Source: Thiobacillus thioparus DSM 505
Lineage (GTDB): Bacteria; Pseudomonadota; Gammaproteobacteria; Burkholderiales; Thiobacillaceae
Assembly: GCF_000373385.1 (NCBI RefSeq)
Contig: NZ_KB891317.1
Location: forward strand, 62,001 to 126,000
Direction of reading: 5' to 3'
Length of the DNA: 64,000 nucleotides
The notes below the pieces were generated by a model. That model made no database searches. It had not been told where the DNA came from and saw only the letters and a program-made list of their open reading frames with translations. Made by a program: the position numbers and the translations under genes. Shown here piece after piece: positions 1-64,000 of this stretch. Numbering within the stretch: position 1 is the first letter of the stretch; every line of letters begins with the position of its first letter.

Positions 1-202
1 GCCCGGATGCATTCCAGAAGCGTTCCAGGAAGGCCTGCGCGTTCTTTTTCATGCGCCAGTTGGCGATGCTCTTGGGCACGATGAGGTACCAGGTGATCAC
101 CGACATCACCAGCAGGATGGCGAGCAGAAAATGCGCGAGCATGTCGGCCTGGGCGATGAAGTGTGCGAGCCCCAGTTGAGCGGGGTGAGTGGCGGTTTCC
201 AT
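1..202 (-). CDS. exbB: ExbB-type TonB energy-transducing protein (partial, N-terminal part)
   Basis: The gene reads leftward off the window edge, so only about 67 N-terminal residues are visible. It begins METATHPAQLG and has one long hydrophobic stretch (HFLLAILLVMSVITWYLIVP), typical of the first transmembrane segment of ExbB/TolQ/MotA proteins, followed by basic residues. It starts three bases after the tonB stop, so tonB-exbB form one operon, and an exbD is expected beyond the edge. ExbB forms the inner-membrane proton-driven motor that energises TonB for haem and siderophore import. The family call rests on this first segment plus context; TolQ is the alternative but would not normally follow tonB. 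Confidence 0.8.
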   Translation of the reverse strand, partial: METATHPAQLGLAHFIAQADMLAHFLLAILLVMSVITWYLIVPKSIANWRMKKNAQAFLERFWNASG

Positions 203-205
203 GGT

Positions 206-961
206 TTAGCTCCTGAGGGTGAACTGAATCGGCACGATGACCCACGCGGCCACCGGTTTGCCGGCCTGGCGGGCCGGTTCGAATTTCCAGCTGGACTGGA
301 CGGTTTTCCGGGCCGATTCGTCGAGCCGCGCATACCCGCTGCTCTTGACGATTTCCAGTCGGGCGACGCTGCCGTCCGGGTTGACCAGGATGTTCAGCCG
401 CACCACGCCTTCCTCGCCGAGGCGCTTCGACAGCGCCGGATAGGGTGGCTTGGGGTTGTCCAGATAGTCCGCGGGCCGGGGCGGTATCGGCGGCGGCGCG
501 GGTTTCGGCGCTTCCGCCACGACCGGTGCGGGCGGCGGTACCACCTCGGGCACCGGCACGGGTTCAGGGTCGGGTTTGGGCGCCTCGACGACGGGTTGCG
601 GCGCGGGAAGCGGCTTCTCGGCGATCAGCACCGGAGGCGGCGGCAGCGGTTTGACGAGCGGCTTCGGCGGCTGCGGCCGGGGCTCGGGTTTGGGCTGCGG
701 GTCGGGCTCTTTCACCTCGGGCTCGATCAGGCTTACTGTAATCGGTCGCGGCGGCGTGACCGGTTCGGGTGTGCTGGCAACGAACAGCAGCGCAGCCAGC
801 AGGCCGGCATGCGCGAGCGCCACACCGGCAAGCGACGCACGCGACAGCCGGGCCGAATAAGGTAGCGCGGTAGCCGCGAAACGCACTGCGTCCCGCAGAT
901 CGGCTTTCATGGCGGAGGGGGCGGTCAACGAGGGTGTCATCCCGGATAAATTCAGTTCCAT
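206..961 (-). CDS. tonB: TonB energy transducer
   Basis: This 251-residue protein has the full TonB layout. A single N-terminal membrane anchor lies at about 44-62, a long Pro/Lys/Glu-rich periplasm-spanning linker at about 64-150 (many KPEP/PPP repeats), and a C-terminal TonB domain at about 165-251 with YPALSKRLGEEGVV and the closing strand VIVPIQFTL. It couples the ExbBD motor to outer-membrane receptors. Several in-frame Met codons (residues 1, 8, 18) precede the anchor; the first is used here but the start is uncertain. It is followed directly by exbB and preceded by a promoter overlapped by a Fur-like box, which implies iron repression. Confidence 0.9.
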   Translation of the reverse strand: MELNLSGMTPSLTAPSAMKADLRDAVRFAATALPYSARLSRASLAGVALAHAGLLAALLFVASTPEPVTPPRPITVSLIEPEVKEPDPQPKPEPRPQPPKPLVKPLPPPPVLIAEKPLPAPQPVVEAPKPDPEPVPVPEVVPPPAPVVAEAPKPAPPPIPPRPADYLDNPKPPYPALSKRLGEEGVVRLNILVNPDGSVARLEIVKSSGYARLDESARKTVQSSWKFEPARQAGKPVAAWVIVPIQFTLRS

Positions 962-1064
962 TCAGGGTCTCGCCGAGCGATCATCCCAAGGGCTGCGCGG
1001 TTGCTTCCTCCCCACGACACGTTCGGGCGAATCAAGTTTCGGCGATGTGGTAACAATGCAAAGA

Positions 1065-1093
1065 ATGATAATAATTCGCATTAAACAAGTCAA
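1065..1093 (-). promoter_or_regulatory. tonB promoter with overlapping Fur box
   Basis: On the minus strand a -35 TTGACT (1088-1093) and a -10 TATCAT (1065-1070) are separated by 17 bases. The 7-1-7 palindrome TGATAAT-A-ATTCGCA at 1066-1080 matches the Fur consensus TGATAATnATTATCA at 12 of 14 positions and covers the -10 and half the spacer. This predicts repression of tonB-exbB by Fur-Fe2+. The 5' leader would be about 95 bases. Confidence 0.75.
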
Positions 1094-1172
1094 TTGATTC
1101 GTTGCGGCTAATCTTCCCCAACCGCCAGGAAGCGATATTTGGCGGGACCCAGGTACGTAGCCGGACCTGCGT

Positions 1173-1532
1173 TTAGGATGCGGCGGAGCGGTTCTTGCCG
1201 TGCGTGGGGCAGGCGGCGTGATTGTCCGCTCGAAGGGCGGGTTCCGCGCTGTCGATGTGGGTCTCGATCGGCCTGGCGAACGCATCACGCGCAAGGCCCA
1301 TGCCGTTCAACATCCAGACGCCGACCCAGGTACGGGTGAACCGCTCGAAGCTGGTTTGGTCATCCCAGGCCAGCAGCAGCGTGAAGGCGTCGCGCCGGTC
1401 GCGCGGTTCCACGAAATCGTGGGCACGCAAGCCGGCGGTATGGGCCAGTGCATCGCGCGCAGCCTGCCAGGCGTGGCGGAACGTATCGCGATGGCGCGGC
1501 AGTACGTGAAAACGGTAGGCAATGGTGAGCAT
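1173..1532 (-). CDS. Antibiotic-biosynthesis-monooxygenase (ABM) fold protein
   Basis: A 119-residue protein that looks like a small ABM/ferredoxin-like fold protein. It has an N-terminal strand LTIAYRFHVLP, a helix with HAWQAARDALA, a strand HDFVEP, then FTLLLAWDDQTSFERFTRTWVG. ABM proteins include the haem-degrading IsdG/HmoB enzymes, and a haem or iron role fits its place downstream of hemP, but the catalytic Asn-Trp-His set cannot be assigned by eye. The start has a good GGAGGG ribosome site seven bases upstream. It is the last gene of the hemP-headed series before tonB. The polar C-terminal tail is not expected in the core fold. Confidence 0.6.
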   Translation of the reverse strand: MLTIAYRFHVLPRHRDTFRHAWQAARDALAHTAGLRAHDFVEPRDRRDAFTLLLAWDDQTSFERFTRTWVGVWMLNGMGLARDAFARPIETHIDSAEPALRADNHAACPTHGKNRSAAS

Positions 1533-1590
1533 CAGACACCCTCCCTGTGGAATGACGAAAACGATCGGGAAGCGCGCATGCGGTTGCGAT

Positions 1591-1902
1591 TCATGCCGGC
1601 CCGCCCTTCAAGCCGTGCGCCAGGAAGCGTCTGGAACGCTGCGTTGTCCGTCGTTCAGGATTGGACGAGGTATGCCTGCGCTGCGTCGTATTGATGGGTG
1701 CACTCACGGGAGTGGGTTCGGCGCGTTCGATGTCGAGATCGTCGGCGAGACTGCGGCAGGCTTCGCGCTCGGCAGGGCTGAGGCTGTCGTACTCGGCGGC
1801 GCGTTCGAGCAGCAGGCGGGCGGCGGCCTTGTTGCGCGCGCAGGGCTGGCGCAGCACGACCAGCGCAGCGACGAGGAGGGAGGCAACGGGCGAAGGTGTC
1901 AT
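1591..1902 (-). CDS. Hypothetical small protein with N-terminal hydrophobic segment
   Basis: An unrecognised 103-residue protein. The start at 1902 is chosen because GAGGA lies just upstream; the frame is open further but would run into the preceding gene. It has a short hydrophobic N-terminus (VASLLVAALVVLRQPC), possibly a signal anchor or lipoprotein-like leader, then a helical stretch AARLLLERAAEYDSLSPAERE, and a basic Ser/Thr/Arg-rich tail. It lies 10 bases after the truncated peroxiredoxin gene in the iron/haem operon, so it is probably co-expressed and iron-regulated. No function can be assigned. Confidence 0.5.
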   Translation of the reverse strand: MTPSPVASLLVAALVVLRQPCARNKAAARLLLERAAEYDSLSPAEREACRSLADDLDIERAEPTPVSAPINTTQRRHTSSNPERRTTQRSRRFLAHGLKGGPA

Positions 1903-1912
1903 GGCGGATTCC

Positions 1913-2278
1913 TCAGGCGACAGCGACGAAGGGCTGGCCGGGCTGCCATTCGCAGGCGGTGAGCTCGCCGCTTTGCAGGGCGTGCGGCAGGCGCAGAGTT
2001 TCCTGCGCCGAGCGGCCGACATTGAGGTCGTTGACGGCGATGCTCATGACCTGGCCTTCGGGGTTGACGATGAAGATGGTGCGTACCGCCACGCCACTGT
2101 CGGCAGGCACGCCGAAACCCTGCGCAAGCTTTCGCGAGACGTCGCCGAGTATGGGGAATTTCACTGCGCCAAGCCCGTGCCGCACCCAGGCGCGATGGGC
2201 GTGCGCGGAATCGACGCGGCCGTCGGGCAAGTAGGCTTCGCAGGTGACGTCGGGGATCGTGTTGCCAATCGAGATCAT
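1913..2278 (-). CDS. Peroxiredoxin (AhpC/Prx1 type) with internal deletion of the catalytic segment
   Basis: The 121-residue product aligns by eye with both ends of 2-Cys peroxiredoxins (about 185-200 residues). The N-terminus IGNTIPDVTCEAYLPDGR is followed directly by the middle-domain motif DSAHAHRAWVRH, then FPILGDVSRKLAQGFGV, RTIFIVNPEGQ, NDLNVGRSAQETLR and the C-terminal TACEWQPG, which carries the resolving cysteine. The expected FYPxDFTFVCPTE block with the peroxidatic cysteine, about 50 residues, is absent, yet the frame is kept. It has a strong AGGAG ribosome site. It is either a catalytically dead remnant or a repurposed protein. It sits second after hemP in an iron-regulated operon. 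Confidence 0.75.
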   Translation of the reverse strand: MISIGNTIPDVTCEAYLPDGRVDSAHAHRAWVRHGLGAVKFPILGDVSRKLAQGFGVPADSGVAVRTIFIVNPEGQVMSIAVNDLNVGRSAQETLRLPHALQSGELTACEWQPGQPFVAVA

Positions 2279-2294
2279 GTGGGCTCCTAGTCAA

Positions 2295-2537
2295 TCAGTG
2301 CAGGATGTGGTGCGTGGGACGCATGGGCGTGGCGGTCGAGACCGCGCGCCATTCGAACGACAGTCGCCGGCAGGCATCGGCCAGGCGGGGGCTGTCCGCT
2401 CGGTCGTGCATCCAGGCGAGATGCTGTTCGATCATGCGCGCGAGCTTGCAACAGCCGGTTTGCCGGTAGCGGTGCATCAGCCATAGCGTGGCGGCGATGA
2501 CGATTTCGTGGGTGTCGTGCTGCTGCGGTGTGTTCAT
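2295..2537 (-). CDS. Hypothetical protein between hemP and the peroxiredoxin gene
   Basis: An unrecognised 80-residue soluble protein with an AAGGAG ribosome site seven bases before ATG. It is rich in His and Cys: HDTHEIVIAATLWLMHRYRQTG, then adjacent cysteines in TGCCKLARMIEQHL, a further Cys in ADACRRLS, and a C-terminal HHILH. The predicted helices and the Cys/His content suggest possible haem or metal contact, but that is inference from composition and context only. It follows hemP with a 97-base gap and precedes the peroxiredoxin remnant, in an apparent Fur-controlled transcription unit. Confidence 0.6.
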   Translation of the reverse strand: MNTPQQHDTHEIVIAATLWLMHRYRQTGCCKLARMIEQHLAWMHDRADSPRLADACRRLSFEWRAVSTATPMRPTHHILH

Positions 2538-2634
2538 TGCCAGTCTCCTTGCAGGTGCGGGCTGGCTGGCGCGGATGCGCGGGCGGGCGGGATTGGGGCG
2601 GCCTCGTGGCCTGCAGGCCGGGCCTGCGAACGGT

Positions 2635-2853
2635 TTATTTGGTGAGAATCAGCTTGCCGTTCTTGGTGATGCGCAGGCGGTAGTGCTCGCCTTTGTGGCT
2701 GATCAGGATTTCCTGACTGCCCTGGAATAAAAAATCCGCCGGGATGATCCCGGGCGGACAAGTCCGCGTTCCAGGCTCGACCGGAAGACGAATGGAGGAG
2801 GAGGGCGCATTCGGCATGGCGTGAGGATCCTGTGCGTTTGGTTTGGGGTTCAT
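2635..2853 (-). CDS. hemP: Hemin uptake protein HemP
   Basis: A 72-residue protein whose C-terminal half is the HemP signature: LFQGSQEILISHKGEHYRLR followed by ITKNGKLILTK. HemP is a small protein encoded at the head of haem-uptake operons and linked to expression of haem receptors in proteobacteria. A second in-frame ATG at 2817 has a better ribosome site (AGGA) and would give a 60-residue product closer to the usual length, so the true start may be 2817. The promoter upstream carries a Fur-like box. No haem receptor or hmu transporter gene is adjacent in this window. Confidence 0.85.
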   Translation of the reverse strand: MNPKPNAQDPHAMPNAPSSSIRLPVEPGTRTCPPGIIPADFLFQGSQEILISHKGEHYRLRITKNGKLILTK

Positions 2854-2882
2854 TCGAGGAATCGCTAATCAGTGTGTTACGA

Positions 2883-2910
2883 ATAATAACGATTCTCATT
2901 TATATGTCAA
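2883..2910 (-). promoter_or_regulatory. hemP promoter with overlapping Fur box
   Basis: On the minus strand a perfect -35 TTGACA (2905-2910) and a -10 TATTAT (2883-2888) are spaced by 16 bases. The palindrome at 2884-2898 (TGAGAATCGTTATTA on the minus strand) matches the Fur 7-1-7 consensus at 11 of 14 positions and covers the spacer and -10. The architecture is the same as at tonB, so both should be derepressed under iron starvation. Confidence 0.75.
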
Positions 2911-2942
2911 GCGCTCACGGGAAGAAACTCGGCATTGAAACG

Positions 2943-2966
2943 AAAAAAGCCCGCGCATGCGGGCTT
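2943..2966 (-). terminator. Rho-independent terminator after the cation efflux gene
   Basis: The minus strand reads AAGCCCGC-ATGC-GCGGGCTT followed by a run of six T. It lies about 75 bases past the stop of the cation-efflux gene and separates it from the hemP unit. Confidence 0.85.
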
Positions 2967-3040
2967 GATGGGTGCTGTACGACGGGTCGTTACGTCTACG
3001 GCTTGGTCAAATCCTGATCGGTAGAGACGAGCCTGATCGA

Positions 3041-4045
3041 TCAATCAGGCCTGACTGCATGGGTCAGGGGCGCGATTCTGTCATCGACGCCGGCGTGGGG
3101 TGTCCATTCGCCCCGCACCAGCGGTGCGATGTTCAACACCTCGGGCTGTAGCGTGACGTGGGCGATGCCGTGCTGCTTCGCAAGCATGTCGCGGGCTGCG
3201 GCCAGAATGTGCAGCCAGTTTGCAAGATCGCGGATATCGAGGTGCGCGGACAGGGCGACGGTGCCCGACGACAGCGTCCACACGTGCAGGTCGTGCACGC
3301 GCTGTACACCAGGCAGGGCGGCGAGGTCGTGCCCGACGGATTCGAGCTGGATCTGCAGGGGTACGCCCTCCATCAGCACGTGTACCACCTCGCGCAGCAG
3401 CCGCAAGGCCGAGACCAGAATCAGCACTGCCACCAGCAAGGACAGCAGCGGGTCGATCGGCGTCCAGCCGGTGGTGACGATCACGATGCCGGCGCTGATT
3501 GCCGCCACCGAGCCGAGCGCATCGCCCAGCACGTGCAGCATCGCGGCGCGGCTGTTGAGGGTGTGTTCGCCGCGGCTCAGGATCCATGCGACGAGCAGGT
3601 TGATGCCGAGGCCAATGACGGCGACACCGATAACGGTACCGCCGGCGATCGCGTGCGGGGAACTGAAACGGTCGATGGCCTCGTGCACGATATAGCCGAG
3701 CAGGACCAGCATCATCAGGCTGTTGAACAGCGCAGCCAGTACCTCGGCCCGCACCAGGCCATAGGAGTGCCGGATGCTGGGCGGCCGACGTGCCAGCCAG
3801 GCCGCCGCCGCGGCCAGGCCCAACGCGGACGAGTCGGTGAACATGTGCGCCGCATCGGACAGCAGCGCGAGCGAACCCGACCACCAGCCGGCCAGGGCCT
3901 CGACGCCGGTGAACGACAGCGTCAGCAGCAAGGCGAGGATCAGTTTGCCGTTGCCTCCTTCATAGGACGCATGCGCATGGGCATGATGCACGCCGTGGCC
4001 ATGACCGTGGTCATGCGCGCTGTGGGCGTGATTATGAGCGGCCAC
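3041..4045 (-). CDS. Cation diffusion facilitator, CzcD/ZitB-like metal efflux protein
   Basis: About 334 residues with a His-rich N-terminus (HNHAHSAHDHGHGHG, HHAHAHA), then six predicted membrane segments and a C-terminal cytoplasmic domain. The paired intramembrane metal sites are visible as SDAAHMFTDSSAL in TM2 and HVLGDALGSVA in TM5 (HxxxD in both), as in Zn/Cd/Co exporters of the CzcD group. The start is set at a GTG (4045) overlapping the end of nagZ by 14 bases; no ATG fits without losing the His-rich leader or reading far into nagZ, so the start is uncertain. It likely exports Zn2+ or a similar ion in exchange for protons and is co-transcribed with nagZ. Confidence 0.88.
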   Translation of the reverse strand: MAAHNHAHSAHDHGHGHGVHHAHAHASYEGGNGKLILALLLTLSFTGVEALAGWWSGSLALLSDAAHMFTDSSALGLAAAAAWLARRPPSIRHSYGLVRAEVLAALFNSLMMLVLLGYIVHEAIDRFSSPHAIAGGTVIGVAVIGLGINLLVAWILSRGEHTLNSRAAMLHVLGDALGSVAAISAGIVIVTTGWTPIDPLLSLLVAVLILVSALRLLREVVHVLMEGVPLQIQLESVGHDLAALPGVQRVHDLHVWTLSSGTVALSAHLDIRDLANWLHILAAARDMLAKQHGIAHVTLQPEVLNIAPLVRGEWTPHAGVDDRIAPLTHAVRPD

Positions 4046-5111
4046 AGTAATCCGTCGGGTCGACTTGCAGGTTGAGGGTCGCGCTGTCCAGCCCCAGCCC
4101 GGCGATGTGGTGCAACGCATTGACATAGCGCGCCGACTCGCGCAGCTGGGTCAAGGTCTGCGGGTGCGGGTGGCCGTGCATCCGGGCCAGGCGTGCACGG
4201 GACGGGGCGGGCCAGTCGACCTTCAGGTTGGCCAGCACGTCGTCGGCCAGGTCGGGCCGGTTGCAGACCAGCGCCATGTCGCAGCCGGCTTCCAGCGCCG
4301 CCGTCACGCGCTCGACCACGCCGCCGGCCACGGCGGCGCCAGCCATGCAGAGATCGTCGCTGAACACGGCTCCGTCGAATTCCAGCTGGTGCCGCAGCAG
4401 TTTCTGCAGCCAGACGCGCGAAAACCCGGCCGGCTTGTCGTCGACATTCGGGTAGATCACATGCGCCGGCATGATCGCCGCCAGCCCGGCCTCGATCATC
4501 AGGCGGAAAGGCACCAGATCGGCCACAGCGATATCGGCCAGGGTGCGGGGGTCGACCGGAACGTCGACGTGCGAATCCGCCACCACGAAGCCGTGACCCG
4601 GGAAATGCTTGCCGCAAGCGGCCATGCCGGCGTCCTTCAGGCCCAGCATTACGGCCTGGCCCAATGCGAACACCGCATGTGGGTCGGCATGAAAGGCGCG
4701 GTCGCCGATGACCGACGAGGCGCCGTAATCGAGGTCGAGCACCGGCGCGAAGCTGAAGTCGACGCCGTGTGCACGCAGTTCGCTCGCCAGCACGAAACCG
4801 GTTTCGCGTGCGAGGTGTTTCGCCTGTTGCGGATGGGTATTCCATATTTCCCCGAAGGTGCGCATCGGCGGCAGGCGGGTGAACCCTTCGCGGAAGCGCT
4901 GCACCCGCCCTCCCTCGTGGTCGACGCCGATCAGCAACGGCGCGGGCTTGAGCGCGTGGATCTCGGTGGTCAGTGCGGCCAGTTGGGCCGGGTCGCAGTA
5001 GTTGCGGGAAAACAGGATCACCCCGCCGACCAGCGGGTGGCTCAGGCGGCGGCGGTCGTCGTCGCTGAGCGCGGTGCCTGCCACGTCGAGCATCAAAGGG
5101 CCCAGCGTCAT
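4032..5111 (-). CDS. nagZ: Beta-N-acetylhexosaminidase NagZ
   Basis: A glycoside hydrolase family 3 enzyme of 359 residues that removes GlcNAc from anhydro-muropeptides in cytoplasmic peptidoglycan recycling. Signature motifs are GVDHEGGRVQRF, KHFPGHG, the Asp-His pair in ADSHVDVPVD, and FSDDLCMAGA, which holds the nucleophilic Asp. The ATG at 5111 is chosen because GGAG precedes it by five bases; a GTG two codons upstream is possible. It lies 22 bases after acpS, as in many beta- and gammaproteobacteria, but pdxJ, often found before acpS, is missing here. ampD, the partner recycling amidase, is at 33.5 kb. Confidence 0.95.
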   Translation of the reverse strand: MTLGPLMLDVAGTALSDDDRRRLSHPLVGGVILFSRNYCDPAQLAALTTEIHALKPAPLLIGVDHEGGRVQRFREGFTRLPPMRTFGEIWNTHPQQAKHLARETGFVLASELRAHGVDFSFAPVLDLDYGASSVIGDRAFHADPHAVFALGQAVMLGLKDAGMAACGKHFPGHGFVVADSHVDVPVDPRTLADIAVADLVPFRLMIEAGLAAIMPAHVIYPNVDDKPAGFSRVWLQKLLRHQLEFDGAVFSDDLCMAGAAVAGGVVERVTAALEAGCDMALVCNRPDLADDVLANLKVDWPAPSRARLARMHGHPHPQTLTQLRESARYVNALHHIAGLGLDSATLNLQVDPTDYCGRS

Positions 5112-5133
5112 GTCCACTCCAGTAAGAACAGTG

Positions 5134-5514
5134 TCACGGTGTCTCCAGAATCACAAAAGCCAGGATGAGATCGCTTTCGTCGGACAAGGACACATGATGA
5201 GCGCTTATTCCGCGTGCCGCCAGCCAGGCATCCAGTTCGGGCGCGCATTGCAGGAAGGGCTTGCCGTGCGCGTCGCGCAGCACGGCGATGTTGCGCAGCG
5301 TCACCGGTGCACGCAGGCCGGTTCCCGCCGCCTTGGCGAAGGCTTCCTTGGCGGCGAAGCATTTGGCCAGAAAGCGCGCCGGATCACGGCTGGCACGATA
5401 GCCGGCCTGTTCGGCCGGGGCAAGAATGCGCTCCGCATACTGCGTGCCGAAGCGGGCCAGCCCATTGCGGATGCGCTCGGCGTCCAGGAGATCGGTGCCG
5501 ATGCCGTGGATCAT
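5134..5514 (-). CDS. acpS: Holo-[acyl-carrier-protein] synthase AcpS
   Basis: A 126-residue 4'-phosphopantetheinyl transferase that activates ACP for fatty acid synthesis. It has the family N-terminus MIHGIGTDLLDAERI with the Mg-binding Asp, and the second conserved block RFLAKCFAAKEAFAKAAGTG with the catalytic Glu. The length is normal. Its ATG overlaps the stop of the upstream radical SAM gene by four bases (ATGA), indicating translational coupling, and nagZ follows. Confidence 0.95.
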   Translation of the reverse strand: MIHGIGTDLLDAERIRNGLARFGTQYAERILAPAEQAGYRASRDPARFLAKCFAAKEAFAKAAGTGLRAPVTLRNIAVLRDAHGKPFLQCAPELDAWLAARGISAHHVSLSDESDLILAFVILETP

Positions 5515-6392
5515 GGCGACACCTTGACCGGCAAGCCGGCAGCCCGGATAGCGTCTGCGAAGGTGTCGAGCCATGCGGCGGGCAGGGCGGACAGCCGGTC
5601 GGCCTGCGGCTGCATCGAGGGGCGTGCGAGGCCATAGAGCAGCACGCCTCGGACGGGAATCCGCTGCACGCGGATGCGTTCCACTGCATTCAGATAGGCC
5701 GCCTGTTCGGCGGCGGATGGGGGCGCGCCGTCGCGTGCGAATATGCAGGTCTGCAACCAGGTCGGACACAGGCGCGCGGTTGTGATCAGGCGTTCGAATT
5801 GCCTGTCCGGCGCGATGCGCGTCTGGTTGATGGCGCGCATGCCGCTGGCGGTCGCGCTGTCGAACTTGAACCACACCTCGCCGTTCAATGCGGCCATTTT
5901 CCGCAGACCTTCCTGGACGCGCGGCCGGTCGGCCAGGCTGCCGTTGGTGATCAACACCAGTTTGATTTTCTCGATCAGGTCGAAGTCCGCCATCACCCGG
6001 CCGATGCATTCGATGACCTGCGGAAATTCCCGGGCACTCGTCGGTTCGCCGTTGCCCGACAACGCGATGTCGTTCAGGCGTCGTGCGCCCTCGGGCACGC
6101 GCGTCTGCATGAAATCGCCGTGGAGAATATCGGCGAGCAGCGCGTGCAACTCGTTTTCAAGTTGCGCCAGATCGATGTCCGGCGCGGTACCGCGCGTCAG
6201 ATTCGGTACCTGGCAATAGACGCAGGCCCAGTTGCATGCGTTGTTGGGGTTGAGATTGATCCCGACCGACACGCCACCGGCGCGGCGCGAGACGACGGGA
6301 TAGGCGTATGTCATACCCGCGCTGTCGCGGTCGTGGTTGGTGGAGGTGAGCTGGGCAGACACGTTGCGGGGCGGGAATGTACGAGCGCCCAT
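5511..6392 (-). CDS. Radical SAM protein of the COG0731 (wyosine-synthase-like) type
   Basis: A 293-residue protein with the radical SAM cluster motif CNWACVYC (CxxxCxxC) near residue 55, preceded by GGVSVGINLNPNNA and followed by CQVPNLTRG. The SAM-binding glycine region LSGNGEPT and the strand IKLVLITNG are present. The fold is that of COG0731 Fe-S oxidoreductases; the substrate is not known. The ATG at 6392 is used; a GTG 14 codons upstream is also open. The gene is translationally coupled to acpS. Nothing in the context points to a substrate. Confidence 0.85.
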   Translation of the reverse strand: MGARTFPPRNVSAQLTSTNHDRDSAGMTYAYPVVSRRAGGVSVGINLNPNNACNWACVYCQVPNLTRGTAPDIDLAQLENELHALLADILHGDFMQTRVPEGARRLNDIALSGNGEPTSAREFPQVIECIGRVMADFDLIEKIKLVLITNGSLADRPRVQEGLRKMAALNGEVWFKFDSATASGMRAINQTRIAPDRQFERLITTARLCPTWLQTCIFARDGAPPSAAEQAAYLNAVERIRVQRIPVRGVLLYGLARPSMQPQADRLSALPAAWLDTFADAIRAAGLPVKVSP

Positions 6393-6449
6393 TCTACTTG
6401 AGCCGATGTCGAACCGGGCTTCGATCCGTTGCACGTGAAGGCCTGCAAA

Positions 6450-7970
6450 TCAATGCAACTGGTGGGGTTTCCACATCAGCACGGCGTAGCGTTGCTGGCC
6501 CAGCCGTCGGGTTTTCGGGTCATATACGGAGTAGACCAGTTGCCGGGTCTGGTCGGGCGGGCCGAACAGGGTCCGGGCGGCGGCAGGACAGGCGAGCGCG
6601 TCGGTCACGCCGAAACGCAGGGTTCCACACACGGCAACCCGGTTGCCCGATTCCAGTGCGCGGGCGTCGATCCAGGGAGACTGGGCGAGATCGGGCCCGG
6701 CGAGATCAAACCCATACAGGCCATGCGGATGATCGGGCGAGTAGAAGCTCAGGATATAGGGCAGGGGAAACGTCCCGGCTGCGTACTCGACGGGTTCGGC
6801 ATAGGCATCGTGGTACAGGCGCGTCGCGTCCTCGGCAATGCGCTGCGGCAGCGCGTAGGCCGGTTGCGCGGGATAGGCGCGGTACTGTCTGTCCCAGATC
6901 GCGGCCGCAACAAGCGTCGCCAGGAGATAGATCAACCCGACCCGATAGATTCGTCGTGCGAGCCGTCCGCTGTCGAAACGGGGGGGCGTGAGATCGACCA
7001 GGGCCCAGCCGAGGAACATGAGGGCTGGAATCAGCCAGGACGACACGGGACTGATTCCCTGCGCGAGCGCGGCCAGCAGGGTCAGTGCGACGCTTATGGA
7101 CAGAATGTTCAAGCCCAGCCGGGGCGGTCGCAGCGCTTGATCAAGCGGAACGGTGGGAAGTCGAACGAGGCTTGCGCCCCAGGCCAGCAAGGCGATGCTG
7201 CTGAATGCCAGTACGCCCACCAGAGCGACGCCATAGGCTCTGGCGCCATCCGTTGCGCCCAGCACTTCATGCGCTTCGTGCATGTAATGCAGGCTGGGCC
7301 AGCCGTGCCGGATAGACCAGGCAATATGCGGTGAGACCAGCAACAATGCGGTTGCGCTGGCGATGGCCGTGCCTTTGAGCAGCGGGATCAGCGGGGGGCG
7401 CAGGCTGATCAGGATGGCCAGCCCGATCGCCGCGATGAGCACGAGCGCATAGTATTTGGTGAGCAGGGCAGCGGCGGCGAACGCACCTGCAAGGACGAAC
7501 CAACGGGCGCGGCTCCGCTCGACCGCATGCAGCAGGCTCCAGGCGAAGCCGGCGACAAACGGCAGCAAGGCGGTGTTGGCGTTGTACTTGAATCCGCTGT
7601 CGGGGCCGAAATGGGTGCCCAGCGTGGTGAGCACCACGGCAACCAGCACCGCATCCCAGCTGAGGAGGCGCTTCATCGCCCGTGCCAGCAGCCCCAGCGC
7701 GATGGCCAGATTGACCTGGTTGAGCAGATAGTAGGCGTTGTCGCCGACCGGAAACAGCCTGAACCAGGCCGCGGTGATCCAGCCGAACAGCGGCGGATGC
7801 TTGTTGGTACCCCATTGCCATTCCATGCCCCAGGCGTAGTTTTCCACCATGTCGGCGCCGTCCAGGTAATGGCGGGTCGCAGCGAAAACGCCCCACCAGA
7901 CGAGACAAAAGGCCAGGATGTATAGCAGGGTGCGACGAGCTGAGGCGTAATCGAGGTGAGCGTTCAACAC
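6450..7970 (-). CDS. ArnT/PMT-family (GT39/GT83-like) glycosyltransferase, integral membrane
   Basis: A 506-residue membrane protein with about ten hydrophobic segments. The first periplasmic loop has the PMT_2 signature: Asp-containing LDGADMVENYAWGMEW followed by TNKHPPLFGWITAAWFRLF (HPPL motif). A C-terminal soluble part follows (after about residue 370). Such enzymes transfer sugars from polyprenyl-phosphate donors to lipid A, glycans or proteins on the periplasmic face. The start is a GTG at 7970 without a clear ribosome site, so it is tentative. It lies just downstream of, and on the same strand as, the sensor kinase gene. Confidence 0.82.
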   Translation of the reverse strand: MLNAHLDYASARRTLLYILAFCLVWWGVFAATRHYLDGADMVENYAWGMEWQWGTNKHPPLFGWITAAWFRLFPVGDNAYYLLNQVNLAIALGLLARAMKRLLSWDAVLVAVVLTTLGTHFGPDSGFKYNANTALLPFVAGFAWSLLHAVERSRARWFVLAGAFAAAALLTKYYALVLIAAIGLAILISLRPPLIPLLKGTAIASATALLLVSPHIAWSIRHGWPSLHYMHEAHEVLGATDGARAYGVALVGVLAFSSIALLAWGASLVRLPTVPLDQALRPPRLGLNILSISVALTLLAALAQGISPVSSWLIPALMFLGWALVDLTPPRFDSGRLARRIYRVGLIYLLATLVAAAIWDRQYRAYPAQPAYALPQRIAEDATRLYHDAYAEPVEYAAGTFPLPYILSFYSPDHPHGLYGFDLAGPDLAQSPWIDARALESGNRVAVCGTLRFGVTDALACPAAARTLFGPPDQTRQLVYSVYDPKTRRLGQQRYAVLMWKPHQLH

Positions 7971-8024
7971 GGGGATGCCGGAGCAGCGCGATCTGGAAGT
8001 CGGGCGCAGTATCCGGATCCCGGA

Positions 8025-9428
8025 TTACGATTGGCTTACAGCTTCGTCTTCGAACCGGAATTCGAACAGTGCGCCGCCCAGCGCGCTTTTTCCCGCGGTG
8101 ACGACCGCGCCGTGCTTGCGCGCCACTTCCTGCACGATGGCCAGCCCCAGGCCGCTGCCTTCCGCCGTGCTGCTTTCCGGCGCCCGATGGAAACGTTTGA
8201 AGATGAACGGCAATTCCGCTTCGGGGATGCCCGGCCCGCTGTCGGCCACGGAAAAGGTCGGCGGGAATGCCTGGACGGATGCGGTGACCGTCCCGTCTTC
8301 CGGGGTGAACTTGAGTGCATTCTCCAGCAGGTTCTTCATGGCCTCCTGGATCAGGACGGCGTTGCCCCGCACCGGGATTGCCTGTTCCGTGCCCTCGAAA
8401 CCGAGATCGATCCGCCGGCGCGCCGCTGCCGCGACAAACTCGGCCGTCACCTCGCGCGCCAGTTCGGACAGGTCGAACAGCGCATGGGTCGCGCTTTCAT
8501 GCGCTTCCGAGTGTGCCAACGCCAGCAGTTGGCGCACCAGATGGGTGAGCCGGGAGGCGGCTTTCTGCAGGCGGTCGTAGGTGGGCTGCGCGCACGGGCA
8601 GGCGGTATCCGAACGGGCCAGTTCGATTTCCGCCATCAGCACGGCGAGCGGGGTCTTGATCTGATGAGCCGCATCGGCCGTGAAGCGGCGTTGCTCTTCC
8701 TGTACCGCCCTGAATCTCATCAGCAGATCGTTGAGGGCGGTGACGACGGACAGCAGTTCCCTCGGGATATTGTCGACCGGGATCGCATCGAGGTCCTGGG
8801 CTGATCGGTGGGTAATGCGGCGGCGCAGGTCCTCGAGCGGGCGCAGTCCCTTGCTGATGCCAAGCCAGATGAGCGGGAGCGAGAGGATAAGGGAAAATGC
8901 CTGCGGCACGAGTACGCCGCGAAGCAGATGCAGGGTCAGTCGGTCGCGCCGGTTCGTGGTTTCCGCCACCTGGATTTCGAAGCCCGGAAGCTCCCCCCGC
9001 TCGCCTTTCAATACGGCGCGTCTCAGCTTCCTGTCGTCCAGGGAAATGGTGTCGAATGCCGCGCGCTTGTCGCCGCCGCTGCCCGTGGGTCCGTAGGTCA
9101 GGCGGCGATCCCCGGCAAGCAAGGTGCCGCGGGCGTCGTAAATGGCGAAATAACGCTGGTCCCGGGCGTCGCGGATGAGCAGGCTGAATCCCAGGGAATC
9201 CGGTTCGATCTTCCCATTGCTTTCCAGCGTTGCCGCCACCAGTTCCTCCAAGTCGTCCGTGATCTCTTCCAGGACGAGGTCGCGTTCCGTTTCCGCAAGA
9301 TGGGAGGCATTGCGATAGGTGGTATAGGCGCTGACCGACAGCAGGACCACAAGCGGGATCAGCAGCCATCCCAACAGGGCGCGGGTCAATGTGGGGCCGG
9401 CGCGGCGCGTTTCAGTCAGAGGAGCCAT
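8025..9428 (-). CDS. Sensor histidine kinase, QseC/TctE/PmrB-like
   Basis: A 467-residue membrane kinase. Its layout is TM1 at about 14-36, a periplasmic sensor of about 135 residues, TM2 near 170-192, a HAMP-like linker (GLRPLEDLRRRI), H-box ADAAHQIKTPLAVL, N-box NLLENALKFTP, and G boxes VADSGPGIP and GSGLGLAIV. The periplasmic sensor is of the 2CSK_N type seen in QseC/TctE kinases. The start overlaps the regulator stop by 17 bases, so the pair is coupled (regulator first). The surrounding lipid A and O-glycan-type genes suggest an envelope-stress or cation/peptide sensing role like PmrAB; that is inference. Confidence 0.92.
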   Translation of the reverse strand: MAPLTETRRAGPTLTRALLGWLLIPLVVLLSVSAYTTYRNASHLAETERDLVLEEITDDLEELVAATLESNGKIEPDSLGFSLLIRDARDQRYFAIYDARGTLLAGDRRLTYGPTGSGGDKRAAFDTISLDDRKLRRAVLKGERGELPGFEIQVAETTNRRDRLTLHLLRGVLVPQAFSLILSLPLIWLGISKGLRPLEDLRRRITHRSAQDLDAIPVDNIPRELLSVVTALNDLLMRFRAVQEEQRRFTADAAHQIKTPLAVLMAEIELARSDTACPCAQPTYDRLQKAASRLTHLVRQLLALAHSEAHESATHALFDLSELAREVTAEFVAAAARRRIDLGFEGTEQAIPVRGNAVLIQEAMKNLLENALKFTPEDGTVTASVQAFPPTFSVADSGPGIPEAELPFIFKRFHRAPESSTAEGSGLGLAIVQEVARKHGAVVTAGKSALGGALFEFRFEDEAVSQS

Positions 9429-10095
9429 CGGATGACTCGATCAGGTAGCCCAGCCCGCGCACGGTTCGGATGGTGATGCCTGCAGGCTCCAGTTTTTTGC
9501 GCAGGCGATGGATATAGACTTCGATCGCGTTTGATCCCACGGTCGCGTCCCAGCTGGAAATGGCGGAGGTCAGCGCCTGCTTGGAGATGACCTTTCCCGC
9601 CTTGTGCAGCAGACTGGACAGGACTTCCCGCTCGCGGCTGGACAATTCGATTTCGGCGTCGTCCAGAAAAACCTGCCGGCTCACGGTGTCGTAGCGCAGT
9701 CTGCCCAGTTCCAGGCTGGCCGACGCCGCGCCGCCGTGATGGCGCCTGACGAGCGCGCGCAGGCGGGCCTGCAATTCCGCGAGGGCGAACGGCTTGGACA
9801 GGTAGTCGTCCGCGCCGCTGTCCAGCCCCGCCACCCGATCGGCGATCGCCTCGCGCGCGGTCAGGATCATCACGGGTAGGTGACTGCCGTGTTTGCGCAG
9901 GCGCTTGAGCACGTCTAGTCCGTCCATGCGCGGAAGGCCAAGGTCCAGCACCAGGGCATCGTAGGTTTCGCTGCTGAGGGCAAGATCGGCCGCCACGCCG
10001 TCGCTGACCCAGTCGACGCTGTAGCCTTCCTGTCTGCATGCGCGCAGGAGCAGATCCGCCAGCGCAGGATCGTCTTCGGTCAGCAGGATGCGCAT
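9412..10095 (-). CDS. OmpR-family response regulator, QseB/PmrA-like
   Basis: A 227-residue regulator. The receiver domain (MRILLTEDDPALADLLLRAC; phosphoacceptor Asp in ALVLDLGLPRMDG; conserved Lys in DYLSKPFALAEL) is followed by an OmpR-type winged helix (LSSREREVLSSLL, SNAIEVYIHRLRKKL, IRTVRGLGYLIE). The ATG at 10095 begins exactly at the canonical receiver N-terminus. It is divergent from the GtrB-type gene with a 174-base gap, which probably holds both promoters, so it may control that operon. Confidence 0.93.
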   Translation of the reverse strand: MRILLTEDDPALADLLLRACRQEGYSVDWVSDGVAADLALSSETYDALVLDLGLPRMDGLDVLKRLRKHGSHLPVMILTAREAIADRVAGLDSGADDYLSKPFALAELQARLRALVRRHHGGAASASLELGRLRYDTVSRQVFLDDAEIELSSREREVLSSLLHKAGKVISKQALTSAISSWDATVGSNAIEVYIHRLRKKLEPAGITIRTVRGLGYLIESSDGSSD

Positions 10096-10269
10096 CGAGG
10101 CGTGTCGGAAATCGTGTAAGGAGTTTGAAAGGCAGTCAGGCGCATTCTGCATCAACCCATACTGGATGCGAAACCGGAACCGATGCGCCCACACAAGCTT
10201 CATCCCCACGATCTTTCCGTTCTGCCTGTTGCGGAATGGAAAACCTTCCCGTCGACGGCCGAGAAGAGC

Positions 10270-11256
10270 ATGGCCGATCGACAGCATTTTTCCGTCCAGC
10301 CGCGCGACTGGATCCCCGGGCTATCGATCGTCATCCCGTGCTACAACGAAGCGGAGAATCTGAACCGCCTGCTGCCCCGTTTGCAAAGCGTGCTGCAGTC
10401 GCTGGTGACGGACTGGGAAGTCATCCTGGTGGATGACGGCAGCCGCGACGCCACGCACGAAGTATTCGCCTTCTGGTCGGCCCAGCCGGGATTCCAGGTC
10501 ATCCAGCTGTCGCGCAATTTTGGCAAGGAGGCGGCGCTCACGGCAGGCCTGGAGTCGTCGCGTTGCGAAACCTGCCTGATGATGGACGCCGACCTGCAGC
10601 ATTCGCCCGAGCTGATTCCCGCGATGCTGGCGCAATGGCAGCAAGGTTATGACGTGGTCTACGCCGTGCGCGAGCACCGCCGCGACGAAGGGATGTTCAA
10701 GCGTCTGGGCGCCCGCTGGTTCTACCGGCTGGTGAATGCCGGCGCGCGCTTCCAGGTGCCTGCGGATGCGGGTGATTTCCGTCTCATGGACCGGACGGTG
10801 GTCGATGCGCTGCTCGCCCTGCCGGAGCGCAACCGTTTCATGAAGGGCTTGTATGCGTGGGTGGGATTCAAGACCGCTGAAATTTCCTACGTGCCGGACG
10901 TCCGGGGCAGCGGACGCAGCACCTTCAACCCGTTTCATCTGCTACGGCTGTCCTTCGACGGCCTGACGGCGTTCACCACCTGGCCGTTGCGTATCGCCAG
11001 TCTGCTGGGCTTCATCCTGGCGTTGCTGGCGTTCGCCTATGGCGGCTACCTGGTCGTCGACTATTTCCTGCGGGGGATTGCCGTTCCGGGGTGGACCACG
11101 ATCGTGGTGGGCCTGATGTTGTTTTCCGGGATACAGCTCATCGGGCTGGGCGTGCTGGGCGAGTATGTCAGCCGCATCTTCGAGGAGGTCAAGGGGCGCC
11201 CCTTGTACGTGGTCCGGCGCCGCGCTGGACGGGGCTTGCGGGATGCACAGCCATGA
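10270..11256 (+). CDS. GtrB/DPM1-type polyprenyl-phosphate glycosyltransferase
   Basis: A 328-residue GT2 enzyme. The N-terminal GT-A domain has IVIPCYNEAENL, LVDDGSRDATHE, FGKEAALTAGL and MMDADLQHSPE, and two C-terminal membrane helices follow (about 230-300, IASLLGFILALLAFAYGGYL and VVGLMLFSGIQLIGLGVLGEY). Such proteins (GtrB, ArnC, FlmF) attach a sugar to undecaprenyl phosphate on the cytoplasmic face. The ATG at 10270 has a purine-rich GAGAAGAG leader; an upstream in-frame start at 10183 looks less likely. It overlaps the next gene by four bases. Confidence 0.9.
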   Translation: MADRQHFSVQPRDWIPGLSIVIPCYNEAENLNRLLPRLQSVLQSLVTDWEVILVDDGSRDATHEVFAFWSAQPGFQVIQLSRNFGKEAALTAGLESSRCETCLMMDADLQHSPELIPAMLAQWQQGYDVVYAVREHRRDEGMFKRLGARWFYRLVNAGARFQVPADAGDFRLMDRTVVDALLALPERNRFMKGLYAWVGFKTAEISYVPDVRGSGRSTFNPFHLLRLSFDGLTAFTTWPLRIASLLGFILALLAFAYGGYLVVDYFLRGIAVPGWTTIVVGLMLFSGIQLIGLGVLGEYVSRIFEEVKGRPLYVVRRRAGRGLRDAQP

Positions 11257-12833
11257 TCGCGGGATGGAACAGGAAGGAAGCAGGACTGTTCCTGCTGGCG
11301 CTGGCCTGGCTTGCGTTGACATTGGGAGTCAGGCCGCTGGCCTTGCCTGACGAGGGTCGCTACGTCAGCGTCGCCTGGGAAATGCTGAGTTCGGGAAACT
11401 GGCTGTACCCCACCCTGAACGGCCTGCCCTTCTTCCACAAACCGCCCCTGTTTTACTGGATCACGGCGAGCAGCCTGGGGATGTTCGGCCTCCACGAGTG
11501 GGCAGCCCGCATGGCGCCGCTGTTCGGGGCCGGGATCGCGGCCTTCACCTTGTATGGCTTCGCCCTGCGGCAAAAAGGCACGACGGTCGCGCGCTGGTCC
11601 TTGTTGATCCTGGTGACTCAGCCTTTCTTCTTCGGCGCAGCCCAGTTCGCCAATCTCGACATGCTGGTGGCCGGCCTGATCGTCACGACCATCCTGCTGG
11701 CGGCTGAAGCGGGACTGAATGCGGAAAGGGATCTGCCCTACAAGAGCCTGCTTGCAGGCGCGTATCTGGGCGCGGCGCTGGGCGTTCTGGCCAAAGGGCT
11801 GATCGGCGCCGTGCTGCCGGGAATGGTGCTGGTCGTCTGGCTGACGTGGAATCGCCGGCTGGTCCTGATGCGCAAGCTGGTCTGGCTGCCCGGCCTGGCT
11901 ATTTTCCTGCTGGTTGCCGTCCCCTGGTTTGTCGCCATGCAGGCGCGGTTCCCCGATTTCCTGAATTACTTTTTCGTCTACCAGCAGTTCCAGCGATTTG
12001 CCGAAGGCGGATTCAACAATCCCTTGCCGTTCTGGTTTTATCCGCCCGCCATCCTTCTCCTCATCCTGCCCTGGTCCTGGTGGCTGCCGGCCGCGTTGAA
12101 ACGCACACGGCTGCAGGCCGAAACGAAGCCGACGATCCGCTCCCTGATGTGGATCTGGCCGGCCGTGATCGTGGGCTTCTTCTCCATTCCGTCCTCGAAG
12201 CTGGTGGGCTACGTGCTGCCCGTGCTGCCGCCGCTGGCCTATCTGATAGCCGAGGGTCTGGTACGTAAATGGGGGAATGTGCCGAACCCGCGTTTTCTGA
12301 AGGGGTTCGCGCTCGTCGCCGGTGTGGCGTGCCTATCCGCGATCGTGGCCAACAACCTGTTCAACCACAAGACGGACCGCCACTTGAGCAGCCTGGTCGC
12401 CGCGCAGCGGCAGGCAAGCGAACCCGTCATGTTCCTGCGGGAACAGTATTTCGACATGCCGTTCTATCTTGGGTTGACGGAGCCGGTCGAAATATTCGAC
12501 GACTGGAGTGTGGCCAATACCTCGAAAAACGATAACTGGCGCAAGGTCATGGCCGACGCGGGAAAATTCGACCCGGAAAGGGCGAACCGGTTGCTGATCG
12601 ACCACAGCCGGCTCGAGCATTTCGTGTGCAGCCACCCGGTCTCATGGCTGGTCGCGCCGAAAGGGACGGAGGGGGAATATCCCTACCTACGGAACATCGC
12701 ACCGCTGGCGACCCACAAGTCGACCGTGGTCTGGCGGCTGACGCGCAGCGAGGTGTCGTCTAGGGGCGGATGCCGGCAAACGCCCAGCGACGACTCAGCA
12801 GATAAGTCACCACCGCTACGCACAGCAGGATGA
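11253..12833 (+). CDS. ArnT/FlmK-like lipid A aminoglycosyltransferase-type membrane protein
   Basis: A 526-residue PMT-family membrane transferase with the ArnT N-terminal signature: LPDEGRYVSVAWEMLSSGNW with the catalytic acidic pair, then LNGLPFFHKPPLFYW. About eleven hydrophobic segments are followed by a short periplasmic C-terminal domain from about residue 370. ArnT-type enzymes move an amino sugar from undecaprenyl phosphate to lipid A phosphate in the periplasm. ATGA overlap with the GtrB-type gene indicates that donor synthesis and transfer are coupled. Its last 74 bases overlap the convergent GtrA-type gene. Confidence 0.88.
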   Translation: MIAGWNRKEAGLFLLALAWLALTLGVRPLALPDEGRYVSVAWEMLSSGNWLYPTLNGLPFFHKPPLFYWITASSLGMFGLHEWAARMAPLFGAGIAAFTLYGFALRQKGTTVARWSLLILVTQPFFFGAAQFANLDMLVAGLIVTTILLAAEAGLNAERDLPYKSLLAGAYLGAALGVLAKGLIGAVLPGMVLVVWLTWNRRLVLMRKLVWLPGLAIFLLVAVPWFVAMQARFPDFLNYFFVYQQFQRFAEGGFNNPLPFWFYPPAILLLILPWSWWLPAALKRTRLQAETKPTIRSLMWIWPAVIVGFFSIPSSKLVGYVLPVLPPLAYLIAEGLVRKWGNVPNPRFLKGFALVAGVACLSAIVANNLFNHKTDRHLSSLVAAQRQASEPVMFLREQYFDMPFYLGLTEPVEIFDDWSVANTSKNDNWRKVMADAGKFDPERANRLLIDHSRLEHFVCSHPVSWLVAPKGTEGEYPYLRNIAPLATHKSTVVWRLTRSEVSSRGGCRQTPSDDSADKSPPLRTAG

Positions 12834-13152
12834 TCGCCAGCAGGAAATGATAGGGAACCCGGCTGGTGTGCAGCAGAATGGCATAGGCCGATTCATTGAT
12901 GGCGAATCCCGCAGCGGACAACAGCAGGAAACGGCTGGCCGATTGCAGCACAGGTGCGTCGTGATCGGCAAACGTGAGCAGCTGGTGGCCGCCGTACGAG
13001 ACGGTGAATGCACACAGCCAGCCGCCGACGTTGGCGACCAGGGGGGCGATGTGCATCTTTTCCACCAGCAGGATGACCGTGAGGAGATGGACGAGTGCGG
13101 CGGTACTGCCCACCAGGATGAAGACAACCGGGCGGTGACGAAGCAGAAACAT
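12760..13152 (-). CDS. GtrA-family membrane protein (putative polyprenyl-phosphate-sugar flippase)
   Basis: About 130 residues with four hydrophobic segments and the GtrA pattern: FILVGSTAALVHLLTVILLV, VANVGGWLCAFTVSYGGHQ, FLLLSAAGFAINESAYAILL and a final helix ending SRRWAF. GtrA proteins are thought to flip undecaprenyl-phosphate-linked sugars, working with GtrB. The start at 13152 matches the family N-terminus; an ATG ten codons upstream (13182) is possible, and neither has a clear ribosome site. The gene is convergent with the ArnT-like gene and divergent from the deacetylase gene. Confidence 0.82.
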   Translation of the reverse strand: MFLLRHRPVVFILVGSTAALVHLLTVILLVEKMHIAPLVANVGGWLCAFTVSYGGHQLLTFADHDAPVLQSASRFLLLSAAGFAINESAYAILLHTSRVPYHFLLAIILLCVAVVTYLLSRRWAFAGIRP

Positions 13153-13190
13153 GGGGAATTCGCCAGGGAAGATTCCCGGCATTCTACGGG

Positions 13191-14075
13191 ATGACTACCC
13201 TGCTACAACCTGAACCGATATCCGCACGACGCGTCATCAGCGTGTGCGTGGACGACTTCGGCCAGCACGAAGGCATCAACCGGGCCGCGCTGGAACTGGC
13301 GGACCGGCGCCGCGTTTCCGCCGTGAGCTGTCTTGTAGACGGACCAGCCTGGCCTACGGGCGCACGTGCGTTGCGGGAGCGTACGAATGGCGTGGAGATG
13401 GGCCTGCATCTCAACTTTACCGAGGATTTCGGTCAGGGGGGGTGCCATGCGCTGGCCGGTCTGATTGCGCGTGCCTATGGCCGCCAGCTCGATCGCGTCC
13501 GGATCCGCATGGCGGTTGGTCGGCAGTTCGATCGTTTCGAGCAGGCCATGGGGCGGCTGCCGGATTTTGTCGACGGGCATCAGCATGTGCATCAGTTGCC
13601 CGTGATACGCGACCAACTCATTGCGGTCATGGATCAACGCTATGGTTCGGCCCGGCCCTGGCTGCGCTCGACGCTTCCGGCAGAGGGTTGCCCGCCGTCC
13701 ACCGCATTCAAAGCGTGGCTGATCGGCCGACTTGGCGCAAAGTCATTGCACGCGCTGGCCCGCCGGCGGGGCTATCCGCAAAACAGTCATCTCGTCGGCG
13801 TATACGGATTCGGGCTTTCGGAAACGGATTATCTGCTGAGAATGAAAGCATGGCTCGCATGCGCAGGTGACGGCGACGTACTGATGTGTCATCCGTCTTT
13901 GCCATGGCCGGGCCAGGATCCGCTGCAGGATGCCAGGAATCGGGAATACCGGGCGTTGTCGGGCGAGTCATTTTCCGCGTTACTGGAATCTGCCCGGCTT
14001 GAAGTCGGGCCGCTGCAGGGCCGGTGGGCACCCGTGGTGAAAGAGGCAGGCGGGCGACGCGAATCTGGAGTCTAG
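13191..14075 (+). CDS. YdjC/ChbG/NaxD-type carbohydrate deacetylase
   Basis: A 294-residue protein with the YdjC-family metal-site motifs: VCVDDFGQHEGIN, GLHLNFTED, and FVDGHQHVHQLPVIRD. A late MCHPS motif completes the set. Family members deacetylate chito-oligosaccharides (ChbG), hopanoid precursors (HpnK) or undecaprenyl-phosphate-linked N-acetylhexosamine for lipid A (NaxD). The neighbouring GtrB- and ArnT-like genes favour the NaxD-type role here, which is inference. The ATG at 13191 is assumed; only a few bases separate it from the divergent GtrA-type gene. Confidence 0.85.
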   Translation: MTTLLQPEPISARRVISVCVDDFGQHEGINRAALELADRRRVSAVSCLVDGPAWPTGARALRERTNGVEMGLHLNFTEDFGQGGCHALAGLIARAYGRQLDRVRIRMAVGRQFDRFEQAMGRLPDFVDGHQHVHQLPVIRDQLIAVMDQRYGSARPWLRSTLPAEGCPPSTAFKAWLIGRLGAKSLHALARRRGYPQNSHLVGVYGFGLSETDYLLRMKAWLACAGDGDVLMCHPSLPWPGQDPLQDARNREYRALSGESFSALLESARLEVGPLQGRWAPVVKEAGGRRESGV

Positions 14076-14160
14076 CGGGGGCGGTGAGATTCGAACTCAC
14101 GACGGACTACTCTTGACGTACTTTCAAGACCTGTGCAATCGACTACGCTGCCACTCCTCC
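14076..14160 (-). pseudogene. Degenerate tRNA-Ser-like sequence
   Basis: Minus-strand sequence begins GGAGGAGTGGCAG and ends with a perfect T-arm (GTGAG-TTCGAAT-CTCAC) and CGCCCCCGC, and it contains CTTGAAA as in the tRNA-Ser(TGA) anticodon loop. The anticodon stem does not pair (CAGGT against GTACG), the acceptor has two mismatches, and CCA is not encoded (TAG follows). A strong alternative hairpin, TCTTGA...TCAAGA, disrupts the cloverleaf. It shares 22 identical bases with the intact tRNA-Ser at 14669-14690. It is most likely a decayed copy or an attachment-site remnant. Confidence 0.7.
14080..14101. repeat. 22-base direct repeat (tRNA-Ser 3' part), mate at 14669-14690
   Basis: The 22 bases from GGCGGTGAG to ACTCACG at 14080-14101 are identical to 14669-14690, the T-arm and 3' stem of tRNA-Ser. 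The two copies flank the low-GC cupin gene, the layout expected of att sites of an element integrated in a tRNA 3' end. No integrase gene is present between them. Confidence 0.75.
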
Positions 14161-14265
14161 AGCGTACGCCTTATTGCAATACAGCCTGGGTGAGAGGGAC
14201 TGTATTTCTACACGTTCTGTTTTTTATTTTTACATCGTCCAGCCGATTACGGAAAATCCAGCCAG

Positions 14266-14293
14266 TAAAAATCCTGTCAAATCGACGGGATTT
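14266..14293 (-). terminator. Probable rho-independent terminator of the cupin gene
   Basis: The minus strand forms AAATCCCGTC-GATTT-GACAGGATTT, a 10-bp stem with one wobble pair, followed by further T residues. It lies about 30 bases beyond the cupin stop codon. Confidence 0.65.
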
Positions 14294-14319
14294 CATAAAA
14301 CACTAATTCTTTCAATCGA

Positions 14320-14595
14320 TCAGAAATGTTTGTAGTGTTTTTTCAATTGCTTCACGACTTCCCACTGCGACTTCAGGCCTTTAGAAAACTCCACATAGTC
14401 ACCCGCCTTGATCGTCACGGTTTCGCCGCCTTGAGGTGTGACGGTGAATTCGCCTTCCAGTACGTAGGCTTTTTCAGTCATGGCGAAATCCAGAGGAAAT
14501 TTGGATGGCGCGCAGTCCCAGATGCTCCAGCTGGTTACGCCCAGTTCTTTCAGTTTTTCTTGTGACGGGTTGTGATCGATAGTGATTTGAGTCAT
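14320..14595 (-). CDS. Cupin-domain protein (DUF861-like, EutQ-type fold)
   Basis: A 91-residue single cupin: SWSIWDCAPSKFPLDF, then YVLEGEFTVTPQGGETVTIKAGDYVEF and a Lys-rich end (KGLKSQWEVVKQLKKHYKHF). The YVLEGEFTV and AGDYVEF strands match the (S)-ureidoglycine aminohydrolase-like DUF861 group, whose members usually bind a metal weakly or not at all. Base composition is clearly AT-richer than its neighbours. It is bracketed by tRNA-Ser and a degenerate tRNA-Ser copy with 22-base identical ends and carries its own terminator, suggesting horizontal acquisition as a one-gene islet. The substrate is unknown. Confidence 0.85.
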   Translation of the reverse strand: MTQITIDHNPSQEKLKELGVTSWSIWDCAPSKFPLDFAMTEKAYVLEGEFTVTPQGGETVTIKAGDYVEFSKGLKSQWEVVKQLKKHYKHF

Positions 14596-14628
14596 GACGT
14601 TTCCTTATGATTGAAATGGAAAATCTGC

Positions 14629-14654
14629 AAAAAAAATGCCGCAAACCGCGGCAT
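14629..14654 (-). terminator. Rho-independent terminator after tRNA-Ser
   Basis: The minus strand reads ATGCCGC-GGTTT-GCGGCAT followed by a run of seven or more T. It ends eight bases after the CCA of tRNA-Ser and isolates the tRNA from the cupin gene. Confidence 0.9.
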
Positions 14655-14661
14655 ACGTGTC

Positions 14662-14751
14662 TGGCGGAGGCGGTGAGATTCGAACTCACGGATGGCTTGC
14701 ACCATCGCCGGTTTTCAAGACCGGTGCCTTAAACCGCTCGGCCACACCTCC
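14662..14751 (-). tRNA. tRNA-Ser (anticodon TGA)
   Basis: A 90-base type II tRNA on the minus strand. Its parts are acceptor GGAGGTG pairing with CGCCTCC, D-arm GGCCGAGCGGTTTAAGGC, anticodon stem CCGGT-CTTGAAA-ACCGG with TGA at 14715-14717, the long variable arm GATGG/CCATC expected of serine tRNAs, T-arm GTGAG-TTCGAAT-CTCAC, and encoded CCA. It reads UCN codons, chiefly UCA/UCG. Confidence 0.97.
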
Positions 14752-14760
14752 ACGGCGCGC

Positions 14761-14766
14761 ATTGTA
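14761..14766 (-). promoter_or_regulatory. -10 element of the tRNA-Ser promoter
   Basis: TACAAT on the minus strand ends nine bases before the first base of the mature tRNA, a normal distance for a short tRNA leader. No convincing -35 hexamer is seen. Confidence 0.5.
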
Positions 14767-14985
14767 GCGGGTTCGTCCGGCCTTGTGCGCGACACGCCCC
14801 GTCAGGAACGGGTTGACGTGGCTTCAACACGAGATGTCGGATTTTCGTTAGCGCATGCTGCGCGAATCAGGCGCGGGCCGTTCAAAGCTGAACAAAACCA
14901 AGGCATTGACCATGGCACCGTGCGGCCGCTTGTTTGGCATAAATGGTGCTGGTCTGCAGACGTCAGAAACAAGTCGACGTCCGCC

Positions 14986-16491
14986 ATGAGCGATTTATTT
15001 GAGATGTTGAGTACGATCACCCGCCGCAGAAAAGCCGAGGCGGGATCGCCGTTCGCCTCCGTGAAGGCGACCGAGAAATGGCTGAAAAACCTGCATGCGG
15101 ATTCGGACTACGATGCGCACCACGTGCTGGTCGAAGGCCTAGAGCGTTTCAACGCGGAAAATGAGCCGGCCACGCTCGGTCGGATGAAATCGCTGATGAA
15201 GCTGGAAGAGGCGGGTTTGCCCCTGCAGTCCCGCATCATCGAGCAATATGTGCGCAACCAGGCCGCGTTCCGCCTGGCGCGCCAGGCGCTGTGGCGCGAA
15301 TCATGGGTGTTCTGGTCGATGCTGGCCGAAGCCTGGCTCTGCATGCTGAAGCAGGCGTACCGCAATCCGGCCAGCGCCGAACTCAAACCGTTTGCCGCCG
15401 AGATGGCCGCTCGTGCGGTGCGCTATGCCGGGCGGGTCATGCGCTGGGACTACCATCAGGCACGCAATCCGGCCGCATCGGCGTGGCGCCGCGTGCACAA
15501 GATATATCGCCTGATCGAGCGTGACGGGTTTGCCACCCAGGCGGTGCAGATCGATGGACAGTCCACGCACTGCGCTCGCGAATACACGCTGGTCGTGCTG
15601 ATGGGGCTGGTGCATCCGCTCGGCTACCGTGCGCAGGAAATCGAATCTATCGCCCAGCTTCTCGAGCGCTATGAGCCTCTGTCGTTGCCTGCCACCGTAC
15701 CGCTGCGCGATGTGCATACCCACCTGGTGGATCTCTCGCTGAGTGAGGGAGCAGCCGTGCTGGAAAGCGAGTGGGTGCAGGGTCGCCGCCTGCGCTACTT
15801 TGCGCTCGGCCCGCTGGTCGATTACCTGAAGTCGCTCGATGAGGCCGCGACGGAGGTCGACAGCGGACTGACCCGCCAGGTCGCGAGCCTGATCGAGCGC
15901 GGCGGCATCCGACGCGGACGCCAGCGTACGAACCGTTTCGGGCGCGTGTGGGTGGCGGCGGGCATGGAGAAGATTCTGAGCGCGCTGTCCCATTCCGATT
16001 CGGCCAAGGGCAGTCCTGACCTCGAACCGTGGATGCTGCGCGACGAGAGCACCGAGGGCATGGGATTCTCCCTGGCCGAGTCGACAGCGTTACCGCATGG
16101 CCGGTTGGTGGCCGTGAGTTGGGACCCGTCGGAGAACGTGTGGCAATTGCTGGCGATACGCTGGGACCGTGAGGAAGGCGGTCAGCATCTGGTGGGCACC
16201 CAGCGCCTGTCGCGCCATCCCAAGCGGGTGGAAGTCTATTTCGAGACGGAGGTGCAGGGCGTGACCCGGGAGCCGACCTGGGCCGTATTCCTGCCGATGA
16301 CCCACACCGAGCAGGGTGTGAGCAATCTGCTGATTCCGAAAACGCATTACCAGTTGGGCGCGCCGTTGATGCTGCGCGACGGCGACGTCGTCTATCGGCT
16401 GCGGCTGGGCGAAGTGCAGGAGGGCCACGAAGGCTGGCTGCGTGTCGGCATGGACGTGGTCGGACGGGAGCAGTTCGTCGCCGCCGCCTGA
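14986..16491 (+). CDS. Unrecognised 501-residue cytoplasmic protein
   Basis: I do not recognise this protein. It starts MSDLFEMLSTITRRRKAEAG; the ATG at 14986 is the first plausible start after the tRNA gene. Residues 30-300 look all-helical and rich in Arg, Ala and Leu, without membrane segments (for example RNQAAFRLARQALWRES and AARAVRYAGRVMRWDYHQARN). The last 120 residues look like a beta-rich domain (GRLVAVSWDPSENVWQLLAI, RVEVYFETEV, TWAVFLPMTH), reminiscent in strand pattern of PilZ-like barrels, but the RxxxR and D/NxSxxG signature is not evident. There is no operon partner: the Nudix gene is convergent. Confidence 0.75.
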   Translation: MSDLFEMLSTITRRRKAEAGSPFASVKATEKWLKNLHADSDYDAHHVLVEGLERFNAENEPATLGRMKSLMKLEEAGLPLQSRIIEQYVRNQAAFRLARQALWRESWVFWSMLAEAWLCMLKQAYRNPASAELKPFAAEMAARAVRYAGRVMRWDYHQARNPAASAWRRVHKIYRLIERDGFATQAVQIDGQSTHCAREYTLVVLMGLVHPLGYRAQEIESIAQLLERYEPLSLPATVPLRDVHTHLVDLSLSEGAAVLESEWVQGRRLRYFALGPLVDYLKSLDEAATEVDSGLTRQVASLIERGGIRRGRQRTNRFGRVWVAAGMEKILSALSHSDSAKGSPDLEPWMLRDESTEGMGFSLAESTALPHGRLVAVSWDPSENVWQLLAIRWDREEGGQHLVGTQRLSRHPKRVEVYFETEVQGVTREPTWAVFLPMTHTEQGVSNLLIPKTHYQLGAPLMLRDGDVVYRLRLGEVQEGHEGWLRVGMDVVGREQFVAAA

Positions 16492-16504
16492 GCGTATAGC
16501 GGAT

Positions 16505-17038
16505 TCAGCGCGTGCGGATGTCCCCGAAATGAAAGTCGAATGAGCCGGCGCGGCGGTCGTTGAAATACTGTTCCAGCGTCGCACGCACGGTGCGGAAAGC
16601 GATGTCGTCCCAGGGGATCTCGGCTTCGGTGAAGAGCCGGGTTTCGAGCGACTCGATGCCGGGCTGAAAGTCGAGATCGAGCAGCCGAGCGCGGAACATG
16701 AAATACACCTGATTGATATGCGGCAGGTTGTACAAGGTATACAGCCCGCCCACTTCGATGCGCGCGCCGGCTTCTTCCCAGGTTTCGCGCGCCGCGCCTT
16801 CGAGCGTGGTTTCGCCGTTCTCCATGAAACCGGCAGGCAGGGTCCACAGGCCGTATCTGGGTTCGATGGCGCGCCGGCACAGCAGTACCTTGTCCTCCCA
16901 TTCGGGGATGCAGCCGACGACCATCTTGGGGTTCTGGTAGTGGATGGTGCCGCAGTCGGGGCACACATGACGTGGCAGGTGGTCGCCGCTGGGCACGCGC
17001 AGCACCACGGTGCCGCCACATTCACTGCAAAAATTCAT
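16505..17038 (-). CDS. Nudix hydrolase with N-terminal zinc ribbon
   Basis: A 177-residue protein. An N-terminal zinc ribbon (CSECGGTV with CPDCGTIH, about residues 4-31) precedes a Nudix domain whose box is complete from GFMENGE to REWEEAG-type residues: GFMENGETTLEGAARE then TWEEAGA. Zinc-ribbon Nudix enzymes hydrolyse NADH/ADP-ribose-like dinucleotides; the SQPWPFPQS tail of NudC is absent, so an ADP-ribose-type substrate is as likely. ATG 17038 begins directly at the ribbon. It is convergent with the preceding unknown gene and divergent from the MoxR gene. Confidence 0.88.
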   Translation of the reverse strand: MNFCSECGGTVVLRVPSGDHLPRHVCPDCGTIHYQNPKMVVGCIPEWEDKVLLCRRAIEPRYGLWTLPAGFMENGETTLEGAARETWEEAGARIEVGGLYTLYNLPHINQVYFMFRARLLDLDFQPGIESLETRLFTEAEIPWDDIAFRTVRATLEQYFNDRRAGSFDFHFGDIRTR

Positions 17039-17164
17039 GCTGCATCCATTCAGTCCAGTTGGCCCCACGGTAGCAAAATCCCCCCACATCGATCAAGGGC
17101 GAAACTGGAATGCGCGTGCCTGAGCGATTATCATTTGGTCTCACTCAGCGTTGTTGTCAAGCCC

Positions 17165-18208
17165 ATGCGCCCTTCCCACATAGAAACCATTCTCAACCGT
17201 GAATTCGAGAGCGCCGCCGACGGCCATCACACGCCAGTGATGCTGTGGGGCCCGCCGGGCGTCGGCAAATCACAGATCGTCGCCAAGATCGCCCAGCAGC
17301 ATGGCGTGCCGTTGATCGACATCCGCCTGTCGCAAATGGAGCCGACCGACCTGCGCGGCATCCCGTTCCGCAGCGGCCAGCTAGTCGAATGGTCGATCCC
17401 TTCGGTGCTGCCGGATGCCGAGCGCCACGGCCCGTCGGGCATCCTGTTTCTCGACGAGATCACCTCGGCGCCGCCGTCGGTGTCGGCCGCAGCCTACCAG
17501 TTGATTCTCGACCGTCGCCTGGGCGAATACAGAGTGCCGGACGGCTGGGTGATCTTTGCCGCCGGCAATCGCCAGGGCGACCGCGGTGTGACCTATGCGA
17601 TGCCGGCGCCGCTGGCCAACCGCTTCACCCATTACGAGGTCGAGGTGAACCTGGACGACTGGGTGGACTGGGCGCACAGCGAGGACATCGACCCGCGCGT
17701 GATCGCCTTCCTGCGTTTCCGCCCCGACCTGCTGTTCAGCTTCGACCCGGCGCATACGCCGATCGCCTTTCCCAGCCCGCGCTCGTGGGAATACGCGCAC
17801 CGCGCGCTGCAGAAATTCGACAAGACCGATCTGCTGGCCGATGCGCTGATGGCCTGCGTCGGCCAGTCGGCCGGCCTGGAGCTCAAGACCTTCGTTGACA
17901 ACATGGCGCAGATGCCCGATATCGATGCCATCATCGCCGGCGAGGCGGCGGACGTCCCTGACGGTATCGACCTGCAGTATGGCGTCGCGGCCGCACTGGT
18001 CCGGCGTGCGCTGAAGGCGGCCGACAGCGGCAATGCCACGGCAGTGTACGGCAACATCCTCAAGTACGCGCAGCGTTTCCCGCAGCGTGAAATGGGCGTA
18101 ATGCTGGTGAGCGACCTGCACCGCGCGGTGGGGCGTCCGCTGTTCGCCGTGCCGGCGTTTTCTGAATGGGCCAACAGCATCACCGATCTGGTTTTATACG
18201 AGCATTGA
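17165..18208 (+). CDS. MoxR-family AAA+ ATPase
   Basis: A 347-residue AAA+ ATPase with Walker A GPPGVGKS (about 29-36), Walker B ILFLDEITSAPPS, sensor-1 IFAAGNRQGD, and MAPLANRF-type arginine region MPAPLANRFTHYEV. MoxR ATPases act as chaperones that mature or regulate partner proteins, usually with a VWA-domain protein encoded next door, as is the case here six bases downstream. ATG 17165 gives the usual family N-terminus, but upstream in-frame codons are open. It forms one operon with the VWA gene and hslO. Confidence 0.93.
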   Translation: MRPSHIETILNREFESAADGHHTPVMLWGPPGVGKSQIVAKIAQQHGVPLIDIRLSQMEPTDLRGIPFRSGQLVEWSIPSVLPDAERHGPSGILFLDEITSAPPSVSAAAYQLILDRRLGEYRVPDGWVIFAAGNRQGDRGVTYAMPAPLANRFTHYEVEVNLDDWVDWAHSEDIDPRVIAFLRFRPDLLFSFDPAHTPIAFPSPRSWEYAHRALQKFDKTDLLADALMACVGQSAGLELKTFVDNMAQMPDIDAIIAGEAADVPDGIDLQYGVAAALVRRALKAADSGNATAVYGNILKYAQRFPQREMGVMLVSDLHRAVGRPLFAVPAFSEWANSITDLVLYEH

Positions 18209-18214
18209 GGTCCC

Positions 18215-19471
18215 ATGGCTGAAGCCAACGACGCCGCGCTCGAACCCATCCTCACCAAACTCGCCGCGGCGCGCACGCGGCTCATCATGGAGCGCCCGTT
18301 TCTCGGCGCGCTGGTGATGCATCTACCGCTGAAAGTCGGCGGCGAGGGATGCACGACTACCGGCACCGACGCGCAGGCCTTCTATTTCAATCCGAAATTC
18401 ATCGACAACCTCAATCTCGCGCAGACGCAGTTCGTGCTGGCGCACGAGGCGATGCACTGTGCGATGGGCCATACCCACCGCCGCAACCATCGCGTCAAGC
18501 GGCGCTGGGACGTGGCCTGCGACCACGCGGTCAATCTCATCCTGATCGAGGAAGGCCTGAAGCCGCCGCTGCATGGCATCCTCGCCGACCAGAACTACAT
18601 GACGCTGTCGGCGGAGGAAATCTATCCGCTGATCCCCGAGGACACGCCGGAAGAGTCCTTCGACCAGCACATGTTCGACAACGACAACGACTCCGGCGCC
18701 AGCCCCGACGAGAACCAGCGCCAGGACAACCCGGACGCCGGCGAATCGGGGGGGCAGGGCAAGGAAGGCCAGAGCCAGGCTGAGGAAAAAGAGGGCAGCG
18801 GCAGCCAGGCCTCACAGAAGCCCAATGAGTTGTCGCCCAGCGAACGCGAGGAACTCGCCGAGCAGTGGAAGAATCGCCTGGCCGCCGCCGCCCAGGCCGC
18901 TCGCCAGGCAGGCAAGCTGTCGCAGTCGATGATGCGCTGGGTCGACGATCTGCTCGCTCCCAGCCTGCCATGGCGCGCGCTGCTGGCGCGTTTCTTCGCG
19001 GTCAACCAGCGCGACGACTATTCGTGGCGCCGGCCGTCCCGGCGCGAGGGCGACGCGCTGCTGCCACGCCTGTCGAGCGAAGGCATCGACGTGGTGGCGG
19101 CGATCGACACCAGCGGCTCGATCAGCGACGAGGAATTGCGCGAGTTCGTCACCGAGCTCGACGCTCTGAAAGGCCAGGTGCGCGCGCGCGTCACCCTGCT
19201 GGCATGCGACAACCATGTGGCGGAACAGGCGCCGTGGGAATTCGAGCCTTGGGACGCCATGCAACTGCCGACCGACCTCGAAGGGGGGGGCGGTACCGAC
19301 TTCCGTCCGGTGTTCGCCTGGGTCGAACACGAGAATCGCAGCCCCAACATGCTGGTATATTTCACCGATGCCGAAGGCGATTTCCCCAAAGTTCCGCCGA
19401 ATTACCCGGTGATCTGGCTGGTCAAGGGCAAGGGCGTGGTGCCCTGGGGCGAACGGGTGCAGCTGAATTGA
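18215..19471 (+). CDS. VWA-like protein with N-terminal putative metallopeptidase domain (DUF2201 type)
   Basis: A 418-residue two-domain protein. The N-terminal half has a zinc-peptidase-like HEAMH motif (AHEAMHCAMGH, about 76-86). A low-complexity Asp/Glu/Gln/Ser linker spans about 150-210. The C-terminal VWA domain carries the MIDAS motif DTSGS (about 298-302) and FTDAEGDF. It is the partner of the upstream MoxR ATPase; such pairs are inferred to remodel or activate a client using the MIDAS metal site. Whether the HExxH site is catalytic is unknown. The stop overlaps the TTG start of hslO. Confidence 0.9.
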   Translation: MAEANDAALEPILTKLAAARTRLIMERPFLGALVMHLPLKVGGEGCTTTGTDAQAFYFNPKFIDNLNLAQTQFVLAHEAMHCAMGHTHRRNHRVKRRWDVACDHAVNLILIEEGLKPPLHGILADQNYMTLSAEEIYPLIPEDTPEESFDQHMFDNDNDSGASPDENQRQDNPDAGESGGQGKEGQSQAEEKEGSGSQASQKPNELSPSEREELAEQWKNRLAAAAQAARQAGKLSQSMMRWVDDLLAPSLPWRALLARFFAVNQRDDYSWRRPSRREGDALLPRLSSEGIDVVAAIDTSGSISDEELREFVTELDALKGQVRARVTLLACDNHVAEQAPWEFEPWDAMQLPTDLEGGGGTDFRPVFAWVEHENRSPNMLVYFTDAEGDFPKVPPNYPVIWLVKGKGVVPWGERVQLN

Positions 19472-20310
19472 GCGCGCCGCCCGACCGCGTCCGCAGCTTC
19501 CTCTTCGAGCAACTCGACATCCGGGGCGCGTGGGTGCAACTGGGCGGCGCCTGGCGCGAGATGACGGCGGGCCGCAATTACCCTGAGCCGGTCCTCGAAC
19601 TGCTCGGCCAGCTGGCGGCGGTGACCACGCTGATCACTGCCAACCTCAAGCAAGCGGGGCGACTGACCTTCCAGCTGCGCGGCGACGGCGACGTATCGCT
19701 GCTGGTGATTGACTGCGACGAGCAGTTACGCCTGCGCGGCATGGCGCATGCACCGTCGGAGCTCTCTTCAGGCAGCCTGCCGGCCCTGCTGGGCGACGGT
19801 TCGCTGACGCTGATACTCGACACGGCCGACATGCGCCAGCCCTACCAGAGCCATGTACCGCTGCAGGGCGAGACGCTCGCCGCCGTATTCGAGCATTACC
19901 TCGCGCAGTCCGAGCAGGCGCCGACCCGGTTGTGGCTGGCGGCCAATCACGAGGTGGCGGCGGGCCTGTTTTTGCAGGCGTTGCCGGGCGCGGCCGCGCG
20001 CGATGCCGATGGCTGGAATCGGGTGCAGATCCTGGCCGGCACGGTGCGTGCCGACGAATTGCTCGACCTCGGCGCGATCAAGCTGATCGAACGCCTGTTT
20101 CCGGAAGAGGATGTGCGCGTGTACGACCCGCGCCCGGTCAGTTATCACTGCCCGTATGATCCGGACAAGATCTATTCCATGTTGCGCAGCGTCGGGCGTG
20201 CAGAATGCGAAGCCATTCTTGCCGAGCAGGGTGAAATACGGGTGCACGACGACATCTGCAACCACGAGTACGTGCTGGATGCGGCCGCGGTGACGGCCTT
20301 GTTTGAATGA
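19468..20310 (+). CDS. hslO: Hsp33-family redox chaperone HslO, atypical zinc site
   Basis: A 280-residue Hsp33: FLFEQLDIRGAWVQLGGAW, GRLTFQLRGDGDVSLLVIDC, LQGETLAAVFEHYLAQSEQ, then the C-terminal redox domain. Canonical Hsp33 has CxC and CxxC zinc ligands. Here the first pair reads HCPYDPDK (Tyr where the second Cys should be) and the second reads VHDDICNHEY (Asp where the first Cys should be), so two of four switch cysteines are missing while the ML+GR(E/A)E helix and CN(H/R) remain. The start is a TTG overlapping the VWA stop (TTGA), the only start that keeps the family N-terminus. Holdase function may persist without the canonical redox switch. Confidence 0.88.
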   Translation: MSAPPDRVRSFLFEQLDIRGAWVQLGGAWREMTAGRNYPEPVLELLGQLAAVTTLITANLKQAGRLTFQLRGDGDVSLLVIDCDEQLRLRGMAHAPSELSSGSLPALLGDGSLTLILDTADMRQPYQSHVPLQGETLAAVFEHYLAQSEQAPTRLWLAANHEVAAGLFLQALPGAAARDADGWNRVQILAGTVRADELLDLGAIKLIERLFPEEDVRVYDPRPVSYHCPYDPDKIYSMLRSVGRAECEAILAEQGEIRVHDDICNHEYVLDAAAVTALFE

Positions 20311-20321
20311 AAGGATGAGCG

Positions 20322-20606
20322 ATGCGGACAGAATGGATACTGGCAGGGCTGCTGATTTTCGCGAACGGGGCACAGGCGGAGGACGGACGCTACCAGGCTT
20401 TGCCGCTGGCCGGGGCCGAGGGCGGCAAGGGTGGCGGGCGGGCGCTCATTCTCGATACCCGCGACGGCCATGTATGGATCTGGAGCGAGAACGAACTCAT
20501 TACTGCGCCGGATGGCCACCGCCGTTATGGCACGGGCTTCATCTATCAGGGCAAGCTGCGCCCCGGCAATCAGGCGGGCGAGTTCATCGAACAGAAGGCC
20601 AAGTGA
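20322..20606 (+). CDS. Small exported protein of unknown function
   Basis: A 94-residue protein starting 11 bases after hslO. It has a signal peptide (MRTEWILAGLLIFANGAQA, cleavage likely after AQA) and a mature part of about 75 residues with Gly-rich GAEGGKGGGRALILDTRDGH then VWIWSENELI and YGTGFIYQGKLRPG. It is probably periplasmic with a small beta-sheet. No family is recognised. It lies between the MoxR/hslO operon and the decayed pilus locus and could belong to either. Confidence 0.7.
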   Translation: MRTEWILAGLLIFANGAQAEDGRYQALPLAGAEGGKGGGRALILDTRDGHVWIWSENELITAPDGHRRYGTGFIYQGKLRPGNQAGEFIEQKAK

Positions 20607-20720
20607 ACGTGCGGCTTCGCCTGGCGCCCGGTCTTGGGCGGGGCGGCGGACGACCTATGGCTTAAGGCGAAGCCTGTCCGGGCCGATATGTGCTCATACT
20701 TGCGCACCCATCCGAGAAAA

Positions 20721-21230
20721 ATGCAGACCGAGTCAGCCCCCCAACCCGCTTCCCCCCAGGCTGGACGCCAGAAAATCCGCCTGGGCGACCTGCTCGTCGA
20801 GCAGAAGGTCATCTCCAGCGCCGACCTGGACATCGCACTGGCGGCGCAGAAGAAAAGCGGGCGCCGCCTGGGCCGCATCATCGTCGAAAGCGGGCTGGCA
20901 GGCGAAAACGACATTGCCCAGGCGCTGGCGTTTGCGTCCAGTGCGGTCTCGGAGACGGACAGCGTCGTGCAGGTGGAGGATGGCCGCATCGTCGCCATCG
21001 GCGGAATGATGAAGCAATCCTTCGACGGTAGCGCCAACCGTGTGCCCGGGCCGGGCCAGGTGCCGCTGTTGGGGTACTTCTTTGGCAATACCAACCAGAG
21101 TTCGAAGAAGAGCGAACTGGTGATCCTCATCAAGCCGACCGTCATCGATCGCCAGGAAGATTGACAGGCGGATGCGGAAGCGACCCAGGCACGCCTCGAC
21201 AAACTCGAGCGACAACCGGCGACACCATGA
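20721..21230 (+). pseudogene. Chimaeric remnant: MshE N-terminal domain fused to MshL secretin C-terminus, with premature stop
   Basis: The open frame (20721-21164, 147 residues) joins two pilus proteins. Residues 18-70 (KIRLGDLLVEQKVISSADLD to IAQALA) are the N-terminal domain of MshE/PilB-type ATPases. From about residue 71 (ASSAVSETDSVVQVEDG, RIVAIGGMM, VPGPGQVPLLGYFFG, KKSELVILIKPTVI) the protein is the C-terminal end of an MshL/PilQ secretin. After TGA at 21162-21164 the frame continues for 21 sense codons (QADAEATQARLDKLERQ and on) to a TGA at 21228 that overlaps the mshM ATG, so the first TGA is a premature stop in the ancestral mshL. No intact mshE or mshL is present here. Confidence 0.85.
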
Positions 21231-22230
21231 CGGCAGTGGCTTTCTCCAACTCCGAAAATTCGCTGGGTGCAGCCGGCGAGTTTTACGGTGGCGGAAAGCC
21301 GATGCCTTCGACCAACGGCCGCCATTCCCTCTCCTATCTTGCCCATTTCGGACTTGCCGAAGCGCCTTTTGGACTGACCCCGATACCGATTTCTTTTTTG
21401 CCTCGCCACCGCATCAGGAAGCGCTGGACACGCTCCTCTATGCACTGGAAAGCGGCGAGGGCTTCATCAAGATCGTCGGCGCGGTCGGGACCGGAAAAAC
21501 CCTGCTGTGCCGGACCCTGCTGGCCGAACTGCCTAGGCGCTGCCGTGCGCTCTATCTTCCCAACCCCGCGCTCGATCCGCTCGGCATCCTGTTTGCCGTC
21601 GCCGAGGAACTGGGCCTCAAGCTGACGGGAAAGGAAAGCTATTACCGCGTCCACAAGGCGATCCAGACGCGGCTGATCGCGCTGGCCAGGCGTGGCACGC
21701 GCGTGGTACTGATCCTCGACGAGGCCCAGGCGATCTCGCTGGAGAGCCTGGAAACGGTCCGGCTGCTGTCCAACCTGGAAACCGAGAAGCGAAAATTGCT
21801 GACAATCGTGCTGTTCGGCCAGCCGGAACTGGATGAGCGGCTGCAGGCCATTCCGCAACTCAAGACCCGGATCAGTTTCCATGATCGCCTGCGCCCTCTG
21901 CAGCGCGAGGAACTTGTTGCCTATCTGTCCCATCGCCTGGCGCGCGCGGGTTTCGAATCCGCCGCCTTGCCGTTCAGCCCGCGTGCCGTCGGGTTTTTGT
22001 ACGAGGCCAGCGCTGGCGTTCCGCGCGTGGTCAATGTCATTGCCCACAAGGCGCTCATGCTGGCGTATGGAAAAGGCCTGCATCGTGTCGGCGGGCGCGA
22101 GATGCGAGAGGCCGCACGCGACACCCTGGCGGCCAAGTCAATCAATCGCACTGCACGATGGGTGCTGCTCGTTCTGGCGACGCTGGGGGCGGGCGCCGCA
22201 ACCGCAGGCTGGTTGTACCTGATTGCGTAG
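21227..22230 (+). pseudogene. mshM: mshM-like (ExeA/GspA-type) AAA ATPase, frameshifted
   Basis: The ATPase is split between two frames. From ATG 21227 the first frame gives YLAHFGLAEAPFGLTP, the typical MshM/ExeA N-terminus. The second frame resumes with DTDFFFASPPHQEALDTLLY and runs to 22230, with Walker A GAVGTGKT, Walker B VVLILDEAQ, FGQPELDERL, and a C-terminal membrane segment (WVLLVLATLGAGAATAGWLYL). The switch lies at about 21380-21382, where a proline codon has lost one base. Restoring it would give a normal-length protein. A sequencing error cannot be excluded, but lesions in the preceding gene support decay. Confidence 0.85.
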
Positions 22231-22260
22231 ACCGTTCCATGCCGGATTTCGATTGAACGT

Positions 22261-23295
22261 ATGAGTATCATCAACCAGACGTTGCGTGCGCTGGACGCGC
22301 GCCAGACCGATCACGCTTCCCACCGGACACCGCCATCCCCACTCGTCGTGGCGAAGCGGCGCAGGATGCCGCTATGGGGCGCCGTCGCCCTGCTATTGCC
22401 GCTTGCCGGACTGGGGATATGGCTGGCTGCCGTACGTCCCCTGCAGCCGCATGCGGCGGGCGAGCGACGTGTCGCGATCCGGTCTGTGGCCGTGTCTGCG
22501 CCGATGTCGCCGGCGGTGTCCTTCGCGCAAACTCCAGTCAAGGCACCCACCTCTCCCGTTGTCGTTGCATATCAGGCCGGATCGGCGGATGCGGAAAAAG
22601 AAAAGAAACGGTTGGCGCCGGCCAATCCCCCCAAGCTGCCCGAACCCGCCGCGGCGATCGCGACGGTGAGCATGTCAGGTCACGCTGTGGCGCAGCAGCC
22701 GGCCATTCGCAAGGAAGTCAATCAACCCACACCCCGGGAAGCGGCCGACGAACGCTATCGCAAGGCATTGACGCTCATCCGGACAGGGCAGGCGGATCGG
22801 GCCCGGGCGCTGCTGGAAGAGGCGCTTGTATTGTCTCCTGAGCATGTTGCTGCGCGCGAAGCGCTGGCGGCGTTGTTGAGCGATGCCGGCCGCAATCAGG
22901 AGGCCGAAAAGATCTTGCGCATCGGGCGCGCAGCGAGCCCGGAACATGCGTGGTTTGCACTCAGCCTTGCCCGCCTGCAGGCGGCACGCGGGGATACGGA
23001 AGGCGCGGTTGCAAGCTTGCAGAGCGGGATGGGTGGGCGCGGTGTCGATGCCGATTACCATGCGACGCTGGCGGCGCTGCAGGTGCAGCTCAAGCAATAT
23101 CCCGATGCCGTGCGGCAATACGAGCTGGCGCTTGAGATGCAACCGGGCTCGGGAATCTGGTGGGTGGGCTTGGGACTCGCCCTGGCCGCCCAGGGAAAAA
23201 ACGACAAAGCGCATTCCGCCTACCGGCGCGCGCGCATGGCAGGCAATCTGCCGGATACGCTCGAGGAATTTGTCCGCGCCAAACTCGCCGACTAG
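22261..23295 (+). CDS. mshN: MshN-like TPR protein
   Basis: A 344-residue, apparently intact protein. The N-terminus MSIINQTLRALDARQ is the short cytoplasmic motif typical of MshN, followed by a membrane anchor (WGAVALLLPLAGLGIWLAAV, about 38-58), a Pro/Ala-rich periplasmic linker (to about 155), and a TPR array from about 160 to the end (AADERYRKALTLIRTGQADRA, ARALLEEALVLSPEHV, YPDAVRQYELALEMQPGSG). In MSHA pilus systems MshN is encoded after MshM, as here. No mshE, mshG or pilin genes follow, so it lacks its partners locally. Confidence 0.8.
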   Translation: MSIINQTLRALDARQTDHASHRTPPSPLVVAKRRRMPLWGAVALLLPLAGLGIWLAAVRPLQPHAAGERRVAIRSVAVSAPMSPAVSFAQTPVKAPTSPVVVAYQAGSADAEKEKKRLAPANPPKLPEPAAAIATVSMSGHAVAQQPAIRKEVNQPTPREAADERYRKALTLIRTGQADRARALLEEALVLSPEHVAAREALAALLSDAGRNQEAEKILRIGRAASPEHAWFALSLARLQAARGDTEGAVASLQSGMGGRGVDADYHATLAALQVQLKQYPDAVRQYELALEMQPGSGIWWVGLGLALAAQGKNDKAHSAYRRARMAGNLPDTLEEFVRAKLAD

Positions 23296-23526
23296 CAATC
23301 GGCGGGCACAGCGAATATGTTGAAATCCCATGAGTTGCGCGAACGTAACCAGGGCATGGCCCAGGAGCTGTGGTAATTACACAACGCAAATTTTTCGCAA
23401 TGGAAGAAAATTAATAGATTGTGGTTTTCTTTTGCCGATTTGTTAGAATTCCGCGCGTCGGCTGGATCTCAAGTCCCGGACCGATCTCTGGTGTGGGTTT
23501 TTATATTCGTAATAAAGGGAAATCAA

Positions 23527-23775
23527 ATGAAATATTCCGTTCTCCTGGCTGCTCTGCTGGCTGTTTCCATGACCGCTTGCGGCAAAAAAGAAGAAGCTGC
23601 TGCTCCCGCTGAAGCGCCCGCTGCTGCTGCTCCTGCTCCGGAAGCTGCTGCGCCCGCTCCCGCTCCGGAAGCTGCTGCTCCGGCCGCTCCTGCTGATGCT
23701 GCTGCTCCGGCCGCTCCTGCTGACGCTGCTGCTCCGGCCGCTCCTGCTGACGCTGCTGCTCCTGCTGCCAAGTAA
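23527..23775 (+). CDS. Small Ala/Pro-rich lipoprotein with tandem repeats
   Basis: An 82-residue precursor: signal peptide MKYSVLLAALLAVSMTAC with a lipobox (SMTAC) predicting acylation at Cys18, then GKKEEAAA and a low-complexity tail of Ala, Pro, Glu and Asp built from nine-residue units (APAAPADAA). AAAGGGA lies seven bases before ATG. It is probably an abundant small envelope lipoprotein with an extended, flexible chain. A -10-like TAGAAT at 23444-23449 and a strong terminator at 23794-23820 show a one-gene transcription unit. Confidence 0.8.
   Translation: MKYSVLLAALLAVSMTACGKKEEAAAPAEAPAAAAPAPEAAAPAPAPEAAAPAAPADAAAPAAPADAAAPAAPADAAAPAAK
23674..23754 (+). repeat. Three tandem 27-base repeats within the lipoprotein gene
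   Basis: Three near-identical 27-base units (GCTGCTCCGGCCGCTCCTGC then TGAYGCT) at 23674, 23701 and 23728 differ at a single T/C position. Each encodes nine residues, so copy number can change without shifting the frame. Confidence 0.9.
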
Positions 23776-23793
23776 TTCCAGGTTCAGGAACGT

Positions 23794-23820
23794 AAAACCG
23801 GCCTTTGGGCCGGTTTTTTT
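23794..23820 (+). terminator. Strong rho-independent terminator, possibly bidirectional
   Basis: AAAACCGGCC-TTTG-GGCCGGTTTTTTT follows the lipoprotein stop by about 18 bases. The A-run on the left gives a U-run on the minus strand, so it can also stop transcripts of the convergent aminotransferase gene, whose stop codon it touches. Confidence 0.92.
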
Positions 23821-24988
23821 ATGCCTGCAAGAAACGATCGAGCCGGGTCAGGGCTTCAGCCAGCCGGGGCAGGGGCTGGGTATACGCAAAGCGGACATGG
23901 CGCGCGGCGTGAAAATGGCCAAAATCGATCCCTGGCGTCACCGCAACGCCCGCCTGATCGAGCAACTGGCCGGCGAAGGCGTGGCTGTCCTGGGTGAAAC
24001 GGCTGCAGTCGGCATACAGGTAAAACGCGCCCTGTGGGGTCACCGGAATGGCGAAGCCTCGTTCGCGCAAGGCGGGCAGCAGAAAATCGCGGCGGGCCCG
24101 GAGTTCGGCCTTGCGGGTTTCGAGTTGATCCAGCGTCGCGGGCGAGAAGGCCGCCAGCGCGGCATGCTGGGCCGGGGTGGACGCCGCCAGGAACAGGTTC
24201 TGCGCCAGACGTTCCAGCGCCGGCATGGCCCAGGCAGGTGCGGCCAGCCAGCCGAGCCGCCAGCCGGTCATCAGGAAATACTTGGAAAAACTGTTGACGA
24301 CGAACACGTCGTCCCAGCGCGCGGCCGTGTGCTCATCGCCGTCGTAGGTCAGCGCCAGATAGATCTCGTCGACAATCAAGGCCACGCCCTGCGCGTGGCA
24401 CCAGTCGTGGATGCGTGCAAGCTCGTCGGCTGAAATGCCGGTGCCGGTAGGATTGGACGGGCTGGCAATCAATACGGCACGGGTGGCCGGGGTGGCGTTG
24501 CGCTCGATGGCTTCGAGGGTGAGCTGGAAGCCGCTGTCGGAATCGACTGGGATGCTGACGGCGCGCGCATCGCAGAACCCGGCGAAATGGCGATTGCACG
24601 GATAGCCCGGATCGGCCATCAGTACCTCGTCGCCTGGCCCGGCCAGGAGGCCCAGCGCCAGCAGCAGGGCACCGGAGGCGCCGGGGGTCACCACGATTCG
24701 CGCCGGATCGACCGTGGCCTGCCAGCGCGTGGCATAAAACCCCGCGATGGCTTCGCGCAGCGCCGTTAAACCCAGGGCGCCGGTGTAATGCGTGTGGCCG
24801 GCGCGCAGCGCGGCGATGCCGGCTTCGACGATGGGCTCGGGGGTGGCGAAGTCGGGCTCGCCGATTTCGAGGTGGATGATGTCGCGCCCGGCGGCTTCGA
24901 GTGCCTGGGCCTGCGCCAGGATGGCCATGACGTGGAAGGGCGCGATGCCATCCATGCGTGCCGCGATATTGGGCTTAGTCGTGCTCAT
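23819..24988 (-). CDS. PLP-dependent class I/II aminotransferase
   Basis: A 389-residue fold-type I aminotransferase: LEIGEPDFATPEPIVEAG, HTHYTGALGLTALREAI, VVTPGASGALLLAL, ASPSNPTGTGIS, VDEIYLALTYDGD, and the PLP lysine in NSFSKYFLMTGWRLGW, ending with HVRFAYTQPLPRLAEAL. The family includes aspartate, aromatic and alanine aminotransferases; the amino donor cannot be deduced. ATG 24988 is used because the family starts close to it. It overlaps the upstream mtfA gene by 14 bases, so the two are co-transcribed. Confidence 0.92.
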   Translation of the reverse strand: MSTTKPNIAARMDGIAPFHVMAILAQAQALEAAGRDIIHLEIGEPDFATPEPIVEAGIAALRAGHTHYTGALGLTALREAIAGFYATRWQATVDPARIVVTPGASGALLLALGLLAGPGDEVLMADPGYPCNRHFAGFCDARAVSIPVDSDSGFQLTLEAIERNATPATRAVLIASPSNPTGTGISADELARIHDWCHAQGVALIVDEIYLALTYDGDEHTAARWDDVFVVNSFSKYFLMTGWRLGWLAAPAWAMPALERLAQNLFLAASTPAQHAALAAFSPATLDQLETRKAELRARRDFLLPALRERGFAIPVTPQGAFYLYADCSRFTQDSHAFAGQLLDQAGVAVTPGIDFGHFHAARHVRFAYTQPLPRLAEALTRLDRFLQA

Positions 24989-25772
24989 GGAATTCCAGTC
25001 GTTGCCCGGAGGGCATGGCTGCCAGTGGATGCTGGCGAAAGAACTGCTGCAGCTGTTGGTAAACTGCCGGATATTCCGCATCGAGCAGGTGCGGCGTCTC
25101 GAAGAATACTTCAGTTAGTACCGCAAAGAACTCGGCAGGATCGGCCGTGGCGTAGGGGTCGATGGCCGTGTCCTCGCCTGAATCGACGCGTCTGCACAGA
25201 TCCTCGTAGGCCGTACTGAAATCCTGTGCCCAGGCAGCGGCATCCATGCCGCGATGCAGCGGCGGGAACCCGTTGGCGTTGCCGTTCAGCATGTCCAGCT
25301 TGTGCGCGAATTCGTGCAGAACGACATTGAAACCGTCGGCCTGGCCGCTGGCTTCGACGTCGGCGCGCGACAGCACCAGAGGGCCGCCCAGCCAGGATTC
25401 GCCGGACAGGATATCGCGCGAGTGGTGCACCACCCCGGCCTCGTCCATTTCCTCACGAGAACGCAGAAATTCATCGGGATAGAGAATGATCTCGCTCCAG
25501 CTGCGGTAGCTGTCCTCGCCGAGGTTGAGCGTCAACAAGCAGGCCTGCAACGCGATGGCAAGCCGGATGGAATCATCGATCCCTGAGTCGCCCGCTGCGG
25601 AAAAGGTCTTGTCGTGGATGAACAAGCTGGCGGACTCCCGCAGGCGTGTCCGCTCCGAGGCATCCAGTCGGTGCAGGATCGGCAGATTGGCGAGCGCGGC
25701 CTCGAAGGCATCGACCGGGATGGCGTGCCGCGCGAGGATGCGGGCCCGGCGCCAGCGGCCAAACCAGCTCAT
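24975..25772 (-). CDS. mtfA: MtfA-type zinc peptidase (M90 family)
   Basis: A 265-residue protein with the M90 signature VVLHEFAHKLDMLNG (zinc HExxH) and the downstream glutamate region ADPAEFFAVLTEVFFETP. The N-terminus MSWFGRWRRARILARHAIP and YRSWSEIILYPDEF also match. In E. coli MtfA binds the repressor Mlc and has aminopeptidase activity; here the partner is unknown. The length is normal. It lies between rmuC and the aminotransferase gene in one minus-strand run. Confidence 0.92.
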   Translation of the reverse strand: MSWFGRWRRARILARHAIPVDAFEAALANLPILHRLDASERTRLRESASLFIHDKTFSAAGDSGIDDSIRLAIALQACLLTLNLGEDSYRSWSEIILYPDEFLRSREEMDEAGVVHHSRDILSGESWLGGPLVLSRADVEASGQADGFNVVLHEFAHKLDMLNGNANGFPPLHRGMDAAAWAQDFSTAYEDLCRRVDSGEDTAIDPYATADPAEFFAVLTEVFFETPHLLDAEYPAVYQQLQQFFRQHPLAAMPSGQRLEFHEHD

Positions 25773-25782
25773 CCACTTGTCC

Positions 25783-27075
25783 TCACTCGTCGTCGTCGAG
25801 CAGGCGCGCGCTGGCGGCGTCCGGGTGCTCGAGCTCGACCCGTTCGATCTGCTGGAAGCGGCGACTGATCTTGTCGCTGGAAATGCGCACCTCGCTCACA
25901 TCCTTGTTGGCCTGCTCGATGTGGGTGGCGAGTTTTTTCATGCGCTCGTCGAAGCGGGCGAAATCCTTCGCCAGCTTGCCCAGCTCGTCCTTGATGACGT
26001 GGGCCATGCGCCGGGTTTCCGAATCGCGGATCACCGCACGCGCGGTATTGAGCACGGCCATCAGCGTGGTCGGCGAGGTCAGCCACACCCGCTTCTTCTG
26101 CGCGTGCTCGACGAGGTCGGGGTGGTAGGCGTGGATCTCGGCGAACACCGCTTCGGCCGGCAGGAACATCACGGCCCCATCGGAGGTTTCGCCCTCGACG
26201 ATGTACTTGGCGGCGATGTCGTCGACGTGCTTTTTGACGTCGGCCTTGAACTGTCGCCGTGAGGCGTCGCGCTCGGCCGGCGGCAGGCTGTCGTCGAACA
26301 TGCGGCTGTAGTTTTCCAGCGGGAACTTGGAATCGACGCAGACGGAGCCGGTCGGTTCGGGAAGGATCAGTACGCAGTCGGCGCGCGCACCGCTCTTCAA
26401 GGTGTGCTGGAATGCGTAGGCGTCGGGCGGCAGGCTGTTGCGCACCAGCGCTTCCAGCTGCACTTCGCCGAAGGCGCCGCGCGAACGCTTGTCGCCCAAT
26501 ATTTCCTGCAAGCTGACGACATTGGACGCCAGTCCTTCGATCTTCTTCTGCGCTTCGTCGATCACCGCCAGCCGCGACATCACCGAGGTGAAGGTTTCGT
26601 TGGTTTTCTTGAAGCCTTCGTCGAGCCGCTCGGCGACCTTGCCGGAGATTTCGTTCAGCCGGCCGTCGACCGTCTGCGACAGTTGCTGCACGCGCTCGTT
26701 GAAGTGCGCGGTCATGCCTTTGAGCGTGTCCTGCAACAGACTCTGCTCGGCGCGTCCCTGCTCGATCAGCTTTTCCAGCATCGCGGTCTGGAACAGGGTG
26801 AACTGGCCGGTGACGGTTTCGCGTGTTTCCGCCAGCCGTTCGCTTTGCGCGACCTGCAAGGCGGCGAGCTGGGTCTGCATGCGGTCGGATTGCTGTGACA
26901 AGCCGGTATGCAGGTCGGTCAGCACCGCGCGGTGGCGGGCTTCCATGTCCTGAGCCAATAGCGCGGGCAATCCGAGTTGCTCCCGCCGCAGCGCGCCCAG
27001 GCGAAGCAGCAGGATGGCGATCATGAGGACGAGGGCGGCAAGGCCGGCGAGGAGGCCGATTTCGACAGGTTGCAT
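25783..27075 (-). CDS. rmuC: RmuC-family DNA recombination protein
   Basis: A 430-residue protein with an N-terminal membrane anchor (IGLLAGLAALVLMIAILLLR), a long coiled-coil region (about 35-190), and the RmuC nuclease-like core: QEILGDKRSRGAFGEVQLE, DCVLILPEPTGSVCVDSKFP, FKADVKKHVDDIAAKY, AVMFLPAEAVFAEIHAY and LTSPTTLMAVLNTA. RmuC limits inversions at short inverted repeats in E. coli. Its C-terminus ends in acidic LLDDDE. The terminator of typA lies between the two genes, so rmuC has its own promoter. Confidence 0.93.
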   Translation of the reverse strand: MQPVEIGLLAGLAALVLMIAILLLRLGALRREQLGLPALLAQDMEARHRAVLTDLHTGLSQQSDRMQTQLAALQVAQSERLAETRETVTGQFTLFQTAMLEKLIEQGRAEQSLLQDTLKGMTAHFNERVQQLSQTVDGRLNEISGKVAERLDEGFKKTNETFTSVMSRLAVIDEAQKKIEGLASNVVSLQEILGDKRSRGAFGEVQLEALVRNSLPPDAYAFQHTLKSGARADCVLILPEPTGSVCVDSKFPLENYSRMFDDSLPPAERDASRRQFKADVKKHVDDIAAKYIVEGETSDGAVMFLPAEAVFAEIHAYHPDLVEHAQKKRVWLTSPTTLMAVLNTARAVIRDSETRRMAHVIKDELGKLAKDFARFDERMKKLATHIEQANKDVSEVRISSDKISRRFQQIERVELEHPDAASARLLDDDE

Positions 27076-27100
27076 GCGCGGATTTTACCCGTGCCGTCAT

Positions 27101-27127
27101 AAAAAAACCCGGCGCGAAGCCGGGTTT
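27101..27127 (-). terminator. Rho-independent terminator of typA
   Basis: The minus strand reads AAACCCGGC-TTCGC-GCCGGGTTT and continues as a run of seven T in all. It begins four bases after the typA stop codon. Confidence 0.93.
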
Positions 27128-27131
27128 CGGA

Positions 27132-28964
<1,833 letters not shown>

Positions 28965-28994
28965 GATGGGGTGCCGGATTGCGGGAAACCCGGC

Positions 28995-29003
28995 ATTATA
29001 ACA
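28995..29003 (-). promoter_or_regulatory. Extended -10 promoter of typA
   Basis: On the minus strand TGT-TATAAT is a perfect -10 hexamer with the TGn extension, about 31 bases before the typA start codon. No good -35 is visible, as is common for extended -10 promoters. Confidence 0.7.
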
Positions 29004-29018
29004 GGGTTTTTTGACTAT

Positions 29019-30281
29019 TTATTGGGCAAGCGGATGCGCGGCCAGGCGGGCATCGATGCGGTCGATCATCTGCTCGTAGCGTGCGCTGCCGATAGGCCCG
29101 AACCGGCGGTCGAATTCGGTCTGCGACATGAATTCCGGCAGGTCGCGAAAATCAGGCAGCAAGTCGGTGTCACTGTGGGAGACAGCCAGCAGTTGCCGCA
29201 CCCGGGCCGCAGCATCGCCGGTCGCGTGGGTGCCGAGCCTCACGCCAGCACGATCGTTGGCCAGATCGGTAAAACTGAAGCCCGAGCCCCGGTCGGCGTC
29301 TTCTTCTTCCTTCATCAGGCCGATGGCATTGGCCAGACGGCTGCCGCCGTTGGCCGACAGCGCGGCGGAAATCACGAAATGCTCAGCAAAGTCGCGCCGC
29401 CCGTGGATCGACAGCAGTACGCGCGGCGCCCGGCGGATCGAATGGCTGTCGCCCTCCAGCAGCTTGGGCAGGCTGATCCCCCCCAAGTATGCCGCCAGAG
29501 CAGTGAGGGCGGCGCGGTTTTCCTCGCGTGCGTCGTTGCCAGTTTGCAGGGCGTACGTAAATAGCGGGCCCATGATGCTCACCAGCGGCACCGTACTGCC
29601 GCGCGGGTGGGGCTTCAGCAAGGCGTCCAGCCTGGCGGCATAGGCCAGCATGCGGGCCTGGTCTTCCGGCGCGATCAGCAGTTCGGCGCTTTTGCGCTCG
29701 ATCCGGGTCAGCAGTTCGGGACGCCAGCGGTAATCCAGGGTGGCCTGGTTCTCGTCGAAGCTCACCCGGGTGAACGCATCGGCCAGCGTGGCATAGGTTT
29801 TGTCGCGCCGCAGCCAGCGATGCGCCAGACGCGCGGTCCAGTCGGCCAGTGCGCCCGGCAGCGGCAGGCTGCCGAGTTGCAGGCTCCGGATACGGATGCC
29901 GCCGGGCACATCCGCCACTTCGGCGGTGATGTTGAGATAGCGCCCAAACGGGTTGGGCGGGACGGTGAGCGTGGCAGTAAGCGTGGCCAGCCCCGGGGTG
30001 AGTTCGGCGGCAATGCCGCTGACGCGGCGCAGTTCGACGGCGTAGTTGAGCAACCGGTCGAGTTCGGCCTCGTCGAGCTGGATGCTCTGGACGACGTCGG
30101 GCGTCTGGCCGCGCGGGTCGTGTTTCTCGAACAGCGATTTGATCCAGGCGAGGTCGGTGCGGCGGAATTGCGCCGGCGGCTCGATGGCGGGTGCGTCATC
30201 CAGCGCCAGCCACGGCAGCAGGGTAAGTGCGGCCAGCACAACGAACAGCCCTCCCCAGCCGGTCAGCCGCTTCATGTTCAT
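29019..30281 (-). CDS. Unrecognised membrane-anchored protein, predicted periplasmic
   Basis: An unrecognised 420-residue protein. An N-terminal hydrophobic segment (GLFVVLAALTLLPWLAL, about 10-26) should anchor or export it. The rest is soluble: ADLAWIKSLF-like helix, IQLDEAELDRLLNYAVE, NITAEVADVPGGIRIRSLQLG, HGRRDFAEHFVISAALSANGG and a C-terminal YEQMIDRIDARLAAHPLAQ. The last blocks suggest a secreted protein of unknown enzymatic role. The gene overlaps the globin gene by four bases (ATGA), and the tight spacing suggests one operon from purT through this gene. Confidence 0.75.
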   Translation of the reverse strand: MNMKRLTGWGGLFVVLAALTLLPWLALDDAPAIEPPAQFRRTDLAWIKSLFEKHDPRGQTPDVVQSIQLDEAELDRLLNYAVELRRVSGIAAELTPGLATLTATLTVPPNPFGRYLNITAEVADVPGGIRIRSLQLGSLPLPGALADWTARLAHRWLRRDKTYATLADAFTRVSFDENQATLDYRWRPELLTRIERKSAELLIAPEDQARMLAYAARLDALLKPHPRGSTVPLVSIMGPLFTYALQTGNDAREENRAALTALAAYLGGISLPKLLEGDSHSIRRAPRVLLSIHGRRDFAEHFVISAALSANGGSRLANAIGLMKEEEDADRGSGFSFTDLANDRAGVRLGTHATGDAAARVRQLLAVSHSDTDLLPDFRDLPEFMSQTEFDRRFGPIGSARYEQMIDRIDARLAAHPLAQ

Positions 30282-30658
30282 CCAGGCTGGTTGCGCATGA
30301 AGTCGGCGGTCTTGAAGAATGCGGCCGTCAGTTCCTGCTGCATGGCGGCATCCACGCCCACGTCCTGCATGGCACGGATCATGCAGCCCATCCACTGGTC
30401 GCGTTCGGCCTCGCAGATGGCAAAGGGCATATGGCGGCGGCGCAGGAAGGGATGGCCGAAGCGGTCGATATATTCCGGCGGACCGCCGGTCCAGCCGGAC
30501 AGGAACCAGAACAGCTTGTTGCGCGATTCGGTGAGATCGGCCGGATGCAGCTTGCGGATGCCGTAGTAATCCGGGTCTTCGTCCATCAGGTCGTAAAATC
30601 GATCGACCAGGCGGCGAATGGCCTCGCTGCCGCCAAGGCGTTCGTAATGCGTTTGCAT
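30278..30658 (-). CDS. Group II truncated haemoglobin (trHbO-like)
   Basis: A 126-residue 2-on-2 globin: YERLGGSEAIRRLVDRFYDLM, LFWFLSGWTGGPPEYIDRFGHP, and the proximal His in RRRHMPF, with the Trp in ERDQWMGCM at the G helix that is typical of group II. Such globins bind O2 or NO and take part in redox or nitrosative stress. It lies between purT (3-base gap) and the unknown membrane-anchored protein. Confidence 0.92.
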   Translation of the reverse strand: MQTHYERLGGSEAIRRLVDRFYDLMDEDPDYYGIRKLHPADLTESRNKLFWFLSGWTGGPPEYIDRFGHPFLRRRHMPFAICEAERDQWMGCMIRAMQDVGVDAAMQQELTAAFFKTADFMRNQPG

Positions 30659-30661
30659 CGT

Positions 30662-31858
30662 TCAGCCTTTCGCGGGTTTGACTGCGGCGGCGGCGGCCTT
30701 GGCGCGGTCGCGGGCACTATCGGTGGTCTTGGCCGTGGCAAGCGCCACGCCCATGCGGCGGCGGACGAAGGCCTGCGGCTTGCCGAACAGCCGAATATCG
30801 ACACCGGGCATGGCGAGCGCATCGGCGACGCCATCGAACACAATGCCCGTCGCGTCCATGCCGCCGTAAATCACCGCCGAGGCCCCGGGCTCGCGCAGGC
30901 TGACGTCGACCGGCAGGCCGAGGATGGCACGCGCGTGCAGTTCGAATTCGTTCTGCCGCTGCGTAGCCATCGTCACCATGCCGGTGTCGTGCGGGCGCGG
31001 GCTGACTTCGGAGAACCATACCATGTCGCCCTTGACGAACAGTTCCACGCCGAAAAGCCCGCGCCCGCCGAGGTTGCCGGTGACGGCGGCGGCGATCTCC
31101 TGGGCGCGTTGCAGCGCAGCGGCAGACATCGCCTGCGGCTGCCATGATTCGACATAGTCGCCTTTTACCTGCACATGGCCGATGGGTGCGCAGAAATGGG
31201 TCTCGATCTCGCCCGAAGGCCCGCGTGCGCGCACGGTCAGCAGCGTGATTTCATAATCGAAATCGATCACGCCCTCGACGATGACGCGGCCTTTGTCCAC
31301 CCGGCCGCCGCTGGCGGCATCGTCCCATGCGGCCTGCAACTGGCTGGCGTCGTCCACCCGCGACTGGCCCTTGCCGGACGACGACATCACCGGCTTGACG
31401 ATTACCGGGTAGCCCAGCTTTTCCGCGGCGGCCGACATCGCTGCGAGGCTGTCGGCGAAGACATAGGGCGAGGTTGGCAGGTTCAGGGTCTCGGCGGCGA
31501 GCCGGCGGATGCCCTCGCGGTTCATGGTGAGATTGGCGGCACGTGCGGTGGGAATGATCTCGGCCAAGCCTTCGGCCTCGATCTCCAACAGGGTCTCGGT
31601 GGCAATGGCCTCGATTTCGGGCACGACCAGCTGCGGTTTCTCGGCCTCGATCAGCGCGCGCAGCGCCGAGCGGTCGCTCATGTCGGTCACATAGGCCCGA
31701 TGCGCGACCTGATGGCCGGGCGCATTGACGTAGCGGTCGACGGCGATGACTTCGACGCCCAGGCGCTGCAGGGCGATGATGACTTCCTTGCCGAGCTCGC
31801 CTGCGCCCAGGAGCATGACACGGGTGGCGGAAGGGGAAAGCGGGGTGCCGAGTCGCAT
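30662..31858 (-). CDS. purT: Formate-dependent phosphoribosylglycinamide formyltransferase PurT
   Basis: A 398-residue ATP-grasp enzyme that makes formyl-GAR from GAR, ATP and formate, replacing PurN. Motifs: [73 protein letters not shown], and [19 protein letters not shown]. The length is typical. ATG 31858 is the family start. It is the first gene of the minus-strand unit purT-globin-unknown. Confidence 0.96.
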
Positions 31859-31899
31859 AGTAAATCCAGCAAAACCAGAAAAACCGATTTTACCGTGGC

Positions 31900-33480
31900 T
31901 TACAGGTATTCCTCGATCGGCAGCGCCTGCAATACGCGCAGCAGGCCGCGTTGGATCGGGGTGGTGTCGGGTTCGCGGTCGAACGTGCGTGGCCTGCCCT
32001 GGTGCACGTCGGTCCATTGCAGGTGTCTGTCGATCTTTCCGTTGACGGTTTCGACGACGAGTCGTGGCTGGAAGCTGCGTTCAGGCCGCATCGCATCTTC
32101 GGCCATGTCGGTGACCTCGCGGGCGAGTTCGGGCGAATGGATCACCAGGCCCATTTCGGTGTTGAGCAGGGTCGAACGCGGATCGAAGTTGAAGCTGCCG
32201 ATGAACACGTGTTCGTCGTCGAATACGAACGTCTTGGCGTGCAGGCTGGCGCGCGACGAGCCGCTGCGCAGGTCGCGCAGGCGGCCGCCGATGGGTTCGG
32301 CCACCGGTTTCAGTTCGTAGAGATTGACGCCGGCCTCCAGCAACGGAATGCGGTAGTTGGCATAGCCGGCGTGCACAATCGGTACGTCGCTGGCGGCGTA
32401 GGCGTTGGTCAGGACGTCGACCTGTACGCCCTGGCTGCGCCAGTATTCGAAATAGGCCATGCCCGCGGCGCCGGGCACGAAATAGGGCGATACGATGAGG
32501 GCATGCCGGGTGGGGTTGACCCAGAGCCCGGCGAGCTGTCCGACCAACAGATTGGAAGGCGATTTGCTGTGCTTGAGCACTTTTTCCGGCGGGTCCACGA
32601 TGAAATCCGCAGGTGCAATGCGCCAGGGCGTGTCGCCTTTCAACAGCCGGGGAATGGGATCGGCCACGGTCAAGGCGTGGCCATACGCACTGTCGAACTG
32701 CCGGGCACGGAATTCATATAAACGCCGGGCGGTGCGCTGCAGCCGCTTGTCGCTAGGCGTGATCGGCAGGGCGGAGGCGGGTACGGCGGCCTCGCTGTTC
32801 CAGTAGGTGTCGAACGACTGCGCCAGCGCGTTGACGATGGCGCCGGCAGCGACGACGTCGAGGTCGATGAAGGCGAGGTCACGGTCGGCACCGAAATATT
32901 CGTCTCCGATGTTGCGCCCGCCGGTGATGCCGACCTGGCTGTCGGCGATGAAGACCTTGTTGTGCATGCGGCGGTTGAGGCGGACGCTTTCGCGCAATGC
33001 CTGCCAGCCCTTGACCAACAGGCTGGTGCTGCGGGTGTGGAAGGGGTTGAACAGCCGCACCTGGATATTGGGATGGGAATTCAGCGTGGCGAGCCCCAGT
33101 TCCTTGTCGGCGGTGTCGATATCGTCGATCAGCACGCGCACGCGCACGCCGCGGTCGGCTGCGGCCAGCAGCGAAGCGGCGACCATTTTGCCGGTGGTGT
33201 CGTTGTGGAACAGGTAGTACTGCACATCCAGCGTGCGGGTGGCGCGCTGTGCCAGTGCCAGGCGGGCCGCCAATGCCGCCTGGCCGCTCTGCAGCAGATG
33301 AAAACCCGATTCGCCAGGCGGAATCCAGGCCGCCAGCTGGGTTTTCAGAGGGCTGTCGGCCTGGCTGGACAGTGCCTGCGAGGGCAGGCGTCGGGCGTCG
33401 AGATTGAGTGTGGGCGCACAGCCGGCAAGCAGCAACGCAAGCAGGCCGATGCAGACGAGCGGATCAGACCGTATGCGCAT
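31900..33480 (-). CDS. Phospholipase D-family lipoprotein, cardiolipin synthase C-like
   Basis: A 526-residue protein with a lipoprotein signal (lipobox LLAGC at about 17-21) and two HKD motifs: [20 protein letters not shown] and [20 protein letters not shown]. The spacing and flanking residues ([24 protein letters not shown]) fit the ClsC/YmdC group of cardiolipin synthases, which condense two phospholipids. A lipoprotein form is common for this clade. The ATG overlaps the end of ampD by 17 bases. The C-terminus ends in [14 protein letters not shown], as in ClsC-type proteins. Confidence 0.9.
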
Positions 33481-34024
33481 CCAGCCGATGCCAGGCGAAA
33501 TGGGGGCCGGGATCGGTCTTGCGGCCCGGCGCGATGTCGCTGTGGCCCACCACGGCCTGGATCGGGTAGGCCGTTTTGAGCATGGCCAGCAGCGGGATCA
33601 GGGTCGCATACTGGGCATCGGTGAAAGGCAGATCGTCGCTGCCTTCCAGTTCGATGCCGATGGAAAAATCGTTGCAGCGCTCGCGTCCCTGCCAGTTCGA
33701 TGCGCCCGCGTGCCAGGCGCGCAGCGCGCACGGCACGAACTGGATCAGGCTGCCGTCGCGGCGGATGAAGAAGTGCGCGGACACTTCGAGACCGCGAATA
33801 CCCTGGTAATACGGATGCGCGTCCCAGTCGAGCCGGTTGGTGAAGAGGTCGATCACCGCTTCGCCGTCGAATACGCCCGGCGGCAGCGAAATATTGTGGA
33901 TGACGATGAGCTCGATCGCCGCACCTTCCGGCCGCGCATCGCAATTCGGCGAAAGCAGGTGGCGCGCGCCGGACAGCCAGCCGGAGGCATCGAGGTCGCT
34001 GGGATCAGAGGCTGAAATCGACAT
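33464..34024 (-). CDS. ampD: 1,6-anhydro-N-acetylmuramyl-L-alanine amidase AmpD
   Basis: A 186-residue N-acetylmuramyl-L-alanine amidase_2 enzyme of peptidoglycan recycling. The zinc ligands are in IVIHNISLPPG, AWHAGASNWQGR and GHSDIAPGRKTDPGPHF, and the family block NDFSIGIELEGSDD is present. It works in the same cytoplasmic pathway as nagZ at 4-5 kb. The stop is inside the start of the following clsC-like gene. Confidence 0.96.
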   Translation of the reverse strand: MSISASDPSDLDASGWLSGARHLLSPNCDARPEGAAIELIVIHNISLPPGVFDGEAVIDLFTNRLDWDAHPYYQGIRGLEVSAHFFIRRDGSLIQFVPCALRAWHAGASNWQGRERCNDFSIGIELEGSDDLPFTDAQYATLIPLLAMLKTAYPIQAVVGHSDIAPGRKTDPGPHFAWHRLDAHTV

Positions 34025-34112
34025 GGCGCAAGCTTACTCGACCCGCGCAAACTCTGGAAACATCGGCTGACACCCCTTAGACTGCCGACTTTCCAGGAAT
34101 TCCGGGTGCGAC

Positions 34113-34658
34113 ATGACAAGCTTGGACGCGCAACAACTGCTGGACCACGCCGAGTGCATCGCATCGGAGGGCGAAGTGCAGGCCGTGCTCGACCGCCTGG
34201 CAGGCGAGATCGCGTTGGGACTGCGGGACACGTTTCCGCTGGTGCTGGCCGTCATGGGTGGAGCAGTGGTATTCGCCGGCCAGTTGCTGCCGCGGCTGCG
34301 CTTTCCGCTGGAGTTCGATTACCTGCATGTCACCCGCTATCGCGGCAAGACCGAGGGAGGCGAGGTGGAGTGGCGGGTATTGCCGGGGCAGAATGTGGTC
34401 GGCCGCAACGTGCTGGTGCTGGACGATATCCTGGACGAAGGCGAAACCCTGGCCGCGATCCGCGACAAACTCGTGGGCATGGGCGCGGCGCACGTCTGGT
34501 CGGCGGTGCTGACCAACAAGGACAACGGATTAGACAAACCGATCCGGGCCGATTTTGTGGGGCTGGACGTGCCCAATCGCTACGTGTTCGGCTGCGGCAT
34601 GGATGCGTATGGATTGTGGCGCAATCTTCCAGCCATTTATGCTTTAAAGGACAAATAA
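34113..34658 (+). CDS. hpt: Hypoxanthine-guanine phosphoribosyltransferase
   Basis: A 181-residue type I phosphoribosyltransferase. The PRPP motif is VLVLDDILDEGETLAAIRDK, the purine-binding region includes NKDNGLDKPIRADFVGLDVP, and FVFGCGMD-like RYVFGCGMDAYGLWR is also seen. It has the slightly divergent sequence of the betaproteobacterial HGPRT group (for example VMGGAVVFAGQLLPRL). It converts hypoxanthine or guanine with PRPP to IMP or GMP. The next gene, one base away, should produce hypoxanthine, which gives a salvage couple. Confidence 0.88.
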   Translation: MTSLDAQQLLDHAECIASEGEVQAVLDRLAGEIALGLRDTFPLVLAVMGGAVVFAGQLLPRLRFPLEFDYLHVTRYRGKTEGGEVEWRVLPGQNVVGRNVLVLDDILDEGETLAAIRDKLVGMGAAHVWSAVLTNKDNGLDKPIRADFVGLDVPNRYVFGCGMDAYGLWRNLPAIYALKDK

Positions 34659-34659
34659 C

Positions 34660-35421
34660 ATGCTGGGCATCATCGGCGGTACCGGTCTTACGCAACTGGC
34701 CAATCTGGAAATCACCCATCGTCAGGTGGCGCGTACGCCCTACGGCGAACCCTCGGGCGCACTCACCTTCGGCCGCATTTGCGGGCAGGAGGTAATCTTC
34801 CTGGCGCGTCATGGCTATGGGCATACCATTCCGCCGCACGATGTGAATTATCGCGCCAACCTGTGGGCGCTGAAGGAACATGGCGTCGACCGTGTGGTGT
34901 CGGTGGCCACGATCGGCGGCATACACCCCGAGCTGATCCCCGGTACGCTGGTCATCCCCGATCAGATCATCGACTACACGCACAGCCGTGCCGCCACGTA
35001 TTTTGTCGGCAGCGACAAACCGGTGACCCATCTCGATTTCACGACGCCCTATTGCGGTGCCATGCGCGTGGCGCTGCTGCAAGCCGCCGTCCGCGCCGGC
35101 ATCAGCCTGCGCGACGGCGGCGTCTACGGCGCAGTGCAGGGGCCGCGCCTGGAAACGGCGGCCGAAATCAACCGTATGGAGCGCGATGGCGCCGACATGG
35201 TGGGCATGACCGGCATGCCGGAAGCCTATCTGGCGCGCGAATTGGCGCTCTGCTACGCGACGGTGGGCGCAGTGGTCAATCATGCGGCCGGCCGAGGACT
35301 ATCGTCCGAAGGCATCCAGATGGGTGAAATCCAGGCCGTGCTGGGCGAAGTGATGCTGCAGGTGCGGCATCTGCTGGAACAACTCGTGACCGACGACGCG
35401 GCCGGCTTGTGCACGTACTGA
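34660..35421 (+). CDS. S-methyl-5'-thioinosine phosphorylase (MTAP/PNP family)
   Basis: A 253-residue PNP/MTAP-family enzyme: MLGIIGGTGL, phosphate-binding FLARHGYGHTIPPHDVNYRAN, GVYGAVQGPRLETAAEI, and DMVGMTGMPEAYLARELALCYA. In adenine-specific MTAPs the base-contact segment carries two Asp residues; here it reads VVNHAAGRG with Asn, as in 6-oxopurine-specific enzymes such as the Pseudomonas methylthioinosine phosphorylase. It would release hypoxanthine and 5-methylthioribose-1-phosphate from deaminated methylthioadenosine. Adjacency to HGPRT supports that product. Confidence 0.85.
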   Translation: MLGIIGGTGLTQLANLEITHRQVARTPYGEPSGALTFGRICGQEVIFLARHGYGHTIPPHDVNYRANLWALKEHGVDRVVSVATIGGIHPELIPGTLVIPDQIIDYTHSRAATYFVGSDKPVTHLDFTTPYCGAMRVALLQAAVRAGISLRDGGVYGAVQGPRLETAAEINRMERDGADMVGMTGMPEAYLARELALCYATVGAVVNHAAGRGLSSEGIQMGEIQAVLGEVMLQVRHLLEQLVTDDAAGLCTY

Positions 35422-35442
35422 GCTTGGAATGAAGCGAACCGT

Positions 35443-36165
35443 ATGAAACTCTATCGCGCCCTGCAGTCGCAGGGATTCGGTTCACGCAAGAGCTGTGTGG
35501 CCCAAGTGCGTGCGGGCGCGGTCGGGGTCAACGGTGCGGTCTGCGACGATCCGGAGACCGAGGTCGATCCCGCAGGGCTGGAACTGACCCTCGACGGCGT
35601 GACCTGGATGTTTCGCGAGCAAGCCTATGTGCTGATGCACAAACCGGCCGGCTACGAGTGCTCGCATCATCCCAGCCATCACCCCAGCGTGTTTTCCCTG
35701 TTGCCGGCGCCGTTGCTGCAGCGCGGGGTACAGTGCGTGGGACGGCTCGATCAGGACACCACCGGCCTGCTGCTGTTTTCCGATGACGGCCAGTTCATCC
35801 ACCGCATGATTTCGCCCAGAAAGGGCATTGCCAAAGTCTATCGCGCCACCTGTGCTGAATCCGTGACCGACGCCATGCTGGATGCCTTGCGTCAAGGCGT
35901 GGCATTGAACGACGAACCGGTGCCGATCGCCGCGCTGGCCTGCGACAGACTCGATGCGTGCACGTTGCGCCTGACACTCGCCGAAGGCAAATACCATCAG
36001 GTCAAACGCATGATCGCGGCGACAGGGAATCGGGTCGAGACGCTGCATCGCGAAGCCATCGGCAGCCACGCCCTGCCCGCAGACCTGCCGCCCGGCGGCT
36101 GGCGCTGGTTGGCGCCCGCAGACCTGCAACAGCTGGAGCAGCCATGGCCATCCGCGAGGTCCTGA
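35443..36165 (+). CDS. rsuA: RsuA-family 16S rRNA pseudouridine synthase
   Basis: A 240-residue protein. The N-terminal S4-like RNA-binding segment ([25 protein letters not shown] is the clear start) precedes the RsuA/RluB catalytic domain with the active-site Asp in [32 protein letters not shown] and the C-terminal [16 protein letters not shown]. It most likely modifies U516 of 16S rRNA. The last 22 bases overlap the def gene, so the genes are coupled. Confidence 0.9.
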
Positions 36166-36677
36166 AAATGGGTGATCCGCGCCTGCTTGCGCAGGCGCGT
36201 CCTGTGGAGGATTTTTCCTCGCCCGAACTGACGCAATTGATTGTCGATATGCAGGACACCATGCGCTCGCTGAACGGGGCCGGGCTGGCGGCGCCACAGA
36301 TCGGCATCGGCCTGCAGGTGGTGATATTCGAAGTTGCCGCCAATCCGCGTTATCCGGAAGCCGAGAACGTTCCTTTCACGGTGCTGATCAACCCTGTGCT
36401 GACACCCCTGTCCGATGTCATGAAAGAGGGCTGGGAAGGCTGCCTGTCGGTGCCGGGCATGCGCGGGCTCGTGCCGCGCCACGTATCCCTGCGTTACCAG
36501 GGCTTCGATGCCACCGGGCAGCCGATCGATCGCAGCGTGAACGATTTCCATGCCCGTGTGGTGCAGCACGAGGTCGACCATCTACACGGCATTCTGTATC
36601 CGATGCGTATCCGTGACCTGCGCGCTTTCGGCTTCACCGAGACCTTGTTCCCGGGACAAACCCTGCAGGACGATTGA
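36144..36677 (+). CDS. def: Peptide deformylase
   Basis: A 177-residue PDF that removes formyl from nascent chains. All three motifs are present: [22 protein letters not shown] (metal Cys) and [12 protein letters not shown] (HExxH). The length is typical. ATG 36144 lies within the end of rsuA. This def stands apart from the usual def-fmt pair, so the genome may hold a second copy next to fmt. Confidence 0.95.
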
Positions 36678-36795
36678 CGGGTTTTCGACGCTTTCGGGCA
36701 TGCATTTAGCTTGCCTAAAGTTGCGACGGTCCTCGCCGCTAACTTGTAGCGTAACCGTGGGCGATGTGCCCCGGCACACGCAGCAAGGACACCCA

Positions 36796-37179
36796 ATGAT
36801 CCCGGAACATCAGATCCAGCAGGCCCAGCGTCACATCCACCACGCCGACGTGATGATGGACGAAGCAGCCCAGCTCGACGACATTGCTGTCCAGTTGATG
36901 GCCGTGCAGCGGCACTGGACCGATCCCAACCGCCCGCTGCGCCTCATGGCCGCGCTGGAAGCCAGCCGCAGCGTCTGGCACGCGATCCAGACCGGACTGG
37001 CCGAAGGCACATTGGCGCTGCCGTTGGACATGCAGCACAACCTGCTGATCCTGTCGGTGTATGCCGACTGCAAGATCGGTTTGTGCGAGGCCACGCCTGA
37101 CGTTGATACCCTGGGCAGCCTCATCGCCTTGACGCGCACGCTGGCCGGCAGCCTCAAGGAATGGCGGGAGGCGGCATGA
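36796..37179 (+). CDS. Small helical protein, weakly FlaF-like
   Basis: A 127-residue all-helical protein: PEHQIQQAQRHIHHADVMMD, then NRPLRLMAALEASRSVWHAI, LALPLDMQHNLLILSVYADC. The pattern of an Arg-rich helix followed by a helix-turn with PxxxxxxLxxLxxYxD resembles FlaF flagellin-regulator proteins, but no flagellar gene is nearby and FlaF is usually alphaproteobacterial. It is coupled by ATGA to the next small gene. I regard the FlaF call as a possibility only; otherwise it is unknown. Confidence 0.6.
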   Translation: MIPEHQIQQAQRHIHHADVMMDEAAQLDDIAVQLMAVQRHWTDPNRPLRLMAALEASRSVWHAIQTGLAEGTLALPLDMQHNLLILSVYADCKIGLCEATPDVDTLGSLIALTRTLAGSLKEWREAA

Positions 37180-37400
37180 GCCTGTTTCAAGATTACGAAC
37201 GGTATTCCGGCCTGAGTCTCGCCGATGTGGCGGGGGTCAGTACGTCGGTTCGCCCCGGGCGCGGGCGCAATCGCGTCAAGCCCGACGTGGATGAAAAGGT
37301 CAAGAAGCCGGCCGACGGCGTACGCAAGAAATCACCGCCTGCCCGCAAAACACCGTCGCGCGGCCGTTACGTCGACGAATACGCGCGCCCGGCCGTCTAG
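37176..37400 (+). CDS. Small basic protein of unknown function
   Basis: A 74-residue protein overlapping the preceding gene by four bases (ATGA). The N-terminus MSLFQDYERYSGLSLADVAG looks folded or motif-like; the rest is Lys/Arg/Pro-rich and probably disordered (RPGRGRNRVKP, KKPADGVRKKSPPARK), consistent with nucleic-acid or membrane contact. No family is recognised. It is likely made together with the FlaF-like protein. Confidence 0.55.
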   Translation: MSLFQDYERYSGLSLADVAGVSTSVRPGRGRNRVKPDVDEKVKKPADGVRKKSPPARKTPSRGRYVDEYARPAV

Positions 37401-37413
37401 GGTCCGACGCAGT

Positions 37414-39960
37414 TCACTTCAGCACTTCGATCGTCTCGGCTTCCAACGCCTCGCGGCCCGCGGGCGTCTGCAAGGCGGCGCCCCGGATCAGAAACGTATC
37501 CTCCACCCGTTCGCCCAGGGTGTCGATCTTGGCGGCATAGACGTTCACGTCATGTCGCATCAGCACTTCTGCCACCGCGAATAGCAAGCCGCCGCGATCC
37601 GCGCAGGTGATCGACAGCATATGGCCGTGGCCCTGTGCGTCGGCTTCCAGCTGTACCGTGGTGGGGTAGGGGTGGTGACGCTGATGGCGTGACAGGCGGC
37701 CGCGCGGCACAGGCTGTATCGGACGCGTAGGGTCGAGATCGCGCGCCAGTTCGTATTCCACGAAATTCAGGAAATCGCGGTAATGGATGCCGCGATTGGC
37801 CAGGTCCATCACCTGGAAACTGTCCAGGGCATAACCATTGCGTGTGGTGTGGATCTTGGCTTCGAGAATGGTGTACTGGATACGGGCGAAAAAGCCGCAG
37901 ATACGCGCGAAGATGTCGGCCCGGTCGGGTGCGTAGACCAGCACCTGGATGCCCTCGCCGGCCGGCGACAGCCGCGCCCGCACAATGGCGTCAGTACTGT
38001 CGGTACGGCGCCACAGCATGCGCGCCTGCCAGGCCATGTCGCGGGCGTCGAAGCGGACGAAATAGCGTTCATCGAGATGCTGCCACAACGCATCGGCGGC
38101 GCTGGCCGGCAGGCCATACAGGGCGAGATTGACCCGTGCTTCGTTCTGCCGGGCGGCAATGTCCGCCACCGCGGCGTCGCTGCCGGCCAACCGGGCATGG
38201 GTGGCGTGATAAAGGTCTTCCAGCAGCTTGCCTTTCCACGCGTTCCACACCTTGGGGCTGGTGCCGCGGATGTCGGCCACGGTCAGCAGATACAGGGCGT
38301 CCAGCCGGCGCGCGTCGCCGACCCGGGCGGCGAAGGCGGCGATGACTGCGGGGTCGCTGATGTCCTCTTTCTGCGAGGTACGCGACATCACCAGATGCAT
38401 GTCCACCAGCCAGGCGACCAGCTCGCTGTCCGCCTTTTCGAGCCCGTGCTGCCGACAGAACCGCCGCGCGGCGACCGCGCCCAGTTCGGAATGGTCGCCG
38501 CCGCGCCCCTTGGCGATGTCGTGGAACAGGGCGGCCAGGTAGAGCAGTTCGGGCTTGTCGAACGCGGCGATCAGCCGGCTGGCAAGCGGGAATTCGTGCG
38601 CCAGATCCGCCACGGTGAAGCGCCGCACGTTGCGCAGTACGGTAAGGATGTGTTCGTCGACCGTGTAGACGTGGAAGAGGTCGTGTTGCATCTGTCCGAC
38701 GACGCGGCCGAATGCCGGGATGTAGCGACCGAGCAGGCCATAGCGATGCATCGCGCGCAGCGCCCGGGTGAGGCCCAGCGGCTGGCGCAGCAGCGTCATG
38801 AACAGGGCGCGATGCAGCGGATCGGCGCGAAAGGCGGCGTCGATGCGGGTGCTGCCGCGCCACAGCGCGCGCAATGTTGCCGGCTCGAAACCGGCAAGCG
38901 TCGGGTGCTGGGCATAGACAATGAAGGCGCGCAGCAGAGCATCCGGTTTGTGCTCGAACAGGTCGGCTGCGCGCGCTTCGAGCAGGTTGGCGCGCAACTG
39001 GAAATCGGCATCGATCGGCTCGGGCGGCGCGGTCACCGGGAACAGCCGTACGCGCAGCGACTGGATGAGGATGTCATTGACGCGCTGAATCAGCTTGGCG
39101 GCCCGGTAATACCCTTGCATCAGGCGTTCGCCTGCGCGCTTGTGTGCAGTGGCGGCGAGCCCCAGCCGCGCAGCGAGCTCGGTCTGGTAATCGAAGGCGA
39201 GGCGGTCTTCGCGTCGTCCGGCCAGGAGATGCAGATGGATGCGCAAGGCCGACAGCGAATATTCCTCGCGCACAATGCGGCGCGCCTCGGCAGAGGTGAG
39301 CAGTCCGGCGCGCGTGATGCCGCTCCAGCTGCCCTGGATGCCGCAGGCCTGCGCCAGCCAATGAATGGTGTGCAGGTCGCGCAGGCCGCCGGGGCTGTCC
39401 TTCAGGTTGGGTTCGAGCTTGTAGGCGCTGTCGTCGAAACGTGCATGGCGGGCCTGCTGCTCGGCCAGCTTGCCGTCGAAAAAATGCTGGGCGTCGAAAC
39501 GTGCCTGGAAGCGGCGGCCGAATTCGTCGAACAGGTCCGCAGCTCCGCACACGAAGCGCGCCTCCAGCAGGTTGGTTTCCACCGTGATGTCCGCGGCCTC
39601 GGCCAGACAGGCGTCGACCGTGCGTACACTGTGGCCGATCTCCAATCCGACGTCCCAGCAGGCCTGCACCCAGTTTTCCAGCGTGGCCTGCTGGTCGGGG
39701 GTGGGGTCATGGGGCAGAACCATCAGCACGTCCACGTCGGAACCGGGGAACAGTTCGCCGCGTCCGTAGCCGCCGACGGCCGCGAGGCAGAACGTGGGGG
39801 GGAGGGCGAGCCGTGCCGAGAGTTCGATCAGCACGCTGTCGACCAACGCAGCGTGGCGGCTCAGGTAGTGGGCGGTGGATTTGCGCAGGAAAGCCGCAGC
39901 CAGATCGGCGCGGCCCGATTTGAGCCGCTCGCGAAGATCGGCGAACGGCCGTTTGCTCAC
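37414..39960 (-). CDS. glnD: Bifunctional uridylyltransferase/uridylyl-removing enzyme GlnD
   Basis: An 848-residue PII-signalling enzyme that sets nitrogen regulation. The nucleotidyltransferase domain is at the N-terminus (GGYGRGELFPGSDVDVLM), followed by KLEPNLKDSPGGLRDLHTIH, an HD domain (FHDIAKGRGGDHSELG), and two C-terminal ACT domains (EGIQVLVYAPDRADIFARIC and LSITCADRGGLLFAVAEVLM) that sense glutamine. The start is a GTG overlapping the map stop (GTGA). The length is normal. It is co-transcribed with map, a pairing common near rpsB-tsf. Confidence 0.96.
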   Translation of the reverse strand: MSKRPFADLRERLKSGRADLAAAFLRKSTAHYLSRHAALVDSVLIELSARLALPPTFCLAAVGGYGRGELFPGSDVDVLMVLPHDPTPDQQATLENWVQACWDVGLEIGHSVRTVDACLAEAADITVETNLLEARFVCGAADLFDEFGRRFQARFDAQHFFDGKLAEQQARHARFDDSAYKLEPNLKDSPGGLRDLHTIHWLAQACGIQGSWSGITRAGLLTSAEARRIVREEYSLSALRIHLHLLAGRREDRLAFDYQTELAARLGLAATAHKRAGERLMQGYYRAAKLIQRVNDILIQSLRVRLFPVTAPPEPIDADFQLRANLLEARAADLFEHKPDALLRAFIVYAQHPTLAGFEPATLRALWRGSTRIDAAFRADPLHRALFMTLLRQPLGLTRALRAMHRYGLLGRYIPAFGRVVGQMQHDLFHVYTVDEHILTVLRNVRRFTVADLAHEFPLASRLIAAFDKPELLYLAALFHDIAKGRGGDHSELGAVAARRFCRQHGLEKADSELVAWLVDMHLVMSRTSQKEDISDPAVIAAFAARVGDARRLDALYLLTVADIRGTSPKVWNAWKGKLLEDLYHATHARLAGSDAAVADIAARQNEARVNLALYGLPASAADALWQHLDERYFVRFDARDMAWQARMLWRRTDSTDAIVRARLSPAGEGIQVLVYAPDRADIFARICGFFARIQYTILEAKIHTTRNGYALDSFQVMDLANRGIHYRDFLNFVEYELARDLDPTRPIQPVPRGRLSRHQRHHPYPTTVQLEADAQGHGHMLSITCADRGGLLFAVAEVLMRHDVNVYAAKIDTLGERVEDTFLIRGAALQTPAGREALEAETIEVLK

Positions 39961-40766
39961 GCAGCGTGACGGATGTGGTCGGGAACGGCCGGGGTGCCGG
40001 CCGAGACGGTCAGGACTTCGTAGCCGTTGTCGGTCACCAGGATCGTGTGTTCCCACTGCGCAGAGAGGCTGCGGTCCTTGGTGACGATGGTCCAGCCGTC
40101 GGGCATCTGGCGGATGTCGCGGCGGCCGGCGTTGATCATCGGCTCGATAGTGAAGGTCATGCCAGGTTCCAGCACGAGGCCGGTGCCGGGCTTGCCGTAG
40201 TGCAACACCTGCGGGTCCTCATGGAAATTGAGACCGATGCCGTGGCCGCAGAACTCGCGTACCACGCTGTAGCCATGGTTTTCGGCGAAGCGCTGGATGG
40301 CGTGGCCGATGTCGCCCAGACGAGCGCCCGGCTTGACACGATCGATGCCGACCCACATCGCTTCGTAGGTGATCTGGATCAGGCGCTTGGCCTGGATCGA
40401 CGCCTCGCCCGCCGCGAACATGCGGCTGGTATCGCCGTGCCAGCCGTCCTTGATGACCGTGATATCGAGGTTCACGACGTCGCCGTTCTTCAGCACCTTG
40501 TCGCCCGGCACCCCGTGGCACACCTGGTTGTTGACCGAGGTGCAGATCGACTTGGGATAAGGCGCGTGCCCCGACGGCGCGTAGTTCAGCGGCGCCGGGA
40601 TCGTGCCCTGCACGTTGACCATGTAGTCGTGGCACAGGCGGTCGAGCTCGCCCGTGGTGACGCCGGGTTTGACGAAGGGCGTGATGTAGTCGAGCACTTC
40701 CGAAGCAAGTCGTCCGGCGACGCGCATGCCTTCGATTTCGGCGCCGGTTTTGATGGTGACAGTCAT
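39957..40766 (-). CDS. map: Methionine aminopeptidase, type I
   Basis: A 269-residue dinuclear metallopeptidase that removes N-terminal Met. Metal ligands lie in NLDITVIKDGWHGDTSRMF, GHGIGLNFHEDPQVLHY and MTFTIEPMINAG, with Glu in the C-terminal WEHTILVTDNGYEVLT. Other family blocks are SICTSVNNQVCHGVPGDK and CGHGIG. The length is typical for class Ia. It is first in the map-glnD unit, divergent from nothing nearby: the next gene upstream is more than 2 kb away on the plus strand after two small minus-strand genes. Confidence 0.97.
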   Translation of the reverse strand: MTVTIKTGAEIEGMRVAGRLASEVLDYITPFVKPGVTTGELDRLCHDYMVNVQGTIPAPLNYAPSGHAPYPKSICTSVNNQVCHGVPGDKVLKNGDVVNLDITVIKDGWHGDTSRMFAAGEASIQAKRLIQITYEAMWVGIDRVKPGARLGDIGHAIQRFAENHGYSVVREFCGHGIGLNFHEDPQVLHYGKPGTGLVLEPGMTFTIEPMINAGRRDIRQMPDGWTIVTKDRSLSAQWEHTILVTDNGYEVLTVSAGTPAVPDHIRHAA

Positions 40767-40927
40767 GATGTTTGGGCTGGATGCGGGGCTTAAAGCAGCA
40801 TTCTAGCGCGCCCGACAGGTGCCGGAAAAACCATGCTTACGTCATGGGGGTATGCAAGCAGGGGACGCACTGCTGCATTCCCGCTTGCATGCCTGGCCGG
40901 AAACTGCGCCGGCTATCTGCGCCGTCC

Positions 40928-41230
40928 CTACTGGCCCGCGGATGACGCACCGCTGCTACGAACCTGTTCGCGGGTTTCGGTGCGGATCTGGTCGCGGTTC
41001 TGGTTACGCTGCGCACTGTTGGCCTGGGCGCCATCGCGCGTCTGGATGCGCTTTTCATTGCGGCTTTGGGTGCGCGTTTCCTTGCGTTGTGTCGAATCAG
41101 GGTAGGACATTCCGGTATTGCCCATTCCCATGCCGCCCCCCATGCCGGCGTGGCCGCCCTTGGCGTGGACTGTGCCGCTGGCCAGACCGGCGGCAAGCAG
41201 GATGACGGAAAGGATTTTTGTCGATTTCAT
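40928..41230 (-). CDS. Small exported Arg/Gln/Thr-rich protein
   Basis: An unrecognised 100-residue protein. A clear signal peptide (MKSTKILSVILLAAGLASGT, then VHA, likely cleavage after VHA) is followed by a Gly/Met-rich stretch (GGHAGMGGGMGMGNTGM) and a long charged low-complexity tail rich in Arg, Gln, Thr and Glu (repeats of the type QxRNxxRxQTR, TRTQSRNEKRIQTRDG). It is predicted to be periplasmic and largely disordered. It sits 25 bases downstream of another small exported protein; both are divergent from a two-component system. Confidence 0.6.
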   Translation of the reverse strand: MKSTKILSVILLAAGLASGTVHAKGGHAGMGGGMGMGNTGMSYPDSTQRKETRTQSRNEKRIQTRDGAQANSAQRNQNRDQIRTETREQVRSSGASSAGQ

Positions 41231-41255
41231 GGTGCACTCCTTAAAGTGGGTGGGA

Positions 41256-41600
41256 TTAACGACCCCGTCGTCCGGTGCCGGCGCCAGGGGCGGTACCGGG
41301 ACTGATGCCTGGCGCCGCGCCACCCATTTCCGGGTGGCGATGCTCGTAGCCCGCGCCATAAGGCAGACGGACGGGAGCCTGCCGACTGTCCTGGGTTGGC
41401 GTTGGCGCGCGCAGATTACGCTGTACCGCCTCGTCGACCGGACTTGTACCGGGAGGGTGTGGGGGGTCGCGCGGCAACGACAGGTTGAGAGGGCGAGGCT
41501 GCACGATGTTCGCGCTGCCCTGGCGTGCCTCGGCCAGTGTCGGCATGGCAAGGGCCAGAACGGACGGGACAAGGAGCAGGCTCAGGCGGGGCAGGGTCAT
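41256..41600 (-). CDS. Small exported Pro-rich protein
   Basis: An unrecognised 114-residue protein. The signal peptide is MTLPRLSLLLVPSVLALAMP to TLAEA, followed by a Pro/Gly/Arg-rich mature chain (NLSLPRDPPHPPGTSPVDEA, APGISPGTAPGAGTGRRGR). It is first of a two-gene minus-strand unit and lies about 260 bases from the divergent response regulator gene, which could control it. No function can be proposed from sequence. Confidence 0.55.
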   Translation of the reverse strand: MTLPRLSLLLVPSVLALAMPTLAEARQGSANIVQPRPLNLSLPRDPPHPPGTSPVDEAVQRNLRAPTPTQDSRQAPVRLPYGAGYEHRHPEMGGAAPGISPGTAPGAGTGRRGR

Positions 41601-41859
41601 GTGCGGTTCGGTTTCGTTGAGGCCGCGGGATTGCGGTTGGAATGCAGTATGGGTCGGTTGTGTCGCTGTGCAATGTCGGCTGGATGGCACTGCGTGCCAG
41701 TGTGTGTCCGTTTGTGACAGGCGGGCCGGAAAGGCCCTGTTGTGGAGTAGGATAAAAACATCGGGCGCAAGGCCCGAAAACCGTAACCCGCCTCCAATCC
41801 GGATGTCGCATGATGCAATCGTTCAAGCCTGTTGTGCCCAACCCTGCCCGGAGTGCGTT

Positions 41860-42576
41860 GTGACGGCACTCGCCGCGGCACGCATCCTGGTGGTGGACGA
41901 CGACCCGGGGCTGCGCACTTTGCTGGAGGCATACCTGGGCGACAGCGGGTTTGCGGTAGAGACGGCAATGGACGGAACGGCCATGTGGCAAGCGCTGGAG
42001 CGCAGCATGCCGGATGCTATCGTGCTCGACCTGATGATGCCGGGCGAGGACGGACTGTCGCTGGCGCGCCGTCTGCGCAGCCAGTCGAACGTGCCGATCC
42101 TCATGCTGTCGGCGCGCGGCGAGGAGATCGATCGCGTGGTGGGCCTGGAAATGGGGGCCGACGACTACCTGGCCAAGCCTTTCAGTCCACGCGAACTGCT
42201 GGCCCGCCTGCGTGCGCTGCTGCGGCGCAGCCAGGGACAGGCCGAGGCTGTCCCGCAGCCGGCGCTGCCCAGCTTCGGGCCGTATCGGCTGGATGCGGCG
42301 AGCCACCGGCTCACTCGCGACGGCGTCGAGGTGAAACTGTCGACCGCCGAATTCGCCCTGTTGCGCATCTTCATCGAGCACCCGCTGCGGGTGCTGTCGC
42401 GCGATACCCTGATCGACATGCTGAAGGGCTACGAGCGCGATCCCTTCGACCGCAGCGTCGATACCCGCGTCACCCGGCTGCGCCGCAAGATCGAGCCCGA
42501 TTCCGCCGAGCCGGTCTACATCCGCACCGTGCGCGGCGAGGGCTACCTGTTCAATCCGCGCGGCGGCGCGGCGTGA
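41860..42576 (+). CDS. OmpR-family response regulator
   Basis: A 238-residue regulator. The receiver domain has ARILVVDDDPGLRTLLEAYL, phosphoacceptor Asp in AIVLDLMMPGEDG and Lys in DYLAKPFSPRELLARL; the winged helix follows with VKLSTAEFALLRIFIEHP, SVDTRVTRLRRKIE and IRTVRGEGYLFNP. It is close to the OmpR/EnvZ type. The GTG at 41860 is preferred because GGAG lies six bases before it and it begins at the receiver; an ATG 19 codons upstream (41803) would add a Cys-rich leader. The stop overlaps the kinase start by four bases. Confidence 0.93.
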   Translation: MTALAAARILVVDDDPGLRTLLEAYLGDSGFAVETAMDGTAMWQALERSMPDAIVLDLMMPGEDGLSLARRLRSQSNVPILMLSARGEEIDRVVGLEMGADDYLAKPFSPRELLARLRALLRRSQGQAEAVPQPALPSFGPYRLDAASHRLTRDGVEVKLSTAEFALLRIFIEHPLRVLSRDTLIDMLKGYERDPFDRSVDTRVTRLRRKIEPDSAEPVYIRTVRGEGYLFNPRGGAA

Positions 42577-43904
42577 GGCTGTCGTCGCGCCTCAGCCTGA
42601 CGCAGCAGAATGCCTTGCTGCTGGTGGTGTTCTTCATCATTTTCGAACTGCTGGTGGCGTCGGCCATCACCTACTTCCTGATGCTGCCGATGGCGCGCCG
42701 GTCAGCGTCCGATCTCGCGGGCCTGATGACGCTGTCGGTGCAGACCTGGAGCGAGCTGCCGCCGGTCACCCGCCCCGCTTTCGAAATCGAACTGGTGCGT
42801 TCGCACGCGCTGGCGCTGCGCGCCGAGCCGCCGCACAATCCCGCGCCGCCTTCGTGGCGGGAACCCTATCTGCGCTTTCTGGTGGCGTCCCTGAGCGCGC
42901 GGGCGGGCGAGCCGGTCACGACTTCGCGCGAGGAAATCCGGGGCGAGGAATGGTTCTGGGTGTCGCTGCCTGCCGGCGACGGGCACCTCTCGGTGGGGTT
43001 TCCCCATAGCCGCATCGGCCCGCGTCCGGTTCATGCCCTGCTGGCCTCGCTGGCCGGCGGTGCGCTGTTGACCCTGCTGGCGGCCTGGTGGCTGGCGCGT
43101 CGCGCCATCCGTCCGCTGCAACGACTGCAGCAGGCGGTCACTTCCGTGGGGCTCGGGCAGACACCGGAGCGCCTGCCCGAGACCGGGCCGCGTGAGATCG
43201 CCGCCCTCAGCCGCCGTTTCAACGAAATGGCGAAACAGGTGGAGGATCTGCTGGCTGCCCGTACCGTGCTGCTGGCCGGCGTGTCGCACGACCTGCGCAC
43301 GCCGCTGGCACGGCTGCGGCTGGCGGTGGAAATGCTGGTGCGCAGGCCGAGTGCGGAACTGGCGGCGCAGGTGGAGGGCGACATCGAGGCGATGGACCGC
43401 CTGATCGGCGATGTCCTGACGCTGGCGCGCAGTTTCGGCCATGAAGCGGCCCAGCAGGTGGTGCTGCCCGATCTGCTGGCCGATCTGGTGCGAGCCACGC
43501 CCGGTGCGGCAGAGCGGGTGGAGATCAAGGCGGCCGATATCACGCTCGAGGTACCCCTTGGTGTCTTGCGCCGCATCCTGGCCAACCTGCTGGAAAATGC
43601 CCTGCGCTATGGCGGCGGGCAGCCGGTGACGCTGCGTGCCGAGGCGGCGGAAGGCGCGTGTCGCATCGGCGTGCTCGACCGCGGCCCCGGGATTCCTGTC
43701 GCGGAACAGGAGGCCGTATTCCGCCCGTTCTACCGGCTCGAAGCCTCACGTAACGTCGGCACAGGCGGCTCCGGGCTAGGCCTGGCGATCGTGCGCCAGC
43801 TGGCGGCCGCGCAAGGGTGGGAGGTCAGCCTGCAGGACCGGCCCGGCGGCGGGCTGGCGGTGTGGCTGCAGATTGCTCTGCCGCAGCCGGGCGCCTTGAT
43901 ATAA
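42573..43904 (+). CDS. EnvZ-like sensor histidine kinase
   Basis: A 443-residue membrane kinase. TM1 lies at about 11-35 (NALLLVVFFIIFELLVASAI), then a periplasmic domain of about 110 residues, TM2 near 150-170 (LLASLAGGALLTLLAAWWLA), HAMP (RRAIRPLQRLQQAV to RFNEMAKQVEDLL), H-box AGVSHDLRTPLARLRLAVEM, N-box NLLENALRYGGG, and G boxes DRGPGIPVAEQE and GSGLGLAIVRQLA. It starts at a GTG overlapping the regulator stop (GTGA). The close match to EnvZ in the H-box and HAMP suggests osmotic or envelope sensing; the targets are unknown. Confidence 0.92.
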   Translation: MRLSSRLSLTQQNALLLVVFFIIFELLVASAITYFLMLPMARRSASDLAGLMTLSVQTWSELPPVTRPAFEIELVRSHALALRAEPPHNPAPPSWREPYLRFLVASLSARAGEPVTTSREEIRGEEWFWVSLPAGDGHLSVGFPHSRIGPRPVHALLASLAGGALLTLLAAWWLARRAIRPLQRLQQAVTSVGLGQTPERLPETGPREIAALSRRFNEMAKQVEDLLAARTVLLAGVSHDLRTPLARLRLAVEMLVRRPSAELAAQVEGDIEAMDRLIGDVLTLARSFGHEAAQQVVLPDLLADLVRATPGAAERVEIKAADITLEVPLGVLRRILANLLENALRYGGGQPVTLRAEAAEGACRIGVLDRGPGIPVAEQEAVFRPFYRLEASRNVGTGGSGLGLAIVRQLAAAQGWEVSLQDRPGGGLAVWLQIALPQPGALI

Positions 43905-43924
43905 GTGTCCGTTCGAATTAGAAT
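43896..43924 (+). promoter_or_regulatory. rpsB operon promoter
   Basis: The -35 TTGATA (43896-43901) and -10 TAGAAT (43919-43924) are spaced by exactly 17 bases; each hexamer matches consensus at five of six positions. The -35 overlaps the end of the kinase gene. The predicted transcript starts near 43931, at the foot of a perfect hairpin GTCCGAA-ATGG-TTCGGAC (43933-43950). Confidence 0.75.
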
Positions 43925-43969
43925 CGCGGGCTGTCCGAAATGGTTCGGACAAATTCGCACACCTGTCAT

Positions 43970-44034
43970 TAAAGGGTGGCGGCGTGTTCAAACGTACACA
44001 CGCGGCTGCTGACGGGTGGAGGCTCAACCCTTTA
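43970..44034 (+). promoter_or_regulatory. Structured rpsB leader, possible S2 autoregulatory element
   Basis: TAAAGGGT at 43970-43977 pairs perfectly with ACCCTTTA at 44027-44034, enclosing a 49-base GC-rich segment. The 3' arm ends two bases from the AGGAG ribosome site of rpsB, so folding could mask or expose it. An rpsB leader bound by S2 is known in proteobacteria; that this is the equivalent element is inference from position and pairing. Confidence 0.5.
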
Positions 44035-44044
44035 GGAGATTTTC

Positions 44045-44788
44045 ATGTCTGTCACCATGCGCCAAATGCTGGAGGCCGGTGTCCATTTCGGCCACCAGAC
44101 CCGCTTCTGGAACCCCAAGATGGCCCCGTTCATTTTCGGCCATCGCAACAAGATCCATATCGTCAACCTGGAAAAGTCGCTGCCGATGTTCCAGGAGGCG
44201 CAGAAATTCGTCCGTCAGCTGGCCGCCAACAAGGGCAACGTGCTGTTCGTCGGCACCAAGCGCGCCGCACGTGACATCGTGCGCGAAGAAGCGCAGCGCG
44301 CCGGCATGCCTTATGTCGACCAGCGCTGGCTCGGCGGCATGCTGACGAACTTCAAGACGGTCAAGCAGTCGATCAAGCGCCTGAACGAGCTGGAAGCCTC
44401 TCTGGCCGAACCGGGCCGTCTGTCGAAGAAGGAAATCCTCACGGTGCAGCGCGAAGTCGACAAGCTGAACCGCAGCCTGGGCGGCATCCGCGAAATGGGC
44501 GGCCTGCCCGATGCGATTTTCATCATCGACGTCGGCTACCAGAAGGGCGCCGTGGTCGAGGCCAAGAAACTGGGTATCCCGGTGATCGGCGTGGTCGACA
44601 CCAACAACAGCCCGGAAGGCGTGGACTACATCGTTCCCGGCAATGACGACTCGGCGCGGGCGATTCGCCTGTACGCCCGCGGCATGGCTGATGCGGCGCT
44701 GGAAGGCCGGGCCCAGGTCATCAGCGAAATCACCGGCGGCGAAGAGTTCGTCGAGGTGGAAGAAGAAGGCGACGTCGCCGCTGAGTAA
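44045..44788 (+). CDS. rpsB: 30S ribosomal protein S2
   Basis: A 247-residue S2 with family blocks [75 protein letters not shown] and [20 protein letters not shown], and an acidic C-terminus. AGGAG lies five bases before ATG. It heads the translation/envelope operon that follows and is transcribed from the promoter at 43896. Confidence 0.98.
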
Positions 44789-44807
44789 ACGCGACGCGTT
44801 GCAACAT

Positions 44808-44863
44808 CGCCGGGGTCGTTTCCCGGCGAGCGTATTCGAGGAGGGGCGTCTGCCCCTCTTTCC
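44808..44863 (+). terminator. Two hairpins between rpsB and tsf (attenuator-like)
   Basis: The spacer has CGCCGGG-(9)-CCCGGCG at 44808-44830 and GAGGGGC-GTCT-GCCCCTC followed by only three T at 44843-44863. The second is too T-poor for full termination. It may attenuate tsf relative to rpsB or protect a processed end, as in other rpsB-tsf operons. Confidence 0.5.
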
Positions 44864-44899
44864 GTATTGAATTGTTTGAAACTGGATTGGGAGTTCGAA

Positions 44900-45772
44900 A
44901 TGGCAGAAATCACTGCAAGCATGGTCAAGGATCTGCGCGAGAAAACCGATGCGCCGATGATGGACTGCAAGAAGGCGCTGTCGGAAGCCGGCGGCGACAT
45001 GCAGAAGGCGGAGGAAATCCTGCGCGTGCGTTTCGGCAATAAGGCCGCCAAGAGCGCCGGCCGCGTGGCCGCCGAAGGGATCGTGACCATTGCCATCAGC
45101 GCCGACGGAAAGTCGGCCGCCATGGTCGAGGTCAACTGCGAAACCGACTTCGTGGCGAAGAACGACGATTTCATGGCGCTGTCCAATGCGCTCGCCGGCA
45201 TGGTGCTGGAACAGAATCCGGCCGACGTCGCCGCGCTGTCCGCGCTGCCCTACAAGGGTGCCACGGTGGAAGCCTTCCGCACCGAACTGGTCGGCAAGAT
45301 CGGCGAGAACATGTCGGTACGCCGCTTCGTGCGTCTGAGCGGCCAGGGCAAGTTCGCCAGCTACATCCATGGCGGCAAGATCGGCGTGCTGGTCGACGTG
45401 ACCGGCGACGAAGCACTGGCGCGCGACATCGCGATGCACATCGCGGCGTCCAAACCGAAGTCGCTGGATGCCTCGGGCGTGGCGCCGGAGCTCATTGAGA
45501 CGGAGCGCCGCGTCGCGATCGAGAAGGCCAAGGAAGCCGGCAAGCCGGAAGCCATGCTGGAAAAAATTGCCGAAGGCACGGTGCAGAAATTCCTCAAGGA
45601 AGTCACCCTGCTGTCGCAGCCCTTCGTCAAGGATGACAAGCAGACCGTCGAGCAGGTGCTGAAGTCGAAGAACTCGCAGTGCCACGGCTTTGTGATGTAC
45701 GTGGTGGGCGAGGGCATCGAGAAGAAGGTGTCCGACTTCGCCGCTGAAGTTGCGGCCGCCTCCAAGGTCTGA
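44900..45772 (+). CDS. tsf: Elongation factor Ts
   Basis: A 290-residue EF-Ts, the nucleotide exchange factor of EF-Tu. The N-terminal module has [20 protein letters not shown], and the core has [20 protein letters not shown] with the TDFV motif that contacts EF-Tu. [10 protein letters not shown] and [20 protein letters not shown] are also seen. The length is normal. ATG 44900 is preceded by GGGAG. It is followed by pyrH after six bases. Confidence 0.97.
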
Positions 45773-45778
45773 CGAGGC

Positions 45779-46492
45779 ATGGCGCCGGTGCGACGCATCC
45801 TGCTGAAGCTGTCCGGCGAGGCCCTGATGGGGCCGGACAGCTTTGGTTATCACGCCGGAACGATGGCCGGCTTTGTCGGACAGATTCGTGAAGTCGTTGC
45901 GCTGGGCGTGCAGGTCGGCATCGTGGTCGGCGGCGGCAACCTGTTCCGCGGCGCCACCGGCGCGCTGTCCGGAATGAACCGTGCCACCGCCGACTCGATG
46001 GGCATGCTGGCGACAGTGATGAATGCGCTGGCGCTGAAGGATGCACTGCAGCAGGCCGGGGTCGAGGCACGCGTGCAGACGGCCGTGCACATTGCACACC
46101 TGGGCGAGGATTTCGAACGCGATGCAGCGGTGCGAGATCTGGAAGCCGGGCGGGTGGTGATTTTCGGCGGTGGCACGGGCAATCCGTTTTTCACCACGGA
46201 TACCGCCGCTGCCCTGCGCGCGGCCGAGATCGGCGCCGACCTGTTGCTGAAGGCGACCAAGGTCGACGGCGTCTATACCGCCGACCCCAAGAAGGATGCG
46301 GATGCCCGCCGCTACGAGACTCTGAGTTTCGACGAGGCGATCGCCAACAATCTCGGCGTGCTCGACACCGCCGCCTTTGCCTTGTGCCGCGAACAGAAAC
46401 TGTCGCTCGTCGTGTTCAACGTCTTCAAACCCGGCGCGCTGAAGCGCGTGGTGATGGGCGAGGACGAGGGTACGCGGGTAAGCAACCATTGA
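45779..46492 (+). CDS. pyrH: UMP kinase
   Basis: A 237-residue bacterial UMP kinase of the amino-acid kinase fold: [66 protein letters not shown], and [18 protein letters not shown]. It converts UMP to UDP and is controlled by UTP and GTP. It sits in the conserved order tsf-pyrH-frr. Confidence 0.97.
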
Positions 46493-46501
46493 GGAGCTGA
46501 A

Positions 46502-47071
46502 ATGGCTGAAACCACCATTGCCGATATCAAGCAGTCTGCCGAACAGAAAATGGGCAAGTCGCTGGAAGCGCTGAAGAACGATCTGGCCAAGGTGCGTACC
46601 GGGCGTGCGCATGCCGGCATTCTCGACCATGTCATGGTCGACTACTACGGCAACCCGACGCCGGTGCCGCAGGTGGCCAACGTATCGCTGATCGATTCGC
46701 GCACGCTGGGTGTGCAGCCGTACGAAAAGAACATGGTCGGCAAGATCGAGAAGGCGATTCGCGATGGCGATCTGGGCCTGAATCCGGCGACACACGGCGA
46801 CATCATCCGCGTGCCGATGCCTTCGCTGACCGAGGAACGTCGCAAGGATCTGATCAAGGTCGTGCGCGGCGAGGCGGAAAACGCGCGCGTCGCGGTACGC
46901 AACATCCGCCGTGACGCCAATGGCACGTTGAAGGACATGGTCAAGGCCAAGACCGCGACCGAGGACGAAGAGCGCCGTACCCAGGACGAAGTGCAGAAAC
47001 TGACGGACAAGTTCATCGGCGAGATCGACAAGATGCTGGCCGACAAAGAGAAGGACCTGCTCGCGGTCTGA
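46502..47071 (+). CDS. frr: Ribosome recycling factor
   Basis: A 189-residue RRF, which with EF-G splits ribosomes after termination. Blocks: [80 protein letters not shown] and [21 protein letters not shown] precedes ATG by five bases. It is followed by uppS after a 23-base gap. Confidence 0.97.
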
Positions 47072-47094
47072 GCAGTCAGGCGAGCATATCCGGC

Positions 47095-47841
47095 GTGTCT
47101 ACCCGCAAGAAACAAGCGACACCTGCCGGCACTGACGTGCCGCGGCACATCGCCATCATCATGGATGGCAACGGTCGCTGGGCGAAGCGCCGGTTGATGC
47201 CGCGTGTCGCCGGGCATCGCAAGGGGGTCGAAGCGCTGCGCGGTGTGATCCGCGCCTGCGCCGAGCGCGGCGTGTCGCATCTCACGGTATTTGCTTTCAG
47301 TTCCGAGAACTGGCGGCGTCCGCAGGAAGAAGTCACCCTGTTGATGGAGTTGTTCATGCGCGCACTGGAAAATGAGGTTGCGCGACTGCACGAAAATGGC
47401 ATCCGTTTCCGCGTCATCGGCGACCTGTCGGGTTTTTCCGAGCGTATCCAGGCCTTGATCCGTGACGCGGAGGCGCTGACGCGCGACAACACCCGCCTAA
47501 CCTTCACCGTCGCGGCCAATTACGGCGGACGCTGGGACATTGTGCAGGCGATGAAGAAATTGATGGCGGCCGGCGTGTCGCCGGACGAGGTGGATGAAGC
47601 GGCGCTGGCGCAGAAACTCAGTATCGCCGACATGCCCGAGCCGGACCTGTTCATCCGCACCGGCGGCGAGCAGCGCATCAGCAATTTCCTGTTGTGGCAG
47701 CTGGCCTACACTGAGCTTTATTTCACCGATGCACTGTGGCCTGACTTTGATCCCGCGGCGCTGGACGAAGCGATCGCCTCCTATCGAACCCGTGAACGCC
47801 GTTTTGGCCGCACCAGCGAGCAGGTGCGGTCCGCGTCGTGA
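47095..47841 (+). CDS. uppS: Undecaprenyl diphosphate synthase
   Basis: A 248-residue cis-prenyltransferase that makes the C55 carrier lipid for peptidoglycan and glycan synthesis. Motifs: [15 protein letters not shown] (catalytic Asp), [45 protein letters not shown] and [12 protein letters not shown]. The start is a GTG. It overlaps cdsA by four bases. Its product is also the carrier needed by the GtrB/ArnT-like locus at 6-14 kb. Confidence 0.96.
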
Positions 47842-48671
47842 CGGCCATTCCGGAGACGCCATCGATGACGCCGCTTCTCCGCCGGATAGGCACCGCCGTA
47901 TTGCTGCTGGCCGTGTTCGTGCCGGCCGCATGGTGGGCGCCCACATGGTTGTGGGGGGTCCTGATGGCAGGCGTGGTGGGGATGGCGGCTTACGAATGGG
48001 CGCGCCTGAGCCATTTTCCACCGCTGTCTGCGCGTGTCTATGCCATCTTGCTGACGCTGTGCGCGCTGGTGTTGCCGTATGGGCTGGCCGGAGGCTGGCC
48101 AGCTTTCCAGACCGCCCTGATTGTTCTGGCCATCGTTTTCTGGTTGCTGGTTGCCCCCCTGTGGCTGTTGGGACGCTGGAAGGCATCCCACGTGTTCGTG
48201 CGTGCCGCGATCGGGGTCGTGATTCTGCTGCCGACCTGGGCGGCGTTGCTCTATTTGCGTGCGCGCGGGCCTGCCGTACTACTGGGCGTGATGGCGGTCG
48301 TCTGGATCGCCGATACCGCTGCTTATTTCTCCGGGCGCCTGTTCGGACGTCATAAGCTTGCACCCGCCATCAGTCCCGGCAAGACCTGGGAAGGCGTGGG
48401 AGGGGCGCTCGTGGCACTGGCCGTGTATGCCGTCGCCTTGAGTCTGTGGAGTGCCCTGCCTGTGCGGCCCCTGCTTTTCATGGTGTGGGGGCTGCTCTAC
48501 CTGTCGGTACTGGGCGATCTGTTCGAGTCGTGGATCAAGCGTATGTCGGGCATGAAAGATAGTGGCGACACGTTGCCGGGTCACGGCGGCGTGCTCGACC
48601 GGATCGATGCACTGACTTCCACCTTGCCGATTGCCACGGGCATGTGGATGTGGCTGGAACATTCCACATGA
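47838..48671 (+). CDS. cdsA: Phosphatidate cytidylyltransferase
   Basis: A 277-residue membrane enzyme with about eight helices that makes CDP-diacylglycerol. The C-terminal CDP-transferase signature is [20 protein letters not shown] followed by GVLDRIDAL. An earlier conserved loop is [20 protein letters not shown] and [11 protein letters not shown]. It starts at a GTG overlapping the uppS stop (GTGA) and ends overlapping the dxr ATG (ATGA). Confidence 0.96.
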
Positions 48672-49864
48672 ATGAAAGCGGCATGAAACCGCGTGTCCTC
48701 ACCATCCTGGGCGCCACCGGCACCATCGGCGTCAACACGCTCGATGTCGTGGCGCGTCACCCCGATCGTTTCAAGGTGTTCGCCCTTAGCGGCGCGACCC
48801 AGGTCGAACGCATGGTGGAGCAGATTCGCACGCACCGTCCACGTTTCGCGGTGATGAGCGAGCCTGCCGCCGCCGCTGCCCTGCGCGATCGGGTGACTGC
48901 CGAAAGTTTGGCGGTCGAGGTACTCGAGGGCGCGACCGCGCTGGCCGAGGTGTCGATCGCACCCGAGGTTGACACCGTGATGGCGGCGATCGTGGGCGCG
49001 GCAGGCCTGCCAGCGACGCTGGCAGCGGCCCAGGCCGGCAAGCGGATTCTGCTGGCCAACAAGGAGACCCTGGTGGTGTCCGGCCAGCTGTTCATGGACG
49101 CCGTTGCCGCCAGCGGCGCCGAGCTGCTGCCGATCGATTCCGAGCACAACGCCATCTTCCAGGCTTTGCCGCGCGACTTCGATGGCGACTTCCAGCGTGC
49201 CGGGGTGAGGGCGCTGTGGCTGACCGCATCCGGCGGCCCATTCCGCACGCTGTCGGCCGAGGCGATCGCCGCCGCCACCCCCGCGCAAGCGGTGGCCCAC
49301 CCCAACTGGGTGATGGGCAGGAAGATATCGGTTGACTCGGCCAGCCTGATGAACAAGGGCCTGGAGGTGATCGAGGCGCGCTGGCTGTTCAATGCGCGCC
49401 CCGAGCAGATCAAGGTGGTGGTACATCCGCAGAGCATCGTGCATTCGATGGTCGAATACGCCGACGGCTCGGTGATCGCGCAGATGGGCACGCCCGACAT
49501 GCGCACGCCGATCGCGTACGCGCTGGGTTTTCCCGAGCGCATCGACGCCGGTGTGTCGGGGCTCGAACTGATGGGCAGGCAGCTGACCTTCGAGGCGCCC
49601 GACACGGCGCGCTTCCCCTGTCTGCAACTGGCCTTCGACGCACTCGCCGCGGGCGGCAACGCCGCGGCAGTGTTGAATGCTGCCAACGAAGTCGCGGTAG
49701 CACGTTTTCTCGACGGCGTAGTTCCGTTCCCCGCCATCGCCGCCAGCATTGCCCACGCGCTGGACACGCTGGCGGGTGGCCCGGCGGCCACGCTGGACGA
49801 CCTGCTCGAGACCGACCGCCAGGCACGCCGTGTGGCGGGCGCCTATCTGGAGACTTGCGCATGA
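48668..49864 (+). CDS. dxr: 1-deoxy-D-xylulose-5-phosphate reductoisomerase
   Basis: A 398-residue NADPH enzyme of the MEP isoprenoid pathway. The N-terminal nucleotide motif is [18 protein letters not shown], followed by [31 protein letters not shown] (metal Asp, Glu), [31 protein letters not shown] and [20 protein letters not shown] 48668 overlaps the cdsA stop; another in-frame ATG five codons later is possible. The product feeds uppS. Confidence 0.97.
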
Positions 49865-51213
49865 GCGTGCTACATACCGTTGTATGGTTTTTGGTCGCTA
49901 TCGCCATTCTGGTGGTGGTACACGAATTCGGCCACTATCTGGCGGCCCGATTGGCTGGCGTCAAGGTTCTGCGTTTTTCGCTTGGATTCGGCAAACCGCT
50001 GTTCAGTCGCCGTTTCGGCCGCGACCAGACCGAATGGGCGCTTGCCGCGCTACCCTTTGGCGGTTACGTCAAGATGCTCGACGAACGCGAAGGCGAGGTC
50101 CCGGCCGCTGAGGCGCATCGCAGCTTCAATCGGGCGAGTGTCTGGCGCCGCATCGGCATCGTCGCGGCGGGCCCGATCGCCAATTTCCTGCTGGCCATCG
50201 TGTTCTACTGGGCGCTGTTCCTGCATGGCATGCCTGCGATGAAGCCGCTGATCGGCGAGCCGCCGGCCGGCACGCCGGCCGCGCAGGCGGGACTGGTGTC
50301 AGGGGATGAAATCCGCCGCGTCAATGGCGCCGACACCCCATCCTTCCAGGATCTGCGGCTGGAACTGCTGCGTGCCGGTGTGGCGGGTGATCCGCTTGCG
50401 CTGGAATTGGCCGATGGCCGCAGCGTACGGCTTGACGCACCGCCCATGGATACCGAGAACCTGGAACGGGACACCCTGCGCCCGCTCGGGATCGTGCGTT
50501 ACGACCCCGAGATCGATCCGGTCATCGGCGAGGTGCTGCCCGGCGGCGCGGCGGCGCGGGCAGACTTCCAGAGCGGAGACCGGCTGATCGCCGCCAACGG
50601 GGAAGCCGTGGCGACCTGGCAGGACTGGGTGAACTTGATTCGCCAGCATCCGTCGCAATCCTTGCGTATCGAATACGAACGCGAGGGGAAAATGCGCGAA
50701 TTGACGGTCGTGCCCGATACAGTGGATGAGAATGGCCAGCGTGTCGGGAAGATCGGCGCCGGTCCCAAGGTCGATCCTTCGTTGATGGACGACCTGATGA
50801 CCGAGGTGCGTTACGGCCCGGTCGAGGCGCTGGGACGTGGCGCTGAAAAAACCTGGGACATGAGCCTGTTCACGCTGGAGATGATGGGGCGTATGGTGCT
50901 GGGACAGGTATCCTGGAAAAACCTGTCTGGTCCGCTGACCATTGCCGACTATGCCGGCCAGAGCGCCACGCTCGGGTGGATCAGTTTTGTCGGATTTCTG
51001 GCGCTGGTGAGCGTGAGTCTGGGGGTGCTGAATCTGCTGCCCGTCCCGCTGTTGGATGGGGGGCACCTCATGTATTATGTTGCCGAAGTTTTGACCGGTC
51101 GCCCGGTGTCCGAGCGCACCATGGAAATAGGGAGCCGAGTCGGCATGATGCTCCTGCTTCTGCTGATGTCGTTTGCCCTGTTCAACGATTTGCAACGCCT
51201 GATAGGCGGATGA
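49861..51213 (+). CDS. rseP: Site-2 intramembrane zinc protease RseP
   Basis: A 450-residue S2P protease that cleaves anti-sigma factor RseA-type substrates. The zinc motif [14 protein letters not shown] lies in the first membrane segment, followed by [13 protein letters not shown] and [17 protein letters not shown]. Two PDZ domains occupy about 115-300. The last segments hold [19 protein letters not shown] with the third ligand Asp. The start overlaps dxr (ATGA) and the stop overlaps a possible bamA start. This links isoprenoid, phospholipid and outer-membrane stress genes in one coupled chain. Confidence 0.96.
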
Positions 51214-51221
51214 TAACAACC

Positions 51222-53522
51222 ATGATCCTGAACCGTTTGACGCTTGCCCTTGCCGTCGTATTCGCCGCGCAGCCCGTATTCGCAGCAGAGCCCTTTGTCG
51301 TCAAGGACATCCGGGTCGAAGGGATCCAGCGCACCGAGGCGGGCACGGTATTCAGCTACCTGCCGGTCAAGGTCGGCGACACGATGACCGACGAGAAGAC
51401 CGCCGCGGCGATCAAGGCGCTTTACGCCACCGGTTTTTTCAAGGATGTACGGCTGGAAGCGCGCGACGGTGTGGTGATCGTCACGGTCGAGGAGCGTCCT
51501 TCGATCGCCACGATCACCCTCACCGGCATCAAGGAGTTTTCGCAGGATGATTTGAAGAAAGGGCTCAAGGACACCGGACTGGCGGAAGGCCGTGTGCTCG
51601 ACCGCTCTCTCCTGGACAAGGCCGAGCAGGAATTGCAGCGGCAATACTTCAACCGCGGCAAGTATGCGGTCGAAATCAAATCCACCCTGACGCCGCTGGA
51701 GCGCAACCGCGTCGCCGTGCAGTTCGACGTGGTGGAAGGCAACAGCGCAAAGATTCAGCAAATCAACATTGTCGGCAACCAGGCGTTCAAGGAAAAGGAA
51801 CTGCTGAAGCAGTTCACCTCGACCACGCCGGGCTGGCTGACCTGGTACACCAAGAACGACCAGTATTCCAAGACGCGCCTGGCCGGCGACATCGAGGCCC
51901 TGCGCTCGTTCTACCTCAATCGCGGTTACCTCGAGTTCAATGTCGATTCCACCCAGGTGTCGATTTCTCCGGACAAGCAGGGCATCTACATCACCGTCAA
52001 TGTGACCGAGGGACCCCAGTACAAGGTATCCGACGTCAAGCTGGCCGGGCAGATGCTGGTGCCGGAAACCGAACTGAAAAAGCTCATCACCATCAAGCCA
52101 GGCGAGGTATTCGCGCGCGACCGTCTGACCGAGACCACGAAAGCCATTGGCGACCGTCTTGGCAACGACGGCTATGCCTTCGCCAACGTCAACGCGGTGC
52201 CCGACCTCGACAAGGACAAGCGCACGGTCGCGTTCACCCTGTTCGTCGATCCGGGCCGCCGCGTGTACGTGAATCGCGTCAACGTCTCGGGCAACACCAA
52301 GACCCGCGACGAAGTGGTGCGCCGCGAAGTGCGCCAGATGGAAGGCGCGTATTACGACGCCGAAAAGATCAACCTGTCGCGCGACCGTCTCAATCGCCTG
52401 GGTTACTTCAACGAAGTGAATATCGAGACCCCGGCGGTGCAGGGCACCACCGACCAGGTCGACGTCAACGTGGGCGTGACCGAGAAATCTACTGGCAGCG
52501 TGATGTTAGGCGCCGGCTTTTCGTCGTCCGAGGGAGTGGTGCTGTCGGGCTCGGTCTCGCAGAGCAACGTGTTCGGAACCGGTAACCGGCTGTCGGCGCA
52601 GATCAACTCGGGCAGCGTCAACACCGTGTATGCGCTGTCGTTCACCAATCCTTATTACACCATCGATGGCGTCAGCCTGGGCTATGACCTGTATCGCCGC
52701 GACGTCGATGCCACCTCGCTTTCCAATGTCGGCGCCTACAAGACTTCGACCTATGGCGCGGGCGTGCGATTCGGCCTGCCGGTGAACGAGCGCGATTTCG
52801 TCTCGCTCGGCCTGACCTACGAGCAGACTTCGCTGACCACCTATTCGGACAGCCCGGTGCAGTACACGCGATTCGTCAACGAGTTCGGCAAGGACAACGA
52901 TACCGTGCGTCTGGATACGTCCTGGGCGCGCGATACCCGCAACAGCTACCTGTTCCCGACCAAGGGCTTGATGCAGCGGGTGGCGGCCGAGGTGGGCACA
53001 CCGGGCGGCAGCCTGCAGTACTACAAACTGTCGTTCCAGCACCAGCAATATATCCCGCTGAGCAAGAGCTTCACCCTGATGTTGAATGGCGAGGTGGGGA
53101 TAGGCGACGGCCTGTCCGGCAAGCCCTTGCCGTTCTTCAAGAACTTCTATGCGGGTGGCAACAGTTCGGTGCGCGGATTCAAGACGGGTACCCTGGGGCC
53201 CAAGGACGCGAACGGGGATGCGCTGGGCGGCGACAAGCGCGTGGTCGGTAATGCGGAAATCTTCTTCCCGCTACCGGGTCTCAAGGACGACCAGTCGCTG
53301 CGCATGTCGGCGTTTGTCGATGCGGGCGCCACCTTCGGCCCCGACGACAGGGACAACCTGTACAAGACGTTCGCATTCGGCGACTTGCGCTATTCGGCGG
53401 GGATTGCCGTACTCTGGGTTTCGCCGCTCGGCCCGCTCAAATTCAGCCTGGCGCAACCGATCGTCAAGAAGACGGGCGACAAAGCTGAAATGTTTCAATT
53501 CACCCTTGGCAATGTGTTCTGA
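51222..53522 (+). CDS. bamA: Outer membrane protein assembly factor BamA
   Basis: A 766-residue Omp85 protein, the core of the BAM complex. The signal peptide is MILNRLTLALAVVF to QPVFA. Five POTRA domains span about 22-420 (FVVKDIRVEGIQRTEAGTVF, KIQQINIVGNQAFKEKELL, YKVSDVKLAGQMLVPETEL, VYVNRVNVSGNTKTRDEVVR), followed by the 16-strand barrel with the conserved lid motif VRGF (NSSVRGFKTGTLGP) and C-terminal aromatic FTLGNVF. An ATG at 51210 overlapping the rseP stop would add four residues. Confidence 0.96.
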   Translation: MILNRLTLALAVVFAAQPVFAAEPFVVKDIRVEGIQRTEAGTVFSYLPVKVGDTMTDEKTAAAIKALYATGFFKDVRLEARDGVVIVTVEERPSIATITLTGIKEFSQDDLKKGLKDTGLAEGRVLDRSLLDKAEQELQRQYFNRGKYAVEIKSTLTPLERNRVAVQFDVVEGNSAKIQQINIVGNQAFKEKELLKQFTSTTPGWLTWYTKNDQYSKTRLAGDIEALRSFYLNRGYLEFNVDSTQVSISPDKQGIYITVNVTEGPQYKVSDVKLAGQMLVPETELKKLITIKPGEVFARDRLTETTKAIGDRLGNDGYAFANVNAVPDLDKDKRTVAFTLFVDPGRRVYVNRVNVSGNTKTRDEVVRREVRQMEGAYYDAEKINLSRDRLNRLGYFNEVNIETPAVQGTTDQVDVNVGVTEKSTGSVMLGAGFSSSEGVVLSGSVSQSNVFGTGNRLSAQINSGSVNTVYALSFTNPYYTIDGVSLGYDLYRRDVDATSLSNVGAYKTSTYGAGVRFGLPVNERDFVSLGLTYEQTSLTTYSDSPVQYTRFVNEFGKDNDTVRLDTSWARDTRNSYLFPTKGLMQRVAAEVGTPGGSLQYYKLSFQHQQYIPLSKSFTLMLNGEVGIGDGLSGKPLPFFKNFYAGGNSSVRGFKTGTLGPKDANGDALGGDKRVVGNAEIFFPLPGLKDDQSLRMSAFVDAGATFGPDDRDNLYKTFAFGDLRYSAGIAVLWVSPLGPLKFSLAQPIVKKTGDKAEMFQFTLGNVF

Positions 53523-53546
53523 GGGTAAGCCGTTACTGGAGTATTC

Positions 53547-54050
53547 ATGATGAAGTTCAAGCAGCTGGTAGTTTCCCTGATCCTTGCGTCTGCGTTCGCG
53601 GCCGCGCCCGTCCTGGCTGACACCAAGATCGGCTTCGTCAACACCGAGAGATTGCTGCGCGAGGCGCCTCTGTCGATTGCCGCGCAGAAAAAGCTGGAGC
53701 GCGAGTTCGCCGGACGCGACCAGGAACTGCAGAAACTGGCCAAGCAGGCCCGTGACCTGCAGGCGCAGCTCGACAAGGATGGCGTGACCATGTCAGACAG
53801 CGACCGCAAGTCGAAGGAACGCGACCTCAACAATCTCAACCTCGAGTTGCAGCGCAAGGGGCGCGAATTCCGCGAAGACCTCAACCTGCGCCGCAACGAA
53901 GAATTGGGCCAGATCCAGGAACGTGCACGCAAGGCGATCCAGGACATCGCCAAGACGGAGAAATTCGACCTGATCGTCGAGCAGGCCGTATACGTCGATC
54001 CCAGGAACGACATCACCGATCGCGTGATGAAGGCTCTGGGTGGGAAATAA
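53547..54050 (+). CDS. skp: Periplasmic chaperone Skp/OmpH
   Basis: A 167-residue Skp-family protein. The signal peptide MMKFKQLVVSLILASAFAAA ends at VLA; the mature part starts DTKIGFVNTERLLREAPLS, continues into two long charged coiled-coil helices (about 45-130), and closes with FDLIVEQAVYVDPRNDITDR. Skp holds unfolded outer-membrane proteins on the way to BamA. It follows bamA after 24 bases. Confidence 0.95.
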   Translation: MMKFKQLVVSLILASAFAAAPVLADTKIGFVNTERLLREAPLSIAAQKKLEREFAGRDQELQKLAKQARDLQAQLDKDGVTMSDSDRKSKERDLNNLNLELQRKGREFREDLNLRRNEELGQIQERARKAIQDIAKTEKFDLIVEQAVYVDPRNDITDRVMKALGGK

Positions 54051-54051
54051 A

Positions 54052-54080
54052 CGTGGCCGTGGAAAATAAACTCGGCCACG
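54052..54080 (+). repeat. Short inverted repeat between skp and lpxD
   Basis: CGTGGCCG at 54052-54059 pairs perfectly with CGGCCACG at 54073-54080 across a 13-base AT-rich loop. The loop and flanks repeat a GGAAATAAAC/GGAAAATAAACT motif, suggesting a small local duplication. There is no T-run, so it is not a full terminator; it may stabilise the upstream mRNA. Confidence 0.6.
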
Positions 54081-54095
54081 GAAGATAAGCAGCCA

Positions 54096-55123
54096 ATGGC
54101 CTCTACGCTGACCGAACTGGTTGCGCGTTTTGGCGGGGAGTTGCTGGGCGATGGCAGTATCACGATTCGCCAGGTTGCGCCGCTGAATCAGGCGCAGGCG
54201 GACGAGATCGGCTTTGTCTCGCAAGCCAAGTATTTGGCTCAGCTGGCCGACACGCATGCCGCCGCAGTGATCCTGCCGCTGGAGGCGCGCGACGCGACTA
54301 CGCTGCCGCGCATTCTCACGCCCAACCCTTACCTGTATTTCGCGCGCGTCTCGGCCCTGCTGAATCCGCCGCCGCACCCGCCTGCGGGCATCCATCCCGC
54401 GGCGACGGTTGCAGGTGACGCCAGGATTGCTGCCGGCGCCAGCATTGGCCCCGGCGCGGTGATCGGCGCCGGGGCCGTGGTTGGCGCACGCACGGTGGTC
54501 GGGCCCAACTGCGTCGTCGGCGACCATGCGCGCATCGGCGACGACTGCCTGCTGCACGCCAACGTCACGCTGTATCACCGCTGCGAAGTGGGCGACCGTG
54601 CCATCCTGCATGCGGGCTGCGTGATCGGCGCGGACGGCTTTGGTTTTGCGCCGAACGACGGCCGTTGGGAAAAAATCCCGCAGATCGGCCGGGTGCTGAT
54701 CGGCGACGACGTCGAAGTCGGCGCCTGCACCACCATCGACCGCGGCGCGCTGGAGGACACGGTGATCGAGGAGGGCGTCAAGCTCGACAACCTGATCCAG
54801 GTGGCGCACAACGTGACGATCGGCGCGCATACGGCGATCGCCGCCTGTACCGGCATCGCCGGCAGCGCGAAGATCGGCCGCCACTGCACCATCGGCGGCG
54901 CGGCGATGATCTTCGGCCATATCGAGATCGCAGACGGCACCCGCATCTCGACCAATACGCTGATCACCAAATCGCTGCCGAAGGCGGGCACCTACACCTC
55001 GGCGCCGCCGTTCACCGAACACGAGGTCTGGCAGAAGAACGCCGTCCACATGCGCAATCTCGACAAGCTGGTGAACCGCATCAAGCAGCTCGAAAAACGC
55101 CTAACCGAACTGGAAAGCAAATC

Positions 55124-55127
<4 letters not shown>
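54096..55127 (+). CDS. lpxD: UDP-3-O-(3-hydroxyacyl)glucosamine N-acyltransferase LpxD
   Basis: A 343-residue trimeric acyltransferase of lipid A synthesis. The N-terminal uridine-binding domain ([38 protein letters not shown]) precedes a left-handed beta-helix of hexapeptide repeats ([20 protein letters not shown] and similar) and the catalytic His in [18 protein letters not shown]-terminal helix ends [15 protein letters not shown]. It overlaps fabZ by four bases. Confidence 0.97.
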
Positions 55128-55567
<440 letters not shown>

Positions 55568-55568
55568 C

Positions 55569-56345
55569 ATGGCGACGATACACCCCACCGCGCTGGTCGC
55601 GCCGGGCGCACGGCTTGCCGACGACGTCGACATCGGCCCCTACACGATCATCGGCGAGCACGTCGAGATCGGCGCCGGCACCACGGTCGGCGCCCATGCC
55701 GTCATCACCGGCCACACCCGGATCGGCGCACGCAACACGATCTTCCATTTCGTCTCGCTCGGCGAGGCGCCGCAGGACAAGAAATACGCCGGCGAACCGA
55801 CCCGCCTGGAAATCGGCGACGACAACGTCATCCGCGAGTTCTGTACCTTCAACACCGGCACCGTGCAGGATCGCGGCGTCACCACCATCGGCAACCACAA
55901 CTGGATCATGGCCTACGTCCATATCGCGCATGACTGCCTGGTGGGCGACCGCACCATCTTCGCCAACAACGCCTCGCTGGCGGGCCATGCCGAAGTCGGC
56001 GACTGGGCGATCCTCGGCGGCTTCACCGGCGTGCACCAATTCTGCAAGATCGGCGCGCATGTGATGACGGGTATCTCCAGCGTGGTGTTCAAGGACATTC
56101 CGCCCTTCGTCATGGCGTCGGGCCAGCCAGCCGCACCGCACGGACTCAACAGCGAAGGCCTCAAGCGGCGCGGGTTTTCCGCCGAAGCGCTGACCGCTCT
56201 CAAGCGCGCCTACAAGGCGCTTTATCGCGAGGGCAACACCCTGGCCGAAGCACAGGCCAAGCTCGCGCCAGAAGGCGTGAAGCATGCCGAAGTACAGCAG
56301 TTGCTCGATTTCCTCGCACGCGCCGAGCGCGGCATCATTCGGTGA
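55569..56345 (+). CDS. lpxA: UDP-N-acetylglucosamine acyltransferase LpxA
   Basis: A 258-residue first enzyme of lipid A synthesis. Left-handed helix hexapeptides (IGPYTIIGEHVEIGAGTTVG) carry the catalytic His in AYVHIAHDCLVGD. Other blocks are FHFVSLGEAPQDKKY, IREFCTFNTGTVQDRGVTTI, and PFVMASGQPAAPHGLNSEGL followed by a C-terminal helical domain. It overlaps lpxB by four bases. Confidence 0.97.
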   Translation: MATIHPTALVAPGARLADDVDIGPYTIIGEHVEIGAGTTVGAHAVITGHTRIGARNTIFHFVSLGEAPQDKKYAGEPTRLEIGDDNVIREFCTFNTGTVQDRGVTTIGNHNWIMAYVHIAHDCLVGDRTIFANNASLAGHAEVGDWAILGGFTGVHQFCKIGAHVMTGISSVVFKDIPPFVMASGQPAAPHGLNSEGLKRRGFSAEALTALKRAYKALYREGNTLAEAQAKLAPEGVKHAEVQQLLDFLARAERGIIR

Positions 56346-57475
56346 TCGATCTGGGCGTGGTCGCCGGCGAAGCGTCCGGCGATCTCCTGGGTGCGCACTT
56401 CATTGCCGCGCTGCAGCAAAGCCGCCCCGATTTGCAGGCTGCCGGCATTGCCGGCCCGCGCATGATCGAGATCGGCGTCAAGGCGATCTACCCGAGCGAG
56501 AAACTGGCGGTCAACGGCTATGTCGAGGTGCTGCGCCATTTGCCGGAATTGCTGTGGATCCGTTCGCGCATCACCCGTTATTTCCTGCGTGAACGGCCGC
56601 GTGCCTTCGTCGGCATCGACGCGCCGGACTTCAATTTCACGCTGGAAGCGAAGCTCAAGCAGGCCGGCATCCCCACCGTGCATTTCGTCAGCCCGTCGAT
56701 CTGGGCGTGGCGACCCGAGCGGATTCATCGCATCAAGCAGGCGGTGTCGCACATGCTGGTGGTGTTCCCCTTCGAGGAAAAAATCTATCGGGATGCGGGC
56801 GTCCCAGTCACCTATGTCGGCCATCCGCTGGCCGACGTCATTCCACTGGAACCCGATACCGCCGGCGCACGGGTGGCGCTGGGCCTGCAGACGGGGCCGG
56901 TCGTCGCGCTGCTGCCAGGCAGCCGGCTGTCCGAGGTGACGCGTCATGCACGGCTGATGCTGGAGACCGCCGTGCGCGTCTTGCGTCATCATCCCGATGC
57001 ACAGTTCGTGCTGCCTGCCGCAAGCGAAGCCGCCAGCCGGTTGATTCGACAGGCCGGGCAGGGACTGGACGTGCCGCTGCATATTCTAGCCGGGCAGTCG
57101 CATACCGCGCTGGCGGCCTGCGACGTGGCATTGGTGGCGTCGGGTACGGCCACGCTCGAAGCTGCATTGTTCAAGAAACCGATGGCCATCACCTACCGCG
57201 TACCCGCACTGACCGCTCACCTGATGCGGAAAAAGGCACTGCTGCCCTGGATCGGACTACCGAACATCCTCGCGCACGATTTCGTGGTGCCGGAACGGGT
57301 ACAGGAAGACGCGACGCCCGAAAACCTGGCAAACGACACTCTGGCGTGGCTCGACGATGCGCCGCGCCGGCGTGCAGTCGTCGAGACGTTTCGCGGCATT
57401 CACTTGAGCCTAAGGCAGGATGCCAGCGCACGCATTGCCGAGGCGATTGCACCTTACCTGGCGGCGGGGACATGA
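56342..57475 (+). CDS. lpxB: Lipid-A-disaccharide synthase LpxB
   Basis: A 377-residue GT19 enzyme: [112 protein letters not shown] and [20 protein letters not shown]. It starts at a GTG overlapping the lpxA stop; the mature start [14 protein letters not shown] is close to the family minimum. ATGA overlap with rnhB. Confidence 0.96.
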
Positions 57476-58071
57476 AATCGCGTTCATCCGTCGTTCTGCA
57501 TGTTGGACCGCTTGGCTTGTGCGGCGTCGATGAGGCGGGCCGCGGGCCGCTGGCGGGACCCGTGATGGCCGCCGCCGTCATGCTCGATCCTGATGACCCC
57601 ATAGCGGGCTTGCGCGATTCCAAGAAACTGTCCGCCGCTGCGCGCGAACGCCTGGCCGACGAGATTCGCGAACGGGCCATTGCCTGGTGCGTGGCCGAAG
57701 CCAGTGTTGCCGAAATCGACACGCTGAACATCCTGCATGCCACCATGCTGGCGATGCAACGCGCCGTGTTCGGGCTGGGACGCGTCCCGGACGACGTGTG
57801 GGTGGACGGCAATCGCTGCCCCGACTGGGCATGGCGTTCGCAAGCCGTGGTCAAGGGCGACGACAAGGTGGCGGCGATCGCCGCTGCCTCGATACTTGCC
57901 AAGACTGTGCGCGATCAATTCATGTGTCGCCTGCATGACGAATATCCCGTCTATGGCTTCGCCCGGCACATGGGCTACGGCACTGCCACCCATCTCGATG
58001 CATTGAAGGCCCACGGCGCCTGCCCGCAGCACCGCAGGAGCTTCGCCCCGGTTAAGAGCCTGTTCAAGTAG
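57472..58071 (+). CDS. rnhB: Ribonuclease HII
   Basis: A 199-residue RNase HII that removes RNA from RNA:DNA hybrids. Motifs: [20 protein letters not shown] (DEAGRG with catalytic Asp-Glu), [50 protein letters not shown] and [20 protein letters not shown]. The last codons (KSLFK-stop) lie inside the left arm of the 31-base inverted repeat starting at 58056, so the C-terminus may have been replaced or trimmed by that element. Last gene of the lpx operon here. Confidence 0.96.
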
Positions 58072-58477
58072 AAATCATGCTCCGCGTTGAGACCAGGATC
58101 GGATGGATGCAAGGCGCAGTGCGCAGGCAATGGCCATCCATTGCCAAGCGCTGCAACACCGCAGACGGCGCCCCGAAGTGCCGTCCGAGGAGCCCCGTTT
58201 GTGGCGATCGGACAGCGTAGGTATGCCGGCGACGCGCCCCGGGGCGCCTGCATCCCGCTCAGGGGTCGCACCTTGCTCCGCAAGGCACTGCTCCGCCCTG
58301 CGCGGTCGCATCCTGGTCTCAACCCGAAGGGCCAGTTGCCTGCGGGCGTTTATGCCCTCCGGGTGCATTGCGGTGTTACGGGTGACTCGTGGAGAATGAC
58401 TCCACTTCGTTCCCTGCGCCTTGCACTGCATCCCGCCGGCAGTCGGCGCGGGGCATGGTTTCTATTTGAACAGGCTC
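58056..58477. repeat. Non-coding element bounded by 31-base inverted repeats (MITE/REP-like)
   Basis: This fills the roughly 450-base gap after rnhB. The left end 58056-58086 and the right end 58447-58477 are inverted copies, 28 of 31 identical (GAGCCTGTTCAARTAGAAAY core). Further nested inverted copies are seen: GTTGAGACCAGGAT at 58085-58098 against ATCCTGGTCTCAAC near 58310-58323, and TGCAAGGCGCAG at 58108-58119 against CTGCGCCTTGCA near 58419-58430. A perfect palindrome GCGCCCC-GGGGCGC lies at 58234-58247, and a small hairpin TGGAG-AATGA-CTCCA near 58391. No convincing coding frame. It could be a non-autonomous mobile element or a structured RNA. Confidence 0.65.
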
Positions 58478-58519
58478 CATTGTCCTCGACCAACCCCCTT
58501 TGTTCTGAAAGGAAATCGC

Positions 58520-58978
58520 GTGAACCTGACCTTGTTGTTGCATGTCCTAGGCATCGTCGTCTGGGTGGGCGGCATGTTCTTCGCCTACATGGCGTTGCGC
58601 CCGGTGGCGGCCAGTGTGCTGGAGCCGCCGCAACGCCTGACGCTGTGGGCCGGCGTGTTCGGCAAGTTCTTTCCGTGGGTGTGGGCTTCGGTTGTTCTGA
58701 TCCTGCTGAGCGGCTTGCACATGCTGGTGAAGCTCGGCGGTGCCGCAGCGCCGCACTATGCGCTGACCATGCTGGTATTGGGCGTGGCGATGATGTTGAT
58801 TTTCGCGCACGTGTTCTTCGCGCCATACAAGAAACTCAAGCGTGCGGTGGGCGCACAGGACTGGAAAGCGGGCGGCGCGGCGCTGGCGCAGATACGCAAA
58901 CTGATCGGCATCAATCTCGCCATCGGGCTGCTGACGATTGCGGTCGTGTTTGTCGGGCGCGCGCTGATGTTGAACTAG
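58520..58978 (+). CDS. CopD-family integral membrane protein
   Basis: A 152-residue protein with four hydrophobic segments: LLLHVLGIVVWVGGMFFAYM, FFPWVWASVVLILLSGLHML, ALTMLVLGVAMMLIFAHVFF and IGINLAIGLLTIAVVFVGRA. Conserved His residues (LLHVLG, FAHVFF, GLHML) are as in the CopD/DUF-type putative copper-export or haem-containing membrane proteins. The start is a GTG with AAAGGAA seven bases upstream, just after the inverted-repeat element; upstream in-frame codons fall inside the repeat arm. The exact role is unknown. Confidence 0.8.
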   Translation: MNLTLLLHVLGIVVWVGGMFFAYMALRPVAASVLEPPQRLTLWAGVFGKFFPWVWASVVLILLSGLHMLVKLGGAAAPHYALTMLVLGVAMMLIFAHVFFAPYKKLKRAVGAQDWKAGGAALAQIRKLIGINLAIGLLTIAVVFVGRALMLN

Positions 58979-59015
58979 ACCACGATTCCACGCGTACTTC
59001 GGCACGTCGTGGCTT

Positions 59016-59411
59016 TCAGGGTTCGTCCTGCGGCGGCGCTGCGAGCAGTTGTCGCGCAACTTGCCGGATGGTTGCGGGTCGCGCCTCGCACTGCAGTTCG
59101 GCGTGAAACCGGCCGTCGCGATAGAGGTAGATCGTGGGCAGGTGGAAGATGCCGAAGTAGCGCGCCACCCCGGTGGCCTCGCTGACGTCCACTTCGTGGA
59201 ATTCGGCGGCCAGGCCGGCGAGCGCCTGCGGCAACAATTGTTTCCATGCCCGGCATGCGCCGCAGTGCGGCGAGGTGAACAACACGATCCCGATACCGGA
59301 AGAGCCGGCGAGACGAGCATGGTAACTGCCTTCGGCCAGGCGTGAAAACTCAGCCGCGGCAAGCAGATCCCGACTGGTAGAATCGCGGTTTTCCTCGCGG
59401 CTGACGCTCAT
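59016..59411 (-). CDS. Thioredoxin-fold protein with CGAC active site
   Basis: A 131-residue thioredoxin-like protein: GIGIVLFTSPHCGACRAWKQ (CxxC), EFHEVDVSEATGVARYFGIF, the cis-Pro loop HLPTIYLYRDG, and a short C-terminal helix. No signal peptide is seen, so it is probably a cytoplasmic disulphide reductase. The ATG at 59411 shares two bases with the ATG of the divergent exchanger gene (CATG). A later start is possible because the first 25 residues are not needed for the fold. Confidence 0.82.
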   Translation of the reverse strand: MSVSREENRDSTSRDLLAAAEFSRLAEGSYHARLAGSSGIGIVLFTSPHCGACRAWKQLLPQALAGLAAEFHEVDVSEATGVARYFGIFHLPTIYLYRDGRFHAELQCEARPATIRQVARQLLAAPPQDEP

Positions 59412-60411
59412 GCTGTTTCTCGAACTCTTCGGTTATCTGCTGCTCATCCTCGTGGCGGCGGAAGTCTTTGTCAACGCGCTCGAACACCTGGGCGAGAAGC
59501 TGCACATCTCGGAAGGCGTGACCGGTTCGCTGTTCGCGGCGATCGGCACTGCCATGCCCGAAACTCTGGTGCCGCTGCTGGCGATCTTTGGCGGCACCGG
59601 GAACACCGTCACCAACGAAGAAATCGGCGTCGGCGCCATCCTGGGGGCGCCGCTGATGCTGTCGACCCTGTCGCTGTCGCTGATGAGCGTGGCCGTGCTG
59701 AAACGCCGCGGTATCCAGGGCCATCTCACGCCCGAGAAGACCGGGCTCAAGCGCGATCTGGATTTCTTCCTGATGGCTTTCCTGCTGGCGTTTGTCGCCA
59801 TGTTCGTTCCGCACGGCGACGGGTGGGTGCGCGTTGCGCTCGCCTTCGTCATGGTGATGATCTATTTCTTCTACGTGATGCTGACCCTGCGTGCATCGGC
59901 CAAACTGGTCGAAGACGGGCATGCGACCGAGGCAGGGTCGCCGATGCTGCTGTCGCGCCTGGGTTTTCCGCAGAACCTGTTCTTCATCGTGGTGCAATTG
60001 GCGCTGGTGCTGGCGCTGCTGGTCGGGGGGGCCAAGGGTTTCATCCACGGCGTCGAGCTGGCCGCACCCATCATCGGTATCTCCGCGCTGCTGCTGTCGC
60101 TGATGATCATCCCGATCGCGACCGAGTTGCCGGAAAAGGTGAATTCGATCCTGTGGATACGCAAGCGCAAGGACACGCTGGCGTTCGGCAACATCACCGG
60201 CGCCATGGTGTTCCAGGGCACGCTGCTTCCCGCCATCGGGATTTCGCTGACGCCATGGGCGCCGCAAAAGGAAGTCCTGCTGGGTGTGGTGATCACGCTG
60301 GTCGCGGCATTCTGGCTGCGCTGGGCTGCCTTGAACGGCGGCTTGCGCGTGTGGCACCTGTTCGTCAACGGAGCACTGTATGTCGCCTATCTGACGGCAG
60401 TGCTGGTCTGA
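59410..60411 (+). CDS. Sodium/calcium (CaCA-type) exchanger membrane protein
   Basis: A 333-residue protein with two homologous halves of about five helices. The alpha repeats are visible as GVTGSLFAAIGTAMPETLVP (GT-xxPE) and PIIGISALLLSLMIIPIATE followed by LPEKVNSI (second PE). The pattern matches prokaryotic Na+/Ca2+ or cation/H+ exchangers; the ion is not determined. Divergent from the thioredoxin-like gene, with start codons interlocked, so its ribosome site lies inside the other gene's coding region. The terminator region of the next gene lies 20 bases on. Confidence 0.85.
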   Translation: MLFLELFGYLLLILVAAEVFVNALEHLGEKLHISEGVTGSLFAAIGTAMPETLVPLLAIFGGTGNTVTNEEIGVGAILGAPLMLSTLSLSLMSVAVLKRRGIQGHLTPEKTGLKRDLDFFLMAFLLAFVAMFVPHGDGWVRVALAFVMVMIYFFYVMLTLRASAKLVEDGHATEAGSPMLLSRLGFPQNLFFIVVQLALVLALLVGGAKGFIHGVELAAPIIGISALLLSLMIIPIATELPEKVNSILWIRKRKDTLAFGNITGAMVFQGTLLPAIGISLTPWAPQKEVLLGVVITLVAAFWLRWAALNGGLRVWHLFVNGALYVAYLTAVLV

Positions 60412-60429
60412 GAAATCGGCGCGTGCAAT

Positions 60430-60455
60430 AAAAAAACGGCGGGACTCCCCGCCGT
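60430..60455 (-). terminator. Rho-independent terminator of the PEP-CTERM protease gene
   Basis: The minus strand reads ACGGCGGG-GAGT-CCCGCCGT then a run of T. It lies about 25 bases past the stop of the PEP-CTERM gene and may also act weakly on transcripts from the exchanger gene on the plus strand. Confidence 0.9.
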
Positions 60456-60478
60456 TGTTCATTGGTTGCAACCAACGC

Positions 60479-61405
60479 TCAGACCGTTCGCCGGCGTGCG
60501 GCGAATCCGACCAGTCCCAGTCCTGCCAGCAGCATCGCCCAGGTATCGGCTTCCGGTACAGCGGTGACCTGCCAGCCGATGTCCTGCATGGCGGCGAAAT
60601 CGAGGTCAGTAAAGTGTTTGCGCTGGCCGTTGTAGATGGCGGGGCTCATCGCGGTTTCCTGGCTGACGCCATTGGCGGTGCTGAGCGTGCCGTCCGCCCA
60701 GTGGCCGAGATCGGCGGACAGCGCGACCGAGCCCGTGCTTGCGCCAATGAAGTCGGTGCCGAACGTCAGGGCTGCGAAGGAATCGGAGGTGCCGAACCCG
60801 AGGACGTGGGCCAGTTCGTGCACGGCAACCGAGTAGAAGTCGTATTCGGATGAATTGAGGCCGGCCGCGGTCTGGCCGAAGTACCAGTTGGTCGAAGCGT
60901 TATCGAAGCTGATCGAGCCGCCCCACGGCGCGACATCGACGGCGTCGCGGGACAGCAAGGCGCCGTTGCTGTCGTACAGGTTCTGCGTTTCGCCCTGCCC
61001 GCGTTGCGTGTCGGTGTTGCAGAAACTGCTGAAGCCGGAGCAGTTGTAGCCGCCCGGACCGCCGATTCCCAGGGTCGAGCCGCCCAGATTGGCGGCGCCG
61101 GCATAGATGCGGATGACATCGGTGGCCACGCTCTGGTTGCTCAACGTGACATCGGCCCCGGGCGTGGAAGGATTGAAGAATACCGTACTGAAATGGTTGG
61201 GCCCGGACGACGTGATCGCGGTCAGATTGTCCGCAAAACGCGTCTCGAACACGGACGCGGCGGCATTCAGCGTGGCGACGCTGTCGGGGTTGGACGAAAA
61301 GAAATTGGACGTGTCGTAGCTGAAGTCGAACTGGATATCGATATTCGCTAGCGCGGATTGCGCGGCGGCCAGCAGGCTCAGGCTGGCCAAGGTTCTTGTA
61401 AGCAT
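60479..61405 (-). CDS. PEP-CTERM-anchored putative zinc metalloprotease
   Basis: A 308-residue exported protein. The signal peptide is MLTRTLASLSLLAAAQSALA. The middle has a zinc-protease motif VAVHELAHVLGFGTSDSF (HExxHxxG, about 196-203) and a late HFTDLDFAAMQDIGWQV, common in matrixin-like secreted proteases. The C-terminus is a PEP-CTERM sorting signal: VPEADTWAML, a hydrophobic segment LLAGLGLVGFAA, and RRR. The usual third ligand of metzincins is not in the standard position (Thr where His/Asp is expected; Asp two residues later). GAGGGGG precedes ATG 61405. PEP-CTERM proteins are sorted by exosortase to an exopolysaccharide matrix. Confidence 0.88.
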   Translation of the reverse strand: MLTRTLASLSLLAAAQSALANIDIQFDFSYDTSNFFSSNPDSVATLNAAASVFETRFADNLTAITSSGPNHFSTVFFNPSTPGADVTLSNQSVATDVIRIYAGAANLGGSTLGIGGPGGYNCSGFSSFCNTDTQRGQGETQNLYDSNGALLSRDAVDVAPWGGSISFDNASTNWYFGQTAAGLNSSEYDFYSVAVHELAHVLGFGTSDSFAALTFGTDFIGASTGSVALSADLGHWADGTLSTANGVSQETAMSPAIYNGQRKHFTDLDFAAMQDIGWQVTAVPEADTWAMLLAGLGLVGFAARRRTV

Positions 61406-61441
61406 GTTTCCCCCTCGGGTGGATCGGTTGATACACATCCG

Positions 61442-61469
61442 CTTATCGTTTTACACGAGTGTAAAACAA
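61442..61469 (-). promoter_or_regulatory. Promoter with perfect 20-base palindromic operator upstream of the PEP-CTERM gene
   Basis: GTTTTACAC-GA-GTGTAAAAC at 61448-61467 is a perfect 9-2-9 palindrome. On the minus strand it fills the 16-base spacer between a -35-like TTGTTT (61464-61469) and a -10-like GATAAG (61442-61447), 37 bases before the start codon. It has no terminator T-run. A dimeric repressor (TetR- or GntR-type symmetry) is the simplest reading; the regulator is not identified. Confidence 0.65.
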
Positions 61470-61503
61470 GCGCAGGAGACCGACCAGCGATTCAGCGGCC
61501 CGA

Positions 61504-62697
61504 TTATGCGTCTTTCGGCGCAGCGGCGGCCGGCGGCTCGCGACGGAACGGGGTCTCGAGTTCGTCCATGTAGTGGCCGATGGCATCGGTCTCGCGTTCG
61601 AGGAAACGGTCGACCGCTTCGCGGAATTCAGTATTCTCCAGCCAGTGCCAGGAATGCGTGGCAGTGGGGACAAGGCCGCGCGCGAGCTTGTGCTCGCCCT
61701 GTGCGCCGCCTTCGAATACCGAAAGCCCGTGCGCGATGGCATATTCGATGCCCTGCTGGTAGCAGGTCTCGAAATGCAGTCCGGGCAGGTATTCCAGCGT
61801 GCCCCAGTGGCGGCCGTACAGACGCTGGCCATCTTTCATGCAGAACGAGCAGGCGACAGGCTCGCCGTCCTTGTCCGCAATGATGAGCACCAGATTGTCG
61901 GGCAGGGTCGCGCGCAGTCCGGCAAAGAAAGCCCGGTTGAGGTGCGGCTCGCTGCGGTGGCGGGCGTAGGTGTCGGCATAGCAGCGATAGAAATGGTCCC
62001 AGTCGGCATCCGTGCTCTCCGCGCCATCGACCCAGCGGAACGTCACGCCGAGGTGGGCGAGCTTCTTTCTTTCCTGACGGATTTTCTTGCGCTTGTCGTG
62101 TGTCATCGCGGCGAGAAACGCGTCGAAATCGGCATAGCCCGTGTTATTCCAGTGGAACTGGAAGCCGCTGCGATGCATGAGCGGCGTCGCTTCGAGCGCG
62201 GCGTGGTCTGGCGCGGTCGGGAAGAGGATGTGAAAGGACGAGAATCCCAGGTCACGGGTGAGCTTCAAGGCTGCCTGGATCAGCGTCGTGCGGTCAGCAT
62301 CGTTCTTTGCCAGCAGGCGCGGCCCGGGGACCGGCGAGAAGGGGACGCAGCACACCAGCTTGGGGTAATAATTCAAGCCATGCCGGCGGTAGGCATCAGC
62401 CCATGCCCAATCGAACACGAACTCGCCCCAGGAGTGGTGCTTGACGTAAAGCGGCATCGCGGCGTCGAGATGGCCATTGCGGAACAGCGCAAGGTGCACC
62501 GGCTCCCAACCGATGTCGGGCCCCACGCAGCCGGTGGCTTCCAGGGCATGCAGAAAGGCGTGCTGCAGGAAAGGCGAATCGCCGGCCAGGGTATTCCAGG
62601 CGTCGGCGGACAGTTCCGCAATGCGCGGAATGACGCGGATGACAACTTCCGCATCGGAGGGGTTTGCTTCAAAATGCACGTTTTGGCGAGCTTCCAT
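61504..62697 (-). CDS. FemAB/GNAT-like protein of the COG3146 group
   Basis: A 397-residue protein with a two-lobed GNAT (FemAB-like) layout: SPFLQHAFLHALEATGCVGP, AMPLYVKHHSWGEFVFDWAW, PVPGPRLL, LHILFP-like SSFHILFPTAPDHAAL, then HDKRKKIRQERKKL, DGQRLYGRHWGTLEYLPGLH, FETCYQQGIEYAIAHGLSVF and EGGAQGEHKLARGLVP. This is the family annotated as peptidogalycan biosynthesis/recognition or DUF482; its substrate is unproven. Its start codon is 10 bases from that of the divergent sucC. Confidence 0.88.
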   Translation of the reverse strand: MEARQNVHFEANPSDAEVVIRVIPRIAELSADAWNTLAGDSPFLQHAFLHALEATGCVGPDIGWEPVHLALFRNGHLDAAMPLYVKHHSWGEFVFDWAWADAYRRHGLNYYPKLVCCVPFSPVPGPRLLAKNDADRTTLIQAALKLTRDLGFSSFHILFPTAPDHAALEATPLMHRSGFQFHWNNTGYADFDAFLAAMTHDKRKKIRQERKKLAHLGVTFRWVDGAESTDADWDHFYRCYADTYARHRSEPHLNRAFFAGLRATLPDNLVLIIADKDGEPVACSFCMKDGQRLYGRHWGTLEYLPGLHFETCYQQGIEYAIAHGLSVFEGGAQGEHKLARGLVPTATHSWHWLENTEFREAVDRFLERETDAIGHYMDELETPFRREPPAAAAPKDA

Positions 62698-62707
62698 CGA
62701 AAAACAA

Positions 62708-63868
62708 ATGAACCTGCATGAATATCAGGCCAAACAAATCCTGCGGTCGGGCAACATTAACACGCCGCGCGGCCTTGCAGCAGCGAGCGCCGAGGCCGCG
62801 GTTGACGCCGCGAACGAACTGGGCGGCGACGCCTGGGTGGTGAAGGCACAGATCCACGCCGGCGGGCGCGGTAAGGCAGGCGGCGTCAAGGTGGTCAAAA
62901 GCCTCGACGATGTGCGCGCGATGGCCGGTTCGCTGCTCGGCAAGCCACTGGTGACTAACCAGAATGCCCCCGACGGCCAGCCCGTGAACCAGGTTCTGGT
63001 GGAAGAGACGCTGCCGATCGCGCGTGAGCTGTACCTGTCGCTGCTGGTGGATCGCGAGACCGAGCGCGTCGCCATCGTGGCTTCCGCCGCCGGCGGCATG
63101 GACATCGAGGAGGTGGCGCATGCCACGCCGGAAAAGGTCCTGACCGAGGCCTGCGATCCCTTGCTGGGCGTGCAGGACTTCCAGTGCCGCGCGCTGGCCT
63201 TCGCGCTGGAACTGACAGGCGAGGCCTACAAGGATTTCTGCCGCCTGCTGCCGCAGCTGTACCGGGTGTTCATCGCCAATGATCTCTCCCTGCTCGAGAT
63301 CAACCCGCTGGTGGTAACGGCTGACAACCGTGTGCTACCGCTCGACTGCAAGATGAGCGTCGACGACAACGCGCTCTACCGCCGCAAGACGCTGAGCGAG
63401 CTGCGGGACGACAGCCAGATCGACGCCAAGGAAGCCGCCGCCAATGCGGCCAACGTGAACTACGTCGCGCTCACCGGCAATATCGGCTGCATGGTCAACG
63501 GTGCCGGGCTGGCAATGGCGACGATGGATCTGATTCAATTAGAGGGCGGCACGCCCGCCAATTTCCTCGACGTCGGCGGCGGCGCCACGCCGGAGACGGT
63601 GGCGCAGGGCTTCAAGATCATCCTGCTCGACCCCAACGTGCGCGCAGTGCTGATCAACATTTTCGGCGGCATCGTGCGCTGCGACGTGATCGCCGAAGGC
63701 ATCATCCAGGCGGTGAAGGAAGTCGGCGTGAAAGTACCGGTGATCGTGCGGCTGGAAGGCACCAATGCCGAACTGGGCCGCAGGTTGCTGGCCGAATCGG
63801 GGCTGGCGATTCTGGCAGCGGAAAGCCTTACTCAGGCAGCAAAACTCGCCGTGGAGCAAGCAGCATGA
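62708..63868 (+). CDS. sucC: Succinate-CoA ligase (ADP-forming), beta subunit
   Basis: A 386-residue ATP-grasp subunit of the TCA cycle. Blocks: [115 protein letters not shown] and [16 protein letters not shown]. The length is typical. The divergent FemAB-like gene starts only 10 bases away, so the sucC promoter must lie within that gene. It overlaps sucD by four bases. Confidence 0.97.
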
Positions 63869-64000
63869 GCATCCTCGTCAACAAGGACACCAAGGTCATC
63901 TGCCAGGGCTTCACCGGCAGGCAAGGCAGTTTCCATTCCGAGCAGGCGATTGCCTACGGCACGCGGATGGTCGGCGGCGTCACGCCCGGCAAGGGCGGGC
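63865..64000 (+). CDS. sucD: Succinate-CoA ligase, alpha subunit (partial, N-terminus)
   Basis: The first 45 residues ([20 protein letters not shown], then [20 protein letters not shown] and PGKGG) match the CoA-binding N-terminus of SucD, with GFTGRQG as the nucleotide loop. It starts by ATGA overlap with sucC and runs off the window. Confidence 0.96.

Follow-up and report, generated by a model that had tools for sequence, protein, structure and literature searches.

An MshE–MshL chimaeric frame in Thiobacillus thioparus as the very probable scar of one internal deletion in an MSHA-type pilus cluster

In the MacSyFinder MSH model, as described in PMC6668835, an MSHA pilus has a mandatory set of five genes, mshA, mshE, mshG, mshL and mshM. 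The order of these genes differs between lineages. In the Shewanella operon that we read (L075) it is mshI-J-L-M-N-E-G-pilins, whereas in Thiobacillus the homologous genes run mshE-mshG-pilins-mshQ-mshI-mshJ-mshK-mshL-mshM-mshN. HMM searches of genome G016 and tblastn searches of G060, G005 and G013 confirmed the latter order. According to the account in PMC5013675, the MshEN_N subdomain of the MshE ATPase (residues 1-62 in V. cholerae) binds c-di-GMP on its own with a KD of 0.35 µM, through two 24-residue motifs of the form RLG...LxxxLxxQ, each with a terminal conserved Gln. Laboratory evolution experiments have yielded mshL, mshE and mshG mutations both in Vibrio alginolyticus resistant to phage (PMC9532999) and in Shewanella oneidensis passaged through the gut (PMC7439477), so selection against the MSHA pilus is known, at least as these two papers describe it. 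Our literature search found no paper title on an MSHA scar like the one described below.

The G016 cluster starts with mshE (an ATPase with MshEN), followed by mshG (a GspF-like platform protein). In its pilin region the prepilin N_methyl domain is matched by four genes, though one scores slightly below the Pfam cut-off, and a 144-aa gene comes next. An 1181-aa DUF6701/Laminin_G_3 protein was taken as MshQ, mshI, mshJ and mshK were assigned by size and position, and MshL scores 266 bits against TIGR02519 (cut-off 250.2). Matches to mshE and/or mshL at E <= 1e-12 were found in 37 of 55 congeners, with the two genes on the same contig in 22, on different contigs in 12, and only one of them present in 3. 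In all 22 congeners with both on one contig, the two genes share a strand and mshE precedes mshL by 9.3-13.9 kb. Among the matches listed for 24 genomes of other families, mshE comes before mshL in five (G037, G043, G046, G058 and G059), and in G055 an mshE-like match lies far from the mshL-like match. In G060 (L118:13293-13529) and G013 (L037), the beginning of the G016 mshL frame is matched in a different frame from the remainder; the TTG taken as the start of G016 MshL probably lies too far upstream.

The window, a stretch of 64,000 nucleotides from T. thioparus DSM 505, has flanking genes identical in kind to those of the G016 cluster, and its mshE start and mshL-M-N end are collinear with that cluster. 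It lacks the rest of mshE, mshG, the pilins, mshQ, mshI, mshJ, mshK and most of mshL, and its mshM is frameshifted. The two ends meet in a single frame on the forward strand (20721..21164), which opens with ATG at 20721, closes with a stop at 21162-21164, and encodes 147 aa with no internal stops. Residues 1-70 are the MshE N-terminus (codons 1-70 of mshE, 20721..20930), and the final 77 residues are the MshL secretin C-terminus (the last 77 codons of mshL plus its stop, 20931..21164, by NCBIfam, Pfam and alignment).

The first-pass annotation had placed an MshE N-terminal domain at residues 18-70 or so and a secretin C-terminal end from about residue 71, and profile searches agree with it on both. 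Residues 20-71 score 68.2 bits (cut-off 38) against NCBIfam NF053729, an MshE-related c-di-GMP motif, over positions 1-52 of 53. Residues 67-142 match positions 215-290 of 290 in the MshL model TIGR02519 (E 4e-19, 68.7 bits), and residues 74-143 match positions 100-169 of 169 in Pfam Secretin PF00263 (68.3 bits, cut-off 27.5). The TIGR02519 score is under the 250.2 bits set for a whole MshL protein because only the MshL tail is present. The T2SSE ATPase domain PF00437, present in G016 MshE, had no match in the chimaera in a Pfam scan, which places the product outside the MshE/GspE/PilB ATPases, just as its TIGR02519 score places it outside the MshL secretins. Residues 1-70 share 99% identity with full-length MshE of G005 and G016, and residues 68-147 share 91% and 93%, respectively, with the full-length MshL proteins of those genomes. 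In both, the two source genes lie 13 kb apart on one strand, with mshE upstream.

Both flanks of the joint are collinear with G005, G016, G013 and G060, all of which keep the full cluster. By arithmetic, the single alignment gap is 12,944 bases in G005, 12,961 in G016, 12,873 in G013 and 12,790 in G060. Base-level alignment with these relatives is valid on the left side to 20930 and on the right side from 20931 or slightly earlier, just where the junction had been proposed, and it leaves over no inserted sequence. Window positions 18,398-20,930 are 96.2% identical to G005 and positions 20,923-25,370 are 87.1% identical. As for short homology at the breakpoint, an imperfect 8-base repeat is present at 20923..20930 on the forward strand: the overlap CGCTGGCG agrees at 7/8 bases when the mshE side of G005 is compared with its mshL side, but its last two bases alone are strictly ambiguous, which is no more than chance. 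We therefore give little weight to microhomology. In G005, 1.9 kb of mshE and 2.1 kb of sequence around mshL have 249 exact 8-mer pairs in common, and because 8-base overlaps are so common between these GC-rich genes, the deletion appears to have involved little or no homology.

The deleted DNA is absent from the assembly. When the deleted 12,935-base piece was searched against the genome of the window (G000), only short matches were returned, mostly to the ATPase part (the best 68% over about 535 bases). There was no match to mshG at E <= 1e-90. Other matches to either half of the chimaera occur at four places only, two on contig C13 and one each on C14 and C16, at 31-37% identity.

Downstream of the chimaera, mshM (an AAA ATPase, 21227..22230, forward strand) is indeed frameshifted, as the first-pass annotation stated: DNA alignment with four relatives shows one base missing from the window near 21,370-21,400. 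Beyond that point mshM is 83-92% identical to three congeners, and when the intact protein is searched against the genome, the match starts only at residue 42, which agrees with the frameshift. It is followed by mshN (22261..23295, forward strand), an open reading frame encoding a 344-aa TPR protein by Pfam. The left flank is a gene for a 94-aa protein without a Pfam or NCBIfam match (20322..20606, forward strand), which adjoins mshE in the cluster-bearing relatives fetched. The right flank, as in the relatives, is a class I/II aminotransferase gene (PF00155, 23819..25081, reverse strand). Between mshN and the aminotransferase gene, window positions 23527-23775 encode a small Ala/Pro-rich protein with repeated APAAPADA-like units. 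Set against the mandatory genes of the MSH model, the locus has mshE and mshL as fragments, mshG unmatched at E <= 1e-90, the pilin region deleted and mshM frameshifted, and it does not qualify as an MSHA locus. A pilus cannot be built from it because most of mshE and mshL and all platform and pilin genes are gone.

The chimaera is almost certainly a scar, left when a single internal deletion removed 12.8-13.0 kb from the Thiobacillus MSHA-type pilus cluster. Alignment, HMMs and the relatives with a full cluster all uphold the earlier view of an MshE–MshL fusion left by pilus loss, and the scar is ordinary gene loss, neither a new gene nor a rearrangement. The breaks would lie at codon 70 of mshE and 77 codons short of the mshL terminus, in genes reading in the same direction; a random joint of this kind keeps the frame in one case out of three. 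It may have been closed by end joining or by replication slippage, with little or no homology involved. In addition, mshM is frameshifted and mshN is left over, and the product of the chimaera is presumably non-functional. The locus captures one way in which a large pilus cluster can be lost, through one long internal deletion that spared both ends.

The deletion scar appears in 1 of 56 Thiobacillus genomes, and only in the window's genome are both cluster ends shown joined. In 18 of the 55 congeners, including the single-contig genome G024, neither mshE nor mshL has a match at E <= 1e-12, and mshM has none in these 18 at E <= 1e-70. One of the 18, G035, has an mshG 53% identical on another contig. 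At the five empty sites that we read among the 18 (L119-L123), the 94-aa gene adjoins the aminotransferase gene at a distance of 455-582 bases, with no msh matches between them; in other Thiobacillus species the pilus cluster occupies this fixed site. Drafts G027 and G079 have matches to mshE (on a separate contig), mshL and mshM and none to mshG at E <= 1e-90, and draft G071 matches mshL and mshM only.

It is possible, though very unlikely, that the chimaera is instead a functional new gene kept by selection, in which a free c-di-GMP-binding MshE N-terminal subdomain carries a secretin tail and serves, for example, as a c-di-GMP sink. The frame is open with the native mshE start and covers nearly all of NF053729, and the isolated V. 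cholerae MshEN_N binds c-di-GMP (PMC5013675, as cited above). Like MshEN_N proteins, the chimaera has motif I (residues 20-43, with the terminal Gln at 43) and, after a spacer of 5 residues, the opening 22 of the 24 residues of motif II, which starts at residue 49. Unlike them, it has no ATPase after the motifs, and the mshE part ends two codons short of the end of motif II. The joint comes after residue 70, so the motif has its two final residues replaced, and residue 72 is Ala where G016 MshE has the Gln that is conserved in the description of PMC5013675. From the sequence, c-di-GMP binding might be weakened. In addition, the secretin part lacks the MshL N-terminal portion and most of the secretin domain, the neighbouring mshM is frameshifted, and the gene occurs in a single Thiobacillus genome. 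Retained function is unlikely on these grounds, and we give only a slight chance to a module freed by accident under the mshE promoter and expressed as a small binding protein that outlives the pilus.

Substitutions were also considered in this connection. With G016 as the outgroup, the private changes of the chimaera relative to G005 are 1 nonsynonymous and 2 synonymous in the N-terminal part and 4 and 8 in the C-terminal part. Summed over each gene, nonsynonymous/synonymous changes private to the window lineage (those of G005 in brackets) number 5/10 (1/9) for the chimaera, 12/22 (3/7) for mshM and 26/36 (17/16) for mshN. The test used partial genes: the VWA-domain protein from residue 62, mshM residues 77-351 and aminotransferase residues 27-420. 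The mostly synonymous changes in the chimaera would, alone, fit a constrained protein, and many of them may predate the deletion. The private-change counts have no clear excess of amino-acid changes of the kind expected under relaxed selection, which means either that the deletion happened recently or that the test has little power.

Since the junction is known here from the assembly alone, a misassembly that fused two portions of a cluster still intact in the cell was weighed as well, and we consider it highly improbable. The deleted 12.9 kb is absent from an assembly of 18 contigs rated 100% complete; the contig that carries the junction is 332 kb long. The two sides share so few bases at the joint that they should not confuse an assembler.

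The first-pass annotation had taken L-M-N-E as the order of intact loci, so that the fusion seemed reversed and to require a duplication or rearrangement followed by deletion. That order, a Vibrio-type one, is real in Shewanella (L075). It is not the order in Thiobacillus, where mshE precedes mshL in 22/22 congeners and the full order, with E first and L-M-N last, was read in four genomes, and no second copy was found in the assembly. We regard this course of events as extremely improbable: a single deletion in the congeneric order is enough. As msh order differs between lineages, an apparently reversed fusion need not imply rearrangement. A conserved family of small two-domain proteins can be set aside as having a negligible chance, given that a match spanning both halves was found in 0/55 congeners (E <= 1e-12) and in no other family among the matches listed (E to about 1e-7), that 41 loci in a further search match only one part of the query, ending by about residue 72 or starting at residue 54 or later, and that the one weak match over residues 24-144 (G004:C60, a 784-aa frame, 28% identity, E 8e-8) is probably a stretched match to another secretin.

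The deletion scar is not accompanied by a second intact MSHA locus, which had been raised as a possibility and of which none was found in the assembly. What contig C13 has is a paralogue (L125:4484-16564, reverse strand), the same kind of machine with the order M-L-N-E-G, consisting of an AAA ATPase with a SPOR domain, a secretin, a TPR protein, an MshEN ATPase, a platform protein and a prepilin. The secretin passes the MshL model with 255.4 bits (cut-off 250.2), and identity to the MSHA counterparts is about 28-42% for the M, L, E and G proteins of this locus. A sigma-54 response regulator gene lies upstream of the locus. The secretin is 80-99% identical in 7 of the 8 congeners searched, which comprise MSHA-bearing genomes and three with an empty site; G005 has no match at E <= 1e-100. 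We rejected this locus as the source of the chimaera, as it is an old paralogue whose secretin is conserved alongside the MSHA cluster. Its presence may be one reason why the MSHA cluster could be lost.

Divergence from G005 is uneven across the right flank, beyond what deletion alone explains. The aminotransferase gene (23819-25081) has a dS of 0.71 from G005, compared with 0.16 for the left flank and 0.15 for mshM, and G005 and G016 differ there by 0.25. A recombined segment is one possibility for this excess. On contig C14 (L126:4037-11166, reverse strand), a 754-aa GspE/PilB-like ATPase frame accompanies a 653-aa TPR-plus-secretin protein, which is under the NCBIfam cut-offs for PilQ, GspD and MshL and passes Pfam Secretin.
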